From assembly GCF_904846685.1 (NCBI RefSeq), contig NZ_CAJHBQ010000002.1, positions 248,001-312,000 of the forward strand: 64,000 nt of DNA. Reading direction: 5' to 3'. The position numbers and the translations under genes were made by a program. The notes beneath the pieces are model-generated. The model was given only the letters and a program-made list of their open reading frames with translations. It ran no database searches and was not told where the DNA came from. The stretch is from Psychrobacter submarinus (GTDB taxonomy: Bacteria; Pseudomonadota; Gammaproteobacteria; Pseudomonadales; Moraxellaceae). Below are positions 1 through 64,000 of the stretch, piece after piece; position 1 is the stretch's first letter; the number at the start of each line of letters is the position of its first letter.

Positions 1-251
1 TCAACGAAAGCTCGTTTTATCTACGATATCTTATCCAAAGTCCTTTTCAAGTCGTCTCTAGCTTTTCAATGATTGGTCTGTATTTTGGTCATTTTTTATC
101 CCTATCAGTGTCAAGCCGCAATTAGGGTACGCGCCGTTAATGAAGTTGCTCCAGTCATGAGTGTATGCTAACGGTTTTGAGGTTATTAAGCGGCAGATAA
201 GCAAATGCTAGATAATGGCGTTATACTTAAGCTCTGTTTTGTTTACTGCTA

Positions 252-280
252 TTGTTTGCTAGAAAACTCTTTATTATAAA
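252..280 (+). promoter_or_regulatory. Probable sigma-70 promoter of pncB
   Basis: A TTGTTT -35 box and a TATAAA -10 box are separated by exactly 17 bp and sit 22 bp before the pncB start codon. The rest of the 302 bases before pncB holds no recognisable gene, repeat or hairpin. The call rests on consensus match only. Confidence 0.45.
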
Positions 281-302
281 ATCCACACGCTAAGGTTACC
301 GT

Positions 303-1529
303 ATGGCTGTTACTCATACCCCAATTATCACCTCTTTGTTAGACAATGATCTCTATAAGTTCACTATGCTACAAGCAATGCTGCATCAGTTTCCGCAGAC
401 GCATGGGGTGTATCGTTTTCGCTGCCGCAATAATAATGATGCTGCTTATCCGCTAGCGACCATCAAAGAATCATTAGAGCAGCAGCTAGATAGTCTTTGT
501 GAACTGCGGTTTTTGCCTGACGAATTAGAGTACTTACGAACCTTACGCTTTATGCGCTCAGACTTTGTCGATTATTTAGAGCTATTTCAGCTCAAGCGTC
601 GTTTTATTACCGTCAGTACTGATAGTAAAGGGCGTTTATTCATCGATATCGAAGGGCCAATGATTCAAGCGATGTTTTTTGAGGTATTTGTACTGGCTAT
701 TGTCAATGAGCTATATTTTAATGCTTTATCTAATCCGCAAGTGATCGCCGAGGGACAGCGCCGTTTAGATGCTAAAGTGGCTTTGCTACATCAGTATGCC
801 GAGCAGCAAGTCAATAATGAGAGTGATACGCCGCCCTTTATCGTTGCGGATTTTGGTACGCGCCGGCGCTTTAGTAAACGCTGGCAAGCGCACGTGGTCA
901 AGACCTTGCATCAGGCTGAGCCCAATATTATCAGCGGCACGTCCAATGTATTGTTAGCCAAGACACTGGAGATGACGCCAATAGGTACGATGGCGCATGA
1001 GTTTATGCAAGCGTTTCAGGCCTTAGACGTGCGTTTGCGTAACTCGCAAAAGGCGGCATTAGAAGCTTGGGTGCATGAATATCGTGGCGATTTGGGTATC
1101 GCTTTGACTGATGTGGTAGGCATGGATGCGTTCTTACGCGATTTTGACTTGTACTTTGCCAAGCTCTTCGATGGCCTGCGTCACGATAGCGGCGATCCTT
1201 ATATTTGGGGTGATAAAGCCATCGCTCATTATAAAAAACTAAAAATAGATCCAAAAACCAAGATTATTACCTTCAGTGATGGCTTAAACCTAGAAAAAGC
1301 CTGGGAGCTGCATCAGTACTTTAAGGATCGGATCAAAACCAGCTTTGGTATTGGCACGAATCTCACTAATGACATGGGTCTGACGCAGCTCAATATTGTA
1401 CTCAAACTAGTAGAGTGTAATGGTCAGCCGGTAGCGAAAATATCAGATAGCCCTGGCAAAACCATGATCAATAATGACACTTATTTGGCGTATTTACGGC
1501 AAGTGTTTGAGGTTGATGACCCGGAGTAG
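303..1529 (+). CDS. pncB: Nicotinate phosphoribosyltransferase
   Basis: This cytosolic enzyme makes nicotinate mononucleotide from nicotinate and PRPP with ATP hydrolysis, the entry step of Preiss-Handler NAD salvage. The 408-aa length matches the bacterial PncB family. Visible family motifs are the N-terminal [11 protein letters not shown] stretch (residues ~12-22), DFGTRRR (~182-188), GTMAHEF with the likely phosphorylated His near residue 232, and LRHDSGDP (~290-297). The ATG at 303 follows a credible promoter and starts directly before the conserved N terminus. It stands alone on the plus strand and converges on xseA-xseB, with a small hairpin between them. The identification is firm. Confidence 0.95.
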
Positions 1530-1561
1530 CGTAATAGTTTAGCTTTATATTATTTATGTAG

Positions 1562-1580
1562 GCTGGGTTTTTAACCCAGC
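1562..1580. terminator. Possible terminator hairpin between pncB and xseB
   Basis: GCTGGGT and ACCCAGC pair as a 7-bp stem in the gap between two converging transcription units. Only a weak U-rich tail follows on either strand, so it may be a weak or bidirectional terminator. Confidence 0.4.
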
Positions 1581-1628
1581 AAATTCTTATTTGAAGTTGT
1601 AATGTCGAAGAAGAGTGGATAAGTCTAA

Positions 1629-1874
1629 TCAGTCATCTTCATCAGTGACGACGACTTCCTCAGCAAAAGCAGCATCTAACGCTTGCTGCACGGCATTGAT
1701 ACGCTCTTCGCAGACGCGATAAGCGGCGATAGACTCTTCAACCGTCGTCATTAGGTTGTCGATATCTGGCTCGTCTTGCTGTTGTAATTCTGCAGCATTG
1801 GTTTTTAGAATATCATAGGCCGCCTTAAAGGTTTTTGGGGCGGCTTTTTTACGTCTACGAGTCGAAGTGGCCAT
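1629..1874 (-). CDS. xseB: Exodeoxyribonuclease VII small subunit
   Basis: The small subunit of exonuclease VII is a short helical protein that binds XseA in several copies to form the single-strand DNA nuclease. The 81-aa product fits the family (about 70-85 aa). It has a basic N-terminal tail (TRRRKKAAPKTFK) and a helical core of AYDILKTNAAELQ type ending in an acidic tail. It begins 30 bp after the xseA stop on the same strand, so the two subunits are probably co-transcribed. In Escherichia coli xseA and xseB are unlinked, so this adjacency supports the call. Confidence 0.85.
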   Translation of the reverse strand: MATSTRRRKKAAPKTFKAAYDILKTNAAELQQQDEPDIDNLMTTVEESIAAYRVCEERINAVQQALDAAFAEEVVVTDEDD

Positions 1875-1904
1875 AGGGTTTCCTTTACTATTTTAAATTA
1901 AAAA

Positions 1905-3455
1905 TCACTGTAAATTGTCATGAGTGGGGCTATAAGCTTCTAAGCTTTTGACACTTAAGATCTGCGCGGTCGCTTGCCCATCTTTTAGCATAATGTTGAT
2001 GGTTTGATCAGCATAAAGCTGGCTGCTACTAGTCAATACCTGCTGACCTTTATTGTCCATTAGCATGCTATAGCCTTGTTTTAGCACTCGCGTAGGCCGA
2101 TGCAGTAGGACGATATCACGTAGATGTTCACTATCGCGCTGAGCTTGTGCTAGCTGCTGCTCGCTACTATGCATTATTGTTTTTCGATGATTTTTGGCGG
2201 CAATACTAGCCGCCGTCAATTGCTGATGCGCGCCTTGCTTGATTTGAGCTTGCCAGTCGCTAGTCACTCTAGCCGCTTGTTTGACTTGTCGCTGCGCGCT
2301 TTGCTGAATACTTTGCCAAGCGTAGTTGCTGTCTTTTTTCAGCGCGGTGAGTTGCCCGATAGTCTGTGATTGCAGTTGGCTGAGTTGTCTGACGCTTTGC
2401 TGCTGAGCGACTTTGAGCTGACGCTGCGCTGCTTGCTTGATCTGTGATTGATAGTTCAAAGTTTGCGCTATTAGGCGAGCTAAGTGAGCGATAATCGCCG
2501 CTATCACTTTAGATGGCGTATCAAAGCTGCTATGTGCTACTTCATCAAGGATGACTTTGTCGCGCTCATGGCCAATACCGACCCAAACTGGCACTGGCTG
2601 CTCAGCGACCAAGGCGGCAAGTTCGTAGTCATTGAGGTAAGCTAAGTCGCCAACCGCGCCGCCGCCGCGAATGATCACCAGTAGATCAGGCAGGCGCTGA
2701 TAACTATCAAAAAAGCGCTGCTGAGCGCTGACGATCGCTTGACGAATCTCGGCGGGCGCATGATTGCCCTGAAAGGTAGCGTGATGATAATGAAATTGAC
2801 AAGCGCCCGTATTAGCAAGACGATCGGCGTCCGCTTGAAAATCGCCTAATCCGGCGGCTTTTTCTGGGGCAATGACAATCACGTGCTCTATATCAAAAGG
2901 GGACTCTAGCTGCTGATTGAGGTGCATCAGGCCTTCACCGCTCAAGCGATCGACCATCTGCGCGTATTGCCGTGCCAAATCTCCTAGGGTATAGCTCGGA
3001 TCAATATCTTCAATCGTCAAGGAAAAGCCATACTGAGGATGAAAGTTCGCTGATACTTTAAGTAAGACGGTCAGATCACGGCTGAGCGCCATACCCGTCG
3101 CGCGTTCAAACTTAGCGAGTACACGCGCCGCTTTAAAGCGCCAAAGGTTGCCTCGGCAGCTAGCAACGACTTTGCCGTCATCGTCCTTTTCGGCCAATTC
3201 AAAATAATAATGGCCGCCTTTGCTCGAGAGGTTGCGAATTTCAGCTTTAACCCAAACTCGGTGGGCAAAGGTTTGTTTAACCACCATCTCAACCGCGCTT
3301 AAATAATCACTAAGTCGTAGCACGGTATCTTCAAGATTGTTTTCTAAACTACTCTCGACCTCGGCCAACTCTGCTTCCAAAGTCGCTAAATCTTTGGCAG
3401 GCGTTAAAGTTTTTGCATTGCATGATTTAACAGAATTAAGGTTAGGTTTGCGCAT
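1905..3455 (-). CDS. xseA: Exodeoxyribonuclease VII large subunit
   Basis: This is the catalytic subunit of exonuclease VII, which degrades single-stranded DNA from both ends. An OB-fold DNA-binding domain follows a ~50-residue leader (near LSDYLSAVEMVVKQ through the IEDIDPSYTLGDLA region). A nuclease domain contains the conserved glycine-rich RGGGAVGDLAYLNDYELA stretch and GIGHERDKVILDEVAHSS, and a Gln-rich coiled coil precedes the C terminus. The open frame extends 28 codons upstream with a hydrophobic, untypical sequence. I chose the internal ATG at 3455 because MRKPNLNS better suits a cytosolic protein. xseB follows 30 bp downstream. Confidence 0.92.
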   Translation of the reverse strand: MRKPNLNSVKSCNAKTLTPAKDLATLEAELAEVESSLENNLEDTVLRLSDYLSAVEMVVKQTFAHRVWVKAEIRNLSSKGGHYYFELAEKDDDGKVVASCRGNLWRFKAARVLAKFERATGMALSRDLTVLLKVSANFHPQYGFSLTIEDIDPSYTLGDLARQYAQMVDRLSGEGLMHLNQQLESPFDIEHVIVIAPEKAAGLGDFQADADRLANTGACQFHYHHATFQGNHAPAEIRQAIVSAQQRFFDSYQRLPDLLVIIRGGGAVGDLAYLNDYELAALVAEQPVPVWVGIGHERDKVILDEVAHSSFDTPSKVIAAIIAHLARLIAQTLNYQSQIKQAAQRQLKVAQQQSVRQLSQLQSQTIGQLTALKKDSNYAWQSIQQSAQRQVKQAARVTSDWQAQIKQGAHQQLTAASIAAKNHRKTIMHSSEQQLAQAQRDSEHLRDIVLLHRPTRVLKQGYSMLMDNKGQQVLTSSSQLYADQTINIMLKDGQATAQILSVKSLEAYSPTHDNLQ

Positions 3456-3683
3456 AGAATCAGACCGAATAGGGAATATAAAATGAAGAGGTAATGGTAA
3501 GCTAAACCATATTAAATTGAAACAATAGCAAACAGCCAAACTGGTTTTGCCACGATATTAGAGCCTTCTACTTTACCTCAAAATCTAAGGCTAAGCGAAG
3601 CCAAGTTGATCAAAAGATCCAAGCTTGCAAGAGAGAGCTTAGGTATGTCAAAAAAAGATCAAATGCTCGTTAGGCCTGCGTCT

Positions 3684-4094
3684 TTACTGACAGCGAAAAC
3701 TAATCATATATTCATAATCATCGTCGCGTGCTAGCTCAGGCGAGCCAGTCCCTAGTATAGCACCTACCATCGCGCCAGCTTGCCCGACCATGCGTCCAGT
3801 ACGCTCATTCAAAATCCCATTATATCTAACGGTGTCTTTGACGACGATGACTTGTTTACCGCGACACGTTTTATCAGCGGTAGCAATGGCATTTTGCTGA
3901 GCTTGTATCTTGGTTGCGCCAAGGCCTGTGGTTTCATAAGTGGAGTCAGCACGCTGAATAACAGGGGAGGAAGGCGTACTCTGACAAGCGCTCAGCGCTA
4001 GTGCTACGATCATCGTTGACGCTAGAAGCGCTGTTTTTCTAGTAGAGCCGAGATTGTGGGACTGATCATTGGATTGATTATAAAGGTTGTTCAT
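3684..4094 (-). CDS. Small lipoprotein with a glycine-zipper-like segment
   Basis: I do not recognise a named family. The 136-aa product has a basic n-region, a hydrophobic segment and the lipobox LSAC with the acylated Cys at residue 37, which predicts an envelope lipoprotein. The C-terminal part contains GRMVGQAGAMVGAILG (~100-116), a GxxxG-rich run typical of glycine-zipper envelope proteins. It ends in two further cysteine-containing motifs (TCRGK, SFRCQ), perhaps one disulfide. It is monocistronic, between xseA and a divergent hydrolase. Function is unknown. Confidence 0.65.
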   Translation of the reverse strand: MNNLYNQSNDQSHNLGSTRKTALLASTMIVALALSACQSTPSSPVIQRADSTYETTGLGATKIQAQQNAIATADKTCRGKQVIVVKDTVRYNGILNERTGRMVGQAGAMVGAILGTGSPELARDDDYEYMISFRCQ

Positions 4095-4144
4095 AAGATG
4101 CTCCTTTACTACAACTGAGTCAAGATTAGCAAGATGAAATGACT

Positions 4145-4171
4145 AGGTTGCTTAGGTTGCTTAGGATGCTT
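4145..4171. repeat. 9-bp tandem repeat, three copies
   Basis: AGGTTGCTT is repeated twice exactly and once with one change in the intergenic region between the lipoprotein gene and the hydrolase gene. It is one of several short tandem duplications in this window. Confidence 0.8.
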
Positions 4172-4362
4172 AGTCATCTTTACAAGATTAGCTTACTACT
4201 ACTCTTTACGTCACGTCTATAGATGTCGTGTTTGTAGTATTGCGCTTTTTTAAATTTTTAACGAGACTGTTTGCTTTTAATAAGACTAAAACAGCAAATC
4301 ACTTGAAATATAGCAGATTTCTAGCATAATTGATCTCACTCTTTTAATCGGTCGTTATTATT

Positions 4363-5022
4363 ATGCCTTTAATTCCTGCTCCTGCTGGCGTGTTAGAAGT
4401 TGATGCGCTTTGGCAACAAGACAATCCTTGTGATCCTAATACCGATACTGTGGCGCTACTGTGTCATCCGAACCCGTTATTTGAGGGCACGATGAATAAT
4501 AAAGTGGTCACGACTATGTACCGTTTTGCCCGCGACAACGGTATGCACGTGGTACGTTTTAACTTTCGCGGGGTAGGGCAGTCGACAGGAGAGCATGACT
4601 ACGCGGAAGGTGAGGTGGTCGATGCTATGACCGTGTTACAATGGATTGCCGGGCAGAGCGATGCTCGCAAACTGTGGCTAGGCGGCTTCTCTTTTGGCGG
4701 CTATGTGACGGCTCGTACCGCTGAGCAGGTCTTAGTGTCGCCGCATGTCTGGGGATTAAGCGACTTTGAGATTGCCAATGTCGCGCTCATCTCGCCTTCA
4801 ATTGAAAAAAACGATAGCGAGCATATTGCTTTGCCGATTGAGAAGACGTTTGAGATCTATGGAGATGCCGATGAGGTCATCTCACCTGACAATATGCAAG
4901 CTTTTGCTGAGCGTTTAGAGATTGAGGTCAGCGTAGTCGAAGGTGCGGGGCATTTTTTCCATGGGCGTTTGACGGAGTTAAAAAAGCTATTAGAGCAGCA
5001 CAGTTTCGGTTCTGATAGCTAA
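4363..5022 (+). CDS. Alpha/beta hydrolase (dienelactone-hydrolase-like, YqiA/CocE-type)
   Basis: A cytosolic serine hydrolase of unknown substrate. The 219-aa length fits the small alpha/beta hydrolases often annotated as CocE/NonD-like. The start of the fold shows LLCHPNPLFEGTMNNKVV, followed by the nucleophile elbow GFSFGG (Ser near residue 110). An acid is likely in YGDADEVIS (~165-173) and the catalytic His is in GAGHFFHG (~197). No signal peptide is present. It precedes zapE with a 355-bp gap that contains a 14-bp tandem repeat, so the two are probably not tightly coupled. Confidence 0.8.
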   Translation: MPLIPAPAGVLEVDALWQQDNPCDPNTDTVALLCHPNPLFEGTMNNKVVTTMYRFARDNGMHVVRFNFRGVGQSTGEHDYAEGEVVDAMTVLQWIAGQSDARKLWLGGFSFGGYVTARTAEQVLVSPHVWGLSDFEIANVALISPSIEKNDSEHIALPIEKTFEIYGDADEVISPDNMQAFAERLEIEVSVVEGAGHFFHGRLTELKKLLEQHSFGSDS

Positions 5023-5049
5023 CTGAGAGCCTAAAAGCGCAGATTTTAT

Positions 5050-5105
5050 TTATAGAGTACAAGTTATAGAGTACAAGTTATAGAGTACAAGTTATAGAGT
5101 ACAAG
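5050..5105. repeat. 14-bp tandem repeat, four perfect copies
   Basis: TTATAGAGTACAAG is repeated four times head to tail (units at 5050, 5064, 5078 and 5092) starting 28 bp after the hydrolase stop. The rest of the 355-bp gap before zapE (5023-5377) is AT-rich and holds nothing else I recognise. Confidence 0.95.
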
Positions 5106-5377
5106 TGCTACATAGTAGTTATCATAGAATAGCTATAGCATAGTAGCATTAGAGCACGTTATAGTATCCGTATATCTAAAACAATAATTATCGCTTTACA
5201 TAAGCTGCATTATAGTCGTAAACATCGAGCCGTGTTGGCCTAGAGAATAAAGCTGGTATAGCAAGCACCACTGCTTTGACACCATTTATTCTGACGAATC
5301 TGTCCTTATTGTCTCAGTGCAAAAGACATAAGCGAATAAGAGTAGACGGCCAAAACACTTTTTTTATTTTGTTAAAT

Positions 5378-6490
5378 ATGAGTCGTATTATGAGATTATC
5401 TCCATTACAGCGCTACGAGCAAGCCATCAGCTCTGAAGACTTTACCCGAGATGAAAAACAGTATATAGCCATGAGCTATCTTGATGATCTTTATCATAAG
5501 CTTAATAATACGGTCGAAGAAAAAAAGGGCATTTTTGGGTTTTTTAAATCTAAACCTGCCGCGCCAAAGGGCTTGTATATGTGGGGCGGCGTTGGCCGCG
5601 GCAAGACCTGGATGATGGATATGTTTTATGATTCGCTGACTATAGAGCGTAAGATGCGTCAGCATTTTCATCACTTTATGCAGCGAGTGCACAAAGAGCT
5701 CAACCAACTACAAGGCCAAAGCGATCCGCTAGAAAAGGTTGCTGATATTATCCATAACGAAGCAGTAGTTATTTGCTTTGATGAGTTTTTTGTCTCTAAC
5801 GTCTCTGATGCGATGATATTAGGCGACTTATTTACCATGCTGTTTAATCGCGGGGTGACTTTGGTTGCTACCTCAAACATCGAGCCGGCAGGCTTGTACA
5901 AAGATGGTCTGCATCGAGACCGTTTTATGCCGGCTATCAAAGAGGTTGAGACACATACTACGGTGATGAATATCGACTCTGGTATCGATTATCGCTTGCG
6001 TGTCTTGCAGCAGGCGGAACTATATAAATCGCCTATGACGCGTGAGAACCATAACTGGCTTGCCAACCGCTTTGCGAGTTTATCGAACAATCTCAAAATC
6101 AGTAGCGAGCCTATCACGGTTAATGGCCGCGAGATTAAGATCAATGCCCGTACCGAAGACATCTTGTTTTGTGACTTTCGCCATTTGTGTATGCAGCCGC
6201 GCTCCGCTGCTGATTTTATTGAAATTGCCAATCGATTTAGCACGGTCTTGATCAATGCCGTACCAGCGTTAGACGACGATCTGCGAGATCCAACTCGCCG
6301 CTTTATTTACTTAGTCGATGAGTTCTATGATCGTCGGGTTAAGCTGTTAGTACGTGCTGAGCAGTCTATTCTTGATCTTTATCAAGGAGAGAAATTGGCC
6401 TTTGAGATTGAGCGTACTCGTTCACGCTTGCTTGAGATGCAATCAGAGGATTATCTAAAGATGCCGCATCGACTCGATGACGCCGCATAA
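5378..6490 (+). CDS. zapE: Cell division protein ZapE (AFG1-like ATPase)
   Basis: ZapE is a P-loop ATPase that associates with the Z-ring; its eukaryotic relative is mitochondrial Afg1. Counting from the ATG at 5378 the product is 370 aa, the usual length. It shows PLQRYEQAI near the N terminus, Walker A GGVGRGKTW (~70-78), Walker B VICFDEFFV (~131-139) and the sensor ATSNIEP. The family signature continues to FIYLVDEFYDRRVKL near the C terminus. The open frame extends 34 codons upstream, but that sequence is untypical; ATG 5390 is an alternative start. Confidence 0.92.
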   Translation: MSRIMRLSPLQRYEQAISSEDFTRDEKQYIAMSYLDDLYHKLNNTVEEKKGIFGFFKSKPAAPKGLYMWGGVGRGKTWMMDMFYDSLTIERKMRQHFHHFMQRVHKELNQLQGQSDPLEKVADIIHNEAVVICFDEFFVSNVSDAMILGDLFTMLFNRGVTLVATSNIEPAGLYKDGLHRDRFMPAIKEVETHTTVMNIDSGIDYRLRVLQQAELYKSPMTRENHNWLANRFASLSNNLKISSEPITVNGREIKINARTEDILFCDFRHLCMQPRSAADFIEIANRFSTVLINAVPALDDDLRDPTRRFIYLVDEFYDRRVKLLVRAEQSILDLYQGEKLAFEIERTRSRLLEMQSEDYLKMPHRLDDAA

Positions 6491-6601
6491 GGATCTTATG
6501 GATTTAAATATCTGACAATTTAAATGATAACCGCGTAAAACTTCTTTATAAAATGATAGCAATAATAATGATAATAGCCGACGATGATAAAAGGATGACA
6601 A

Positions 6602-7372
6602 ATGAGTACGCCAAGAGAGCGTTTAATCACCGAGGAAGATGAATTAAGCGTAACAACCAAAGAAACTTCTAATCATGAGAGTGACAGCCGTGAAAATGAC
6701 AATCATGAGAGTGACCGCCTTGATAGTAGCAATGAAAGTGATGTAGAAGATAAGCAGCTGCTAGATGAGATAGCACTTCGCCAGAGTATCATAATGAGCG
6801 ATGAGCAGCTCATTGAGTGGATTAAGTCTAGGCGCACTATTGGCAATCTACAAGAGCCGGCACCGACTCACGAGCAAATCAGAGCGGCGATTGACTGCGC
6901 GGTGACTGCGCCCGACCACAAAAAACTACGACCTTGGCGTTTTATTATCAGCGAAGGCGAAGCGCGTCAACAGCTGGGGCAAGCATTACTTGAGGCGGCA
7001 GAAGCGCAAGCGGCGAGAGCAGGTGAGACACTATCGGATAAGACCCGTAAAAAAACTGCCAATCTGCCAATGCGCGCGCCAGTGATTATTACAGTCGTCA
7101 CTAAGATGCAAGAGCACAAGAAAGTCCCGCCGTTTGAGCAGATGCTTAGTGCCGGGTCAGCCGTGCAAAATCTACTATTAGCGTTAATGGCGCAAGGTTT
7201 TGGCAGCGTATGGCGCACAGGTCTGCTGTGCAATGAGCCTGCGGTAAAAGATTATTTTGATGTCGCGGCTGATGACTATGTTGTCGCCTTTATTTATACT
7301 GGTACGAGCCCAAAACCCAAACCTCGCAGAAAACCTATGGATATAGAGCCGCTGCTGCGTTTTGAGTCTTAA
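6602..7372 (+). CDS. Nitroreductase family protein (YdjA-like) with acidic N-terminal extension
   Basis: A predicted FMN-dependent oxidoreductase. The core from residue ~65 (MSDEQLIEWIKSRRTIG) to the end has the length and motifs of the YdjA-type nitroreductases: SRRTI, the DHKKLRPWRF stretch, SAGSAVQNLLLALMAQGFG and WRTG. The first 64 residues are a hydrophilic Ser/Asn/Glu/Asp-rich tail (repeated NHESD motifs) absent from the usual family. The ATG at 6602 has an AAGGA box in good position, while the internal ATG at 6794 has none, so I keep the long form. The substrate is unknown. Confidence 0.85.
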   Translation: MSTPRERLITEEDELSVTTKETSNHESDSRENDNHESDRLDSSNESDVEDKQLLDEIALRQSIIMSDEQLIEWIKSRRTIGNLQEPAPTHEQIRAAIDCAVTAPDHKKLRPWRFIISEGEARQQLGQALLEAAEAQAARAGETLSDKTRKKTANLPMRAPVIITVVTKMQEHKKVPPFEQMLSAGSAVQNLLLALMAQGFGSVWRTGLLCNEPAVKDYFDVAADDYVVAFIYTGTSPKPKPRRKPMDIEPLLRFES

Positions 7373-7534
7373 AGATTTATTGCGGTTAAGAGTAATAATG
7401 GCTGACCTATATTTGCGCCAAAAAGTTTTTACTAAAGCTTTTTTGGTCGAAACTTTTTCAATAAGTATAAAGGGCGTAATAGCTAATAGCTACTTGGTTC
7501 ATCCTTTAAGCACTGACAATATGGATATAAGTAT

Positions 7535-8902
7535 ATGACAAGCTCCTCAGATGAAGATAAGCAAAATCAAAATGCTAATAACGCTGACACTGTAGGTCGC
7601 GACAAGAGTAATAATAGCGAAAATAATAACAATAATAATAACAATAGCAATGAGAACAAATCAACTGGCCTGATAGCCAGTATCCTTGACCGAGCCACCA
7701 AATCAGGCTTTGGTCGCAAAAAATTGAACCCTAATAAAGTTGAGGCGGCGGTAGCCAAACAAATGGATCAAATACATAAGAGCCCAGAAAAGATACGTCT
7801 AACAGTACTTGGCGGCGGTAGTTTCGGTACAGCAATGGCCAACCTAGCCGCGCGAAATGGCTGTGATACTACCATTTGGGTACGCAATAAGCGCACCGTC
7901 AAGTCTATGGCAAAAACGCAGATGAATAAGAAATATCTGCCAGGGTACAAGCTCGATAATCGCTTAAAGTACAGCTACGACTTAGAAGCTGCGGTAAAAG
8001 ACAAAGATATTATCTTTTTAGCCGTACCTAGCTCAGCCTTTCGCGAGACTCTCAAAAATATCAAACCATTTATCAGTGGTCAATCGATTGTTTCGCTCAC
8101 AAAAGGTATGGAAAAAGACACGTTTGCTTTGATGAGCGATATCATTAAAGATGAGCTGCCGGAGGTGAACTTTGGGGTGATGTCAGGGCCAAACCTGGCG
8201 GTTGAAATCATGAAAAACATGCCGTCAGCTACGGTCATCGCCAGTGAGTCAGAGCCGCTACGCCACGCCGTACAAGCGGCGCTACATAGTGCTTTTTTCC
8301 GAGTGTTTGCTAGTGATGATATTCGCGGTGTCGAGCTTGGCGGCGCGCTTAAGAACATCTATGCTATCGCTATGGGCATGGCTGCTGCCTACGATGTCGG
8401 TGAAAACACTAAGGCCATGCTGTTGACACGCTCGTTGGCTGAGATGAGCCGTTTTGGCGTAGAAGAAGGCGCCAATCCGCTTACTTTCTTAGGTTTGTCT
8501 GGCGTAGGCGATCTTTATGCCACTTGTAACTCAGAGCTGAGCCGCAACTTTCGAATTGGTAATATGCTCGGGCGCGGTATGGATATCGATGCGGCGGTCA
8601 AAAAGCTAGGCCAAACCGCTGAAGGGGTCAATACTATTCAGCAGGTCCATGAAAAAGCCAGTAAGCAAGGTATCTATATGCCTATTACTCATGCTCTACA
8701 TGCGGTCATCTATGAAGATAAGGCAGCGCTAGGAGTCGCTCTACACTTGATGGAAGCCGGATTTCGTAGTGACGTGGAGTTTGTGATGCCGCATGACCAT
8801 AGTAATGCGGCCCTTACCGCGCAGATGAGCGCTGCGAGTAGCGCAGACGACAGCGAAGGCAACACCGATAAAAAAGACAGTAATAACCTTAAGAATAAAT
8901 AA
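7535..8902 (+). CDS. gpsA: Glycerol-3-phosphate dehydrogenase [NAD(P)+]
   Basis: GpsA reduces dihydroxyacetone phosphate to sn-glycerol-3-phosphate for phospholipid synthesis in the cytosol. The Rossmann motif LGGGSFGTAMA lies at ~92-102. Substrate-domain motifs follow: SLTKGME, SGPNLAVEI, GGALKNIYAIAMGMA with the catalytic Lys, and GLSGVGDLYATC. The family is normally about 335-360 aa; this one is 455 aa because of an N-terminal tail of ~85 residues rich in Asn, Ser and Asp, including a run of Asn codons. A C-terminal Ser/Asp/Lys tail of ~30 residues is also extra. It lies just upstream of sixA. Confidence 0.95.
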   Translation: MTSSSDEDKQNQNANNADTVGRDKSNNSENNNNNNNNSNENKSTGLIASILDRATKSGFGRKKLNPNKVEAAVAKQMDQIHKSPEKIRLTVLGGGSFGTAMANLAARNGCDTTIWVRNKRTVKSMAKTQMNKKYLPGYKLDNRLKYSYDLEAAVKDKDIIFLAVPSSAFRETLKNIKPFISGQSIVSLTKGMEKDTFALMSDIIKDELPEVNFGVMSGPNLAVEIMKNMPSATVIASESEPLRHAVQAALHSAFFRVFASDDIRGVELGGALKNIYAIAMGMAAAYDVGENTKAMLLTRSLAEMSRFGVEEGANPLTFLGLSGVGDLYATCNSELSRNFRIGNMLGRGMDIDAAVKKLGQTAEGVNTIQQVHEKASKQGIYMPITHALHAVIYEDKAALGVALHLMEAGFRSDVEFVMPHDHSNAALTAQMSAASSADDSEGNTDKKDSNNLKNK

Positions 8903-8947
8903 TCCTCATCAAAAATAAAGCAAATAAAGATGAGCAAAAGGAGTGCT

Positions 8948-9403
8948 ATGAAGATTATACTGATGCGACATGGACAAGCTGAAAACGAGAGTCGCCCAGA
9001 TAGCGCACGGCAGTTGACCGAATACGGTCAGCAGCAAGCCGCGCAGACGGCTGAATATCTTATAGAGCATTATCGTCCTGATCATTTTGTGGTCAGTCCG
9101 TACGATAGAGCGCAGCAGACCCTAGCAGAACTGCAAGCGCGTGCCACCGATGTGCCAGCTAGTGTACAAGATAATATCACGCCCTCAGATGACGCTCATG
9201 CAGCACTGATAGAGCTTGGCCATATTGAAGCAAACTGTCTGGTGGTGGTTTGTCATATGTCTATTGTCGCTAATATTGCCAGCTTACTCACTGGCGCAAG
9301 TCCTGAGTCGTTTTCACTAGCTGAAGCGCGAGTGTTTGAGATGGAGTTTGTGATGTCAGGAATGGCCGAAGAGGTTGATCGTTTTGTACCTATGCAGCCG
9401 TAG
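8948..9403 (+). CDS. sixA: Phosphohistidine phosphatase SixA
   Basis: A small histidine-phosphatase-superfamily enzyme; the E. coli protein removes phosphate from histidine phosphotransfer domains. The RHG signature is at residues 7-9 of the product starting MKIILMRHGQAE, followed by SPYDRAQQTL and the second catalytic His in VVCHMSIV. The ATG at 8948 is preferred over the one at 8930: it gives the standard N terminus, and an AAGGAG box ends 4 bp before it. The gene starts 45 bp after gpsA and is probably co-transcribed with it. Length is 151 aa, as usual for SixA. Confidence 0.88.
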   Translation: MKIILMRHGQAENESRPDSARQLTEYGQQQAAQTAEYLIEHYRPDHFVVSPYDRAQQTLAELQARATDVPASVQDNITPSDDAHAALIELGHIEANCLVVVCHMSIVANIASLLTGASPESFSLAEARVFEMEFVMSGMAEEVDRFVPMQP

Positions 9404-9495
9404 ATAGCCTTCGGTAGCTTAGATCAGCGTTAATAAATTATCCACTTTTAAATAAACTGTCAACTTCAACCGCTAACTACTAAAGGACATCTCTA

Positions 9496-10707
9496 TTGTT
9501 ACATGTTTGGTTAAGAGATCAGCATAGCCCACTTGCGGTCTGGCAAGCAGATGCTAAGCAGTGGCAGCTAGTCGATGACTGGCAGCAATTGCAAGAGCAT
9601 TATATTAGTTATAAAAGTGGTAATGATAAGCGGCTTTGTTTGTATTTTCCATCTAGCCATTTGCTCCAAGTAGATACTGAGCTCAGTCTTAATCAGCTCA
9701 AGCAGCTAGGCGATACTGGCAAGCAGTACTTATTTGAAGAAACGTCAATTACCCCAGTCGAGCAGCTGATGGTGCGTCAGCAGAGTTATGCCAGTCACCA
9801 TCATCTCTACGCGCTCGCAAAAGACGATAGTGACTCATGGCAACAAAGCGCAATACTGGCAGGGTTTAATATTGGAGCTTTGCTGCCTGATTTTTTATTG
9901 TTGCCGGTGCCTGAGGAAGGCGCAGGTCAGCAAGTAGTGCTGTATCAAGATAAACACACCACTTTGCTGCGGCAGTCGTTGCAGCAGGGCATGGCAGTCA
10001 GCTACTTGCCCTTAGTGGTTGAGCGCTTGCCTCATCTCAGTGAGATATGCCGAGTAAGTGCTATCGATGAGTCTGTAGCGAGTATAGAATCGCCACAGCT
10101 CTCCGCGCCGCACCTATTACTCACTCAGATTGCCGCCAAGCCTGAGCCCATAGATATACCTGATCGTCACGCTCTGAACTTCTTTACTAAGACCTCAGAC
10201 ACAAAGCTCTCTCCTTATTTGCGAGTGGCGGCTATGGTGGCGCTATCAGCATTGGTATTACAAATGGCTACCGATGGCTTACAAGCGTACCGCTATAATC
10301 AAGCAAGTGCGGCAACCCAAAGCGCTATCGGCAAACAATTTCAATCTTGGTTTCCAGAAGATCGCTTAAATTCGCGGACATTGTTACAGACGCAGATGCA
10401 AGACAAGCTGCGCACAGATAGTCAAGCCCAGTCGGCGCATATGACAATCCTAGCGCGTATATCACCTCTCATTAAGCAGTCTTCACTGACTGCGCAAAGC
10501 TTAATGATGCAGCCAAGCTCTCTTAGTTTTACGCTTATTGCGCCTAATCGCAGCAGTCTTGACGAGTTTGCTAATACGCTAGTTACTCAAGGAATAGCGG
10601 CCAGCTTATTAAGCGTTAACGGTAATGAGCAAGGCGAGTTCAGTGGGCAGATAACCGTAAATATAGCGGATAATAGCGCTGAGGCTGGCGAGTTATCTTC
10701 CTCTTAA
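9496..10707 (+). CDS. gspL: Type II secretion system protein GspL
   Basis: GspL is the inner-membrane T2SS component that recruits the GspE ATPase and pairs with GspM. The 403-aa product has an N-terminal actin-like cytoplasmic domain. A single hydrophobic segment lies at ~247-263 (LRVAAMVALSALVLQMA), followed by a periplasmic ferredoxin-like domain near the C terminus. The start codon is TTG: no in-frame ATG is near, and AAAGGA lies 8 bp upstream. gspM follows 105 bp downstream. No other gsp genes are in the window, so the system is encoded at several loci. Confidence 0.85.
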   Translation: MLHVWLRDQHSPLAVWQADAKQWQLVDDWQQLQEHYISYKSGNDKRLCLYFPSSHLLQVDTELSLNQLKQLGDTGKQYLFEETSITPVEQLMVRQQSYASHHHLYALAKDDSDSWQQSAILAGFNIGALLPDFLLLPVPEEGAGQQVVLYQDKHTTLLRQSLQQGMAVSYLPLVVERLPHLSEICRVSAIDESVASIESPQLSAPHLLLTQIAAKPEPIDIPDRHALNFFTKTSDTKLSPYLRVAAMVALSALVLQMATDGLQAYRYNQASAATQSAIGKQFQSWFPEDRLNSRTLLQTQMQDKLRTDSQAQSAHMTILARISPLIKQSSLTAQSLMMQPSSLSFTLIAPNRSSLDEFANTLVTQGIAASLLSVNGNEQGEFSGQITVNIADNSAEAGELSSS

Positions 10708-10812
10708 CCCGGCTCGTCAATGTCATGTGATCATGTGGTATGTTGCTTTTGACGATTTATAACTTATTAAATGTTTTTATAGCTTCTTAAAATTTAAGTA
10801 AAAAAAGGCTCA

Positions 10813-11415
10813 GTGATGAATAAGCCGCAGCGCCGTACTAAACCTAGCCGTACGAAAGGTAATAGTACAAGCTCTTCAAGTTCTTTAAATACGGCGACGA
10901 GTAGTCCTGCCTCTAGCAATACTTGGTCTGAGCGTTTAAGCCGTTACCAATCGACATTAGCGACACGCTGGCAAGCACTGTCTCCACGCGATCAGTTGGC
11001 CTTAGGCGTTTTATCGCTATTTTTATTAGTGTTTCTCGGCGGTTATGGCAGCTATAGTGTCAATCAAGCGGCGAAAGACAGCAAAGCGCAGTACCAGCAG
11101 CAAGTAGCCGATTATTTTTGGTTACGTGCGCAGGCGAGCAATATTGACAACAACGCGCTCAATGCCAGTACTGATGGCCAGGTCGTTGCCCCTGCCACTG
11201 CGGTTAATTCGCTGTTAACCAATGCCGGTATTGCTAATGCTCAAGTAGCGGCCGTTGGTGATACTGTGCAGTTAAGCTTTACTAACCCAAGCCAAGCGCT
11301 TATCAGTAGCGCGCTTGGTAAGCTGAGCGAGCAGGGCTGGCAGGTCACTCAGCTCAATATGCAGCAAGATATCAACACCAAGCAAATTCAAGTACAAGCC
11401 ACGCTTGCTTCTTAA
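10813..11415 (+). CDS. gspM: Type II secretion system protein GspM
   Basis: GspM is a bitopic inner-membrane protein that stabilises GspL. The 200-aa product has a cytoplasmic Ser/Thr/Lys-rich tail of ~65 residues, longer than in many GspM proteins, and the helix LSPRDQLALGVLSL. One membrane segment (LGVLSLFLLVFLGGYGSY, ~83-100) precedes a periplasmic domain ending in LSEQGWQVTQLNMQQD, the usual GspM C-terminal fold. The start is GTG at 10813 or ATG at 10816, overlapping by one codon. Position after gspL supports the call. Confidence 0.82.
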   Translation: MMNKPQRRTKPSRTKGNSTSSSSSLNTATSSPASSNTWSERLSRYQSTLATRWQALSPRDQLALGVLSLFLLVFLGGYGSYSVNQAAKDSKAQYQQQVADYFWLRAQASNIDNNALNASTDGQVVAPATAVNSLLTNAGIANAQVAAVGDTVQLSFTNPSQALISSALGKLSEQGWQVTQLNMQQDINTKQIQVQATLAS

Positions 11416-11586
11416 CGATTAGACTGGCATTCAATCTCAATCTTGAAAATCGTCTTTATAACCGCAATATTAGATAAATGAGCGCTACTGAGTATTTGAG
11501 TGTTATCATCAAATCGATAGCTCGATCTTATGGCTAGGCGCTGCAATTTGCCATCATTACCGTCAAGTGTGATAGGGATACTTATT

Positions 11587-12132
11587 ATGAGCTCACCTTC
11601 TAACCCTAATTCTGATAACTCTGATGATTTTGTATCTCGGTCAACCTTAGACAAATCAGAGTCTCGCTTTGAAAATAGCATTCATGCCCAACAGACCCAT
11701 GAGCTTACACGCTCAAGACAAGATACTGCGCTTAGTGATAAACAGCAGCGCTCACTGATCACTTATAACCATCTTACCTATCTGCTTTATGTCATTAGCT
11801 ATTTGACGGCAGGGCTGTTGTGGATTGTGCCTATCGCTATGAATTATGCTAAGCGTCACGATGCTGATGGTACTTGGTTGGCCACGCATTTTGATTGGCA
11901 AATCAAGACTTTTTGGTATAGTATCATCTGGTTTGTGATCGGTCTTATCATAACGCTAGTAGCCGTTGGCGGCTTAGGTATCAGTGTGCTAGCTGAAAGC
12001 AATAATCTTGCTATTGGCTCAGGGCTATTTACCGGATTAGGTATCTTAATTATCTTGTTTACGGTTATTTGGCATGTATATAGAATTGCCCGTGGCTGGA
12101 TTGCTTTGAGCGATAAGCGGCCTGTGCCTTGA
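11587..12132 (+). CDS. DUF4870-like small membrane protein
   Basis: A predicted inner-membrane protein of 181 aa with three hydrophobic segments: YLLYVISYLTAGLLWIVPI, a second at FWYSIIWFVIGLIITLV and a third at GLGILIILFTVIWHVYRIA. The pattern of a Tyr/His-rich first helix and the conserved HFDWQIKTFWYS stretch between helices resembles DUF4870-type proteins of unknown function. The ATG at 11587 (MSSPSNPN) is preferred over the upstream in-frame ATG at 11530, because the extra residues do not fit the hydrophilic N-terminal tail. Confidence 0.6.
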   Translation: MSSPSNPNSDNSDDFVSRSTLDKSESRFENSIHAQQTHELTRSRQDTALSDKQQRSLITYNHLTYLLYVISYLTAGLLWIVPIAMNYAKRHDADGTWLATHFDWQIKTFWYSIIWFVIGLIITLVAVGGLGISVLAESNNLAIGSGLFTGLGILIILFTVIWHVYRIARGWIALSDKRPVP

Positions 12133-12214
12133 TGGCGGTTTTGTTTGAAAATTAATGTCTGATAAATAATGTTGAACAACGCTCAGTCTATTTAGTTATA
12201 AAGTCGTTAATTGC

Positions 12215-12521
12215 TAGGGCGTGTTGAACATTCGACCATGGCACTGACAGAGACTATTTTTTAGGCGATTTGCAGATAAAAATGGTAAGTTTAGTCGTTC
12301 TAAGCGTCTATTTTTATCAATAAAGCGGCAAAAAATAGTCCTGTCCCTATTGTTGTCGTGAGGGCTGATGCTAAAATCGCCCTAGTCGTTGCGACTGTTT
12401 AATTAAAATCAGCTAGCCAATGCAATAAGCATTATCTGCAATTTTAACGACGACTAGAACACAGCTTTGATAAACTAGTAGCGATCAGCAGTGCGCATTT
12501 GTGAATGTTTAACACGCCCTA
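12215..12521. mobile_element. 307-bp MITE-like element, copy 1
   Basis: A non-coding element bounded by inverted repeats: TAGGGCGTGTTGAACATTC on the left and its complement, with one mismatch (GTTTAACACGCCCTA), on the right. A second copy at 50657-50963 differs at only four positions I could find. Both copies begin with TA and end with TA, which fits a TA target duplication around GGGCG...CGCCC. Internal complementary pieces (ACTATTTTTT/AAAAAATAGT, GCAGATAA/TTATCTGC) suggest a folded single strand. It carries no open frame and would need a transposase in trans. The 512-bp gap between the membrane protein and pyrD otherwise shows only AT-rich DNA. Confidence 0.85.
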
Positions 12522-12644
12522 ATATTTATAGCATAATATTTGCGGTTATTTTGGCTAAGCCTATAGCAAGCTGATATAATCGCAGCGCTTTATGGCAGCG
12601 TTTTGCCTTTTCTATTCACCACTTAATCAGGGTTTGTTGTCACT

Positions 12645-13703
12645 ATGTCCTACGCCTTACTTCGTCCGTTTTTATTTAAGATGGATCCTGAGCGCGCTCA
12701 TGATATGACGCTGTCTTTATTGGACAAAGCACACAAAGCCCGCACTTTAGGGTTGGTATATGGTCAGCCGATGCAGCCCACCACTTGCATGGGTCTGCAA
12801 TTTGCCAATCCGGTAGGACTAGCGGCCGGCCTCGATAAAAACGCAGATTATATCGACGCGCTAGCCGAATTAGGTTTTGGTTTTATTGAAGTTGGTACGG
12901 TGACGCCGCGGCCACAAGTCGGTAATGACAAACCGCGTTTATTTCGACTCAGACAGGCCGATGCTATTATTAACCGTATGGGGTTTAATAACCAAGGGGT
13001 TGATTACCTTATAGATAATGTCAAACGCTGCAAGTATAAGGGTAATATCGGTATCAATATCGGTAAGAATGCGAGCACGCCTGTTGAGCAAGCCGCTGAT
13101 GACTACGTGTATTGTTTAGAGCGCGTCTATCCGCATGCTTCTTATATTACGGTCAACATATCCTCTCCGAATACTGCTAATCTGCGCGATTTGCAAAGCG
13201 GTGAAGCCTTGACTCAGCTACTAGATACTATCAAGAACCGTCACAGTCAGCTGGCCACTGAATATGGTTTTTACGTGCCTTTAGTATTAAAAGTCGCTCC
13301 TGACTTAGAGCCGCTGCAGGTCGATTATATCTCGCAGCAGCTGATAGATTTTGACATTGATGGTTTGATTGCCACTAATACCACTTTGAGCCGAGTCGGG
13401 GTAGAGGACTTACGCGACGGGGATCAAGCGGGCGGTTTATCCGGTCGTCCGGTGAGCCATACGAGTACCCAAATCTTACAGCAATTCTCAGATCAGTTAG
13501 AAGGCAAAGTAGCACTGATTGGCGTGGGTGGTATCGATAGCGGCGATAAAGCCGTCAAGAAGATCAAAGCTGGCGCGGATTTAGTGCAGCTTTATACTGG
13601 CCTTATCTATCGCGGGCCTGGGCTAGTACAGTCTTGTATTCAAGCTATCGGCGGTTATTACGATGCCATTTACGATACCAGTGACAATACTACGAAAGAG
13701 TGA
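12645..13703 (+). CDS. pyrD: Dihydroorotate dehydrogenase (quinone), class 2
   Basis: This FMN enzyme oxidises dihydroorotate to orotate and passes electrons to the membrane quinone pool, the fourth step of pyrimidine synthesis. The 352-aa length and N-terminal helix ([21 protein letters not shown]) place it in class 2. Other motifs are [39 protein letters not shown], the active-site region [11 protein letters not shown] with Ser, ATNTT, GGLSGRP and GVGGIDSG. It lies 123 bp downstream of the MITE-like element, which may therefore occupy its promoter region. Identification is firm. Confidence 0.97.
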
Positions 13704-13801
13704 TGTATAACCGTTTATTTGCCTATTTGACTGATAGAGCCAATGATAGCTGAGTATGATAATACTTTTCACCCTTTCCTTAAACGAATGAGGCCGTAGA
13801 G

Positions 13802-14299
13802 ATGAGTGGTTTAGATATTATCATTGCTATCGTGGTGCTCATTGGTTTATGGCGCGGCTTTCAGGCAGGGTTGATAAAAACGGCGGTGGGACTTATGGGC
13901 TGGTTTGTCGCTCTAATTGTCGCCACTCGTTTAGCTACGTCGATTGCCCCGCAGTTATCAAGCTTAGTTGCCAATCCGGTACTGCAGACGGCATTAGCTT
14001 TTTTGATAGTCGTGATTGTTATTTTAGCCATCATGCACTTGCTAGCGTTTATTTTCTCAAGCGCACTCAAAACGCTAAATCTTAGCGTACTCGATAAGGT
14101 GGCAGGCGGTGTATTGGGAGCAGCCAAAAACACCTTAATGGTGTTGGTAGTACTTAGTATTAGCGCGCCTTTATTGGTACAGCTGCCGCAGTGGCAGACC
14201 TCAGTGCTTGCCCCTGAGCTGATGCCTTATGCACCAATGGGTAAAGAGCTAGCTACCGATATGCTAGGTATGGCTTGGGGACAGATTAACCAATCATAA
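13802..14299 (+). CDS. cvpA: CvpA family membrane protein
   Basis: CvpA is an inner-membrane protein required for colicin V production in E. coli and linked elsewhere to envelope stress. The 165-aa product has four hydrophobic segments starting with LDIIIAIVVLIGLWRGFQAGLIKTAVG, whose GxxxG-like start is the family signature. Next come LVANPVLQTALAFLIVVIV and VAGGVLGAAKNTLMVLVVL. As in E. coli it precedes purF on the same strand, although here 370 bp separate the two. Confidence 0.9.
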   Translation: MSGLDIIIAIVVLIGLWRGFQAGLIKTAVGLMGWFVALIVATRLATSIAPQLSSLVANPVLQTALAFLIVVIVILAIMHLLAFIFSSALKTLNLSVLDKVAGGVLGAAKNTLMVLVVLSISAPLLVQLPQWQTSVLAPELMPYAPMGKELATDMLGMAWGQINQS

Positions 14300-14669
14300 T
14301 AGCTCTGAGCCGACGATGATATTTATTTACTCTTATTGGTTTTTCTATAAGGTTAGAGCATGTAAGCTATCTAGGCTTTGGCATAGTAGTGTTATAAAAT
14401 AAAAAAAGTTTTCTTATAGAACTGCGTCATCAGGATTATGCTATCAGAGTGATGTTATTACCGTAGTATTCGCTCTTTAAATATAGACGCATCGATATTG
14501 TATATCAGTTGCATTGTTTCTAAATTTTCAAGTTTCTGACTTTTCAAGTTTCTAAATTTCTAGCTAATACGAATTCATTGCTATCAGAATTCATTAGTGC
14601 CAAACCGCTAGTATGAATAAACGCTATACCTTCTCGTTACTAATCTTTGCTCTAAAATAGGACATAACT
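14300..14669. other. Gap between cvpA and purF
   Basis: The 370 bp hold no open frame of note. Around 14518-14562 a T-rich imperfect duplication is visible (TTTTCAAGTTTCT occurs twice). The purF promoter probably lies here, but I cannot single out one site. Confidence 0.4.
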
Positions 14670-16205
14670 ATGTGTGGAGTCGTTGGGGTTGCAGCTCATG
14701 AGCCCGTTAACCAAATTCTTTATGATGGCTTGACTATGCTTCAGCATCGCGGTCAGGATGCAGCCGGTATTGTTACCTTGCAAGATGGGCGTCTGTACCT
14801 GCGAAAAGAAAACGGTATGGTGCGCGATGTGTTTATGAACCGCCATATGATCAAGCTAGTCGGTAAGTTTGGTATCGGTCATGTGCGCTATCCGACTGCT
14901 GGCACCTCTAGCAGTGCTGAGGCGCAGCCGTTCTATGTCAACTCGCCTTATGGTATTACCTTGGCGCATAACGGTAACTTGACCAATGCGGAAACCTTAG
15001 CCAAAGAGCTATATATCGAGGATCGTCGTCATCTCAATACCGATTCAGATTCTGAGGTGTTACTTAACGTGCTCGCCCATGAAATGCAGAACTTAGGCAA
15101 GACGAATCCTAACGCTGATGATATTTTTGAAGCGGTAAAAGCGGTCTATCATCGCTGTGAAGGTGCGTATGGCGTAGTGGCTTTGATTACCGGTCACGGT
15201 TTATTAGCTTTTCGTGATCCTAATGGCATCCGTCCACTGGTCTTCGGTGAGCGCTTGGCGGCTAATGGCGGTACAGAATATATGGTGGCCTCAGAATCAG
15301 TGGCGCTAACAGGCTCAGGGTTTACGATTATTCGTGATGTCAAACCCGGCGAGGCGATATTTATCGATTTAGACCATAACTTGCACACTCATCAGTGCGT
15401 TGAGCAGCAAGAGTATACGCCTTGTATCTTTGAGTACGTCTATTTTGCGCGTCCAGATTCGATTATGGATAATATCTCAGTCTATAAGTCGCGTCTGCGT
15501 ATGGGCGAAAAACTAGGCGATAAAATCTTGGCCGAGTGGGGCGATGATCATGATATCGATGTGGTCATTCCTATTCCCGATACGTCGCGCACCTCAGCGA
15601 TGGAGCTGGCGCTGAAGATGAATATCAAATATCGCGAAGGCTTTATGAAGAACCGTTATATCGGACGCACCTTTATTATGCCAGGCCAGCAGCAACGCAA
15701 AAAATCAGTACGGCAAAAGCTCAGTGCCGTGCCGCTAGAGTTTAAAGGCAAAAACGTCTTGCTAGTGGATGACTCTATTGTACGCGGCACTACTTGTCAT
15801 GAGATTATCCAAATGGCGCGTGATGCGGGCGCGCGTAAAGTCTTCTTTGCTAGTGCAGCGCCGCCAGTCAAGTACCCTAATGTCTATGGTATCGATATGC
15901 CAGTACGTAGCGAGCTGATCGCTTCGGGACACAGTGTTGAAGAAGTGCGTAAGATTATCGGCGCGGATCGTCTGATATTCCAAGATTTAGATGACTTGAT
16001 TGATGCGGTAAAAGACACTAAGCATAGTAAAGTGGAAGGCTTTGATTGTGCGGTATTTAATGGCTGCTATATCACTGGACAAATCAATGAAGCTTATCTT
16101 GATCATCTGCAGGCTCAGCGTAATGATACGGCTAAGACTGGCAAGAAAGGCGTACAAATTGTTGCTGATACGCCAGTCGATATGATGGGTATTGAAGAGA
16201 TATAA
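14670..16205 (+). CDS. purF: Amidophosphoribosyltransferase
   Basis: PurF transfers glutamine-derived ammonia to PRPP, the first committed step of purine synthesis. The N-terminal nucleophile Cys2 follows the initiator ([15 protein letters not shown]), and the class-II glutaminase domain shows RGQDAAGI and HNGNLTNA. The phosphoribosyltransferase domain carries the PRPP loop [13 protein letters not shown] near residues 366-378. The product is 511 aa, the usual size. There is no propeptide, as expected for the E. coli-type rather than the Bacillus-type enzyme. A strong terminator follows. Confidence 0.97.
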
Positions 16206-16242
16206 TTCTTATCTTGATATCATCATTGTTAGTTATCGAATT

Positions 16243-16283
16243 AAAAAGAGCTTCTCTATGTTAAGTAGAGACGCTCTTTTTTT
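16243..16283 (+). terminator. Rho-independent terminator of purF
   Basis: AAAGAGC pairs with GCTCTTT, and an inner TCTCTA/TAGAGA stem extends it. A run of seven T closes the hairpin. It ends 78 bp after the purF stop. Confidence 0.85.
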
Positions 16284-16299
16284 ATGCCGATATTTAATT

Positions 16300-16334
16300 G
16301 TTCAGTGTTCAGTGTTCAGTGTTCGGTGTTCGGT
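16300..16334. repeat. 7-bp tandem repeat, five copies
   Basis: Three units of GTTCAGT are followed by two of GTTCGGT, directly after the purF terminator and before the end of azlD. The step from A to G in the last two units suggests local duplication after a point change. Confidence 0.9.
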
Positions 16335-16360
16335 GTTTGATTGTGCGCTTTCAGTAGGTT

Positions 16361-16720
16361 TTAACTTAAGAGCTGAGCAAATACCCAAAGCAGACCATTT
16401 AAAGTCGCTATACCGACGATCATACTCACTAGTAGCTGCTTGCTAAAATGATAAACTAAAAATACCAGTGCTAATGCACCAATCTGAGCTAACAATAGAT
16501 GCACCTCAGGACTGGCTAAACTATGGCTCAGCGATAAGTCTTGATAAGCCAAGCTAGTCAAAATAAGCAGCACCATCACTGATAAAGGTAAGCTTTCATT
16601 AAGCCTGTGGAGCCAAGGCGTGTCTAGTATTTTTTTGGGAATTAAGGCAGGGATAGCTCTAGTGACAAAAGTCACCGCTGCCATAGCGAGAGTAGCTATA
16701 ATTAGATATTGACTAGTCAT
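16361..16720 (-). CDS. azlD: AzlD family branched-chain amino acid exporter subunit
   Basis: The small partner of AzlC-type exporters for branched-chain amino acids (BrnFE/YgaZH-like). The 119-aa product has four hydrophobic helices, starting with YLIIATLAMAAVTFVTRAIP. The family motif follows in the loop (FVTRAIPALIPKKILDTPW) and helix 2 starts at LPLSVMVLLILTSLAY. Its start overlaps the end of azlC by 8 bp, which implies translational coupling. Confidence 0.82.
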   Translation of the reverse strand: MTSQYLIIATLAMAAVTFVTRAIPALIPKKILDTPWLHRLNESLPLSVMVLLILTSLAYQDLSLSHSLASPEVHLLLAQIGALALVFLVYHFSKQLLVSMIVGIATLNGLLWVFAQLLS

Positions 16721-17477
16721 CAGAGTGGTCTCCTGTAACAGAGTACTGCAGCCAAAATCCGCGCGCTAAAATCAGCAGCATACAAAAGCTAATAGCGACT
16801 AATAATAGCCAGTCACTAGTGAACAAGGAAGCCAGTATCAGACCAATGACAGCGATAGCGATAGGAAATAGCCGCTTCACATTTTGAAACTGCTCATAAG
16901 CTAATATGGCAAACAAACAGACTAAGGCGAAATCTAAATGCGGCACTAAGTCGTTGAGAGCGCTACCTATCATCACCCCAATCAGAGACGCCGCCACCCA
17001 CCAGCTTTGATTAAATAGACTGATAGGCAGTATTAACGCTTGTCGCTCCTCAGCAGGCAGGCTAGTCATTACCGAAAAGGTCTCATCGGTTAGCGCAAAT
17101 AAGCAATAGGTCTTAGCCAGCTTTTGGGTGGGCATAGATTGCAATAATGGCATAGCATAAAAGACATGACGCAAGTTAATCGCAGCAATATTGGTTGCGA
17201 TACTACCCACAGGCAGACCGGCGCTTAGCATGGGCAAGCACGCATACTGCGCTGCGCCTGCATAGAGAAATAAACTCAGCATCAAAGTTGCCCAAATAGG
17301 AATGCCAGCGACTTGAGCAAGAACGCCAAAGGCAATACCAGCAGGCAAATAGCCCATTGCCACAGCTAAGCTTTTTTTGAAGCCATCAGCCCACCGATAG
17401 GAGGCCTGTGTTTGTTGTTTGGAATAAGAAATGGTCACGTGAGGTCCTGAGATTTTCGATGTTGTTATATGTGACAT
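16713..17477 (-). CDS. azlC: AzlC family branched-chain amino acid exporter, large subunit
   Basis: The large membrane subunit of an AzlCD/BrnF-type exporter. The 254-aa product begins with a hydrophilic tail of ~32 residues, then the conserved FKKSLAVAMGYLPAGIAFGVLA. LYAGAAQYACLPML and INLRHVFYAMPLL follow, both hallmarks of the family, with about seven hydrophobic helices in all. It overlaps azlD by 8 bp. The transported substrate is inferred from the family; sequence alone does not define it. Confidence 0.85.
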   Translation of the reverse strand: MSHITTSKISGPHVTISYSKQQTQASYRWADGFKKSLAVAMGYLPAGIAFGVLAQVAGIPIWATLMLSLFLYAGAAQYACLPMLSAGLPVGSIATNIAAINLRHVFYAMPLLQSMPTQKLAKTYCLFALTDETFSVMTSLPAEERQALILPISLFNQSWWVAASLIGVMIGSALNDLVPHLDFALVCLFAILAYEQFQNVKRLFPIAIAVIGLILASLFTSDWLLLVAISFCMLLILARGFWLQYSVTGDHSDD

Positions 17478-17538
17478 CCAGCTTTTATTTTTAGGATTTA
17501 GCGCTTGTAGTCACGTTTTATTTAAATTTATTCTAGTT

Positions 17539-18975
17539 TTATTGAGGTTGTAGCTTGTCGTAATTGCCTGTCAGGTAAGCACGATATAAAAACGCGCCAA
17601 GAATCACTAGTCTTAGGGCTAATAGGCACCAAACGCTGAGCCAAATCCCTGTCATATCGTAGCGCTCATAAAGTAGCCAGCTGATAGGAAAGAAGACCAC
17701 GGCTAATAGCAGGGCCGCATTTCGAATGACACTACCGGCAGTGAGACCGAAAAATATACCATCGAGCCAGTACGCGCCTACGCCTATCAGCGGCAGTAGT
17801 ATCGCATAATTCTGATATTGGCGGGTAAGGGTGAGCACCGGTTCGATATTGGTCATTGTCTGCAAGTATGTCGGCATTGCTAGGAACCAAAGCAGACTTA
17901 AGAGCAGTGCCAAAGCGTAGCTGACAACCCCAGTACGCTTGACAATAATAGCAAAGCGTCGCCAGTCTCGTCGCCCTGCGGCCTGTCCTGCAAGTGTCTC
18001 TGCTGACACCGCTACGCCATCTAAAGCAAAGGCTGAAATACTGAGAACTTGCAGAAGAATAGCGTTAGCGGCCAAAACTAAGTCGCCACTTTGTGCTGAC
18101 AATCTTGTGACCCAAGCAAAGCTCAAAGTCAGAATAAGGGTGCGAATAAAAATATCTTTATTTAAAGAAAATAGCCTAAGCATCTTTGAGCGCGTAAAAT
18201 ACTCAGCGTCAGTACTAAATAGAGCTGACCACGACAGTTGTAAATGCTGGCGACTTAGCCAAAGTGCTAGCCCCACTCCTGACCAAAAGGCGATAGTAGT
18301 CCCTAAAGCAACACCGACTAATCCCAGCCCCATACCATACACAAAAAACAACGTCAGTATAATGTTTAATAGCGCAATAAAACCTTGCTGATAGAGCATG
18401 TAACGCGTCTTACCTTGCCCTGCGAACCAGCCAATAAAAGCAAAATTCATCAGCTCAGCGATAACGCCCCAGAAGCGCACGTCTAAGTAAGTTTGGGCAG
18501 CGACGCCACTAGCAGGATTCGCCGACAATGCTTGCAAACCGTATTCGATCAGCCAAGGTTTTGCTAAGAGTAATAGCGCCCCGATGATAAAGGCGAGTAC
18601 TAAAGCGCGCTGCAAAATAGAGAGTAGGGCCGAGGCCATTTGCTCTGAGCCTGAGCGGTTACTTGAGCCATTATCAGTTGTATCCTCAGCTGCCGCACTG
18701 GCACTGGCACTGAGCTGACCCAGAGCCTGAGCCGATAATCCAGAGGAGGCGTACTGCAAAAAGTTAAAACTGACTAATAATAGCGATAAAAGCTGGATTG
18801 CAAGTCCCATGCCCGCAAGATTGGCCGCCGCACTCATATTACCAACGACAGCAGTATCAATCAGGCTTTGTAGCGGCATCGCTAGGTTTGCCAACATAAC
18901 AGGCACGGCGATAGAGATGATACGCCGATAGCGGGTATCGATAGGTTGGGGCGCTGCTGTTGAGGTTGTGGCCAT
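17539..18975 (-). CDS. dinF: MATE family efflux transporter (DinF-like)
   Basis: A 12-helix multidrug and toxin extrusion antiporter in the inner membrane. The N terminus IISIAVPVMLANLAMPLQSL followed by IDTAVVGN is the DinF-subfamily signature. The repeated half starts near FSLNKDIFIRTLILTLSF, and the second half shows DGVAVSAETLAGQAAGR. A hydrophilic Ser/Ala-rich loop of ~30 residues (~105-135) between helices is longer than usual. It sits between azlCD and the terminator of the secDF operon and is probably transcribed alone. Substrates cannot be read from sequence. Confidence 0.88.
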   Translation of the reverse strand: MATTSTAAPQPIDTRYRRIISIAVPVMLANLAMPLQSLIDTAVVGNMSAAANLAGMGLAIQLLSLLLVSFNFLQYASSGLSAQALGQLSASASAAAEDTTDNGSSNRSGSEQMASALLSILQRALVLAFIIGALLLLAKPWLIEYGLQALSANPASGVAAQTYLDVRFWGVIAELMNFAFIGWFAGQGKTRYMLYQQGFIALLNIILTLFFVYGMGLGLVGVALGTTIAFWSGVGLALWLSRQHLQLSWSALFSTDAEYFTRSKMLRLFSLNKDIFIRTLILTLSFAWVTRLSAQSGDLVLAANAILLQVLSISAFALDGVAVSAETLAGQAAGRRDWRRFAIIVKRTGVVSYALALLLSLLWFLAMPTYLQTMTNIEPVLTLTRQYQNYAILLPLIGVGAYWLDGIFFGLTAGSVIRNAALLLAVVFFPISWLLYERYDMTGIWLSVWCLLALRLVILGAFLYRAYLTGNYDKLQPQ

Positions 18976-19030
18976 AAAATATCGCTGTTACTGAGATAAA
19001 GGCTAAACGCTGTAATACATAATACAAAAA

Positions 19031-19073
19031 TAAAAGCACCCAACACTCATCGATAATGAGTCAGGTGCTTTTA
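19031..19073 (-). terminator. Terminator downstream of secF
   Basis: TAAAAGCACC and GGTGCTTTTA pair around an inner ACTCAT/ATGAGT stem. The T-rich arm on both strands makes a bidirectional terminator possible. On the minus strand it closes yajC-secD-secF. Confidence 0.8.
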
Positions 19074-19134
19074 TAATAACTTTTTAGCGAATAGCTATGA
19101 ATAACTATTCGCCAATTCACTTATTTACAATAAA

Positions 19135-20406
19135 CTATTCAAACATTTTTGGGTCATTAAAGCTAACGATCTCTTCTTCAAACTCAGGTTTTACTTTTAC
19201 CACAAAGTCATCGCGTGATAGACCCATCGCTAGCGGAATAGAGCTTGCAATATAAGTAGAAGAATAAGTACCAGCAAGCAAACCGATAAATAACGCCACT
19301 GAGAACCAGTATAAGCCATCACCGCCTAAGAACATCATAGCCAGCACGACTAAGAGCACCGTTGAGATAGTCATGATCGTACGGCGTAAGGTTTCAGTCA
19401 ATGACAAGTCAATCGTTTGGCGCGGCGTGATACCGCGAACCCGGCGGAAATTCTCACGGATACGGTCATAGACAACGATAGTATCATTCAGCGAGTAACC
19501 AATCAGCGCCAGTACCGCCGCCAAAACCGTCAAATCAAATGGGAAGCCAAAGAGTGCAAATACCCCAATTGTCACAATCGCATCATGAAATAATGATAAT
19601 ACCGCCCCTAATGAGAGCTTAAACTGGAAGCGTAGCGCGACGTAACCTAGCATACAGACTAAGGCAAGAGCTAAGGCCATCACCGAGTTCAGATAGACCT
19701 CGTTACCCACTTGGCTACCTATAATATTGACGTTGCTAATACTAGCTGGATTATTAGGCAAGTCTAATGCGGTATCCAAGCTAGTATTGAGCCCATCGAT
19801 ATTGTCAGATTGCGGCGGTAGGCGTACTAGCAGCTCTTTATTAGTGCCTAAGTACTGCACGACAGCGTCATCAAAACCGTTATCAGCTAAGGCCTCAACC
19901 ACAGCCACTTGCTCAACCGATTGCTCGTAGCTGACATCCGCTGAGACGCCGCCGGTGAAATCAAGACCTAGGTTTAAACCATTAACGGCGATAGCAATGA
20001 TACTTGCGATAACCATAAAGATAGAGAGTAGGCCCATAGGCTTCTCTAATTTCATAAAGGGGATAATACGCTGATCGCCAATGGCTTTTATACCGCCTTC
20101 AGCTGCTGCTGCTGCGTCATCAGCGGCGTCGCCCTCAAAGTGACTAGGATCTACAGCATTAGCGGTTGCTAGGGCTTGTGAGCCTTTAGCATTGTCACGC
20201 TGAGCTCCTTTAGACCCTTTAGTCGTTTTATTTAAGTTATTGGTTTGAGTATTGCTACCTTTACCATCACGGCGCGGCTTATTACGGCGGCGACGCTTAT
20301 TGCCTTGCGAGTTAGTATTCGATCCGCTGTTACCTGACTGATTGCCTGAGCTGTTCGAGGTCGGCAGGTTGTCTTTATTGTTCGGGTTATTCTGATCGAT
20401 CGCCAT
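19135..20406 (-). CDS. secF: Protein translocase subunit SecF with long basic N-terminal extension
   Basis: SecF forms with SecD the RND-type accessory complex that uses the proton gradient to assist Sec export. The core (residues ~112 onward) starts at RIIPFMKLEKPMGLLSIFMV, has the periplasmic LGLDFTGGVSADVSY domain and six helices with GYSLNDTIVVYDRIREN. The family is usually ~310-330 aa; this product has 423 aa. The extra ~110 N-terminal residues are Asn/Ser/Gly-rich with an Arg/Lys cluster (KRRRRNKPRRDGK), then an Ala/Asp-rich stretch, and would lie in the cytoplasm. secD ends 9 bp upstream. Confidence 0.95.
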   Translation of the reverse strand: MAIDQNNPNNKDNLPTSNSSGNQSGNSGSNTNSQGNKRRRRNKPRRDGKGSNTQTNNLNKTTKGSKGAQRDNAKGSQALATANAVDPSHFEGDAADDAAAAAEGGIKAIGDQRIIPFMKLEKPMGLLSIFMVIASIIAIAVNGLNLGLDFTGGVSADVSYEQSVEQVAVVEALADNGFDDAVVQYLGTNKELLVRLPPQSDNIDGLNTSLDTALDLPNNPASISNVNIIGSQVGNEVYLNSVMALALALVCMLGYVALRFQFKLSLGAVLSLFHDAIVTIGVFALFGFPFDLTVLAAVLALIGYSLNDTIVVYDRIRENFRRVRGITPRQTIDLSLTETLRRTIMTISTVLLVVLAMMFLGGDGLYWFSVALFIGLLAGTYSSTYIASSIPLAMGLSRDDFVVKVKPEFEEEIVSFNDPKMFE

Positions 20407-20415
20407 AGTAGTCTC

Positions 20416-22293
20416 CTAACCGATGCTCAAACGTTTGATAGATTTGCGCTTACCATAAGCGATTTGTACTAGCGCTCGCGTCACCAAAATAGCGGTGAAC
20501 AGTGAGCTGACAATACCAATCGCTAAAGTAATAGCAAAGCCTTTGATCGGACCGGTACCGATAGCGAATAAGATAAAAGCCACTAGCAGCGTGGTAATGT
20601 TAGCATCGAAGATACTACTAAACGCACGATCGAAGCCGGCCACAATGGCGGTTTTTGGCCGCACACCGTTGGCTATCTCTTCACGTATGCGCTCGAATAT
20701 CAGCACGTTAGCATCGACCGCCATACCGATGGTCAAGACGATACCAGCGATACCAGGCAAGGTAAGAGATGAGCCTAATATCGACATGATTGAGATGATA
20801 ATGATGACGTTGACAGCTAACGCAACGTTAGCAATGACGCCAAACAAGCGATAGAAAATTATCATAAAGATGAACACGAGTAAGTAACCGACTTGGGTCG
20901 AAAATAAACCTTTATCGATATTTTCTTGCCCAAGTGAAGGGCCAATAGTGCGCTCTTCGACAAAGTACATCGGCGCCGCTAGCGCCCCTGAGCGTAGTAG
21001 CAAAGCAAGCTCGGCCGCCTCAGCGCTACTATCTAAGCCCGTGATACGGAACGAGGAGCCAAGTACCGCTTGGATATTGGCACGGTTGATGACTTTAGTC
21101 TCCGCGTAAGGCGTCCGAACTTCAGTCGTCTCACCCGTTATTGGATCTTCTTCATAAGTGATGCGTTGTTTGTTTTCGATAAACAGCACCGCCATTTGCT
21201 CACCAACTGAGGTGCGCGTGGCGTTTTGCATGAGTCTACCGCCAGCGCTATCTAAGGTAATATTCACCTCAGGTGTACCGCTCTCATCAACGCCTGTCTG
21301 CGCGTTAGTGACTTTGTCACCGGTAACGATAGCTTGACGCTCTAACAGAACCGGCGGGCCATCTAGTGATTGAAAAGGGAAGGCCTCAGTGCCAGCAGGA
21401 GGAATACCGCCGGTGTAGTTTTCGGCATCTTTTGCTACCATGCGAAACTCAAGGTTGGCAGTACGTCCAAGTACCCGTTTGGCCTCGGCAGTATCTTGTA
21501 CGCCCGGTAGCTCCACCACGATACGGCTAGCGCCTTGCGACTGTACTAATGCTTCTGCGACCCCAAGCTCAGCAATCCGGTTACGCAAAGTCGTCAAGTT
21601 TTGATTGACCGCGTAACTGTTAATCTCATCGACCATGGCATCGTTATAGGACATGACTAGCGCAGGGCCTTGGTCATCAATGGTTGATTGCACCGTAAAG
21701 TCATTACCCATTGACGCTTGTAGGATGTTTTGTGCGCGTCCACGGGCGTCAGTGTCAGAGAAGTGCAGAATGATGCTTTGACCTTCAGTTTTAGTACCGG
21801 TCACCGCTACGCGTTCAGCGCGCAGCTCTCGGCGCACGTCACGGCTAGCGCTGCTAAGACGCTGCTCTAGCGCCTTATCCATATCCACTTCTAGTACAAA
21901 ACGCACCCCGCCGCGAAGATCCAAACCGAGCTTCATAGGCTTAGCGCCGATATCGCGTAACCACTGCGGCGTGGTTTGCGCTAAGTTGAGCGCGACGACA
22001 TAATCATCGCCTAAGTTTTGGCGCAAGACTTCCTGAGCTTTTAGCTGCTCATCTGGAGTATCTAAGCGTACCAAGGCACTGTTGTCCTCAAAGCTACCAT
22101 CGTGAAAGTCGATATTGGCTTCACTAAGCAGACGCTCAGACTCCGTTAATACGCTCTCAGACAGCTGAGTACCTGCTGCAGCACTCGTAATCTGCACCGC
22201 AGGCTCATCAGGATAAAGGTTTGGAGCCGCGTAAAGACCTGCCACGATAAGCACGACAATGATAACTAGGTATTTCCATGCGGGATATTGCAT
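20416..22293 (-). CDS. secD: Protein translocase subunit SecD
   Basis: The larger half of the SecDF complex. The 625-aa product has the N-terminal helix YLVIIVVLIVAGLYAAPNLYP and the P1 head with GLDLRGGVRFVLEVDMDKAL. A lower periplasmic domain carries ELPGVQDTAEAKRVLGRTANLEFR. Five C-terminal helices include GIVLTIGMAVDANVLIFERI, which carries the proton-relay Asp. Length matches E. coli SecD (615 aa). It lies 201 bp after yajC and 9 bp before secF, so the operon order is yajC-secD-secF; tgt and queA, often upstream, are absent here. Confidence 0.97.
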   Translation of the reverse strand: MQYPAWKYLVIIVVLIVAGLYAAPNLYPDEPAVQITSAAAGTQLSESVLTESERLLSEANIDFHDGSFEDNSALVRLDTPDEQLKAQEVLRQNLGDDYVVALNLAQTTPQWLRDIGAKPMKLGLDLRGGVRFVLEVDMDKALEQRLSSASRDVRRELRAERVAVTGTKTEGQSIILHFSDTDARGRAQNILQASMGNDFTVQSTIDDQGPALVMSYNDAMVDEINSYAVNQNLTTLRNRIAELGVAEALVQSQGASRIVVELPGVQDTAEAKRVLGRTANLEFRMVAKDAENYTGGIPPAGTEAFPFQSLDGPPVLLERQAIVTGDKVTNAQTGVDESGTPEVNITLDSAGGRLMQNATRTSVGEQMAVLFIENKQRITYEEDPITGETTEVRTPYAETKVINRANIQAVLGSSFRITGLDSSAEAAELALLLRSGALAAPMYFVEERTIGPSLGQENIDKGLFSTQVGYLLVFIFMIIFYRLFGVIANVALAVNVIIIISIMSILGSSLTLPGIAGIVLTIGMAVDANVLIFERIREEIANGVRPKTAIVAGFDRAFSSIFDANITTLLVAFILFAIGTGPIKGFAITLAIGIVSSLFTAILVTRALVQIAYGKRKSIKRLSIG

Positions 22294-22494
22294 AATGACT
22301 TCTTTATATTGATAAAAGACTGGTGATGCAGACCATGAGTGAATAGATAATAGGGTAGCTAATAGCCAAAAATGACCGCAATTAGTGAACGGTCATTACA
22401 ATATATGTGACTATAAATATATGACTATAAATAAGTACTATAACCTATAGCTGACTACAATCTAACTCATCGTCAAGCAGCACTAAGGTAAGAC

Positions 22495-22833
22495 TTAAAC
22501 GCTCTCAATAGTGCCTGCAGGGAGTACTGAGATTACCGATGCGCGTTGCACTTTGACATCTGTATTGTTGTTTAAGCTCACAACAGCATAATCGCCTTCG
22601 ATTTGCTTGATGCGGCCCATGAGGCCACCAGCAAAAATAACTTCGCTGCCAACGGTAAGCGAGCTTACCATCGCGCGGTGCTCTTTAGTACGCTTAGACT
22701 GCGGACGAATAACCAAAAAGTAAAAGATAGCAAAAAAAGCGACTGGCAGTAGTAGCTGACCAAATAGTGACGCGCCACCGGCGGCATCGCCTGCTGCTTC
22801 AGCAGCATGGGCTGACTGGATAAATAAGCTCAT
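22495..22833 (-). CDS. yajC: Preprotein translocase subunit YajC
   Basis: A small single-helix membrane protein associated with SecDF. The 112-aa product shows one membrane segment (LFGQLLLPVAFFAIFYFLVI) followed directly by the signature RPQSKRTKEHRAMVSSL and a small domain with GSEVIFAGGLMGRI. The N-terminal ~20 residues are Ala-rich. It opens the yajC-secD-secF group. Confidence 0.95.
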   Translation of the reverse strand: MSLFIQSAHAAEAAGDAAGGASLFGQLLLPVAFFAIFYFLVIRPQSKRTKEHRAMVSSLTVGSEVIFAGGLMGRIKQIEGDYAVVSLNNNTDVKVQRASVISVLPAGTIESV

Positions 22834-23273
22834 AATTTCTCTCGATAAGTGAGGTACAAAAATAAAATTAGACGCATAGTAACAAAAAATCTAACACTTA
22901 GTAACTGTTAATCATAGCACAAGCGCATTTTTCTTAGCCTGACAATAAGCATAGCGCTAATGGTAGCAGCTATGACGGTACGCATTAGGGCAGATAAGTG
23001 CTTCTAAATACTGGTTTTAGTCTTAGGTTTTAGTCCTAGATTGAGACTAACTATCAAGGGCTCAAAATAGATAAGCGTTAGTATACCGATAAAACGGCTC
23101 ATAGGACTGCAAAATTTAAGGCTGAATGGCCCGTGGTTTCATCGTATGAAGACAAAATATTGTGTAACCTGAGTATCAATGATAATATCGAATGCTTATA
23201 AAAGTGTTGGCTTTATAGCAGCGCTTTATTTTTCGCTCCACCTTTTATTAAATCATTATTTAGGTTACCCGAC
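22834..23273. other. Divergent gap between yajC and the CNNM gene
   Basis: The 440 bp separate two divergent transcription units and must hold both promoters. I see a short direct repeat (GGTTTTAGTC-like, ~23010-23035) and AT-rich DNA, but no hairpin, operator or coding frame that I can defend. Confidence 0.4.
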
Positions 23274-24611
23274 TTGCTGCTTACCTCTTTGGTTACTTCT
23301 CGTTTATATCGCTTACGTGCTTGTCGTAAACAAGCTTCAGCGGAGCCTCCCCCTATAAAAAACGCTAGCTCTTATCACTGGATTTTATCGGTTTGCACTG
23401 CCATATTCAGTGCGACATTGCTTTTGTTGCCGACATCTGTACTAGCAGCGAGCTCAGCTGCAGCGACAGAGGTCGCAGCACAAGCTACAGCAAGTAGTGT
23501 GCTACTATTAGTGCTGTTTGTACTCTTAGCAATTGGTGTCTCGTTTGTCTGCTCGCTTGCAGAGTCAGCGCTACTGACTATGACACCCTCTTACATCGCT
23601 GATGTACAAGAGAGAAATCCCAACAAAGCGGCCATGCTCAAACGTCTTAAGGTCGATAACATCGATCAGTCGCTGGCGGCTATTTTGACTTTAAATACCG
23701 TAGCGCATACCGTCGGTTCTATTGGTGCCGGTGCGCAAGCCACGATTGTCTTTGGTAGTGCTTGGTTTGGTGTGTTCTCAGCGTTTATGACATTGGCTAT
23801 TTTGTTTATATCTGAGATTATCCCCAAAACCTTAGGGACCGTTTATTGGCGTCAGCTTAGCGGTGTAGTAGCGTACTTCGTTCGCGGTATTATTATGCTT
23901 TTATATCCGCTGATATGGATATCTGAGCGTATCACTAAGCTGCTGGTCAGAAGCAAAGAGACCGATGTCTTTAGTCGCCGCGAGTTTGCCGCTCTTGCTA
24001 GTATAGGTGAGGAGGCTGGTCAAATTGACCCGCTAGAGTCGCGTATTATTCGTAATTTGTTAGCCTTTGGGGCGATAAAAGTCGAAGATATCATGACGCC
24101 GCGCTCAGTAATGCTCGCTTTTGAACAAAACAAAACCGTCACTGAGCTATTAGCGGATCGCCCTAAGCTGACTTTTTCGCGCCTACCTATCTATGATGAT
24201 GATTTGGATAATATTACTGGGTTTGTGCTAAAAACAGATATCTTATTAGCAAAAGTAAATCACGCGACCCATAAGCCTTTGACGCAGTTTCAGCGAGAGA
24301 TCACTTTTGTTTTCTCCAAGATGAAATTGTTTGACTTGTTAGAGCTGATGCTAAAAAATCGTATTCATATTGCCATTACTGTTGGCGAGTATGGCGAAGT
24401 CAAAGGACTTGTGACCTTAGAAGATGTGTTTGAGACCTTATTGGGCCTTGAGATTGTCGATGAGATTGACCGAGTTGAAGATATGCAAGCACTGGCTAGG
24501 CAGATGATGGATCGCCGTGTTGAGCGCTTGGGGATGAAACTTAGTGACGATGAGCATGACAATGACGCTAGAGTAGATGAGAGTCATAATACTGACAAAT
24601 CTAAGTCTTAG
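23274..24611 (+). CDS. CNNM transmembrane / CBS domain protein (HlyC/CorC family)
   Basis: A predicted inner-membrane protein of the CNNM (DUF21) plus CBS-pair family, linked to Mg2+/Co2+ transport or resistance. The frame opens with TTG at 23274; no ATG precedes the conserved core. A hydrophobic leader (ILSVCTAIFSATLLLLPTSVLA) ends near residue 59. Next comes the DUF21 domain (VSFVCSLAESALLTMTPSYI, LNTVAHTVGSIGAGA, SEIIPKTLG). Two CBS motifs follow from ~245 (VEDIMTPRSVMLAFE and the LVTLEDVFETLLGLEIVDE end). It lacks the C-terminal CorC_HlyC transporter-associated domain seen in longer homologues. Confidence 0.85.
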   Translation: MLLTSLVTSRLYRLRACRKQASAEPPPIKNASSYHWILSVCTAIFSATLLLLPTSVLAASSAAATEVAAQATASSVLLLVLFVLLAIGVSFVCSLAESALLTMTPSYIADVQERNPNKAAMLKRLKVDNIDQSLAAILTLNTVAHTVGSIGAGAQATIVFGSAWFGVFSAFMTLAILFISEIIPKTLGTVYWRQLSGVVAYFVRGIIMLLYPLIWISERITKLLVRSKETDVFSRREFAALASIGEEAGQIDPLESRIIRNLLAFGAIKVEDIMTPRSVMLAFEQNKTVTELLADRPKLTFSRLPIYDDDLDNITGFVLKTDILLAKVNHATHKPLTQFQREITFVFSKMKLFDLLELMLKNRIHIAITVGEYGEVKGLVTLEDVFETLLGLEIVDEIDRVEDMQALARQMMDRRVERLGMKLSDDEHDNDARVDESHNTDKSKS

Positions 24612-24794
24612 CGTGTTATCGATACTGTGTTAATGATATTAGGAGTTCGACTCTAGCACTAACAAGGACTTTTTTTAGATCAATCAATAAGATAAGCCTA
24701 GCCGATTAGATATGCAATTATCACACAGGGAGTTACATGACTGTGAGAAATTACTGATAGGCTAAAACTTTCAAGATAACCGCTAAGGAAGAAG

Positions 24795-25334
24795 ATGAAA
24801 CGTTTGGGGAATACACGTTTGGGGAATACACGTTTGGGGAATACACGTTTGGGGAATACAGGGTTACTAGCGTTGATAATCAGAGGCGCTAGTCTCACAG
24901 CATTAGCTACCGGCGTAAGTGTAGTCGCTGTTAACGCACAGGCCGCGACGATGAGCGAGGGCTTAGTACAAAACTATGCCAGCTCCATGAAGACGGCGGC
25001 GAATAATAAAAACATTAGCCAAGTGTCGCGTTTGGTGTCTGACGATGCGCTTATCTCTTTATCCAGAAAAGGTAAAACGACCAGCCTAGATAAAGATGCG
25101 TATCTAAGACTGTTACAAAACAGTTGGAATCAGACCTCAAACTACCGCTACGACATTAATATCGATAATATCGTCATTACTGGAAACCAAGCTAAAGCTA
25201 ATGTCAACACCACAGAGAGCTGGGTTAAAGATGGCAATAATGTCTCATTCGTGACTAATTCAAGAGTAACCTTAACCTTATCAACGGGTAACGCCATACT
25301 ATTAAGAGCGGTATCACAAGTGACTATTAATTAG
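24795..25334 (+). CDS. Secreted protein, NTF2-like fold suspected, with repeat-built N terminus
   Basis: I do not recognise a named family. The 179-aa product has a signal-peptide-like hydrophobic stretch (GLLALIIRGASLTALATGVS) ending near AQA-ATMS. A soluble domain follows whose order (LVQNYASSMKTAANNKNISQV, LISLS, then beta strands with YRYDINIDNIVITGNQAKANV) resembles NTF2/SnoaL-like proteins. The n-region is formed by four perfect 15-bp repeats that encode RLGNT four times. An AAGGAAGAAG box sits just before the ATG. It is probably transcribed alone; function is unknown. Confidence 0.6.
   Translation: MKRLGNTRLGNTRLGNTRLGNTGLLALIIRGASLTALATGVSVVAVNAQAATMSEGLVQNYASSMKTAANNKNISQVSRLVSDDALISLSRKGKTTSLDKDAYLRLLQNSWNQTSNYRYDINIDNIVITGNQAKANVNTTESWVKDGNNVSFVTNSRVTLTLSTGNAILLRAVSQVTIN
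24801..24860 (+). repeat. 15-bp in-frame tandem repeat, four perfect copies
   Basis: CGTTTGGGGAATACA is repeated four times from the third codon of the secreted protein gene and encodes RLGNT in each unit. The unit length is a multiple of three, so gain or loss of units changes protein length without breaking the frame. Confidence 0.95.
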
Positions 25335-25741
25335 TAGGTAATTAATAGCTCATTAATAGATTGTATTGATAGGCTATGGTTTGACTAGTAACTTATGCGC
25401 CGTAACTTATAGGTCAAAGATCATAAATTATAAGTCACAAATCATTATCGTTGTATGATAAGCCATGAATAATAATCAATGAGTTAATATGATTAATTGA
25501 GTTATTCGTTCAAGCTTGCGATAGTTATAATGTTTATCTTATGCTGCGTCTTACACTGTAATAGCGACAAGTTATCTTTACCAAAAGCTATCTAAGCTAT
25601 GCTGAATCAAGAGGGTAATGCTATGCTCTAATAAACGCTTACTGTTATGTAAAATATAAGCCTTGAGAATTTACTTTCAGTCAGCTATTTTTATCCATTG
25701 TTATTTTTATCTATTTTTGTTGCTAGGAAGCCGCCATTATC
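25335..25741. other. Gap before the MltD-like gene
   Basis: The 407 bp are AT-rich and hold no frame, hairpin or repeat I can support. The mltD promoter presumably lies in the distal half. Confidence 0.4.
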
Positions 25742-28717
25742 ATGTCTATCGTGCCGTCAAACTCTCGTTTACCTATCGCTTTGCCTTTGACCCTTGCCGT
25801 ATCTGCTCTACTTGTCAGTGCTTGTAGTAATACGTCAGCGGTAAAAAACACTGGGGTTAAAAATACTCGTACGCCTGTGGTCACTAAGCGCCCAACTGCG
25901 ACCCCGCAAACTCCTGCTAGCGATGACTATTCAACGGCTTATTTAGATGAAGAGAGCTTAGATGAGCTCGCGGATTTATTAGAAGCCAGTGACATGGCTA
26001 TGGTTGAGGGTAATAAACTTGCCATTCAGCAGTACGGTGATTTATGGAACCGCCTGCGTGCCGGTTATCGGATGAACGCTGGTCGCCCTATCTACAATCA
26101 ACGTATCGAGGGGCAAAAAGGCTGGTTTACGAGTAGACAAGATTACTTAAACCGTTTGACCGCGCGAGCCAGTCGCTATTTATATCATACTGTGCGCGAA
26201 GCGGAGCGCCGCAATATTCCGACCGAGTTGGCATTATTGCCCGTTATCGAAAGCTCGTATGATCCTAGTGGTACGAGTAGTGCGGCGGCTGCAGGCTTGT
26301 GGCAGTTTATCCCAAGCACGGGACGCATCTACGGTCTCAATCAAAGCAGTACTTATGACGGTCGCCGCGATGTTATCGAGTCGACGCGCGCCGCTTATGA
26401 CTTCTTGACAGCGCTGCATAACCAATTTGGCAGTTGGGAGCTGGCTTTAGCAGCTTATAACGCCGGTCCTGGACGGGTACAAAAAGCCATTGATGCGAAT
26501 GCGGCGCGAGGATTACCAACAGACTATTGGTCGCTGAGACTACCTACTGAGACGATGAACTACGTGCCGCGCTTTTTGGCAGTTGCTGAGATCGTCGCTA
26601 ACCCCTCACAGTTTGGGGTTTATCTACCAGCTATCGCCAACCGTCAGCATTTTCGTAGTGTTCCTGCAAACTACGGCGTCAGTCTGGCTGAAGTCTCACA
26701 GCTTACAGGCGTCAGCTACGACGAGCTTGAAAGATTAAACACCGCTCTCACTTCTGGCCGTATTGACGCCTCAGGCCCACAGCGAGTCATTATCCCGAAC
26801 GATGTCGATGTCAACATCGACGCCAAACTCAGTGCACTGCGAGGTAATGGCAGTAGTAATGTCATCGCCTCTAGCACACCTGCTACGCCAAGTACCTCAG
26901 GATCAACATCTTATAATAACAAGCCCTATAGCAGCGGCTCCCTACCTTCAACGGGAAGCGGCCTAGCTGAATATGCGGCTAGTGCTAGTGTGCCGCAACA
27001 AACGACCAGTTATATCTCTCCAGCTGCTACGCCGTCTAGTAGCTCAGTGTATAGCAGTAATAACAATGCTAGAACTGAGCCGCCTATTACTAGTAGTGAA
27101 ACGCAAAAAATCAATGCGGAGCTAAAAAGCAGCAACAGCTTACCGACGACTTCTGCGCAGATCACAGGTAACAATACTATCGTACAAGAGCCGCCACTGA
27201 GCCAAGAAGAGCGCGACTTTATTGCTAGACAGATTCAATCACAGACTCCAGATCAGCGAGAGGTGATCAGCGCGGTCGATGGTAATATTAAACTGTCCGC
27301 TGTACAGACACAGCAATCTGTGTTGGAGGCTAGCGGTAGAGAGAAAAAGCTTAGTTTTGCAACCAGCGCTAATAGCAAGGCAAAACCACAAGGCAAACGC
27401 AGCACCTATACCGTAAAACGTGGCGACACTTTGTCTAATATCGCTAGCCGAGCAGGGGTGAGCTGGCGTGAAATCGCCGAGTGGAACCAGATAGATCCTA
27501 AGGCTAACTTACTCTCTGGCAGTACTCTGTACTTGTATAATGCTAAACTTATCGAGCCTTTAAAGAGTAGCAATACGCCAGCTCAACCCGAAAGCTATGT
27601 GGTACAAAGCGGCGATACATTGATAGGTACAGCAAATCGTTTTGGCTTATCAGTCACTCAGCTAGCGACTTATAATAATCTCAGTAGCCGTGCTGATTTG
27701 CTGCGCGGTCAAAAGCTGTGGTTAGTGCCAGGTAAAGTTACTGCGCCTGCGGTGACTCCTGCTGCTCCTTCGCGTAAACGTGCACAGTCAACTACCGCTA
27801 CTAAGAACTACAAAGTCCAATCAGGTGACGGTCTCATCGCCCTTGCCAAACAGTTTGGTATCTCAACCCAAGCTTTAGCCGATCTCAATGGTATCGGTAG
27901 TACAGATTCGCTGTACGTCGGTCAGACGTTAAAGATACCAGCAGATGCCAATACGACATCTTCATCAAATAGCTCAGCTAGTCGTTCCAGTAGCTCGGCT
28001 GTAACCAGTAATTACAAAGTAAAATCTGGTGAGACGCTCATAGGTATTGCCAATAGTTTGGGTGTGAGCGCGGCGCAAGTAGCAGCGGTTAACAGTAGCT
28101 TTGATGAAAGAGCTCGCCTACAACGCGGTCAAACCATTAAGGTACCTGTCTCAGCTTCACAAGTGGACAATAAGCTCAATGACAAACCCATCAGCTATAA
28201 GATCCGCTCTGGTGATACGTTAATTGGGGTAGCCAACCGCTACAAAATCGGCGTTAGTGACTTGGCCGCAGCCAATAATCTAAGCACTAACTCGAACCTT
28301 ATCTTAGGACGCAGTTTGACGATTCCAGCTGCGGGTAATCGCTCTACTGCTACGAGCGCAACTAGCACGAGCAGCGCTGCATCGACGAGTACTGCTAGTA
28401 CAGGTAAAAAGCTAGACAACACTGAGAATTATAAAGTACAGTCAGGCGATGGCCTAATTGCGTTAGCTCGCCGCTTCGGAGTATCTGTATCCGATCTAGC
28501 AGCCACAAACAATCTATCGACTAAAGCGCAGCTACAGCGCGGTCAGACGCTTAAAGTGCCAAAAATGACGGTTAGCTACCAAGTGGCTTCTGGAGATAGT
28601 TTGATTGGCTTAGCGCGCAAATACGGCGTCTCGACAAAAGAGCTGGCTGATATGAATGATATCGCCCCTGATACGATGTTACAACGCGGTCAGCGCTTAA
28701 CCGTGCCTAATCGCTAA
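25742..28717 (+). CDS. mltD: MltD-like membrane-bound lytic transglycosylase with seven LysM repeats
   Basis: A lipoprotein muramidase that cleaves peptidoglycan to 1,6-anhydro products. The lipobox LLVSAC puts the acylated Cys at 28. The SLT domain follows: LPVIESSYDPSGTSSAAAAGLWQF with the catalytic Glu near 169, and ALAAYNAGPGRV (~237). A degenerate LysM-like stretch (VSLAEVSQLTGVSYDELERLN) lies near 310. After a Ser/Thr/Asn-rich linker come seven clear LysM units beginning near residues 553, 618, 689, 757, 818, 897 and 944. E. coli MltD has 452 aa and far fewer LysM units, so this 991-aa protein is an expanded form. A strong terminator follows. Confidence 0.93.
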   Translation: MSIVPSNSRLPIALPLTLAVSALLVSACSNTSAVKNTGVKNTRTPVVTKRPTATPQTPASDDYSTAYLDEESLDELADLLEASDMAMVEGNKLAIQQYGDLWNRLRAGYRMNAGRPIYNQRIEGQKGWFTSRQDYLNRLTARASRYLYHTVREAERRNIPTELALLPVIESSYDPSGTSSAAAAGLWQFIPSTGRIYGLNQSSTYDGRRDVIESTRAAYDFLTALHNQFGSWELALAAYNAGPGRVQKAIDANAARGLPTDYWSLRLPTETMNYVPRFLAVAEIVANPSQFGVYLPAIANRQHFRSVPANYGVSLAEVSQLTGVSYDELERLNTALTSGRIDASGPQRVIIPNDVDVNIDAKLSALRGNGSSNVIASSTPATPSTSGSTSYNNKPYSSGSLPSTGSGLAEYAASASVPQQTTSYISPAATPSSSSVYSSNNNARTEPPITSSETQKINAELKSSNSLPTTSAQITGNNTIVQEPPLSQEERDFIARQIQSQTPDQREVISAVDGNIKLSAVQTQQSVLEASGREKKLSFATSANSKAKPQGKRSTYTVKRGDTLSNIASRAGVSWREIAEWNQIDPKANLLSGSTLYLYNAKLIEPLKSSNTPAQPESYVVQSGDTLIGTANRFGLSVTQLATYNNLSSRADLLRGQKLWLVPGKVTAPAVTPAAPSRKRAQSTTATKNYKVQSGDGLIALAKQFGISTQALADLNGIGSTDSLYVGQTLKIPADANTTSSSNSSASRSSSSAVTSNYKVKSGETLIGIANSLGVSAAQVAAVNSSFDERARLQRGQTIKVPVSASQVDNKLNDKPISYKIRSGDTLIGVANRYKIGVSDLAAANNLSTNSNLILGRSLTIPAAGNRSTATSATSTSSAASTSTASTGKKLDNTENYKVQSGDGLIALARRFGVSVSDLAATNNLSTKAQLQRGQTLKVPKMTVSYQVASGDSLIGLARKYGVSTKELADMNDIAPDTMLQRGQRLTVPNR

Positions 28718-28780
28718 GCATAATTTCAGTGAGTCCGTTAAGCGGATTGATGGCTCACTGAGCTAATGCGCATAGAATAA

Positions 28781-28813
28781 AAAAGCTGCTCTTAATACTA
28801 AGAGCAGCTTTTT
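28781..28813 (+). terminator. Terminator between the MltD-like and MltF-like genes
   Basis: AAAAGCTGCTCTT pairs with AAGAGCAGCTTTT over a 6-nt loop, with T- and A-rich arms on both sides. It can serve both converging genes. Confidence 0.88.
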
Positions 28814-28865
28814 ATTACTAAATACATTTTAAATCAGATGCTTTATAAGCTAAACATCCTAGTTA

Positions 28866-30065
28866 TTACACGCTATAGGTCTTGATGGTTTCAAGATAGC
28901 TTCTGATATTACTGACGTAATGCATAGCTTGACCGTAGCGGCTATTCGAAGCTCTATTGTCTGATAAATAAGCATATACGTTCGCCCAGCTCTTATCATC
29001 GATGCCTTGCTCACGCAGTTTACGCTGAATACGTTTGACTGCATTAGGCCCCATATTATAGCCGGCAAGTGCGAACCAAATCCGATCCGGCTTTGGCACA
29101 TCAGCAAAGTCTGCTTTTACTTGCTCCAAGTAGCGAGCACCGCCGCCGATGCTTTGATACGGATCAACGCGATCAGAGACGCCCATCGCTTTTGCCGTGC
29201 TATTGGTCAGCATCATGATGCCGCGTACCCCAGTAGGCGAGACGGCGTTAGCATCGAGATGCGATTCTTGATAGCCCATTGCAACCAGCAGCTCCCAATC
29301 GTGATTATAGTTCTGAGCTTGCTGCTCGAACTGCGTCTGATAATCGGGTAGCTTCTCTGTCAGCGTCTGCTGAAAGTGATTTTGACTATAAGCATCTTTT
29401 AGCAGTTTTTGATTATAAAAAGCCGCTAATTTCTGGGTATTATTGATTTTGATATTATCACACAGATAGCTACTAGCCGTTTGTGACAGCAGATCACTGG
29501 AGTCCTTAAACGTCCAGCTCACTTTCGGGTTTAGACCGTTATTAGTCAAACTAGTATCATAACCACAGCTTAGATTCACTGAGGCAAGATTGAGCTGATT
29601 GGTAAGCTGAGTACTAGCCGTAGTCAAGGCCATATCAGCCTCACCGTTTTTTAGTGCCGCAAGTGCCGTCTCTTCTGTTGCATAAGCTTTTAGGTCGATA
29701 GTAACGCCAAGCTCATCAGCATAGCTACGCACTAAATCATAACCAAAACCATGCTGAAAACCGTCAGTAGCAAAATAAGTGCTATCACCAGGCACAGCGG
29801 CTATGGTTAGAGTCTTATCTAGCATGACCTGATCATAGGCCGGTACTGGTACCTCCATAGTGGTAAGACTTCTAGCAGGCAAAGATAATAATGCGATACT
29901 AGATACTTGGGCAATTTTTTTGGATTTGGCAAAACGAGTTACTTTAGCCGATGGAACGATCTTACTTTTGGTGCTAAGTGTGCGATTGGCTGGACGTAAT
30001 AAGTATGAAATACGACGTCTAGCTCCTTGCGCGGATACTTTTACACGATAAGTAATACGCTGCAT
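28866..30065 (-). CDS. mltF: MltF-like lytic transglycosylase with periplasmic binding domain
   Basis: A two-domain envelope enzyme of the MltF type. An SBP3-like ligand-binding domain (~78-230; starts KTLTIAAVPGDSTYF, with GFGYDLVRSYADELGV) precedes a C-terminal SLT lytic transglycosylase domain (~255-395). The catalytic Glu is in YQESHLDANAVSPTGVRGIM, with LAGYNMGPNAVKRIQ later. The first ~70 residues are basic with only a short hydrophobic patch (VSSIALLSLPA), an untypical signal; a later start is possible. It is transcribed towards the mltD-like gene, so two peptidoglycan lytic enzymes lie tail to tail. Confidence 0.85.
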   Translation of the reverse strand: MQRITYRVKVSAQGARRRISYLLRPANRTLSTKSKIVPSAKVTRFAKSKKIAQVSSIALLSLPARSLTTMEVPVPAYDQVMLDKTLTIAAVPGDSTYFATDGFQHGFGYDLVRSYADELGVTIDLKAYATEETALAALKNGEADMALTTASTQLTNQLNLASVNLSCGYDTSLTNNGLNPKVSWTFKDSSDLLSQTASSYLCDNIKINNTQKLAAFYNQKLLKDAYSQNHFQQTLTEKLPDYQTQFEQQAQNYNHDWELLVAMGYQESHLDANAVSPTGVRGIMMLTNSTAKAMGVSDRVDPYQSIGGGARYLEQVKADFADVPKPDRIWFALAGYNMGPNAVKRIQRKLREQGIDDKSWANVYAYLSDNRASNSRYGQAMHYVSNIRSYLETIKTYSV

Positions 30066-30833
30066 GGATGTCTCCTAATTGTAGCCATCCTACTTACCCT
30101 TAGACTGACATTCATACGCAAAGACATCTGTCTTTATATAAATGTCGATCTTTGACACTTTTATACTCATCGCTAAGATACTAGTTCAATTATAGTAGCT
30201 CGATAAACAAAGTGTCGTTTGCTACCTATACAAGATAGTCGACTGAATAAGATTGTCGAAACTGCTGGTTAGAGCAGCACTATCAATAGCCTTTGATATC
30301 CCTAAGCTTCAAAACGCACTAAAATGGATGAAGAGAGTAACTTGGTATCGTTTCTTCACCAGTCGCTAAATACTTAGATATGTTAAATACTTAGGTATCA
30401 AGACTAAAGGTACTAAGGTAAGGTCATGAAAAAGTTATTGTATAAAAGCAGAAGCTTTAGATCTGATTAAAGCTAAAATAATAGATAACCCTTTAATCAG
30501 TACTTCTTTCTATAAACAACGAGCCGCTAACAATACTGCGACTGCCACTTATAAGCTCTTATCCAGCGCTAATATTAGCCCTTTAACGACAACAATCTAC
30601 CGAAGTAGAGCGTCTTTAAAGAGCTAATATCTTATGCAACATCGAAATGAATACCTTTAGCGTTATAGAAATTATCATAACCAAAAGCTAAAACGGCACT
30701 CAACCAACGTCATAACCGGAGGCTGTATTAATGGAAAGTCTCATGACAAAACATTCTCTTACAATTATACTTTATGAGGAATATATAGCAATTATTCAAG
30801 TTACGTTAACAAAGCAGTAATAAAACTTAACGG
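30066..30833. other. 768-bp gap upstream of the MltF-like gene
   Basis: No frame above 60 codons is convincing. Visible features are an imperfect direct repeat (TAAATACTTAG twice near 30365-30395) and, at 30731-30820, a 29-codon frame preceded by a strong CCGGAGG box that starts MESLMTKHSL. I do not call the latter a gene without conservation. Promoters for the minus-strand MltF-like gene must lie at the left end. Confidence 0.4.
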
Positions 30834-31757
30834 TCATGCAGGGTTGACAATATCGACAAAAGTAACCGGCAAATTAAACTGTTCAGCGACCAATTCTCCT
30901 AGCGCTTGTATACCGCCGCGTTCAGTCGCATGGTGACCACAAGCGAAGTAGTCAATACCCAATTCACGAGCACTGTGCGTGGTACGCTCAGATATCTCTC
31001 CTGAAATATAAGCGTCGCAATCCATAAGCGCGGCTTGCTCAATCATATCTTGCGCGCCCCCGGTACATATGGCGATCCGCTCAATATGCTTGGACGCAGT
31101 TGTTACTGCAGAGGTAGTGTCTATCTGCTGGTTTTCTTTACTAGAGACAAGTGACTGATCAGTATCGCTGCCAGAAAGCGAAAAGTCACTTGCAATATGC
31201 AGAGGTTTACGCTCTAGAGTTTGAGTAATCGTCTCTATCAGATTTGCTGCACTTTGCGGCTTGCCAATGGCTATATTGCCAACGGGATGCGTCTCATTAG
31301 GGTAGAGAGCACCAGTGATGGTGAGTCCTAAACTTTCGGCAAGCTTAGCGTTATTGCCTACGATTGGATGCGCGTCAAGGGGTAGATGATAAGCGATTAA
31401 AGAGATACCATGCTGCATAAGCTTGCGGATACGCTTGCCTTTCATTCCGGTGATAGGCTCAGGCTCACCTTTCCAAAAATAACCATGATGGACCATAATG
31501 GCGTCAGCGTCAGCATCAATGGCTGCATCTATTAGCGCTTCACAAGCGGTCACGCCAGTGATAATACGCTGAATAGGCCGTCCGCCGTCGACTTGTAGAC
31601 CATTAGGGCAGTAGTCTCTAAATGCATTGGCGTCAAGATAATCATCACAAAATTTGGCTAAGGCCTGTGCGCTTATCGATGGCGCTGCACTAGGACTACC
31701 GTTGTTAGTAGCCGGGCTAGTCGATTCTAAATTATGCTTTTGGTTCTTTTGGTTCAT
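30834..31757 (-). CDS. Nif3-like dinuclear metal centre protein (YbgI)
   Basis: A member of the Nif3/YbgI family, toroidal hexamers with two metals per subunit. The E. coli member has been linked to GTP cyclohydrolase I type 2 activity in annotation only. Motifs are YCPNGLQVDGGRPIQRI, the metal-binding IMVHHGYFWKGE with two His, YHLPLDAHP, CTGGAQDMIEQA, SGEISERTTHSARELG and CGHHATERGG. The 307-aa length exceeds YbgI (247 aa) because of a Ser/Asn-rich N-terminal tail (~30 residues) and an insertion of ~35 residues near 195-230. It stands alone. Confidence 0.88.
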   Translation of the reverse strand: MNQKNQKHNLESTSPATNNGSPSAAPSISAQALAKFCDDYLDANAFRDYCPNGLQVDGGRPIQRIITGVTACEALIDAAIDADADAIMVHHGYFWKGEPEPITGMKGKRIRKLMQHGISLIAYHLPLDAHPIVGNNAKLAESLGLTITGALYPNETHPVGNIAIGKPQSAANLIETITQTLERKPLHIASDFSLSGSDTDQSLVSSKENQQIDTTSAVTTASKHIERIAICTGGAQDMIEQAALMDCDAYISGEISERTTHSARELGIDYFACGHHATERGGIQALGELVAEQFNLPVTFVDIVNPA

Positions 31758-32232
31758 GGGTTCTCCTTATTACTTTTTTATAGCTTACTTTATTGCTTAA
31801 ATTTTTAGTGGTTTGTCTTCTTTATATAAGTAGGACAGAGGTTTTATGTTGTAGCTGAAATGAGGCACTTAAATGAGGCTTAGTTTATCATATTGCTATT
31901 AAGCCAATTTATTACGCTTAGTTGGAGCAGCTAACTGAGCTGATAACTGAGCTAATAGTGTGATAGTGAATGTAGTGAGTATATTGAGTACTCATAGTTA
32001 GTTTAAGGTCTCATAAAACTACCTTTGAGCATAATAACTGAAAGGCTACACGATGCCGCAGTACTGTATAATAAGCCCAGTTATAATTGGTGAGCGCAGC
32101 TATGTCAGTAGATAGGTTCTATAGCTTAATTTCGTTAAGCTCTTGCCTTTAAAAAATTTTATTGCAGCCCTATCTAAACTATAATATTTACTAGCGCTTT
32201 ATTCATTAGCATAACATTTACAGAGGTTCTCT
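31758..32232. other. Divergent gap between the Nif3-like and HtrA-like genes
   Basis: The 475 bp contain promoters for both divergent genes. A short direct repeat of AACTGAGCT type is visible near 31930-31955. Nothing else stands out. Confidence 0.4.
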
Positions 32233-33546
32233 ATGTCGTCTTCCCCAAACGCCAATAACAAGGCATCGCTATGGCAGTGGTTGCCTTGGGTTTTATTAAT
32301 AGTAGTAATTGCAGCGTTTGTTTGGCTATTTATGAGTATGAAGACGCCATCAGAGGCGACATGGGAGCCGCCAAGGACTCCGCCAGCTGAGCAAGAGGCC
32401 TCAGCGCCAGTTGCTGATACGCCAGAGCCGATCTCTTCTTATCATAATGCAGTAGCGCGCGCCTCCCAGTCAGTGGTGAATATTTATACGACGCAGGCGA
32501 TGGCAGAGCATCCTTACATCGATGATCCAGTACTGCGCCGATTCTTTGAGAACCATGGTGACCAGCAGCAAGGCCCAGGATCTACTAACTTAGGCTCAGG
32601 CGTTATTGTCTCTGAAGATGGGTATATCGTGACTAATGCGCACGTGGTCGAAAAAGCCGATGAAATCACCGTTGCCTTTAGCGATGGGCGTAAAAGCCGA
32701 GCTAAGGTCATCGGTACCGATCCAGATAGTGATTTAGCAGTGATTCGCGTCGATATGACTGGGCTTACGCCATTAGGGTTTCGTGAAGAGCCTATTCGCG
32801 TTGGCGATCTTGCGCTAGCGATAGGTAACCCCTTTGGCGTGGGTCAAACGGTGACGCAAGGTATTATCTCAGCCACAGGTCGTACGGGCCTTGGTGTCAA
32901 TAAGTTTGAGGACTTTATCCAAACCGACGCCGCTATCAACCCAGGTAACTCAGGCGGTGCGCTAGTCGATGCTAGCGGTGAGTTGGTCGGTATTAATACT
33001 GTGATTTTCTCGCGCTCAGGCGGCTCAATGGGTATCGGCTTTGCTATTCCAACCGCGCTTGTTGAGCAAGTGATGAACGCGCTGATCAAAGATGGCCGCG
33101 TCAGCCGTGGCTGGCTTGGCATTGAGATTCAGTCGCAATTGCGTGATCCGACTCAGCTTGAGACCTCAACTGGTGTCGAAGTGCTTAATGTGGTTCCGCA
33201 AGGTCCTGCCGCGATTAGTGGCCTAAAGACCGGCGATATTATTTTGACTATTGATGGCGTTGAGATGACCGATGCCAATACGCTGATTCAGTATGTCGCA
33301 CGCAAACCGCCCAACACGGTGCTCAATACTCAAATACTACGCAATGGTAAGCACGCTGAAGTTCCTGTAACCTTAGCTGAGCGCCCGTCACAAGAAGTCG
33401 TACAACGTCCCGTTATTATGGAGGGTGGCCCTGAACAGAGCTATCACGGCGAGTCACAAGAGCGACCGATGATGAGTGAGGAGGAGCGTGACCGTATGCG
33501 TGAGGAGCTGATGAAGCTATTTGAAAACAATGGCGCACCTCAATAA
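32233..33546 (+). CDS. HtrA-family serine protease, membrane-anchored, single PDZ (DegS/AlgW-like)
   Basis: A periplasmic trypsin-like protease anchored by one N-terminal helix (WLPWVLLIVVIAAFVWLFM, ~16-34). The catalytic triad is visible as His137 (TNAHVV), Asp167 (SDLAVIRV) and Ser240 (NPGNSGGAL). One PDZ domain follows (~295-385; GVEVLNVVPQGPAAISGLKTGD). The anchor and single PDZ match DegS/AlgW, the proteases that start the sigma-E response by cutting RseA. DegQ/DegP carry two PDZ domains and a cleaved signal. A charged C-terminal tail of ~50 residues is extra. The specific target is inferred from architecture. Confidence 0.88.
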   Translation: MSSSPNANNKASLWQWLPWVLLIVVIAAFVWLFMSMKTPSEATWEPPRTPPAEQEASAPVADTPEPISSYHNAVARASQSVVNIYTTQAMAEHPYIDDPVLRRFFENHGDQQQGPGSTNLGSGVIVSEDGYIVTNAHVVEKADEITVAFSDGRKSRAKVIGTDPDSDLAVIRVDMTGLTPLGFREEPIRVGDLALAIGNPFGVGQTVTQGIISATGRTGLGVNKFEDFIQTDAAINPGNSGGALVDASGELVGINTVIFSRSGGSMGIGFAIPTALVEQVMNALIKDGRVSRGWLGIEIQSQLRDPTQLETSTGVEVLNVVPQGPAAISGLKTGDIILTIDGVEMTDANTLIQYVARKPPNTVLNTQILRNGKHAEVPVTLAERPSQEVVQRPVIMEGGPEQSYHGESQERPMMSEEERDRMREELMKLFENNGAPQ

Positions 33547-33611
33547 TAGCTTGCGTTACTTCAGCGCTACTGTCTATGTAGCATTAGTTAATAGCAACAT
33601 GACTGAACATC

Positions 33612-33649
33612 AAAAAACGCGCTGTCTTTCAAAGACAGCGCGTTTTTTA
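33612..33649. terminator. Strong bidirectional terminator after the HtrA-like gene
   Basis: AAAAAACGCGCTGTCTTT pairs with AAAGACAGCGCGTTTTTT in a near-perfect stem with a tiny loop. It serves the protease gene and, on the other strand, the nrd locus that ends at 33673. Confidence 0.93.
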
Positions 33650-33672
33650 TGAGCGAATGGTTTATGAATCAC

Positions 33673-33939
33673 TCAGTCTTTTACCAGCTCATGATCGATA
33701 TAGATAACACCTTGAACCCGGCAGCAGCAGGGCAATATCTCATTATCCTCAATCATCGCAAGCGGCGCAAAAGGATACTCCACCACATGCGAGCTGGCGA
33801 TACGGCGTACGCGGCAGCTACCACAATAGCCCTCACGGCACTGATAGTTGATATCGTGCCCAGTACGCAGTAAGCCGTCTAGCAAGGTCTCGCTATCATG
33901 CAAATAAAAGCGCTGTTTGCTAGTCACTACCCACGTCAT
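33673..33939 (-). CDS. yfaE: 2Fe-2S ferredoxin, ribonucleotide reductase maintenance protein (YfaE-like)
   Basis: A plant-type [2Fe-2S] ferredoxin of 88 aa. Cluster ligands are Cys34, Cys39 and Cys42 (the CREGYCGSC motif) with a fourth Cys in a CCC run at 71-73. In E. coli YfaE reduces the NrdB diferric centre to rebuild the tyrosyl radical. Its place directly downstream of nrdB (103 bp) in the same orientation supports that role here. Confidence 0.88.
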   Translation of the reverse strand: MTWVVTSKQRFYLHDSETLLDGLLRTGHDINYQCREGYCGSCRVRRIASSHVVEYPFAPLAMIEDNEILPCCCRVQGVIYIDHELVKD

Positions 33940-34042
33940 TGCCCAAGCTCCTGATGGTCATTTTTATTGGTGTTTTTTGCCTTGATGATAGCGCGCCTAC
34001 ATGACAGCGATATGTCATCGACGCGCTAATAACATCTAAAAA

Positions 34043-35176
34043 TTACAGCTCAAAGTCATCAAAGTCGCTATCGGACAAGTCTGAGTTGATCTGACCGACC
34101 AGATACGAGCTGATCTCAGTCTCTTGCGGCGCGACTTGCACGTTATCAGAGGATAGCCAGGTATTGATCCAAGGAATCGGATTAGACTTCGAATTTGGGA
34201 AGGCTGAGGGTAGGCCAACCGCTTCCATACGCAAGTTGGTGATGTACTCGATATATTGGCAAAGGATATCTTTATTAAGTCCGATCATTGAGCCGTCTTT
34301 AAATAAGTATCCCGCCCATTCTTTTTCTTGCTCAGCGGCCTTACGGAAGATCTCAATACCTTGCTCATGACATTCCTCGGCAATCTCAACCATCTCAGGA
34401 TCATCTTTGCCATTACGCATCAGGTTCAGCATATGCTGTGTACCAGTCAGATGCAGTGCTTCATCACGAGCAATCAGTTTAATAATCTTGGCATTACCTT
34501 CCATCAGCTTGCGCTCAGCAAAGGCAAACGAGCAAGCAAACGACACATAAAAACGAATCGCCTCAAGCACGTTGACCGCCATGATGCACAGATAGAGCTG
34601 CTTCTTTAATGAGCGCAAATCAACACTGATTTCTTCGCCATTGACCTTATGCGTGCCGGCACCGTACAAGCTATACAGCTGCGAGTTACGGTACAGCTCA
34701 TCATAGTAGCCTGCGATGTCAGAGGCGCGCTCTAGGATATGCTCGTTCTGCATGATATCATCGAAGACAAGCCCTGGATCATTAACGATATTACGAATGA
34801 TATGCGTGTAGCTGCGCGAGTGAATGGTCTCGGAGAATGACCAGGTCTCAATCCACGTTTCAAGCTCCGGTATCGACACCAGTGGCAGCAGCACGATGTT
34901 GGGGCTACGACCTTGAATGGAGTCGAGTAGGGTCTGATATTTGAGGTTACTGATAAAGATATGCTGCTCGTGCGAGGATAAATTACTAAAGTCGATACGG
35001 TCTTTTGAGACATCGACTTCCTCAGGACGCCAAAAAAACGACAGCTGCTTTTCAATCAGTTGCTCAAAGATCGGGTGCTTTTGTTGATCGTAGCGGGCGA
35101 CATTGACCGGCTGACCAAAAAACATCGGCTCTGTAAGCGCATTATTCGGGGTTTGATTAAAGATTGAATAAGTCAT
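34043..35176 (-). CDS. nrdB: Ribonucleoside-diphosphate reductase class Ia, beta subunit
   Basis: NrdB holds the diiron-tyrosyl radical cofactor of aerobic ribonucleotide reductase. The 377-aa product fits E. coli NrdB (376 aa). Iron-ligand motifs are visible in [15 protein letters not shown] and [14 protein letters not shown], and the radical-bearing helix region lies between them. The C terminus ends in a short acidic/aromatic tail ([12 protein letters not shown]), the part that docks in NrdA. nrdA lies upstream on the same strand but is separated by about 3.1 kb of other genes. yfaE follows. Confidence 0.97.
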
Positions 35177-35259
35177 GAAACTGCCTTTTTAAATATCTAG
35201 TTGATTGATATATTGATATAAACGTTAAATACATTCTATAGGGTGTCTTACCCAATAAC

Positions 35260-35637
35260 CTACAAGTTCTCCAAAGATATCTGCCCTTCGTTGACATAAG
35301 CTTTGAGCATCTCGCTAAGCTCACCATCATCCAAAGCGTCTAGTTCATCGATAGCGCTTTTACGCTGCGGGCTTAATCCTTCGTCTTGAGGCAGTTTTGC
35401 CGCTGTTTTTTTAGTGACACGCTTTGCTGGTTTTTTCCCAGCTTTTGCGACCTCTTTTTTTGCGCTTTCTTGATTTGAGGCAACGTTTGAGTCGAATTGC
35501 TCGCGCACCGCTTCGATATCGACTTCTATTTGTACGATGTGCGAGCTACCGTCATTAATATCTGAAAATACGTTAGGGATAAACAACCCACCGTCTTTGA
35601 TGATTGCGGTATATTGCACGTCTATGACCTCCGTCAT
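35260..35637 (-). CDS. Uncharacterised 125-aa protein upstream of nrdB
   Basis: I do not recognise the protein. The N-terminal third is beta-rich (VQYTAIIKDGGLFIPNVF), faintly like short AF2212/AbrB-type regulators. A Lys/Ala-rich linker (~65-95) follows, then an acidic helical end (DELDALDDGELSEMLKAYV). It starts with a good ATG and ends 83 bp before nrdB, so it is probably on the nrdB transcript. The lysine-rich linker could bind nucleic acid, but nothing proves it. Confidence 0.6.
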   Translation of the reverse strand: MTEVIDVQYTAIIKDGGLFIPNVFSDINDGSSHIVQIEVDIEAVREQFDSNVASNQESAKKEVAKAGKKPAKRVTKKTAAKLPQDEGLSPQRKSAIDELDALDDGELSEMLKAYVNEGQISLENL

Positions 35638-35701
35638 TTTTATTCTTTATGTGTTGCGATTATAGCGGTAAAGTTAAAGGGTTTTTTTGATTATACTTGA
35701 G

Positions 35702-35988
35702 CTATGGTTGGCGTACTGCAAGGCTCTCATATACCTTATTGTTTTCTCTTTTGCCTACGGCTAGTACATAAACGACCACTACATCATCTTTGACGGTATA
35801 CACCAGACGATAGCCTACAGTACGCAATTTGATTTTATAGGTATCTGGATGTCCAGAGAGTTTTGATGCAGGCACATGAGGGTTGGATAATCGCTGCTGC
35901 AGCTTTTTTTAAACTGCTGCTGAATACTGGGCGCGAGCTTTTTCCATTCTTTTAATGCGAGAGGATGAAACTCAAGACTATAAGTCAT
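35702..35988 (-). pseudogene. RelE/ParE-family toxin, frame broken at an A7 tract
   Basis: Reading the minus strand from ATG 35988 gives MTYSLEFHPLALKEWKKL and on to a Phe-Lys-Lys at TTTAAAAAAAGC, after which the frame soon ends. A -1 shift on the A7 run restores a typical RelE-type body: KLQQRLSNPHVPASKLSGH, YKIKLRTVGYRLVYTVKDD and VYVLAVGKRENNKVY, ending at 35702. The start overlaps the antitoxin stop by 11 bp, the normal coupling of such modules. It may be a one-base deletion, a sequencing error in the homopolymer, or slippage, since A-AAA-AAG is a classic -1 slippery heptamer. Confidence 0.8.
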
Positions 35989-36229
35989 CCAAGGTAACCT
36001 TTATCGGTGTCTGCCCGTCATTCATTCGTGCGCTAACGGTTTGGCTGAGTGCCATATCATCCATGGCTTCCATCATACGCTCGTACATGTCTGTGGAAAC
36101 TAAGTAAGCCACGGGTTTATTGTGATTTAAAATGGCAATCGACTCACCATCTGACTGTTTGATTAAAGCAGACGGGTTATTTTTTAGCTCTGAGATACTG
36201 GCTGTTTGTGTCGCAAATATCGGTTGCAT
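35978..36229 (-). CDS. Phd/YefM (StbD)-type antitoxin
   Basis: An 83-aa antitoxin with the N-terminal Phd/YefM DNA-binding fold: TASISELKNNPSALIKQSDG, then IAILNHNKPVAYLVSTDMYERMM. The C-terminal toxin-binding tail is acidic (VTLDDL). It precedes and overlaps the broken RelE-like toxin frame, the standard antitoxin-first order. Autoregulation of its own promoter is typical of the family; the operator is not evident here. With the toxin disrupted it may be an orphan. Confidence 0.85.
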   Translation of the reverse strand: MQPIFATQTASISELKNNPSALIKQSDGESIAILNHNKPVAYLVSTDMYERMMEAMDDMALSQTVSARMNDGQTPIKVTLDDL

Positions 36230-36321
36230 GATTCATTCTCCGCTAATATTGTGTCCTAAATATAGGGCTAATTTTAGCACGAAAATTCGGTCTTACTTGT
36301 TACTGTGTTAAATTAAATATT

Positions 36322-36576
36322 TTAGTAGCCAATCCCGCCTACCGCTTGTATCTGCCTAGCCGCTGGCGTGCAGTCTATCTTGTCTGACCGCATTCCTGTT
36401 GTCTCGATACTACGTTCAGTCACAGACTGCATCGCCATCGTCGTCAGCAGGATACCGCTATAGTCGGGGCTAAACGACCGTGTTAGGGCGTCTTTCTTTT
36501 TACTTAACGACTCTTCCGTTTGGACGTAATTTTTAGAGTGCGCTGGGCGCATCCTACAACTAGATTTTAATGTCAA
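36322..36576 (-). CDS. Small 84-aa frame, possibly the 3' remnant of a longer gene
   Basis: From residue ~15 on the translation (KNYVQTEESLSKKKDALTR to a QIQAVGGIGY end) looks like real protein with higher GC than the neighbouring 310-aa gene. The first residues do not fit, and no ribosome site is clear. It overlaps the end of the 310-aa gene by 17 bp. It could be a truncated piece of a phage- or plasmid-type gene. I do not know the family. Confidence 0.35.
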   Translation of the reverse strand: MTLKSSCRMRPAHSKNYVQTEESLSKKKDALTRSFSPDYSGILLTTMAMQSVTERSIETTGMRSDKIDCTPAARQIQAVGGIGY

Positions 36577-37492
36577 ACTGGTCTTTCAGGATTTTTACAA
36601 GATATATAAATTGCGTATCGTCATCAGGTATTAACTTTCTAAATTTTAAAATATTTCTCCTATCAAGAAATATTTTACTGTCTATCATTATCTCATGGGT
36701 TTGATTAATTGTACGGTCAAACTCACCGACTCTCTTAGACCATCTATCAAGTTGACTGCTACTTAAAGAACTAACATTTAGGTTCAATAGCTCATCCAAA
36801 GGGTTTTTGAAATCCTCAGCATACATTCTCAGATTATTCTCATGATATAAAAATGCTAAGCCATCAATAGTGCCTATAGGTATCTCTTTATACCTTGACG
36901 GTGCTTTTACTCCACTAGTCTTTAAGGTTTCATATTCTTCTTTGCTAAGCTTTATAGTCTTATAAATAGTAGGGTTTCTGTTTTTTACCATAAGCTTAAT
37001 CATTTCAAGGATAAATGAGGGACAGCCTCTTGAAGCATGAGTAAAAAACTGCTGTAGCTTATGAATATGACCAATCTTTCCATACATATTTTCTATAACT
37101 ACTACTTTTTCAAGGTATTGGCTCGAATTACTCTTGAAGCTTGCTATTTTTTCTTTCGCTTGTCTATCTCTATACTCTCTGTTGAAGCTTTTCTCTAAAG
37201 TTTGAAAGATAACACCAAAGTGATTTTTACCACATATATGTCCTACGTTTGTTAGCTTGCCTGTGTCAGTTTCGACAATATATCCATTATTATGAGCTGT
37301 GCCACAGTTTGAGAGCCCACACTTTCCTGTGGTCGGAAGCGTATACTTATCGATAACTCTTTTTAGCTTTTCCTTCTTAGGATCTAATGAGTCAGTATAT
37401 CCACTCATTTTATAAATATCATCCCAAGTATTAATTCTCAAAAAATGCTTTTTACTAACTGAAATATTCAAATTCTTATTCCTCTTAGCCAC
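36560..37492 (-). CDS. Uncharacterised 310-aa protein with N-terminal Cys/His cluster
   Basis: No family is recognised. The N-terminal third carries TGKCGLSNCGTAH followed after ~20 residues by NVGHICGKNHFG, a CxxxxC...HxC-type arrangement that could bind zinc. A long helical, Lys-rich remainder follows (FNREYRDRQAKEKIASFKSN), with segments such as LNVSSLSSSQLDRW. The gene is clearly AT-richer than its neighbours, with AT-ending codons, suggesting transfer. It lies between nrdA and nrdB with a KTSC-domain gene just upstream (66 bp) on the same strand, probably as one accessory unit. Confidence 0.6.
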   Translation of the reverse strand: MAKRNKNLNISVSKKHFLRINTWDDIYKMSGYTDSLDPKKEKLKRVIDKYTLPTTGKCGLSNCGTAHNNGYIVETDTGKLTNVGHICGKNHFGVIFQTLEKSFNREYRDRQAKEKIASFKSNSSQYLEKVVVIENMYGKIGHIHKLQQFFTHASRGCPSFILEMIKLMVKNRNPTIYKTIKLSKEEYETLKTSGVKAPSRYKEIPIGTIDGLAFLYHENNLRMYAEDFKNPLDELLNLNVSSLSSSQLDRWSKRVGEFDRTINQTHEIMIDSKIFLDRRNILKFRKLIPDDDTQFIYLVKILKDQFDIKI

Positions 37493-37558
37493 TTATACTT
37501 AATAGTGCTAAGGTGTCGAAGCACCCTAACACTAAACCATTTAGGTCAGACCAAACAC

Positions 37559-37792
37559 CTATGCTATTTTTCTAGCATAAGTATGTTTAGCGTTTAAGTT
37601 TATGTATCCGTTAAGACCATTTCCTGTTCTAGCTAGTCTTATCATATTGTTGACATGATAAGCGCCAGTTTTGGAATAGTTATATAGATACATACCACCT
37701 TTCGTAAAACGCACAATTATAGAGTCATCACCGACCTCGAATGCGCTTACGCCAGAGTCGCCATGTATATCACGATAAACTTCCATACTCAT
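37559..37792 (-). CDS. KTSC domain protein
   Basis: A 77-aa single-domain KTSC-like protein, named after its occurrence at the C terminus of some lysyl-tRNA synthetases; role unknown. The typical core is SGVSAFEVGDDSIIVRFTKG with YLYNYSKTGAYHVNNMI. KTSC proteins are common on phages and accessory islands. It precedes the 310-aa gene and may be co-transcribed with it. Confidence 0.75.
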   Translation of the reverse strand: MSMEVYRDIHGDSGVSAFEVGDDSIIVRFTKGGMYLYNYSKTGAYHVNNMIRLARTGNGLNGYINLNAKHTYARKIA

Positions 37793-37966
37793 TACTCCTG
37801 AGTAGAAATATTTGTGACTACCTTTTCACGGTTTTTTTGGACAAGTGGTAAGTTTTAAATTAGAATGTCTGCTCTGAAAAAGGAAATTCATTCTATTGGC
37901 CTATCACTTGTGGACGTCGGTAGTCTCAACTTCCTGATACTAAATATTGACGTATTTAGCATCTCC

Positions 37967-37998
37967 AATGGCATAGTTGATTACTCTTCTATGCCATT
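37967..37998. terminator. Hairpin abutting the stop of the 58-aa gene
   Basis: AATGGCATAG pairs exactly with CTATGCCATT over a 12-nt loop. A T5 tract follows on the plus strand; on the minus strand no U tract follows. It lies directly beyond the stop codon of the small minus-strand gene, so it may protect or end that transcript. A second short hairpin (CTAAATA/TATTTAG) is at 37940-37959. Confidence 0.5.
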
Positions 37999-37999
37999 T

Positions 38000-38176
38000 T
38001 TATCTTCTACTATCTACCTCCTGTGCTACCCCTTTATAACTACCTTTCATACCACTCATAAATCGACCTGTAGCAGCGTCTCTCTTAAGCGAATGCTTAG
38101 GGTTACTAGGATGCTTCATTTGAGTTCGAGCTTTTACCGAACCTCTGCGAGTACTACGGCCTGTGTTCTTAGCCAT
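38000..38176 (-). CDS. Small basic 58-aa protein of a conserved accessory family
   Basis: The minus strand encodes a short basic protein starting MAKNTGRSTRRGSVKART and ending FKGVAQEVDSRR-like (SYKGVAQEVDSRR). The layout of MAKNTG, GSVKARTQ, LKRDAATGRFM and KGVAQEVD blocks matches a widespread family of small uncharacterised proteins that I recall from other genomes. It is too short for ordinary gene calls and is masked by a plus-strand shadow frame. Its position next to the KTSC and 310-aa genes suggests an accessory origin. Confidence 0.72.
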   Translation of the reverse strand: MAKNTGRSTRRGSVKARTQMKHPSNPKHSLKRDAATGRFMSGMKGSYKGVAQEVDSRR

Positions 38177-38308
38177 AATTAAATTACCTCTCTATTAATT
38201 AGCTTTAGTGGTTTTATGCTATCTATATTTTAGTTGCACCTCCTTTTACTAGACCAAGTTATCTATTAGGCTCTCTAAATTAGATCAGAGAGCCTAATGG
38301 CCAAATTT

Positions 38309-40585
38309 TTAAATCTTACAAGCCCCGCCAGCACAATCATCTTCCATATCCGCTTGTGCATCGTTCGCTCCATCACGCGTGTTGTGATAATACAACGTCT
38401 TCACACCCATTTTATAAGCGTTGAGCAAGTCTTTTAGCAATATTTTCATCGGTACACGGCCACCTTCATAACGCACCGGATCGTAGTTGGTATTAGCCGA
38501 GATACTTTGATCGACGAATTTTTGCATGATAGCGATAAGCTTGAGGTAGCCATCGTTATTTGGCATTTGCCACAGTAGCTCGTATTGACCACGTAATTTC
38601 TCAATCTCTGGTACCACTTGCTTGAGGATGCCATCTTTTGACGCTTTGATAGAGACCAGACCACGTGGTGGCTCGATACCGTTAGTGGCGTTGGCGATTT
38701 GGCTTGAGGTCTCAGACGGCATCAAGGCGGTTAGGGTAGAGTTGCGTAAACCGTGTTCGGTAATCTCACTACGTAGCGTTTCCCAATCGAGATGTAGTGG
38801 CTCTTGGCAGATGTTATCCAAGTCAGACTTATAAGTATCGATCGGCAAAATACCTTGCGAGTAAGTGGTCTCATTAAAGGCAGGGCACGCGCCTTGCTCG
38901 CGGGCGAGTTTGTTTGACGCTTTGAGTAAATAATACTGCAGCGCTTCAAAGGTTTGATGGGTCAGGCCTAGTGCTGAATCATCTGAATAGCGCACGCCAT
39001 TTTTGGCCAAGTAGTACGCATAGTTGATCACGCCCACACCTAAGGTACGGCGGCGCATACTGCCATTTTCAGCAGCTTTGACCGGATAGTCTTGATAGTC
39101 GAGTAGGGCATCAAGGGCGCGGACGATTAATTCTGCGGGCTCTTCGATATCGCTAACGCTCTCGACTTTACCCAAGTTGACCGCTGATAGGGTACAAAGC
39201 GCGATTTCACCTTCTTCGTCATTGATATTATCAAGCGGCTTAGTCGGTAGCGCAATCTCCATACACAGGTTTGACTGGCGAATCGGTGCAACGCTCGCGT
39301 CAAACGGGCTATGGGTATTGCAATGATCGACGTTTTGGATGTAGATACGGCCGGTGCTAGCACGCTCTTGCATCATCAGGCTGAACAGATCTGCCGCTGG
39401 AATCTGGCGCTGACGTACAGAAGGGTCGCCTTCGTACTTGGTGTAGAGCGCTTCAAACTTCTCTTGATCTTCAAAGAACGCATCGTACAGACCTGGGGTG
39501 TCATCCGGCGAGAATAAGGTAATGTCTTGGCCTTTAATCAAGCGCGTGTACAAGGTTTTGTTGATTTGTACGCCGTAATCCATGTGACGCACACGGTTGT
39601 CTTCGACACCGCGATTGTTTTTGAGTACAAGGAGTGATTCAACTTCTAAATGCCATAGTGGATAGAAGAGAGTCGCGGCCCCGCCGCGCACGCCGCCTTG
39701 CGAGCAGCATTTGACTGCCGTTTGAAAGAGCTTATAAAACGGGATGCAGCCGGTATGCTGCGCTTCACCGCCGCGGATAGGGCTACCCAAGGCGCGAATA
39801 CGGCCAGCGTTGATACCGATGCCAGCGCGCTGCGAGACATAACGCACAATCGCGCTGGTGGTCGCGTTGATAGAGTCGAGGCTGTCACCGCATTCGATAA
39901 GTACGCACGAGCTGAACTGGCGCGATGGCGTACGTACACCTGACATGATAGGCGTCGGTAGGGAAATTTTAAATTGTGAGGTCGCGTCATAAAAGCGTTT
40001 GACGTAGCTTAAGCGCTCAGCTTTATCGTAATTGGCAAATAGACACATGCCTACGAGCATATACAAAAACTGCGGGCTTTCATAAACGCGCTTGGTGACG
40101 CGGTCTTGTACGAGGTACTTGCCTGCCATTTGCTCTACCGCGGCATAAGCAAGGTTCATATCGCGCCAGTGATCGAGGTAGGCTTCTAGCTCATCAAACT
40201 CGCTACGGCTGTAGTCGGCTAGGATATGCTCGTCGTACTTACCTGCTTCAGTTAGAGTTGTAACATGATCGAATAGGTGCGGCGGCTCAAACTGATTATA
40301 CGCAATCTTACGCAGATGGAAGATAGCAAGGCGCGCGGCGAGATACTGATAGTCAGGCGTGTCCTCTGAGATGAGATCGGCAGCTGACTTGATGATAGTC
40401 TCGTGGATATCACGGGTTTTGATGCCTTCATAAAACTGAATGTGCGATTTAAGCTCCACTTGTGACACTGACACATTATCTAAATCGTGCGCGGCCCATT
40501 CGATTACCTTATGGATTTTATCCAAATCTATAGGCTCTAGGCGTCCGTCGCGTTTGGTTACTTGAATATTATCAATATGTGTCAT
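38309..40585 (-). CDS. nrdA: Ribonucleoside-diphosphate reductase class Ia, alpha subunit
   Basis: NrdA is the catalytic subunit of aerobic ribonucleotide reductase. An ATP-cone starts at VTKRDGRLEPIDLDKIHKVI (~7-26). Catalytic residues are visible in SSCVLIECGDS, NLCMEIALPT (Asn, thiyl-radical Cys, Glu) and LCTLSAVNLG. The C-terminal redox pair is in CAGGACKI. I start at ATG 40585 (MTHIDNIQV), preceded by GAGGGCGGT, and not the frame's first ATG at 40606. The product is 758 aa, close to E. coli (761 aa). Two NrdR-box-like palindromes lie upstream. Confidence 0.96.
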   Translation of the reverse strand: MTHIDNIQVTKRDGRLEPIDLDKIHKVIEWAAHDLDNVSVSQVELKSHIQFYEGIKTRDIHETIIKSAADLISEDTPDYQYLAARLAIFHLRKIAYNQFEPPHLFDHVTTLTEAGKYDEHILADYSRSEFDELEAYLDHWRDMNLAYAAVEQMAGKYLVQDRVTKRVYESPQFLYMLVGMCLFANYDKAERLSYVKRFYDATSQFKISLPTPIMSGVRTPSRQFSSCVLIECGDSLDSINATTSAIVRYVSQRAGIGINAGRIRALGSPIRGGEAQHTGCIPFYKLFQTAVKCCSQGGVRGGAATLFYPLWHLEVESLLVLKNNRGVEDNRVRHMDYGVQINKTLYTRLIKGQDITLFSPDDTPGLYDAFFEDQEKFEALYTKYEGDPSVRQRQIPAADLFSLMMQERASTGRIYIQNVDHCNTHSPFDASVAPIRQSNLCMEIALPTKPLDNINDEEGEIALCTLSAVNLGKVESVSDIEEPAELIVRALDALLDYQDYPVKAAENGSMRRRTLGVGVINYAYYLAKNGVRYSDDSALGLTHQTFEALQYYLLKASNKLAREQGACPAFNETTYSQGILPIDTYKSDLDNICQEPLHLDWETLRSEITEHGLRNSTLTALMPSETSSQIANATNGIEPPRGLVSIKASKDGILKQVVPEIEKLRGQYELLWQMPNNDGYLKLIAIMQKFVDQSISANTNYDPVRYEGGRVPMKILLKDLLNAYKMGVKTLYYHNTRDGANDAQADMEDDCAGGACKI

Positions 40586-40624
40586 ACCGCCCTCGTAAAT
40601 TATCAATAGTTAGTCGTATTACTC

Positions 40625-40656
40625 AGTCAAAACTGTCCTAAGTCAAAACTGTCCTA
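40625..40656. repeat. 16-bp tandem duplication in the nrdA leader
   Basis: AGTCAAAACTGTCCTA occurs twice head to tail without mismatch, 40 bp upstream of the nrdA start codon and inside its likely 5' untranslated region. Confidence 0.9.
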
Positions 40657-40761
40657 TAGTGTTATCGACTTCTTTTATTAAGCAAGCTATAACCAAAAGC
40701 TTCTGTGCTTTTTTTTAGGCAAAAGAATACCGAAGGCTCTAGTCAGGTAAAAAACCACTGA

Positions 40762-40809
40762 GCACTACATATAGCGTATTTGTTAGTAAGTAGACACAAT
40801 ATAGCGGGA
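40762..40809. promoter_or_regulatory. Two NrdR-box-like palindromes upstream of nrdA
   Basis: Box 1 (40762-40777, GCACTACATATAGCGT) matches the consensus acaCwAtATaTwgtgt at 13 of 16 positions by eye. Box 2 (40794-40809, ACACAATATAGCGGGA) matches at about 12. Their starts are 32 bp apart, three helical turns, the spacing known for cooperative NrdR repression. They lie 177-224 bp before the nrdA start codon. Match counts are manual. Confidence 0.65.
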
Positions 40810-41042
40810 ATAATTTGAAAATGCTATATTGATTTTAGATTGAATTTATGTTGTTGAGGTGCTAAATTTCAGCAAAGAGCGATGGCATAAGGCCTAGAAG
40901 ATATGTAAAGAATCATAAATTTTTTTATAAAAAACAGCTTGCTTTTCACTTTTGCGAATTTGATATCTTTGCTACTGATAAAGCAGTGGGAAGCGTAAAA
41001 TAGCGGCACAGATTGTACCCGATAAGCACGGTCAATGCCATA

Positions 41043-41073
41043 AAAAATCGTCACCTAAACAGTGACGATTTTG
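41043..41073 (-). terminator. Terminator of ybeD
   Basis: AATCGTCAC pairs with GTGACGATT over a 7-nt loop, followed by six T on the minus strand. It lies about 100 bp beyond the ybeD stop. The gap between nrdA and this hairpin (40586-41042) holds the nrd regulatory region and no gene. Confidence 0.85.
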
Positions 41074-41171
41074 GTTGTGCTTTTCGATGTATTAAGAGGA
41101 AAGACTCGCCAAATAACAACTTAGATAGAGCGCTGACTCGTTGTAGCCGCTTCTAGCAAGAGGTTTGCTGC

Positions 41172-41552
41172 TTATACCACCATACGTACCGTTTGCGCGT
41201 TATCAAGCGCTGCATAAAGCTCATTCACTTGCTCAGCGCTAGTCAGATACAGATTAACCCGCGCTGAATGAAAGCGGTTGGTCTTTGAAGGCTTGACTTC
41301 AATAGAGGCTAAGTCGAACTCAGGGAACTGACTGCCCAAAATGAGTTTTAGCTCATTGAGTAATGTTTCGTGTTCGCCTTCATGACCGATCACACTCATC
41401 GGATAGTTCATGGGAAATTCCCACAGCTCTGGGTTTTGAATATCCGTTTTTTTACCTTTTAAGATGCCGTTATTAGCGACTAATTCGGTGACTTTGACGT
41501 CTCTTTTGCTGGCTTGTTGATCGTTAGCGTTGTTTTTTGGATCGTTACTCAT
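41172..41552 (-). CDS. ybeD: YbeD family protein (DUF493)
   Basis: A small ACT-like-fold protein of unknown role, linked to lipoate metabolism in E. coli only by gene position. The core LWEFPMNYPMSVIGHEGEHETLLNEL... is typical: a P-MSVIG motif, then a ferredoxin-like fold ending with YLTSAEQVNELYAALDNAQTVRMV. Length is 126 aa including a ~40-residue hydrophilic N-terminal tail that the E. coli protein (87 aa) lacks. It lies downstream of rpoD with a terminator between, so it is probably transcribed separately. Confidence 0.87.
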   Translation of the reverse strand: MSNDPKNNANDQQASKRDVKVTELVANNGILKGKKTDIQNPELWEFPMNYPMSVIGHEGEHETLLNELKLILGSQFPEFDLASIEVKPSKTNRFHSARVNLYLTSAEQVNELYAALDNAQTVRMVV

Positions 41553-41599
41553 AATGAAACCTTTGTTGTTTTTTCAATATTAATGCTAGAGCCGCACAC

Positions 41600-41628
41600 A
41601 AAAAAGCTGAGACTCGCTCAGCTTTTTT
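41600..41628 (-). terminator. Terminator of rpoD
   Basis: AAAAAGCTGAG pairs with CTCAGCTTTTT over a short loop. It follows the rpoD stop by about 65 bp on the minus strand. Confidence 0.9.
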
Positions 41629-41694
41629 ACTTATTGCCTGCTACTGTCTTGCCTCCTTTATGAGGCTAAAATAGCGTTTTTTCAAGCTGCTATA

Positions 41695-43614
41695 TCAATC
41701 ATTCTCAAGGAATGAACGCAAGTGCTCAGAGCGCGAAGGGTGGCGCAATTTACGCAGCGCTTTGGCTTCGATCTGACGGATACGCTCACGGGTGACGTCG
41801 AACTGCTTACCGACTTCCTCTAGCGTATGATCGGTTGGCATATCGATACCGAAGCGCATTTTGAGCACACGCGCCTCACGTTCGGTCAAATTGCCTAATA
41901 CATCACGCGTCGCTTCACGCAAACCTGCAGATGTTGCATCATCGACAGGGCTTGAGATCGTCCCATCTTCGATAAAATCGCCTAAGTGCGAGTCTTCATC
42001 ATCACCGATAGGCGTTTCCATAGAGATCGGCTCTTTGGCGATTTTTAGCACTTTACGGACTTTGACTTCGTCCATCTCGAGACGTTCGCCTAACTCTTCA
42101 GGCGTAGGCTCACGCCCCATCTCTTGCAACAGCTGACGCGAGACGCGGTTTATTTTGTTAATCGTCTCAATCATATGCACCGGAATACGGATGGTGCGCG
42201 CTTGGTCAGCGATTGAGCGGGTAATCGCCTGACGGATCCACCAAGTGGCGTAAGTTGAGAACTTATAACCGCGGCGATACTCAAACTTATCGACCGCTTT
42301 CATAAGACCAATGTTACCTTCTTGAATGAGATCCAAGAACTGTAGACCACGGTTGGTGTATTTTTTGGCGATTGAGATAACCAGACGTAAGTTAGCCTCG
42401 ACCATCTCTTTTTTGGCACGGCGGGCTTTGGCCTCACCAACTGCCATACGGCGCGCGACATCTTTCATATCAACGATTTCCATGTCGAGCTGCTGCTCGT
42501 AGTCGCGGATTTTACGCTGCAGTAGAATCACATCATCAGTGACTTTTTCTAAAGTTTCGGCAAAGGCTGGCTTGCCTTTTAGGCGCTCTGTGAGCCAATC
42601 GACGTTAGTCTCGTTACTTGGGAAGGTCTTACGAAACTCGCTACGCGGCATACGGCCACGGCGGATGACCAGGCGCATAATTTGGCGCTCTTGCTTACGC
42701 ACATCATCATAGACATCGTGCATGATGGCCATGACTTGATCGGACATGCGATTGTTCAGTTTGAGCATCATAAAGCGCTCAGCGAGTAGAGCATAAGCGG
42801 CTTTTGCTTGCTCGCTACCACGGCCATATTCAATTAAGGCTTCTTTAGCAGTAACAAATAAGTCTTCGATCTCCTCGATACGCAGGCGTACGGCTTCTGG
42901 GTCGATACGGCCGCTTTCTTCTTCAGCTTCTTCTTCCTCGACGTCATCTTCGTCTTCATCGTCTTCGTCATCGAGCTTGCTCTTATCTTTAGCTTTGAGG
43001 ACAGGTGCTTTTTCTTTCTCCTCACGGGCCTTTTCTTTTTCTTCTTTAACGCGATCTTTTTCTTCTTTAGCTGCCAGACGATCTTCTTCAGTTTCAGGAT
43101 CTAAAAAGCCGGTAATCACATCAGAGAGTTTTTTCTCACCCTCTTGAACCTTTTGGTATTCATCAAGCACAAACTGTACCGTACCAGGCCAGTAGGCCAT
43201 CGCATGCTGCACATCGCGGATACCTTCTTCGATACGTTTAGCGATAGCGATCTCGCCTTCACGAGTCAGTAGATCAACAGTACCCATCTCACGCATATAC
43301 ATACGTACAGGGTCAGTGGTGCGTCCAGGTTCTGTCTCAACAGAAGCGAGTACGGCTGCTGCTTCATCCGCTGCCATATCATCATCGCTTGAATCATCGC
43401 TCATCAAGATATCATCAGCATCAGGAGCAGATTCAAAGATTTTGATCCCAACGTCCGTCAGCATCTGCACGATATCTTCGATCTGATCGCTTTCGGTAAT
43501 AGAGTCTGGAAGTTGATCATTCACCTCAGCATAGGTGAGATACCCTTGCTCCTTACCCATCTGGATTAGGGTAGCTAGCTGGGAGGTGGAATTAGATAAG
43601 GACTTATCGTTCAT
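41695..43614 (-). CDS. rpoD: RNA polymerase sigma-70 factor RpoD
   Basis: The primary sigma factor. Region 1.1 is at the N terminus ([21 protein letters not shown]), region 1.2 holds [21 protein letters not shown], and a large non-conserved region follows. Regions 2.1-2.4 run through [50 protein letters not shown] and [13 protein letters not shown]. Regions 3 and 4 end with [24 protein letters not shown]. The 639-aa product carries a striking charged stretch (~185-240) with Glu/Lys repeats and then an almost unbroken Asp/Glu run, longer than in E. coli. dnaG lies upstream, as in the classic macromolecular synthesis region. Confidence 0.97.
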
Positions 43615-43998
43615 AATTACTCGCTTGCATCGGGCATTGTCATAACAGATATAAAGGCTAAATGCTTGGATTGACCTATAAGCTTAGCAATTAGTCATCC
43701 TCTACTATGACAATGAGTTGATATGAATAAGGGCTCAAAAGCATCAATGCTATAAATAGACTACAATTCAAAATAGCAAAAAAATAAAAAATTGGTTCAA
43801 ATTGCTCAAATCAAGCTGATAACGGCGTAGTTTAACACAGACCTATGAAAACAGAATACGGCTAATCAGCGCAGATACTAGAATCTCTTGTTTTTTAACC
43901 GCTGATTTGAAAGCTTATTGAGCATTATCATAGATGATGGGGTCAGCTGCTAGGGTTTTAAAGGGTTTGGCTAGGATAAAAAATAAATTAAGCCCGTC

Positions 43999-44174
43999 CT
44001 AGGGCGTGTCCCTATTTCAAAAATGATGATGAAAATGAGATAAATCGCAGGCAAACAAGGAAAATAGCGAAGGTAATATCAAGATATTGACCAGCTATTT
44101 GACACCGTTTGCCAAAGATTTAGCCATTTTTAGCCCATTTAGTCATAAACGCTTGAATTAGGGACACGCCCTAG
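43999..44174. mobile_element. 176-bp MITE-like element between dnaG and rpoD
   Basis: The element is bounded by exact inverted ends CTAGGGCGTGTCCCTA and TAGGGACACGCCCTAG. With the adjoining TTCAA/TTGAA the arms reach ~21 bp with one mismatch. It has no open frame. Its outer bases TAGGGCGTGT are the same as those of the 307-bp element, but the interior is unrelated, so both may be mobilised by one transposase. A CTAG or TA duplication at the edges is consistent. The rest of the 594-bp gap (43615-44208) is AT-rich and holds the rpoD promoter, which I cannot pinpoint. Confidence 0.8.
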
Positions 44175-44208
44175 ATCATTTGTAGGCCAGACTCGTCGCA
44201 CCATCTAC

Positions 44209-46314
44209 TTAGCTGCCCATCATTTGCGCGGATTGTTCGGCTTGCTGGGCCCGCATCCAATCATTGAGGTGCTGGGTTTGTTTTCTAACGATGGCGAGTT
44301 TGACATGATTGGGGTTTTTTATCAGCTCTTGGGTCTTTTTTTGCATATGCAGCTGCAGTAGCTGCATAACTAGTGTCTCAATCAGCGCATCCAAGCTTAA
44401 GATATTTCTGGCGTGTAAGGTCTTATAAAAAGGACCCCAGCTACGACTCAGCGACTCTTGGGTACTCGCGGTAAGATTAGATAATATAAAATGCGCTGCC
44501 GCATTGGGGTCTTTTGGCAAGTAATTGATACAGCGCTTGATGGTACTGACTACATCTATCAAAGGAGCATCTTGCAAATCCTCCCAAACCAAAGCGCGCA
44601 TGGCGTCAGCCGAGGCTTTTTGCTGGATATGGGCAGGCAGGGATAAGCTTGTGAGCCCTGCTTGCTGCCAAATCATCTCAATCGGATCTTCGCTTAACGC
44701 TAAGGGCTGAAACAAAAAGCACAGCTGCAGCTGCTGACTGATGGTCATATCACCATCAAAGTCTAACAAGGCATCTTTAGCTTCACTGTTTTGACTGCGT
44801 TTGCCGCCCAGCTTTTGATAGATATCATTGTTGAGCAGATAACGAAAGCTACTGCCTTTTGGCAAAGAAGCTGTCAGTGTTCGCACTTGCGACATCAGCT
44901 TCGCTTTGCCTTCTGCTAAGCTCATATCATAACGCTCACTTAAGTAAGCGAAGATATATTGCGACAGCGGCATGGCGTTTTTGATCTGCTCGCGCATAGC
45001 TTCATTGCCGTGCGCTTTAATAAAAGTGTCGGGATCATGGTTGTTCGGTAAGGTCAAAAACCTAAGCTCTTTGTCATCGGCGAGTACCGGTAGCGCCACC
45101 TCAAGCGTGCGCCAAGCCGCTTTTTGTCCGGCGCTATCGCCATCAAAGCTTAAGGTGAGCGTTGGGTTTAAGGTCAAAAGTTTTGAGATTTGACTCTCAT
45201 TAATCGCTGTACCCATAGAGGCCACCGCGCCATAAATGCCTGCTTGATACAGCGCGATGACATCCATATAGCCTTCAACGACGAGCCAATCCTTAGCCCG
45301 CTGCTGGCGCGACTCATAATAACCATAGAGTACATGCTGCTTGTGAAAGACGGGCGAGTCTGAGGAATTAATATACTTAGGCTTGACTTCATCATCGAGC
45401 GCGCGGCCACCAAAGCCAATTGTGCGTCCTTGATTGTCACGAATCGGGAAGATGACGCGATCACGCAATAGATCATAATCACGACCTGACTCTGACTGGC
45501 GCACAAGCCCTAGCGCCTTTAGCCCTTCTATATCTTGAGGAAACTCATGCTCAAGGTGCTGCCAGCCAAAAGGCGCGTAGCCTAAACCAAAATCCTCAAG
45601 ACTTTGCTCAGTGATACCGCGGGCGGCAAAGTAATGCTTGGCATGCGGATGCGTGTGCAGATTACGCTGATAAAATTGCTGAATCTGCGTCAACAGCTCG
45701 TATAAGTTGCCGTCTTGCTCACTGGCACTATCAGCGCCGATTGGCATTGAGTAGTCATCAGCCATAAGCCAATCTGGCGGCTGTTGGTCATCGATAGGGT
45801 TGTAATCAGGATAATCCATAGCCGCGGACAAGTCGCTAGTATAGTTATCAAAATAATCACTACTTGCGTGGCTGGCATAGAATGCATCATCATTATGATA
45901 GTCAGGCGCGGTAACAGAAGTTTGCTGCACCGGCGAAGATGTGTTGTCCACTACCTTTGGAGGCATAGGCTGAGCAATGGGCCTCGGCTTGCTGCGCTGG
46001 TAGCTGACGTTTTTTTGCTCGTCTTTCGGGACTTCGATGCCGGTCTGCTTAGACAGCTCGTCAACCGCTTCCATAAAAGTGAGGTTTTCATAATCGCGCA
46101 AAAAACTAATCGCATTACCGCCGACGCTACAACCAAAGCAGTGGTAGATGTTTTTTTGTGGATTGACATAAAAAGAAGGCGATTTTTCACCATGAAAAGG
46201 GCAGCAGCCTTTAAACTCGCTACCTGCTCGTTTGAGCGTAGTATGCCGACCAATCATGCTGATCAAGTCAGCTTGGCTATTTAATTGCTCGAGAATATGG
46301 TTAGGAATACTCAT
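44209..46314 (-). CDS. dnaG: DNA primase
   Basis: DnaG makes RNA primers at the replication fork. The CHC2-type zinc finger is at CCPFHGEKSPSF...YHCFGCSVGG (~37-65). The RNA polymerase core has ERYDMS-type helices, TOPRIM motifs DWLVVEGYMDVIAL and LSFDGDSAGQKAAW, and the FGGRALDDEVKPKYINSS stretch. Helicase-binding sequence follows at the C terminus. I start at ATG 46314 (MSIPNHILEQLN); the frame's first ATG 11 codons upstream adds a non-family segment. The product is 701 aa against 581 in E. coli, mostly from a ~110-residue Pro/Asp/Tyr-rich insert after the zinc finger. Confidence 0.95.
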   Translation of the reverse strand: MSIPNHILEQLNSQADLISMIGRHTTLKRAGSEFKGCCPFHGEKSPSFYVNPQKNIYHCFGCSVGGNAISFLRDYENLTFMEAVDELSKQTGIEVPKDEQKNVSYQRSKPRPIAQPMPPKVVDNTSSPVQQTSVTAPDYHNDDAFYASHASSDYFDNYTSDLSAAMDYPDYNPIDDQQPPDWLMADDYSMPIGADSASEQDGNLYELLTQIQQFYQRNLHTHPHAKHYFAARGITEQSLEDFGLGYAPFGWQHLEHEFPQDIEGLKALGLVRQSESGRDYDLLRDRVIFPIRDNQGRTIGFGGRALDDEVKPKYINSSDSPVFHKQHVLYGYYESRQQRAKDWLVVEGYMDVIALYQAGIYGAVASMGTAINESQISKLLTLNPTLTLSFDGDSAGQKAAWRTLEVALPVLADDKELRFLTLPNNHDPDTFIKAHGNEAMREQIKNAMPLSQYIFAYLSERYDMSLAEGKAKLMSQVRTLTASLPKGSSFRYLLNNDIYQKLGGKRSQNSEAKDALLDFDGDMTISQQLQLCFLFQPLALSEDPIEMIWQQAGLTSLSLPAHIQQKASADAMRALVWEDLQDAPLIDVVSTIKRCINYLPKDPNAAAHFILSNLTASTQESLSRSWGPFYKTLHARNILSLDALIETLVMQLLQLHMQKKTQELIKNPNHVKLAIVRKQTQHLNDWMRAQQAEQSAQMMGS

Positions 46315-46441
46315 AAGGATAAATATTTTAGCACAGAGACTGAGCAAGATTATGCTCAGCTTTTAATTTTGGTGAAATATTTAGAGGTGGCTTTACTCAT
46401 ACCTCATCATGAAGCGCGCTAGTATTTAATATTAGCTTAAA

Positions 46442-46479
46442 ATAAATAAGGCCAACGATAGCGTTGACCTTATTTATTT
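46442..46479. terminator. Terminator downstream of bamD
   Basis: AAATAAGG and CCTTATTT pair around a CAACG/CGTTG-like inner stem, with T-rich arms on both strands. It lies about 70 bp after the bamD stop on the minus strand and 95 bp before dnaG is reached. Confidence 0.75.
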
Positions 46480-46545
46480 GCATTTTTATCTACTGACATC
46501 GTACTTTGATACAGTATTAGTCAGCTGATTATATCAGTAAGCCGA

Positions 46546-47772
46546 CTATTCAGTGTCTTCTTCGATGACATCCGTATCGGCAGGCGTGAGCTGAATACGC
46601 TCGCTAGTATTGTCATCAGGTAGGGTTGCGCGGCGCACAGGATTGGTGGTTTGCGGATTAACAATAGCGGATCTAGCAGTAGAGCCGGTGCTTGCTTGGT
46701 CAGTGATGCGCTCGCTTTCATTTTCAGGCAGACCTAGACCGATATTGACACCGCGATTGTCGCCGGTGACTAGGTTATTTAAAGAAGCATTAGCACTGCT
46801 GGCAGCAGCATTGTCGCTTGGCAGGCGTAGCTGAGTGGCGCTACGAATGATCTGCTCTTTGGTTGCGCCAGTATATTGACCCGTCGCTATCGAGGACTCG
46901 CTAATACCTGCGCGACCAAGCTTACCAAAGGTTAGCTTGTTTAACCAAGAGCTATCACGTTTGGTATTGAGCTTAACGCGGCCATCATTGGTCAGCCAGT
47001 TTGGATAGTTAATCTGAAGGAGCGTTTGGTACTCTTGGGCCAGATCAGTGATACCAAGCTTTTGATGCGCGTAAGCCAAGATAGCTAGCGCTTCAGGAAC
47101 AGACTCACTCAATGGATAATATTGTACGACCCATTTGGCACGGTTGACGGCCGCGACATAAGCTTCGCGCTCGATATACCAGTTAGCCGCTGTCAGCTCA
47201 CTTTGTGCAAACTGATTGTAGATAAAGGTCATACGCTGAGCAGCATCAGGAGAGTAGGGGCTATTGGGGTACTTATTGACCAGCTCTTGGAAGTTGGCAA
47301 AGGCAAGACGTAAATAGGCTGTATCACGCTCTGCTTGATTGACTTTAAAGATTTTTAGGCCATCAGATGAGCCTTCCATATTGGCCACGCCGCGTACGTA
47401 ATAGGCGTAACTGACTTGCGGATTAGAAGGATAAAGACGAATGAACTGCTCGGCGCTGGCAGCAGCGAGCTCATAGCTGCCACTAGCGTACTGGGCATAC
47501 ATCACATCGAGCAGTGCTTGCTCTGCATAAGGACCGGTAGGATAAAAAGTGCGCAAGTTATTTAAGTCTTCGATGGCTTGGTTGTAACGACCTTTGTCGA
47601 TTTGTGCAATCGCATCATTATAATAAGCTTGTTCAGACTTTTCGGCCGTCTCGACGGCGTCTACGTCATCGCCTGTTAGGTTTTTAAAAGTCTGGCAGCC
47701 AGCCAAGCTCACACTTAAGGTAAGCAAGGTCATTGAAGATAGTTTGATAAACGTGTTGCCTACAGGGCGCAT
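46546..47772 (-). CDS. bamD: Outer membrane protein assembly factor BamD
   Basis: An essential lipoprotein of the BAM complex that inserts beta-barrel proteins. The lipobox SLAGC puts the acylated Cys at 26. TPR units follow: YYNDAIAQIDKGRYNQAIEDL, YAEQALLDVMYAQYASGSYELA and DTAYLRLAFANFQELVNKYPNS with the conserved YPNSPYSPDA. E. coli BamD has 245 aa; here the product has 408 aa. The extra ~150 C-terminal residues are polar, low-complexity and Thr/Asn-rich, ending in an acidic tail. It is divergent from rluD, the usual arrangement in gammaproteobacteria. Confidence 0.95.
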   Translation of the reverse strand: MRPVGNTFIKLSSMTLLTLSVSLAGCQTFKNLTGDDVDAVETAEKSEQAYYNDAIAQIDKGRYNQAIEDLNNLRTFYPTGPYAEQALLDVMYAQYASGSYELAAASAEQFIRLYPSNPQVSYAYYVRGVANMEGSSDGLKIFKVNQAERDTAYLRLAFANFQELVNKYPNSPYSPDAAQRMTFIYNQFAQSELTAANWYIEREAYVAAVNRAKWVVQYYPLSESVPEALAILAYAHQKLGITDLAQEYQTLLQINYPNWLTNDGRVKLNTKRDSSWLNKLTFGKLGRAGISESSIATGQYTGATKEQIIRSATQLRLPSDNAAASSANASLNNLVTGDNRGVNIGLGLPENESERITDQASTGSTARSAIVNPQTTNPVRRATLPDDNTSERIQLTPADTDVIEEDTE

Positions 47773-48205
47773 ACTTCTCTCCGCACAAAAGGCATAATAG
47801 CAGCGACGCTACTATGCAACATAACAGGTTAATAATAAAAGTCAGTAGTAGCACCAATCGATAGGCTACTAGCAAAAGTTCTGCCTACTTTATAGAATAA
47901 TACAAGCTTCGTCTATTTTTTCACGGTTTATTTTCGCAAGCTGAGCGATTTTGCTGACTATAAAGTTGGCTTTAAACCATACTCGGCTCCAAATAAACTA
48001 CAGCAAAGTGATTATCAATTATATCACTAAGTTTAATTTAAAACAGATAACTGAGTGATGCTGTAGGGTCTGAGCATTTGCCATGCTACAATATATCCCT
48101 AATTAACGGATACTTTATTTTGATAGCCAGCGCGCTAAATTATCAAATAACTGTCTACATTTCTATAAAGTGCACTATGGTGACTTTACGACGACTGAAT
48201 ATGCT
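47773..48205. other. Divergent gap between bamD and rluD
   Basis: About 400 bp with both promoters. I see AT-rich DNA and no convincing hairpin, repeat or frame. Confidence 0.4.
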
Positions 48206-49354
48206 ATGAATGATAATGCCACAAGTACAACACTAAATGCCGATAATGAGATGATTGAAAACGAAGCAGCGTTAGCAGAATTCGATGAGGACTCTCTTGC
48301 TGATGATGGTCTTATGGATGAAGAAATAGAAGACGATGATGAATCAGGCGATGAGGATCAAAGCTCTCAACTGCCAGGTCAACGCGTATTAGAGGTCATC
48401 GATGTGACGCATACCGTGACTGAAAAAGAGTCAGGCCTACGTATCGATAAGCTTGCTTCACAAGTCTTTACTGATTTTTCGCGCGGGCAGCTTCAAGGCT
48501 GGATCGCTGACGGTAGCTTACTGTGCAATGGCAAAGTAGAAAGGCCCAAATACCGCGTTAAGACTGCTGATGTATTGCATTTGTCCACGACGCTGCAGCA
48601 GCATAGTGAAGATCAGCCAGAGAATATCGCCATCGAAGTCGTCTATGAGGATGAGGCGGTACTCGTCATCAATAAGCCAGTTGGCATGGTGGTGCATCCA
48701 GGCGCTGGTAATCAAACCGGCACGTTAGTGAACGCATTATTATATCACTACCCGCAGCAGCACCATTTGCCGCGCGCAGGACTTGTGCACCGTATCGACA
48801 AGGATACCTCAGGGCTGCTCTTGATCGGTAAAACAAAACCGGCACAAATGGCGCTAATGGAGCAGCTCAAAGACAAAAGTGTCTATCGCCATTATCAGTG
48901 TGTGGTTGCCGGAGATCAAGCCAGTTTAAGGCGGCATCAAAGGATCGATGCACCTATCGGGCGTCACCGCAATCAGCGTACCAAAATGACGGTGATGACC
49001 GCTGGACGCGAAGCGGTCACCCATCTATTGAAGATTACCCCGCTCAATGAAAACTACTGCTTATTGGATGTCGGCCTTGAGACCGGACGCACGCACCAAA
49101 TCCGAGTGCATTTAAGTCATATAGGTCACCCTATCGTCGGTGATCGCGTCTATGGCGGCCGTCGTCAGCTACGTGCAGGCTTAAGCGAAGAGCAGCGCCA
49201 AACTATCGGCAACTTCCCGCGTCAAGCTTTGCATGCTTATGCCTTAGGGTTTGTGCATCCGATAACTGATGAAGACATCGAAGTCACCGTGCCGATACCG
49301 AAAGATATGCAGCAGCTCATAGCGGTGCTAAGCGACGATTATGGTTTGGAATAA
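48206..49354 (+). CDS. rluD: 23S rRNA pseudouridine(1911/1915/1917) synthase
   Basis: RluD modifies helix 69 of 23S rRNA. An S4 RNA-binding domain (LRIDKLASQVFTDFSRGQLQGWI) is followed by the catalytic domain. That domain shows NKPVGMVVHPGAGNQTGTLVNAL, the catalytic Asp near 198 in VHRIDKDTSGLLLI, and LETGRTHQIRVHLSHIGHPIVGD. ATG 48206 (MNDNATSTT) is preferred over the frame's ATG at 48170. The ~70-residue acidic N-terminal tail (EIEDDDESGDEDQ) is longer than in E. coli RluD. pgeF follows, the usual pair. Confidence 0.94.
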   Translation: MNDNATSTTLNADNEMIENEAALAEFDEDSLADDGLMDEEIEDDDESGDEDQSSQLPGQRVLEVIDVTHTVTEKESGLRIDKLASQVFTDFSRGQLQGWIADGSLLCNGKVERPKYRVKTADVLHLSTTLQQHSEDQPENIAIEVVYEDEAVLVINKPVGMVVHPGAGNQTGTLVNALLYHYPQQHHLPRAGLVHRIDKDTSGLLLIGKTKPAQMALMEQLKDKSVYRHYQCVVAGDQASLRRHQRIDAPIGRHRNQRTKMTVMTAGREAVTHLLKITPLNENYCLLDVGLETGRTHQIRVHLSHIGHPIVGDRVYGGRRQLRAGLSEEQRQTIGNFPRQALHAYALGFVHPITDEDIEVTVPIPKDMQQLIAVLSDDYGLE

Positions 49355-49448
49355 TCGCTGAGCTGATTTTTGAGCCAATGTGCTGTGTCAATTTAGAGTA
49401 ATGTCAGTTTGGACTTATATCAACTTAGACTTAGGTGAAGCGCAGAAT

Positions 49449-50534
49449 ATGACGAATAAGACAGCTGCTTTAGGCAAGCCACCAGTGCGATTAATCGCTC
49501 AGCTCGATGGTGTCTCTATTTTTCAGACAACAGCGCTGACAAAGACGATTGATAGTGATGATGGCGAAGCAGTTGCTGCAAGCAAGCAACAACTGCAAAA
49601 AGGGCAGGCAAGCTACGGCGAGTTTAATCTTGGCTTACATGTCAATGATGCTAGCCTGACGGTGTTGATGAACCGTATGCGTTTATTGAGCGCAATCAAT
49701 GATCAGTTAAACGCACAACAGGCAAGCGCGCAACCTCTAATGGTTGAGCGTGTACACTGGCTCAATCAAGTGCATGGTAAGCATGTCTATGACGTTGATC
49801 ATAGCACTGATGAGGCGCATCGTAACGCCAAGCTGAGTATGCGCCCAGTAGATGCTGATGCGATGATTAGCCGGCAAACTGGTACGGCTTTAGCGATTAT
49901 GACCGCAGACTGCGTGCCTATTGTTTTGTACCAGCCGGCGACTGAGCAGATTGCAGTGATTCATGCGGGCTGGCAAGGGCTGTCTTGCGGTGTTATCAAA
50001 GCAACTACTGAGCGTTTCGATAGCGATGCCCCTATCATCGCTTGGATAGGGGCTTGTATTAGCCAAGCCAATTATGAAGTCGGTCGCCCAGTATTAGAAA
50101 AATTAGTAGCAGGCTGCACTGATAATCAGTTACTAGACTCGGCAACTCTAAATGATTTTGACGCTTTATTTAGTTGCTCAGCTTTAATAGAAGGCGAGAT
50201 AAGTAAAGACAGTAACTCAAGGCATAAGGTCGGTCGTGATGATTTATACAATAGCGAATTACATAAGAGCTATAAGAGCCATAAAAGTATGGATAAATTA
50301 TCAAATCGCGCTACTCTAAGCACAGAGAATATATCTGCGAATAAAGTCATGCTCAACTTACCGAAGCTCGCTGTTGCACAGCTCGAGCATTTAGGGGTAA
50401 ATGTGGCGAATACCACCGCTATTGATTGTAGCTATGACGATATAAACTACTACTCCTATCGTCGTCAGACCCATCTACAACAGCCAGCGACTGGGCGTAT
50501 GGCTTTACTCATTGTCCGCGGCAGCTATGGTTAA
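49449..50534 (+). CDS. pgeF: Peptidoglycan editing factor PgeF (laccase-domain, YfiH)
   Basis: A multicopper-oxidoreductase-fold protein (DUF152), reported in E. coli to remove L-Ser-containing muropeptide precursors. Motifs: FNLGLHVNDA, VHWLNQVHGKHVYD, DADAMISRQTGTALAIMTADCVPI with the active-site Cys, and VIHAGWQGLSCGVI, GACISQANYEVG, CSYDDINYYSYRR. ATG 49449 with AGGTGA upstream is chosen; 49380 and 49401 are alternatives. A ~50-residue Lys/Ser/Asn-rich insertion (after LFSCSALIEGE) interrupts the core between conserved blocks, absent from typical ~240-aa homologues. It follows rluD by 94 bp. Confidence 0.88.
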   Translation: MTNKTAALGKPPVRLIAQLDGVSIFQTTALTKTIDSDDGEAVAASKQQLQKGQASYGEFNLGLHVNDASLTVLMNRMRLLSAINDQLNAQQASAQPLMVERVHWLNQVHGKHVYDVDHSTDEAHRNAKLSMRPVDADAMISRQTGTALAIMTADCVPIVLYQPATEQIAVIHAGWQGLSCGVIKATTERFDSDAPIIAWIGACISQANYEVGRPVLEKLVAGCTDNQLLDSATLNDFDALFSCSALIEGEISKDSNSRHKVGRDDLYNSELHKSYKSHKSMDKLSNRATLSTENISANKVMLNLPKLAVAQLEHLGVNVANTTAIDCSYDDINYYSYRRQTHLQQPATGRMALLIVRGSYG

Positions 50535-50656
50535 GTGAAAATAAAACTGTCATAAATTGAAAGGCACTACTGGTATAAATTTTCCTTGCGTGCTGCGTCC
50601 CTTCGATGCTGCGCAACATTCATTCCCGTAGCGCTACAACATTTTTATATTGAATC

Positions 50657-50963
50657 TAGGGCGTGTTGAACATTCGACCTTGGCACTGACAGAGACTATT
50701 TTTTAGGCGATTTGCAGATAAAAATGGTAAGTTTAGTCGTTCTAAGCGTCTATTTTTATCAATAAAGCGGCAAAAAATAGTCCTGTCCCTGTTGTTGTCG
50801 TGAGGGCTGATGCTAAAATCGCCCTAGTCGTTGCGACTGTTTAAATAAAATCAGCTAGCCAATGCAATAAGCATTATCTGCAATTTTAACGACGACTAGA
50901 ACACAGCTTTGATAAACTAGTAGCGATCAGCAGTGCGCATTTGTGAATGTTCAACACGCCCTA
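50657..50963. mobile_element. 307-bp MITE-like element, copy 2
   Basis: Same length and orientation as copy 1 at 12215-12521, with four differences that I could find. In this copy the inverted ends pair without the mismatch: TAGGGCGTGTTGAACATTC against GAATGTTCAACACGCCCTA. It ends 48 bp before the start of the flavodoxin-like gene, so it must hold or displace that gene's promoter, and one of the plus-strand frames runs out of it. The sequence just before it (50575-50645) has a small GC-rich palindromic stretch of unknown origin. Confidence 0.87.
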
Positions 50964-51010
50964 CTATAAGTGCTACGGAATCCATAAACCAATTTATTAT
51001 TAGAGCTCGT

Positions 51011-51613
51011 ATGACTACATCTATAGCCGCGACGGCAAATCTCGATAGAACATCTAACTTATCCATAGCGGTTGTTTATCACAGTAATTATGGACACACC
51101 AAGCGCGTTGCTGAAGCCATTGTTACAGGTGCTCGTCAGCAGTTAGCAGAGACACAAGTAAAAGCTATCGATGTCCATGATGTCGATTGGGACTTTTTGG
51201 ATCAAGCCGATCTCATTGTGTTTGGTAGTGCGGTGTATATGGGCAGCTTGACTGCTGGACTCAAGATATTTATGGAAGAGACCTCAAAGCGTTGGTTCCA
51301 TCGTCAGTGGGAAGGCAAGTGGGCGGCCGCCTTTGCCAACTCTGGTGGACTGAGCGGCGATAAGCTTGCGGTACTACAACAAATCAATCTATATTGTATG
51401 CAGCATGGGATGAATTGGATTGGCTTGCCGCTTATGCCGACAGGACACGGTGAGAATGATCTAAACCGGCTATCGAGCTATTTGGGCTTAATGACGCAAT
51501 CTGCTGATGGGCCACCGGAGGAAACGCCTGGCAAGGGTGATATAGATACTGCGATATGGTTTGGCAACCACTTAGCCAAAACTATTATCAAGCACCAACC
51601 GGCAAATGATTGA
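51011..51613 (+). CDS. Flavodoxin / WrbA-like NAD(P)H oxidoreductase
   Basis: An FMN-binding protein of the flavodoxin/WrbA superfamily. The FMN phosphate-loop is VVYHSNYGHTKRVAEAI (~20-36). Later features are ADLIVFGSAVYMGSLTAGLKIFME and KWAAAFANSGGLSGDKLAVL, then GLPLMPTGHGENDLNRLSSYLGLM. The frame opens further upstream inside the MITE-like element, but that part is element-derived, so the ATG at 51011 (MTTSIAATANL) is used. Substrate and partner are unknown. A strong terminator follows. Confidence 0.84.
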   Translation: MTTSIAATANLDRTSNLSIAVVYHSNYGHTKRVAEAIVTGARQQLAETQVKAIDVHDVDWDFLDQADLIVFGSAVYMGSLTAGLKIFMEETSKRWFHRQWEGKWAAAFANSGGLSGDKLAVLQQINLYCMQHGMNWIGLPLMPTGHGENDLNRLSSYLGLMTQSADGPPEETPGKGDIDTAIWFGNHLAKTIIKHQPAND

Positions 51614-51652
51614 TAATAAATAACAGCCCACCACGCAGCTAGACAAATAAGT

Positions 51653-51690
51653 AAGAAGGCGGATATCTCATTGATATCCGCCTTCTTGTT
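51653..51690 (+). terminator. Terminator of the flavodoxin-like gene
   Basis: AAGAAGGCGGATATC pairs exactly with GATATCCGCCTTCTT over a 5-nt loop, followed by a T-rich tail. Confidence 0.9.
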
Positions 51691-51775
51691 TGTGACGCTT
51701 GTGACGTTTATGCCAATGTCTAAGAAGTGGTTTTGAGCAATTGTCTAAAATTTAGGTTAAAGCGCTAAGCTAAAG

Positions 51776-51925
51776 TTATGGCTGAGCGTAGGCACTGTAA
51801 GAGATGACAGGAATGGGGCTAGCACCGAACTGCATAGACTGGCAACCGCTTTGCAGCGCTGCAGATACAACGACCGCACTTAGGGTAAGCGCGCGGATAG
51901 CGGTGGCTTTGAAGATCGCTTTCAA
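51776..51925 (-). CDS. Very small lipoprotein-like peptide (49 aa)
   Basis: The minus strand encodes a 49-residue peptide with start TTG (or ATT just upstream). It shows a basic n-region, MKAIFKATAIRALTL, an Ala/Val-rich hydrophobic core, and a Cys at 28 in SAALQSGC, a loose lipobox, ending in SYSAYAQP. Codon-by-codon it reads like a real secreted peptide, but the start is not ATG and no ribosome site is strong. It sits alone between the flavodoxin terminator and the cytochrome remnant. Confidence 0.45.
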   Translation of the reverse strand: MKAIFKATAIRALTLSAVVVSAALQSGCQSMQFGASPIPVISYSAYAQP

Positions 51926-52270
51926 AATAATGAGTCTCTTAAAATTTAACAACAATAGATAAAGTATACCTGATAGCAGTAGAGACGGGGGTATTTGCTA
52001 TTAAAACAAAACGTTTGTACAGAGATGGACTATATAAACTAGTCTAACTTTTGTAAAGTATTTAAACGAATACGTTAATAAACTAGCAACACTGCAGAAA
52101 TAATATAAAGTCGACTCATAAGGTATTAAATAACGTTGACACGGCTCAGTATGCAAATGCGATAGCTTTTAAGAGCATTGTATTCAAAGCATTATATTGA
52201 CAACCCTGTGCTGCTTCATCAACGCAAAACAACGAATTAAAAATCAAGCTGCTAGCTATACGAGGATATT
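51926..52270. other. Gap before the cytochrome remnant
   Basis: An AT-rich stretch of 345 bp with no gene, hairpin or repeat that I recognise. It should hold the former promoter of the cytochrome gene. Confidence 0.35.
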
Positions 52271-52549
52271 ATGAAGCCACTTTATCTGATGCTATCGATG
52301 TTTGCTATCGGTCTCACTTCTACCGCCGCATTAGCTGAAGCTACAAGTATTCCTGATGCTGCAAGCCTACCTAATGTCAGCCCTGCCAACAGCGATCTAG
52401 TCAACCGCGGTGCGTATATTGCCCGCGCTGCTGATTGTATGGCCTGCCACGGCGATGACTACGTCGGCGGTAACGCGATTGAAACACCGATGGGTGATAT
52501 TTATTCCACTAATATTACGCCCTCAAAACAGTATGGTATCGGTAAATTT
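52271..52549 (+). pseudogene. Truncated cytochrome c (alcohol-dehydrogenase cytochrome subunit type)
   Basis: The N-terminal part of a periplasmic c-type cytochrome: signal peptide (LYLMLSMFAIGLTSTAALAEA), then LVNRGAYIARAADCMACHG with the heme motif Cys56-x-x-Cys59-His60. GNAIETPMGDIYSTNITPS follows, the usual continuation in membrane alcohol/gluconate dehydrogenase cytochrome subunits. After GIGKF the frame runs into the IS3-family element and ends at 52594. The missing part is not found on the far side of the IS, which lies directly by tolB. A full-length member would have several hundred residues. Confidence 0.85.
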
Positions 52550-52594
52550 GACCCCTGCCGTCAATCCCGTATATATAAACTTGGGAGATTTTAG

Positions 52595-53464
52595 TTACGC
52601 AGCCTGACGATAATAATCAAACCACACCTGTCTTGGTGATTTATAACCCAAACCCTTTTGAATCCTCGTCTGATTGTAGTACAGCTCGATGTATCTAATA
52701 ATATCGTTGATCGCTGCAAATCTAGTCTTATAATCCTGATGATATACCAGCTCGTTCTTTAAAGTGCCCCAGAAGCTTTCTATTGGAGCGTTATCGAAAC
52801 AGTTGCCTTTGCCGCTCATTGAGCCTATAAATTGATGCTGCTTAATGGTCTTGTGGTAGGCGTGACTGCAATACTGACTGCCTCTGTCAGAGTGAACGAT
52901 TAGCTCTTTGCTGGGCCGTTTATTTTTAATTGCCATATTGAGTGCACGACATACTAAATCTGCGGTCATGCGTTTGTTGATGGCATAACCAACCAGCTCT
53001 TTGGTGTATAAGTCTTTGACTCCTGCTAAGTACAGCCAGCCTTCATGTGTCCAGATATAGGTGATGTCACTGACCCACGCCTGATTAGGACACTTGGCAT
53101 CAAACTGCTGATCCAGCACGTTATCATAGACCAGTTTGTTGTGATTAGAGTCAGTGGTGACTTTAAAGCGCTTATGACGACGACATTTAATGCCGTGTTC
53201 CTCTTTGATGCTTCTTACCATATATAGGCTAATGTCATGCCCTTGCTCGCTTAGATGAGCATGCAGTCGATCTACGCCATAACGTTCTTTCGTTTCATTG
53301 TGAGCGGCTTTAACCAGTAACTCGCACTGATTACGATGTATCTGCTGACAGCTGATATGACGACCTAGCCAGTCATAGTAGCTTGAGGGTTTAACCTGTA
53401 GTACGCGGCACATGCTACTAATGCTAAAGACTTGCTGATTGTCTTTAATAAAGGCGTACTTCAC
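52595..53464 (-). CDS. IS3-family transposase OrfB (DDE catalytic domain)
   Basis: The catalytic part of the transposase, 289 aa from a GTG start. The HTH_21 domain (FSISSMCRVLQVKPSSYYDWL) precedes the RNase-H-fold integrase core with the triad visible in WVSDITYIWT (Asp), VHSDRGSQYCS (Asp) and APIESFWGTLKNE (Glu). In IS3 elements OrfB is made as an OrfA-OrfB fusion by -1 frameshifting. Here the two frames are the same, but 148 bp with four in-frame stops lie between them, so a fusion is not made by the normal route. Confidence 0.9.
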   Translation of the reverse strand: MKYAFIKDNQQVFSISSMCRVLQVKPSSYYDWLGRHISCQQIHRNQCELLVKAAHNETKERYGVDRLHAHLSEQGHDISLYMVRSIKEEHGIKCRRHKRFKVTTDSNHNKLVYDNVLDQQFDAKCPNQAWVSDITYIWTHEGWLYLAGVKDLYTKELVGYAINKRMTADLVCRALNMAIKNKRPSKELIVHSDRGSQYCSHAYHKTIKQHQFIGSMSGKGNCFDNAPIESFWGTLKNELVYHQDYKTRFAAINDIIRYIELYYNQTRIQKGLGYKSPRQVWFDYYRQAA

Positions 53465-53470
53465 TAACTG

Positions 53471-53626
53471 TCACTTCGGGCATAGCCCTACGCCTTGCGT
53501 CACTAAAACAGTCTCCCAGACTGTTTCTTAACGTTCCTCATTGGCAAAGTACGCCGTCGCCTCATTCGAGCATAGCTCTCATCTTGCGTCGGGGCGAAGC
53601 AGTGCTTCGCTTTATCCCTCCTCATT
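53471..53626 (-). repeat. Two related stem-loop modules inside the IS3 transposase junction
   Basis: Module B (53471-53542) and module A (53560-53626) share the order: a small stem GRGC-ATA-GCYC, then CTTGCGTC, a larger hairpin, and CCTCATT. The small stem is GGGCATAGCCC in B and GAGCATAGCTC in A, so both sides of one base pair changed together. The larger hairpins differ in sequence (AAACAGTCT/AGACTGTTT at 53506-53526; GCGAAGC/GCTTCGC at 53594-53610). Between the modules 17 bp still encode TAYFA of the transposase. Removing 60 bp between two CCTCATT copies would restore an uninterrupted EILNEATAYFA reading. Confidence 0.75.
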
Positions 53627-53887
53627 TAAGATCTCGCGCTCCTCTTCAGCCACTTTAAGCTGCCGCTTGAGCTGCTTTATTTCCTGAAGAGCCGTCATAA
53701 GATCAGGATCGTATTGTTCAGTGCCCACAAGCTTGCCTTGATTGGCTTTATTCTGCCAGTTAGATAAGGTTTGCATGGCGATCCCGAGCTGCTTTGCAGT
53801 AGCTGAAATATTGCCATTATTATCCGCTATCTTTTTAACAGCTTCGGCTTTAAATTCTGTGCTGTAAGTTCTAACTTTCTTGGTCAT
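53612..53887 (-). CDS. IS3-family transposase OrfA (helix-turn-helix)
   Basis: The 91-aa DNA-binding subunit: TYSTEFKAEAVKKIADNNGN, then ISATAKQLGIAMQTLSNWQNKA (the helix-turn-helix), followed by a leucine-zipper-like helix LQEIKQLKRQLKVAEEEREIL. In active IS3 elements a slippery A-AAA-AAG usually lies near the following Lys-Lys; here the helix runs into NEEG and a stop created by stem-loop module A. Confidence 0.88.
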   Translation of the reverse strand: MTKKVRTYSTEFKAEAVKKIADNNGNISATAKQLGIAMQTLSNWQNKANQGKLVGTEQYDPDLMTALQEIKQLKRQLKVAEEEREILNEEG

Positions 53888-54004
53888 GGTAAACTCCTGT
53901 CAATACGCTTAGTTTACCAAGTTTAGTTGTACGGTTTCTTCAGCATAGCTCATATAAAGTTTAGTATATTTATGACGACAAGCTTTTTATCTGTTTGAGC
54001 TCAA

Positions 54005-54047
54005 ACAACAAAGCGCCTAATAAACCATTAGGCGCTTTGTTGTTTTT
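54005..54047. terminator. Terminator of the tol operon
   Basis: AACAACAAAGCGCCTAAT pairs with ATTAGGCGCTTTGTTGTT over a 5-nt loop, followed by T residues. It lies ~50 bp after the tolB stop on the minus strand and about 60 bp from the IS end. Confidence 0.93.
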
Positions 54048-54097
54048 AGGGTTATGAACCTGTAGAGCGAACGCGCATTTGCTATTTGATCTATCCG

Positions 54098-55435
54098 CTA
54101 TTTCGGACTGGCTGACCAAACAGGTGAGCGCACAGTGCCACTACTAGGTACGTTTATAGCGCTACCACCAGCGAGAGGTTTAATCGTCAAGACCCCTTTG
54201 CCGCCTTGTCTTGAAGCATAGACCACACGCTTGCCATTGGGTGAAAAGCTAGGTGCTTCATCGATACCGGTGTTGCCTAAATTTGCGGTGACCGCACCGC
54301 CACTATCCATAATAGCTGCAGAGCTGCCGTTCAAAAAGGCAATCTGTGAGCCGTCACTACTGAACTGCGGGCTTGTCGCGTAGCTGCTGTTAGAGACTTT
54401 AGTGACGCGCCCTGAGCCAAACTCATAACGATAGATTTGCGGTCTGTTAAAACCTGCTTTGTCGGAGACAAAAACAAACGATTGACCATCAGGAGCGTAG
54501 TTTGGCTGTACTTCGCTGCTCGGCCAGCTGACAAGCTTTTGAAGGTTGCCGCCATTAGCGCTTATCTGATAGATATCCGCGCTACCCTCAAAGCTGCTAG
54601 AGAAGAGGATTTTGCTCCCATCAGGAGAGAAGGAGGGGCTTAGATTGCTACCTTGATAGTTAGCTACCGCAGTAGCGCCGCCGCCACTCACGTTTTGAAC
54701 ATAGATGATGGGATAGGACTTCTCGCGCTGGATGGAGTAAGCGATACGGTTGCTATCAGGGGACCAAGCTGGCGAGAAGATAGAGCCTTTTACCTCTGTC
54801 ATGACTCTCACATTCTCACCATCAGCGTCCATGACTTTTAAACGTGAGATTTTGTCACTGCCAACGCTAGTCTCTTCGATATAAGCAATACGGCCCGAAA
54901 AGTCACCTGGCGTACCAGTGATAAGCTCGTAGATTTTGTCAGCTATCACGTGACCGGCATAGCGCATACTCTGCGCGTCATTGTTAGCCGTCAAGCTTTG
55001 TTTGCCTTGGATGATACGACCAGACTTAACATCGATAACCTCATAATCTGTGATCACTTGACCGCGATTGCTGCGAGTACTACCGACGACTAAATAAGGG
55101 ATACCTAAGCTTTGCCATACTGGCAGAGTACCTGCAAGCTCACCACTATTACGTGGCTGCTGCGGTAAGCCTTGGCTGGTGACCTTTAATTCGGTTCGGC
55201 TCAAATCATTTAAGATAATAGAAGATAAGACATTGTCACCGGCAAAGGGGACAAAGGCGACTTGGTTTTGTTGTCTTGGCGCAACCACCGTAACGTCGAT
55301 CTCCATAGGTGCAGCAGTAGCAGAATATAAAGGAGCGAACAGCAGTGGCGTGAGCAATAGCGAAGCCGAAGCTAGGTTTAGCGCGGAGAAGGTAGTGAGC
55401 TTTGAGGTTGGTAGCTTTAAAGATAATAGTTTCAT
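54098..55435 (-). CDS. tolB: Tol-Pal system protein TolB
   Basis: The periplasmic beta-propeller protein of the Tol-Pal envelope system. A signal peptide (to ATAAPMEIDV, ~40 residues) is followed by the N-terminal domain (VAFVPFAGDNVLSSIILNDLSRTEL) and six WD-like blades of the form SPAWSPDSNRIAYS, PSFSPDGSKILFSS and PSFSPNGKRVVYAS. Length 445 aa is typical (430 in E. coli). The pal gene normally follows; here a terminator and an IS3 element take that place. Confidence 0.96.
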   Translation of the reverse strand: MKLLSLKLPTSKLTTFSALNLASASLLLTPLLFAPLYSATAAPMEIDVTVVAPRQQNQVAFVPFAGDNVLSSIILNDLSRTELKVTSQGLPQQPRNSGELAGTLPVWQSLGIPYLVVGSTRSNRGQVITDYEVIDVKSGRIIQGKQSLTANNDAQSMRYAGHVIADKIYELITGTPGDFSGRIAYIEETSVGSDKISRLKVMDADGENVRVMTEVKGSIFSPAWSPDSNRIAYSIQREKSYPIIYVQNVSGGGATAVANYQGSNLSPSFSPDGSKILFSSSFEGSADIYQISANGGNLQKLVSWPSSEVQPNYAPDGQSFVFVSDKAGFNRPQIYRYEFGSGRVTKVSNSSYATSPQFSSDGSQIAFLNGSSAAIMDSGGAVTANLGNTGIDEAPSFSPNGKRVVYASRQGGKGVLTIKPLAGGSAINVPSSGTVRSPVWSASPK

Positions 55436-55548
55436 AGGTGAATACCCTAAGTTAAAAATTTTAAAATAATCGGCGGCAAGAGATAAATATCAGAAAGCTC
55501 CAGTGTCGACTTATTTGACACTAGGCTTTAAATCCTTTTTACCTTAAT

Positions 55549-56556
55549 CTATTGAACCATAACGTTGATCGTTAAAGCCGCAAATCTGCTAGGGTTGGTC
55601 AAATCAATAGGTAGAGGGCTTGCGGCAAAAGCGGCTTGTTCTGCCGCATCATTAACCGCACTATTAGCGCCGGTAGCTTTGGCGGATAATACGTTACCTT
55701 GATTATCTAATCTTAAAGCTACTTTAGCAGTAATACCTTGGGTTTCAAGCGGTGCTTTTAAGTTTCTCTGAATTTTAGCAGCTATGCTGTTCTTAAAATC
55801 GCCCGCAGAAGCCGAAGCGCTACTACGGGTACTGGCAGGCTTGCTATCAGCTGGTCTGCTATCAGCCGTTGATTGACCGTCTGATAAGTCAAAGGTTTTG
55901 TTTGCGCTGCTAGGAAGTCCTGTCTCTATCTCTATATTACGATCCGTTTTGCTCGGGCGATTGATTCTAGGGTTTGTCGTATTTTTTTGTTTATCACGAT
56001 ACTCTTTGAGTCGTTCACGCTCTTTTGCATCATCTTCTTGCTGACGTTGTTCGACTTGCTCAAGTCTCTCGCTCGCTAATGCCTCTGCCTGAGCATTCCA
56101 CTCTGCTAGATTGCGCTCATAAGCGGCCGATTGCTCAGCCAATCGTTGCTGCTGATTTTCGCTCATCAGTATAGGCTCATCGGCAGCGTCATCAGAGCGC
56201 ATAAATACAGGTACTCTTTGTGAGCTTGATCCTGCAGACTCTGAAGGGGCTGTAGGCGGGGTGCTAGCCGTACTAGCTGTACTTTCAGAGGTTTCAGCGG
56301 GTAAGATGCTGTTCGCTTGACTGGCCGCTTGGGCTGCTGCGCGGTTACTCAATATCTGAGCCTGCATCTCAGCTAACTGCTCAGGCGATACCATAGTGGT
56401 CTCAATCGCGCCGCTTGTCTCTAGACTTGGCTGCTGATAGGTGTAGATCAGCAGGCCAATCACTATACCGTGCGCCAACAAGCTGAGCAGCGTAGGCAAG
56501 GTTAGCCCATCACTGTCAGGCGGAGTAGGTATATAGACGAGAGGTGCGTTATTCAT
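55549..56556 (-). CDS. tolA: Tol-Pal system protein TolA
   Basis: TolA links the inner membrane TolQR motor to the outer membrane. One N-terminal helix (LPTLLSLLAHGIVIGLLIYTY) is followed by a polar, Ala/Gln/Glu-rich stretch with a coiled-coil heart (AAYERNLAEWNAQAEALASE, then KERERLKEYRDK). A C-terminal TonB/TolA-like domain follows (FKNSIAAKIQRNLKAPL with LRLDNQGNVLSAKATG). At 335 aa it is shorter than E. coli TolA (421 aa), mainly in the helical arm. Confidence 0.9.
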   Translation of the reverse strand: MNNAPLVYIPTPPDSDGLTLPTLLSLLAHGIVIGLLIYTYQQPSLETSGAIETTMVSPEQLAEMQAQILSNRAAAQAASQANSILPAETSESTASTASTPPTAPSESAGSSSQRVPVFMRSDDAADEPILMSENQQQRLAEQSAAYERNLAEWNAQAEALASERLEQVEQRQQEDDAKERERLKEYRDKQKNTTNPRINRPSKTDRNIEIETGLPSSANKTFDLSDGQSTADSRPADSKPASTRSSASASAGDFKNSIAAKIQRNLKAPLETQGITAKVALRLDNQGNVLSAKATGANSAVNDAAEQAAFAASPLPIDLTNPSRFAALTINVMVQ

Positions 56557-56677
56557 AAGTATGAGTAGTCGTGTGAGCTTAAAGGTAGATATCTAGAACA
56601 ATTCAGCTAAGGCTAAAAAGTAGCCGTATAGACCACTATTATAAAGGATAACGGTAGCATTTACTTATTGCGGCTTC

Positions 56678-57133
56678 TTACTGCGGCATAGGTAAAGGCG
56701 GGCCGGTGAGTAGTCCGACTTTTTCGATACCCGCTTGCTGCAAGCTTGCCATGAGTGCCACGATAGCGCCGTATTGATTGTTTTGATCGGCATTGATCAT
56801 AATCTGTATGGGCTGGCCTGTTTCATTATTACTTTGAGTTTGTAGATTGAATAAAGTGTTAATCAGCTCAGGCTCACTGACAGGCACATCTACATTATCC
56901 TCATAACTGATAAAAATCTCACCATTATCAGTTAAAGAGACGATAATTGGCAGCTGGTTTTGGCTCATGTTTGCTGCTTGCTCTTTGGGTAAGTCTACTT
57001 CTACGCCTGTGGTCAGCATCGGCGCGGTCACCATAAAAATCACTAACAGTACGAGCATCACATCGATATAAGGCACGACGTTCATCTCGCTGTTGAGCGT
57101 GGCATTTTGGCGCTTATAAGGACTTGGCTTCAT
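56678..57133 (-). CDS. tolR: Tol-Pal system protein TolR
   Basis: The ExbD/TolR-family proton-channel partner of TolQ. The N-terminal helix MNVVPYIDVMLVLLVIFMVT carries the essential Asp; the periplasmic domain includes VDLPKEQA and INADQNNQYGAIVALMASLQQAG. Length 151 aa is typical. It overlaps tolQ by 4 bp (ATGA), showing coupling. Confidence 0.95.
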   Translation of the reverse strand: MKPSPYKRQNATLNSEMNVVPYIDVMLVLLVIFMVTAPMLTTGVEVDLPKEQAANMSQNQLPIIVSLTDNGEIFISYEDNVDVPVSEPELINTLFNLQTQSNNETGQPIQIMINADQNNQYGAIVALMASLQQAGIEKVGLLTGPPLPMPQ

Positions 57134-57852
57134 AGCGGATTGCTCTGATTAATGTGCGCAGTACGAGGAGTGGCGATTTTGCTTTCGGTACTGGTTTCGC
57201 GCTGTAGCATACCGGTCATCTCATCACAAAATAAGGCACGCGACTCGTAGAGCCGTGCCGACTGAGCCGTGAAGTGATTGAAAGCTAACACTGCTGGAAT
57301 CGCGGCAAATAGCCCCATAGCAGTGGCAATCAATGCCTCAGCGATACCAGGTGCGACAGAGGTGAGGGTAGCTTGCTCGGTTTGTGATAAACCTAAAAAA
57401 GCATTCATAATACCCCAAACGGTACCAAATAAACCGACATAGGGCGCGACCGAGCCGATACTTGCCAGCGTAGTCAGACCTGACTCTAAGAGCTGCTGCT
57501 GACGGCCAAGACCAACTCGCAGCTTACGCTCAACGCCGTCGATAATATCGTCTTTAGGTTGGCGCTTTTTGTGCATTCTTAGATATTCAGAGAACCCCAC
57601 ATAAAAAATCTGCTCAAGGCCTTGTCGATCAGGCGAGCCTTGAACGCCTTGGTAGAGCTTTGCTAGATCTTCGCCTGACCAAAACCAAGTCTCAAACTGC
57701 TCATCGAAGCGTTTGGCACTGCCTAAACGTGCGCTGAGCCGAAAGATAACCACCCAACTGAGCAGTGAAGCCAATAATAATAAAGCCATCACGATCTGTA
57801 CCAGCAGGCTCGCTTGGGTGATTAGGTCGATAATATTTAAAGATTCAGGCAT
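57130..57852 (-). CDS. tolQ: Tol-Pal system protein TolQ
   Basis: The ExbB/TolQ-family motor protein of the inner membrane. Three hydrophobic helices are present: LVQIVMALLLLASLLSWVVI, LTTLASIGSVAPYVGLFGTVWGIM with the conserved GLFGTVWG, and APGIAEALIATAMGLFAAIPAVLAF. The product has 240 aa (230 in E. coli). It is the first gene of tolQ-tolR-tolA-tolB; ybgC, often upstream, is absent. Confidence 0.96.
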   Translation of the reverse strand: MPESLNIIDLITQASLLVQIVMALLLLASLLSWVVIFRLSARLGSAKRFDEQFETWFWSGEDLAKLYQGVQGSPDRQGLEQIFYVGFSEYLRMHKKRQPKDDIIDGVERKLRVGLGRQQQLLESGLTTLASIGSVAPYVGLFGTVWGIMNAFLGLSQTEQATLTSVAPGIAEALIATAMGLFAAIPAVLAFNHFTAQSARLYESRALFCDEMTGMLQRETSTESKIATPRTAHINQSNPL

Positions 57853-58430
57853 CTAATGGACTCACATAATGGACGATAGCTAGCAATATAAAACAATAGT
57901 ATTGACGTTATGAAGCAAGTTCAGGCAATAAAGCCAAAAACAATCAGCATGCAAAGGCTTCTAAGTCATATTCACTCGTTAGTGTACGTTTAAATGATAA
58001 AAAGGTCATTATTAATGTGTTTAATAATTGCTAATGATTGATTTTTCCAAATAACGAGTGACAAGAAGTCGTAAATATAATAGAGTTTCGCTTGCAGGTT
58101 GAATTGTAGTTTTAACTTACCAAATTGTCACAGAGTATGTTTTTTTATATACTAGGCCGTGAGGCAAGTTATCACTAATTTTTAAACGTGCTTATTCTAC
58201 AAAGTACCACTGCCGATAGCGACAACCTTGTCATAGCTAAAGCACTGCAAAACGCAAAACCGGAGGTATCACCAAAGGTTTTATCACTGAGAATGAGATC
58301 ATAATGACGTCAACTTTATCTTAAAGACGGAGGCGAGACTTCTAAAGACGTTACGCTATCAACTCATTCGGCTAGAATGACTAAACTAGATAAGCTTCTT
58401 CTCGTATCGCTTAAAAACCATTCTACACCC
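57853..58430. other. Divergent gap between tolQ and the purine permease (first part)
   Basis: No gene is evident in this 578-bp stretch. A 10-bp inverted repeat (TCACTCGTTA at 57972 and TAACGAGTGA at 58052) encloses ~70 bp of AT-rich DNA. Two Shine-Dalgarno-like GGAGG runs (near 58262 and 58330) lack a convincing frame behind them. Confidence 0.35.
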
Positions 58431-58519
58431 CATCATGCATTATCAGCATGATGATAGAACATGTTTAAAAATACCTTCTCTGGGTTATCTCTACCAAAAC
58501 AGTTTTTGGTAGAGATAAC
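58431..58519 (+). promoter_or_regulatory. Two hairpins in the leader of the purine permease gene
   Basis: Hairpin 1: CATCATGC (58431) pairs with GCATGATG (58446) over a 7-nt loop. Hairpin 2: GTTATCTCTACCAAAA (58484-58499) pairs perfectly with TTTTGGTAGAGATAAC (58504-58519) over a 4-nt loop, 76 bp before the start codon. No T tract follows, so it is not a plain terminator; it could be an operator palindrome or an RNA leader element. Confidence 0.6.
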
Positions 58520-58595
58520 GCCTTGATTGACCTGTTAAACACTAAGGTTTTAGTTTGGATGCGATACTTAATTAATGCAACTGGGAAGCGACACT

Positions 58596-59891
58596 ATGAA
58601 CGCAATTAAAAGATATTATGGAATCACAGGTGATAACACCACCATAAAAACAGAACTACTCGCCGGTTTAACTACCTTTTTGACCATGGCTTATATTATC
58701 TTTGTCAACCCGAACGTCTTAGCAGATGCGGGTATGGATAAAGGCGCGGTCTTTGTCGCGACGTGCTTAGCTGCGGCGATTGGTTGTTTTATTATGGGTA
58801 TTTATGCCAAGCTGCCAGTCGCGCTAGCTCCGGGCATGGGTCTTAACGCCTTTTTTACTTACGGCGTAGTACTTGGTATGGGCTATACTTGGCAGATCGC
58901 ACTTGGCGCGGTATTCTTATCTGGGTGTATCTTTGTACTTTTGAGTCTGTTTAAGATACGCGAAATCATTATCAACTCCATACCCAACTCACTAAAGCAA
59001 GGAGTGGTCGCTGGTATTGGCGCGTTTTTAGCTTTCATTGCACTTCAAAGTGCTGGCGTCATCGTCAATAACGACGCCACTTTGGTTGGCCTAGGGGATA
59101 TGACGACCTTCTCTCCTGCTATGGCAGCTTTTGGTTTTATTGTTATTATCGCTTTGGCTTATAAAAAAGTACCAGGCGCGGTAACTATAGGTATTTTACT
59201 CGTCGCGCTTATTAGCCTATTAACTGGCAATACTCAATTCACCGGTATTGTCTCAGCGCCGCCTTCTATGGCACCGACTTTTATGCAAATTGATATTGCA
59301 GGCGCTCTAAACGTTGGCATGATCAGTGTTATCTTTGCTTTTTTATTCGTTGATTTATTTGATACTGCAGGGACTTTGATTGCGACTACCAGTCAAGCCG
59401 GCTTAGTCGATAAAAATGGTAAGATTCCTAATATGGGCAAGGCACTGTTAGCGGATTCTACAGCGACAGTTGCTGGTGCGGCGCTAGGTACTTCATCGAC
59501 AACCAGCTACGTTGAGAGTGTCTCTGGTATTGCAGCGGGTGGTCGTACGGGCTTAGTCGCGGTGACGGTTGGGGTGCTATTCCTACTCAGCACCTTCTTT
59601 GCACCACTTGCTGGTATGATTCCCGCTTATGCTACTGCCGGCGCTATCTTTTATGTCGCAGTACTGATGCTAGCTACGCTAAAAGACGTAGAATGGGTAG
59701 ATTTAACTGAGGCTGGACCCGTCGTTGTCGTACTACTATTTACGCCTTTAACGTATTCTATCGCCGATGGTATCGCGCTTGGATTTATCACTTACACGGC
59801 TGCTAAGGCGTTAACCGGTAAGTTTGCTGATATTAGTATAGCGGTCTGGATCTTAACGATAGTACTGCTTGCTAAGATTATCTTTGTTTAG
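58596..59891 (+). CDS. NCS2 family purine permease (AzgA/GhxP-like)
   Basis: An inner-membrane nucleobase-proton symporter, probably for guanine/hypoxanthine. The AzgA-type signature is clear: TELLAGLTTFLTMAYIIFVNP at the first helix, GMGLNAFFTYGVV, GVVAGIGAFLAFIALQ and FLFVDLFDTAGTLIATTSQAG, then STATVAGAALGTSSTTSYVES. ATG 58596 with GGAAG upstream is chosen over 58575. The product has 431 aa with about 12-14 hydrophobic helices, the usual size for AdeP/GhxP. Confidence 0.88.
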   Translation: MNAIKRYYGITGDNTTIKTELLAGLTTFLTMAYIIFVNPNVLADAGMDKGAVFVATCLAAAIGCFIMGIYAKLPVALAPGMGLNAFFTYGVVLGMGYTWQIALGAVFLSGCIFVLLSLFKIREIIINSIPNSLKQGVVAGIGAFLAFIALQSAGVIVNNDATLVGLGDMTTFSPAMAAFGFIVIIALAYKKVPGAVTIGILLVALISLLTGNTQFTGIVSAPPSMAPTFMQIDIAGALNVGMISVIFAFLFVDLFDTAGTLIATTSQAGLVDKNGKIPNMGKALLADSTATVAGAALGTSSTTSYVESVSGIAAGGRTGLVAVTVGVLFLLSTFFAPLAGMIPAYATAGAIFYVAVLMLATLKDVEWVDLTEAGPVVVVLLFTPLTYSIADGIALGFITYTAAKALTGKFADISIAVWILTIVLLAKIIFV

Positions 59892-59952
59892 AGTCTAGAG
59901 AGTCGTTATAATTTTATAAACTTATAACTCTATCAAAGCTTTATCATCATCT

Positions 59953-59990
59953 AACCCTTTTTATCAGAACTTGATAAGAAGGGTTTTTTT
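59953..59990 (+). terminator. Terminator of the purine permease gene
   Basis: AACCCTT pairs with AAGGGTT, with an inner TTATC/GATAA stem, followed by seven T. Confidence 0.9.
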
Positions 59991-60721
59991 ATGCAGCTTT
60001 GAGGGCTCTTTTTTGAGAGGTTTACCGGATGAAACGCACTGATTTATAGGGTACAGTTGTCGTTTATTAGCCATAAACTGTCTGATTATGAAAGTGGGTA
60101 TAGGCACAGAGTAGTCAAAGAGTAAATAGAAAAGGGTACCTTAAGCGTCAATAGCAAGATGAATATGGTATCTAGCTGTTTTTAAAGGTAATAATGATTG
60201 AAAATAAATGTTGGTTGGGCATAGTTTGAAAATTTTTTTCGTGATAATATGGCGACGTTAAGCGCATCACCTCAAGCAACGCCGTAGAGGTTTTTCTTAC
60301 AGTGAATTGGCGACACCCTGATCATGTTTTTGCTGCTATTAGACCCATCCGCTCAGACTATGATCGCACTCCTTCACTACCGACAAGAAGAAGGCACTAA
60401 TGCCGCTTAACGTTAATTTGCCTTTGTATTGTTAACGTAGTCCGTTTAACACGCAACGATCTACTTAACCGTATCCAGCTTTTGCTGGATTTGCTCGTTT
60501 TGTGATAGCGCTGTCTGATCTTTTATAATTTGGTTTTTTTGTCTTTATCTATAGCTATTTTACAGATTGCTTTTGGAGAGTTATTTATCTTCTCTATATA
60601 AGCGGATAGTTATATTTTATATCGTTTTAAATAACTAAAAATACCAGTATAAAGATATGAGATTATAAAAATCCTGACGCTCTATTTATCATAGTTTTTA
60701 GACGATAATTATGGAGTTGGT
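59991..60721 (+). other. 731-bp gap upstream of putA
   Basis: No gene is visible. A weak hairpin with a T-run (ACCTC ... GAGGTTTTT, 60270-60295) and a small ATCCAGC-TTTT-GCTGGAT hairpin (60473-60490) are present. A possible promoter is TTGGAG/TATATA with a 16-bp spacer (60573-60600). The long region suits a regulated catabolic gene, and since PutA here lacks its own DNA-binding domain a separate regulator is likely. Confidence 0.4.
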
Positions 60722-63700
60722 ATGCACCCAATAGATCAGTTTACCCCACAAGAGCCTATACTATTTCAGCCAACAGAGCTGCTTTCACCTGATTATATTA
60801 AGCAATCAAGCGATGAGCTGTATGCGCGTATCTCGCCATTATACAGTGTCGATGAAGAGCGCTGGCTATCAGAGCTACTACCTTTGGCAAAGCCGACCGA
60901 GGCTGAGCGCGATGCAGCAAGTGAGCAGACGCGCAAGCTCGTTGAGTATGTGCGCCGTGATAGTAAGTCAGTCAAGATGGTGGACTCGCTTTTATTAGAG
61001 TACAGCTTAGATACGCAAGAAGGTATCTTGCTGATGAGCTTGGCTGAAGCCTTAATTCGTGTACCAGATAACTATACGGCTGACGCGCTGATTCGCGACA
61101 AGATGAGCGTGGCCGATTGGAAAAAACATCTCAAAGATAATAATGGCATGATGGTCAACGCCTCGACTTGGGGGCTGATGATGACCGGGCGGGTGGTTAG
61201 TATAGATAGCAGTACGACCGCGTCAGGGTTTTTGGATCGCATGACCAAAAAGATGGGCGAACCTATGATTCGCGCGGCCATGCAAAAAGCGATGCGCATT
61301 ATGGGTCATCAGTTCGTGCTTGGCGAGACGATTGAGGAGGCGAATCGTAATAGTCAGCCTTATCGCAATAAAGGCTATACCTATTCATTCGATATGCTCG
61401 GTGAAGCGGCCATTACCAATAAAGACGCTGAAAAGTACTTCAATGATTATCTGCATGCGATTAAATCTACGGCGAATATCAAAGTAAAGGAGGGCATGCC
61501 TAAGCCTTCGGTTTCTATCAAGCTATCCGCGCTACACCCGCGTTATGAGGCAACCCAAGAAGCACAAGTGTTTGGACGCTTGCGTCAGCGCTGCCTGCTA
61601 CTCATTGAGGCGGCACGCGAAGTCAATGTTGATTTGAGTATTGATGCCGAAGAAGCCGATCGCTTAGAGATCTCTTTAAAGCTCTTTGAATCGCTATACC
61701 GCGATCCTATCACTGCTGGCTGGGACGGTCTGGGTCTTGTGGTACAGGGCTACTCAAAACGTGCCATCGCAATCTTTGCTTGGCTTGCGCGCTTAGCGGC
61801 TGAGGTTGGCGACCGTATTCCGCTACGTCTGGTTAAAGGCGCTTATTGGGATACTGAGATCAAGCTTGCGCAACAAAAAGGCCTATCAGGCTATCCGGTA
61901 TGGACACGTAAAGAAGGCACAGATACTGCATATTTAGCCTGCGCACGTTTTTTACTCTCAGATCATCTGCGTGGTTTGATTTGGCCGCAGTTTGCCACTC
62001 ATAATGCGCATACTCTGGCGTCTGTCATGACTATGAGTAGCCACAGAGACTTTGAGTTCCAGCGTCTACATGGTATGGGCGACGCACTCTATGATCATAT
62101 TTTACAAACCTATCAGATACCAGTACGTATTTATGCCCCAGTCGGCGCGCATCAAGACTTGCTGCCGTACTTAGTGAGACGTTTACTAGAAAATGGTGCC
62201 AATAGCTCATTTGTACATCAGCTATTAGATAAGTCTTATCCGATCGATAAGCTCACTGTGCATCCGTATGATAAGCTCGTAGCGAATGAGCACTTACACA
62301 ACCCAGAGATTCCCTTACCGCTAGAGATATATGGCGAGCGTGAGGCAAGCTATGGCCCTAATATATTTGTCGACTCCCAGTGGCAGCCTTTTGAAGCGGC
62401 GATTGCTGAACAGCGCAAAAAGACTTGGACAGCGACCTCAATCATTGATGGTCAAGCAATTAGCGAATATACAAAAGAGGGCGCTACTCATCAGCTCGAG
62501 AGTCAAAATGTCCTTGCGCCTTGGAATCATAATGTAAAAGCTGGCGAGGTTCAGTATGCCAATGCTGAGATTGCCAATCAAGCAATTGAGGCAGCCGTTG
62601 CCGGTCAAGCCGCTTGGCAAGCGGTTCCTGCCGCAAGACGCGCTGAGATACTACGAAAAACGGCAGACTTGTATGAAGAAAACTACGCGGAGCTGATGGC
62701 GCTTTGTCAGCTCGAAGCGGGTAAAACTATGCAAGATAGTATCGATGAGATCAAAGAGGCGGTGGATTTTTGTCGCTTCTATGCGGATGAAGCCGAGCGT
62801 TTAGCAGCTGAGGTCCATGAGATAACTGACTTATCAGGCAAATTGCTTCGCCAAGTCTATAAAGCTCGCGGTACTTTTGTTTGCATTAGCCCATGGAACT
62901 TCCCTTTAGCGATTTATACCGGTCAGATAGTTGCCGCGCTCGCTGCGGGTAATACGGTGGTGGCAAAGCCAGCTGAACAGACCAGCTTGATCGCGCATTT
63001 CGGCGCTCAGCTCATGTATCAAGCAGGTGTGCCGTTCGAGGCACTACAGTTCGTCGTTGGCGCAGGAGAGGTTGGCGGCACTTTGACGGCATCAGATCAG
63101 ATTGCAGGCGTCATCTTTACTGGCTCAACGCAAACTGCTCAGCGCATTAACCAAAGCCTCAACAATCACGCGCAGACCAGTGGTGAGCTGCCGATATTGA
63201 TTGCCGAAACTGGCGGGCAAAATGCAATGATTGTCGATTCAACCGCATTGCCTGAGCAAGTGGTGACTGATGCGGTATTATCTGCGTTTGGCTCAGCCGG
63301 TCAGCGCTGCTCAGCTTGTCGTATCTTATGCGTGCAAGAAGATGTCGCCGATGGCATTATCGAGCTGCTACAGGGGCATATGGCAGAGTTGGTCGTGGGC
63401 AATCCGACTTATGTCTCAACCGATGTCGGCCCTGTGATTGATAGTGATGCCAAAAAAGGACTAGAAGCCCATATCGAACGTATGCAGTCTGAGGCGACCG
63501 CGACTATCTTGGGGCAGACCCCTATGAGCGCAAGCTCAGTCGTTAGTGAAGATGAGGCAACCTTTGTACTGCCTACCGCGATTGAAGTAAACAGTATCGA
63601 TGTTATCGGTGGTGAGCACTTTGGCCCGATATTGCATGTACTACGCTATAAAGCGCGTGACCTTGATAAGCTAATAGATGCAATCAATGGTACAGGCTTT

Positions 63701-63976
63701 GGTCTGACTTTGGGTATCCATAGCCGTATAGAAAACATCGCCGAGCATATCGAGCGCCGAGTAGTCGTTGGCAACACTTATGTCAACCGTAACCAAATCG
63801 GTGCAGTAGTCAACGTTCAGCCTTTTGGTGGTACAGGTCTCTCTGGTACAGGACCTAAAGCTGGCGGACCACATTATGTTGCACGTTTAATGAAGCTTAG
63901 CACTGAGCAAGGCGCTGCAGGCAATACTACTCATAGCACAAACACTCAATCAACCACACAGACACAGCTCGCATAA
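60722..63976 (+). CDS. putA: Bifunctional proline dehydrogenase / P5C dehydrogenase PutA
   Basis: PutA oxidises proline to glutamate in two steps. The FAD-dependent proline dehydrogenase domain (~180-540) shows SIKLSALHPRYE, DAEEADRLEISL, GYSKRAIAIFAWLARLAAE and RLVKGAYWDTEIK. The aldehyde dehydrogenase domain (~570-1060) has WNFPLAIYTGQIVAALAAGN, ETGGQNAMIVDS with Glu829, and GQRCSACR with the catalytic Cys863. It has 1084 aa, against 1320 in E. coli. The N-terminal ribbon-helix-helix repressor domain and the C-terminal extension are both missing, so this is the short type without DNA binding. A partial gene follows 11 bp later. Confidence 0.96.
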   Translation: MHPIDQFTPQEPILFQPTELLSPDYIKQSSDELYARISPLYSVDEERWLSELLPLAKPTEAERDAASEQTRKLVEYVRRDSKSVKMVDSLLLEYSLDTQEGILLMSLAEALIRVPDNYTADALIRDKMSVADWKKHLKDNNGMMVNASTWGLMMTGRVVSIDSSTTASGFLDRMTKKMGEPMIRAAMQKAMRIMGHQFVLGETIEEANRNSQPYRNKGYTYSFDMLGEAAITNKDAEKYFNDYLHAIKSTANIKVKEGMPKPSVSIKLSALHPRYEATQEAQVFGRLRQRCLLLIEAAREVNVDLSIDAEEADRLEISLKLFESLYRDPITAGWDGLGLVVQGYSKRAIAIFAWLARLAAEVGDRIPLRLVKGAYWDTEIKLAQQKGLSGYPVWTRKEGTDTAYLACARFLLSDHLRGLIWPQFATHNAHTLASVMTMSSHRDFEFQRLHGMGDALYDHILQTYQIPVRIYAPVGAHQDLLPYLVRRLLENGANSSFVHQLLDKSYPIDKLTVHPYDKLVANEHLHNPEIPLPLEIYGEREASYGPNIFVDSQWQPFEAAIAEQRKKTWTATSIIDGQAISEYTKEGATHQLESQNVLAPWNHNVKAGEVQYANAEIANQAIEAAVAGQAAWQAVPAARRAEILRKTADLYEENYAELMALCQLEAGKTMQDSIDEIKEAVDFCRFYADEAERLAAEVHEITDLSGKLLRQVYKARGTFVCISPWNFPLAIYTGQIVAALAAGNTVVAKPAEQTSLIAHFGAQLMYQAGVPFEALQFVVGAGEVGGTLTASDQIAGVIFTGSTQTAQRINQSLNNHAQTSGELPILIAETGGQNAMIVDSTALPEQVVTDAVLSAFGSAGQRCSACRILCVQEDVADGIIELLQGHMAELVVGNPTYVSTDVGPVIDSDAKKGLEAHIERMQSEATATILGQTPMSASSVVSEDEATFVLPTAIEVNSIDVIGGEHFGPILHVLRYKARDLDKLIDAINGTGFGLTLGIHSRIENIAEHIERRVVVGNTYVNRNQIGAVVNVQPFGGTGLSGTGPKAGGPHYVARLMKLSTEQGAAGNTTHSTNTQSTTQTQLA

Positions 63977-63987
63977 GGAGTAGCAAG

Positions 63988-64000
63988 ATGGCAAATGAAT
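63988..64000 (+). CDS. Start of a further gene, cut by the window edge
   Basis: ATG at 63988 follows an AAGGAG box by 7 bp and 11 bp of spacer after the putA stop, so a gene clearly starts here in the same operon. Only the first four codons (Met-Ala-Asn-Glu) are in the window. By position it could be a proline transporter such as putP, but the sequence cannot show it. Confidence 0.5.

Follow-up and report, generated by a model that had tools for sequence, protein, structure and literature searches.

Integron attC sites are mobile DNA in which the fold is kept, the arms covary, and some bases stay unpaired; translational bypassing elements (byp) are short hairpin inserts that bring early stops into coding sequence. 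The Rickettsia palindromic elements are compatible with the host reading frame. They are described as palindromic parasites inside protein-coding genes (PMC2229807, PMC3733652), with lengths of 105-146 bp (PMC2229807). For REP sequences, PMC3733652 describes GTAG- and CGTC-tagged palindromes as one hairpin with an unpaired tag, the CGTC stems having 8-9 bp and loops of 4-5 nt, and the CGTC type has no known transposase. Within Moraxellaceae, MITEAba12 is described (PMC6382973) as a miniature element of 111-114 bp with terminal inverted repeats and 9-bp target duplications.

Here, two hairpin elements, A and B, were analyzed at the orfA-orfB junction of an IS3-family element from Psychrobacter submarinus, together with their relatives elsewhere. 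They resemble attC sites in their conserved fold, covarying arms, and unpaired bases, but show no AAC/GTT core boxes by eye. They share with byp elements the form of a short hairpin insert with early stops in coding sequence, but they also occur in noncoding and antisense places, and the frame is not preserved. Like the REP and CGTC sequences of PMC3733652, they are short palindromes with many stem variants, intergenic and sometimes intragenic. Unlike those sequences, they have a first stem that is broken by a 5-nt bulge and paired at its TG..CA base, and a second hairpin follows. Identity with CGTC REPs as characterized there was rejected, given the bulged two-part stem, the mostly 3-nt loop, and CGTC letters that vary between members. 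The likeness to Rickettsia elements (PMC2229807, PMC3733652) is that of palindromic parasites inside protein-coding genes; unlike those elements, A and B bring stops and A shifts the frame, and only some copies of a third member, C, are open and in frame. With MITEAba12 (PMC6382973), they share the nature of a small nonautonomous mobile element of Moraxellaceae, whereas their ends (TGAG..AGTGA) lack inverted repeats, there is no target duplication, and about 3 nt of target are replaced.

Two hairpin elements at the orfA-orfB junction

The window, the whole 64,000-nt stretch of DNA analyzed, carries an IS3-family element on the minus strand of 52595-53887, in which orfA has an HTH_Tnp_1 domain and orfB an rve/DDE core. 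Both an OrfA with HTH and an OrfB with DDE of IS3 type are present, placing the window copy in this family. The two modules reported in the initial annotation were both found at the junction. The features are listed below in coding order; R2 is one of two sequence models introduced further on.

53612..53887, minus strand: orfA of the IS3 element, HTH_Tnp_1, ending inside element B (91 aa, ..EILNEEG stop)
53562..53624, minus strand: element B, 63 nt, in the A6 run of the A AAA AAG site (net +60)
53582..53624, minus strand: stem I of element B (R2 match, 47.6 bits; position repeated in a second R2 search)
53568..53578, minus strand: stem II of element B, GAGC-TAT-GCTC
53541..53561, minus strand: IS remnant of 21 nt separating A from B, with the TAYFA codons
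53471..53540, minus strand: element A, 70 nt, after TAYFA, replacing 3 nt relative to empty copies (net +67)
53493..53540, minus strand: stem I of element A (R2 match, 38.8 bits; position repeated in a second R2 search)
53478..53488, minus strand: stem II of element A, GGGC-TAT-GCCC
52595..53464, minus strand: orfB, intact IS3-family transposase with rve/DDE, 289 aa (NF033516, 328.9 bits)

In coding orientation, both modules start with TGAG and have two hairpins, stem I, which is long and interrupted, and stem II, which is small; the letters GACGCAAG stand between the hairpins, and a tail follows the second one. The ends are TGAG...AGTGA in A and TGAG...AATGA in B. The small stems pair as GGGC/GCCC and GAGC/GCTC, exactly as first described. 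In the window, 2 instances of the spacing pattern CTTGCGTC..CCTCATT were found where 0.01 would be expected, and the pattern is not due to chance. Both modules were more stable than their shuffled versions (z of -2.3 and -2.8; 3/200 and 4/200 shuffles equally stable), as was a copy at locus L002 (z of -3.75); the copy at L016 (z of 0.60) and a 96-nt stretch of L020 (z of -0.65) were not distinct from shuffles. The suggestion that the CCTCATT copies are insertion duplications did not hold up, as every element begins with TGAGG. A second AATGAGG, next to B, is peculiar to the window variant, other B copies ending in GAGTTGG or GAGTGGG.

In empty copies of this IS, orfA reads on past ..KKATAYFA.. 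and meets a stop within a few more codons, while the window orfA stops within element B. The claim that orfA, the TAYFA codons, and orfB lie in one frame was confirmed, with the stops TAA, TGA, TAA, and TGA between them; the shared frame results from the 60 nt of B and the 67 nt of A that are gained over empty copies. In IS3 elements, A AAA AAG is the site of -1 frameshifting. The window copy lacks the arrangement of a -1-frame OrfB with this slippery site, which element B replaces; B interrupts the A6 run of the heptamer, and therefore the usual -1 frameshift should be lost. Together, the stops and the lost site should block an OrfAB fusion, and the effect of the two insertions in the window is a split, probably nonautonomous IS3 element. 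Frameshift or start-codon reuse was considered and rejected: the ATG in AATGAGG enters the orfB frame in B variants of net +59, but such reuse is not general because the window variant has no open frame from it into orfB. By eye, the IS3 element itself seems to interrupt a c-type cytochrome gene at 52271-52594, whose reading frame (MKPLYLML...CMACHGDDYVGG) stops shortly after entering the IS end.

Occupied and empty copies of insertion sequences

The window orfB was compared with relatives at 80 loci from named genomes, 79 of them Psychrobacter. An undisturbed junction (locus L073) reads ATC TTA AAA AAG GCG ACG GCG TAC TTT GCC AAG CAC AG, with orfA ending in ATAYFAKHS and orfB in the -1 frame. 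In aligned pairs of empty and occupied copies, from which the net lengths of B were also taken, the exact difference was +60 or +59 for B, +67 for A, and +60 for C, an element near the orfB end. D, the fourth member, is found in the DDE region on the opposite strand, just before the FDNAPIES motif. On these alignments, the simplest reading would be a TGAG...AGTGA element replacing 3 nt, namely GCA for A, AAA for B, and GCA or ACA for D. Site C fits such a replacement only with one extra substitution, and in a second IS3-type element, IS#2, the 3-nt rule is not simply met. When the 80 loci and the window were sorted by regular expression (81 rows, 7 of which had no readable junction and were excluded from the comparison), 21 carried B, 14 carried A (5 of these also B), 4 carried C, a count low by at least 1 since L119 was missed by the expression, and 44 were unoccupied with the A6 run present. 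The module-free copies thus reveal a precise insertion of each module with about 3 nt replaced, in line with the proposal that the modules look inserted. An in-frame peptide insertion of the Rickettsia kind was rejected as a general account: it is true of some C copies and of one D copy (L018, read open, in contrast to the stop in the D copy of L020), and it fails for A and B.

Elements of this kind were also found in other transposase genes. Two other IS3-family elements, L200 and L033, have a B-type element at the position of the slippery site; their OrfA parts scored 60.2 and 55.8 bits with NF033516 (80 residues given, below the whole-protein cut-off) and exceeded the HTH_Tnp_1 cut-off. In L200, both bases of the outer pair of the inner stem have changed and still pair; when plasmids were searched with L200, no complete module-free copy turned up. 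The orfA of IS#2 is occupied by an A-type element both in Psychrobacter (L249-L252) and on three plasmids of Moraxella, one copy being annotated 'IS3 family transposase'; IS#2 also has empty copies. The Moraxella inner stem is kept by paired changes, from AGTCT/AGACT to AGTCC/GGACT. In genome G131, eight fetched stretches with common flanks have an element before a CxxC motif; the two that were scanned are both TnpB (L330 with PF07282 and PF01385, L331 with PF01385). Two stretches, L331 and L324, hold a second element farther upstream, which in L331 lies at the first CxxC.

The early stops in A and B and the nearby hairpin raise the question of translational bypass or RNA removal, in which the module would be skipped or cut out and the transposase still made; T4 gene 60 and the mitochondrial byp elements are precedents for bypass. 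Two further observations are favorable to this reading. OrfB is intact in 17/21 B-bearing copies and in 29/44 empty ones, and in module-bearing IS#2, both OrfA halves and OrfB are under purifying selection, with pN/pS between five Psychrobacter copies and one Moraxella copy of 0.12 before the module, 0.10 (0.103) after it, and 0.16 in OrfB. Other data concern whether module-bearing copies stay alive. Overall, dN/dS of orfB is 0.072 among B-B pairs and 0.056 among empty pairs. One genome has B-bearing copies at two places, with 99.25% identity over 1336 bp, and Psychrobacter of different names share identical orfB genes that bear B. Among the occupied Psychrobacter copies of IS#2, pN/pS behind the module is 0.059. 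Such low values behind the module could reflect function in its presence, more than one insertion at the same site, or recombinational repair.

The net lengths speak against bypass, however, since they differ modulo 3 at one site (59 and 60 for B; +62 in three and +61 in four IS#2 copies, counted from codons just upstream), and the frame is therefore not preserved. L252, a module-bearing IS#2, has a further 2-nt length change in orfA upstream of the module, which is another sign that the frame is not maintained. Among closely related pairs, dN/dS was approximately 0.42 in 15 nonindependent B-B pairs, against 0.06 in the single close empty pair available. In the occupied Psychrobacter IS#2 copies, pS was 0.14 in the N-half and 0.39 in the C-half, a difference pointing to recombination with intact copies; together with OrfA/OrfB mosaics, it indicates that recombination occurs. 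On a tree of orfB (53 rows), the distribution of the elements needs 11 changes for B, 8 for A, and 2 for C, a patchiness that fits recombination, repeated insertion, or both. Members of the family are also present in antisense orientation and in places not expected to be translated, namely tRNA leaders and CRISPR repeats. We therefore regard the recoding reading as unlikely and give bypass or RNA removal a quite low probability.

A dispersed family in Moraxellaceae

The initial annotation had guessed at a dispersed mini-element, and other genomic copies were indeed found. A strict pattern matched in 58/105 Psychrobacter genomes, in part by chance, a reversed control pattern giving 3 matches. 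Among the loci read, the true matches fell into three types of hairpin and lay at fixed sites in transposase genes of the IS3 type; five matches (L013, L019, L022, L028, and L041) had no hairpins and were dropped. Models R1 and R2, built from the true matches, detected copies outside this IS, and a family-wide draw returned matches in 60/129 genomes and 7/16 genera (E up to 1e-4, strict filters). The plan is fixed across the family: TGAG, a bulged stem I made of an outer stem, a 5-nt bulge, an inner stem, and usually a triloop, then GCAAG and stem II, for an element of about 62-70 nt. No description of the family was found in the open-access literature searched, and it appears to be undescribed.

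In the window's own genome, R2 gave 22 matches at E up to 10 and 19 at E up to 0.02. These 19 copies are distributed over IS3-type elements (5), an IS256 transposase gene, which is interrupted (1), tRNA 5' ends in direct contact (6), a further tRNA-Lys leader (1), two arrays (5), and a gene end (1). The remaining matches, L193-L195 (E of 0.1 to 7), were dropped as chance, with no stem of the plan visible and L193 lying in an intact reading frame. Genome G032 had 43 R2 matches; several of its elements (L336, L337, L340, L342, and L347) are inserted in a larger intergenic repeat, GGAGCGGTTTAGCCCC..., which by eye is also present in the own genome near C4:188012-188187. At L053 and L338, the element is flanked by a sequence and its slightly diverged short duplicate. 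By eye, the flanking sequence at L053 is the 3' end of a permease-like gene, as if a piece of the gene end had been copied with the insertion.

The six tRNA contacts of the own genome are at tRNA-Ile, tRNA-Ala, two tRNA-Val, and two tRNA-Lys genes, five of them exact and the one at tRNA-Ile overlapping by 1 nt. Across 13 Psychrobacter genomes, including this one, 12/24 tRNA-Val 5' ends were occupied flush with nucleotide 1 and 12/24 were vacant, and the stems at the occupied ends differ between copies. Three genomes of another genus share a 48-nt stem, flush at their tRNA-Lys, that is identical to one flush at tRNA-Val in a Psychrobacter. Of 29 loci returned by the family-wide search, 12 abut a tRNA gene exactly and 1 more lies at 1 nt, a tRNA share biased by the choice of best-scoring loci, mostly one per genome. 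Comparison of L144 with L145 showed that stem I alone is clearly additional, and stem II at tRNA genes may, to judge from such alignments, be partly native leader sequence. In the 16S-23S spacer of an rRNA operon (L049, contig C1 of the own genome), elements lie at tRNA-Ile and flush at tRNA-Ala, where they could alter pre-rRNA or tRNA processing.

CRISPR repeats are interrupted in four Moraxellaceae genomes (L287, L288, L292, and L339). At L292, a run of six intact repeats (GTCGCACCCATCACGGGTGCGTGGATTGAAAC) precedes a seventh that has a complete element in place of ATT. The last full repeats of L287 and L288, preceded by 11 and 6 intact repeats, are interrupted after CTTA, and L339 has the same CTTA-site interruption in a fourth genome. 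In L287, L288, and L292, the element-bearing repeats are the last full ones, and reverse-oriented elements follow. From their letters, we take the repeats to be of I-C-like and I-F-like subtypes, and the direction of the arrays is likewise presumed.

This distribution bears on the idea that the module is a regulatory or silencing RNA device with which the host or the IS holds the transposase down. B does remove the frameshift heptamer and add stops, and several transposase families have genes with modules; since insertions in host genes would be purged, however, a concentration in IS genes is expected anyway. Such a purpose is needless for insertions in tRNA leaders and CRISPR repeats, and no Rfam family (release 15) matched above its gathering score on the elements at the window junction, L049, L050, L052, and L162. 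The initial proposal of a recoding or silencing device is not supported; as to recoding, the net lengths fail to preserve the frame, and we consider a silencing function improbable.

An origin as REP-type repeats moved by a resident RAYT was also weighed. The genome does contain one Y1 transposase match, and REPs are short palindromes with an unpaired tag. However, the RAYT gene (L173) is adjoined by a different GTAG palindrome, GTAGGCTGGGC..GCCCAGCCTAC, its locus has no TGAG..GCAAG hairpin among its inverted repeats, and the single TGAG..GCAAG string there is not a family stem by eye. This RAYT-like Y1 gene (C1:1299794-1300138) has GTAGGCTGGGC..GCCCAGCCTAC palindromes on both sides, which are REP-like and unrelated to the elements. 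As the sole Y1_Tnp match in the genome has its own GTAG repeats, a RAYT/REP origin was rejected as highly improbable. No mobilizing enzyme was found in this genome, Y1_Tnp being the one family sought.

Conservation of the fold and nature of the elements

Selection on folding, initially proposed from the two modules of the window, was borne out by covariation across a broad set of stems. In 22 diverse stems, outer-stem cells were paired in 82.5% of cases against 64.5% after shuffling, and covariation was 0.400 against 0.145, with 0/500 shuffles as high and slid versions reaching at most 0.122. Two measures that count pairs or pair types were weaker, 34/500 and 40/500 shuffles being as high. With 92 distinct sequences, in an alignment fitted to the model, the corresponding values were 88.1% against 69.4% and 0.398 against 0.125 (0/500 shuffles), the two weaker measures giving 139/500 and 12/500. 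For the inner stem, a run of at least 6 pairs was present in 83% of 90 distinct elements, compared with 13% of chimeras and 4% of shuffles (loop re-optimized). Quasi-palindrome repair could add to the covariation.

Collectively, these findings make it likely that the modules are two insertions of a short nonautonomous mobile element that is spread across Moraxellaceae and in which the fold is kept more than the sequence. Mobility is supported by near-identical IS copies in which a fixed site is precisely either occupied or empty, and by the B-bearing copies at two places of one genome. Under the refutation conditions set in the initial annotation, the mobile reading survives, since the modules vary in presence among relatives and further genomic copies were found. 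An enzyme of the host or of an element would recognize the fold, as single-stranded DNA or RNA, and insert it at precise sites, and IS elements would carry the mini-element to new places. Copies bearing A or B, probably unable to make the normal OrfAB fusion by -1 frameshifting, would likely depend on movement in trans, or on recombination with intact copies, for their spread. Against this explanation, the patchiness on the OrfB tree could stem from recombination of IS copies rather than repeated insertion, the element boundaries are not uniform (IS#2, site C, and tRNA stem II), and some copies (L016 and the L020 stretch) fold no better than their own shuffles.

A bolder proposal, which we put forward tentatively and hold to be doubtful, is that these elements form a new class of mobile element: a folded, structure-conserved unit inserted by an enzyme at the edges of structured targets (tRNA position 1, the side of a CRISPR-repeat hairpin, the IS3 frameshift site), with IS elements as vehicles. 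If true, the element would blunt IS transposases and old CRISPR repeats. More generally, few kinds of short mobile repeat are known in bacteria, and these elements would extend them by a hairpin that is family-wide and conserved in structure; its exact insertion points (tRNA nucleotide 1 and a fixed place in the CRISPR repeat) make the mechanism testable. The elements also account for the split IS genes of Psychrobacter without frameshift recoding and are an example of parasites of parasites.
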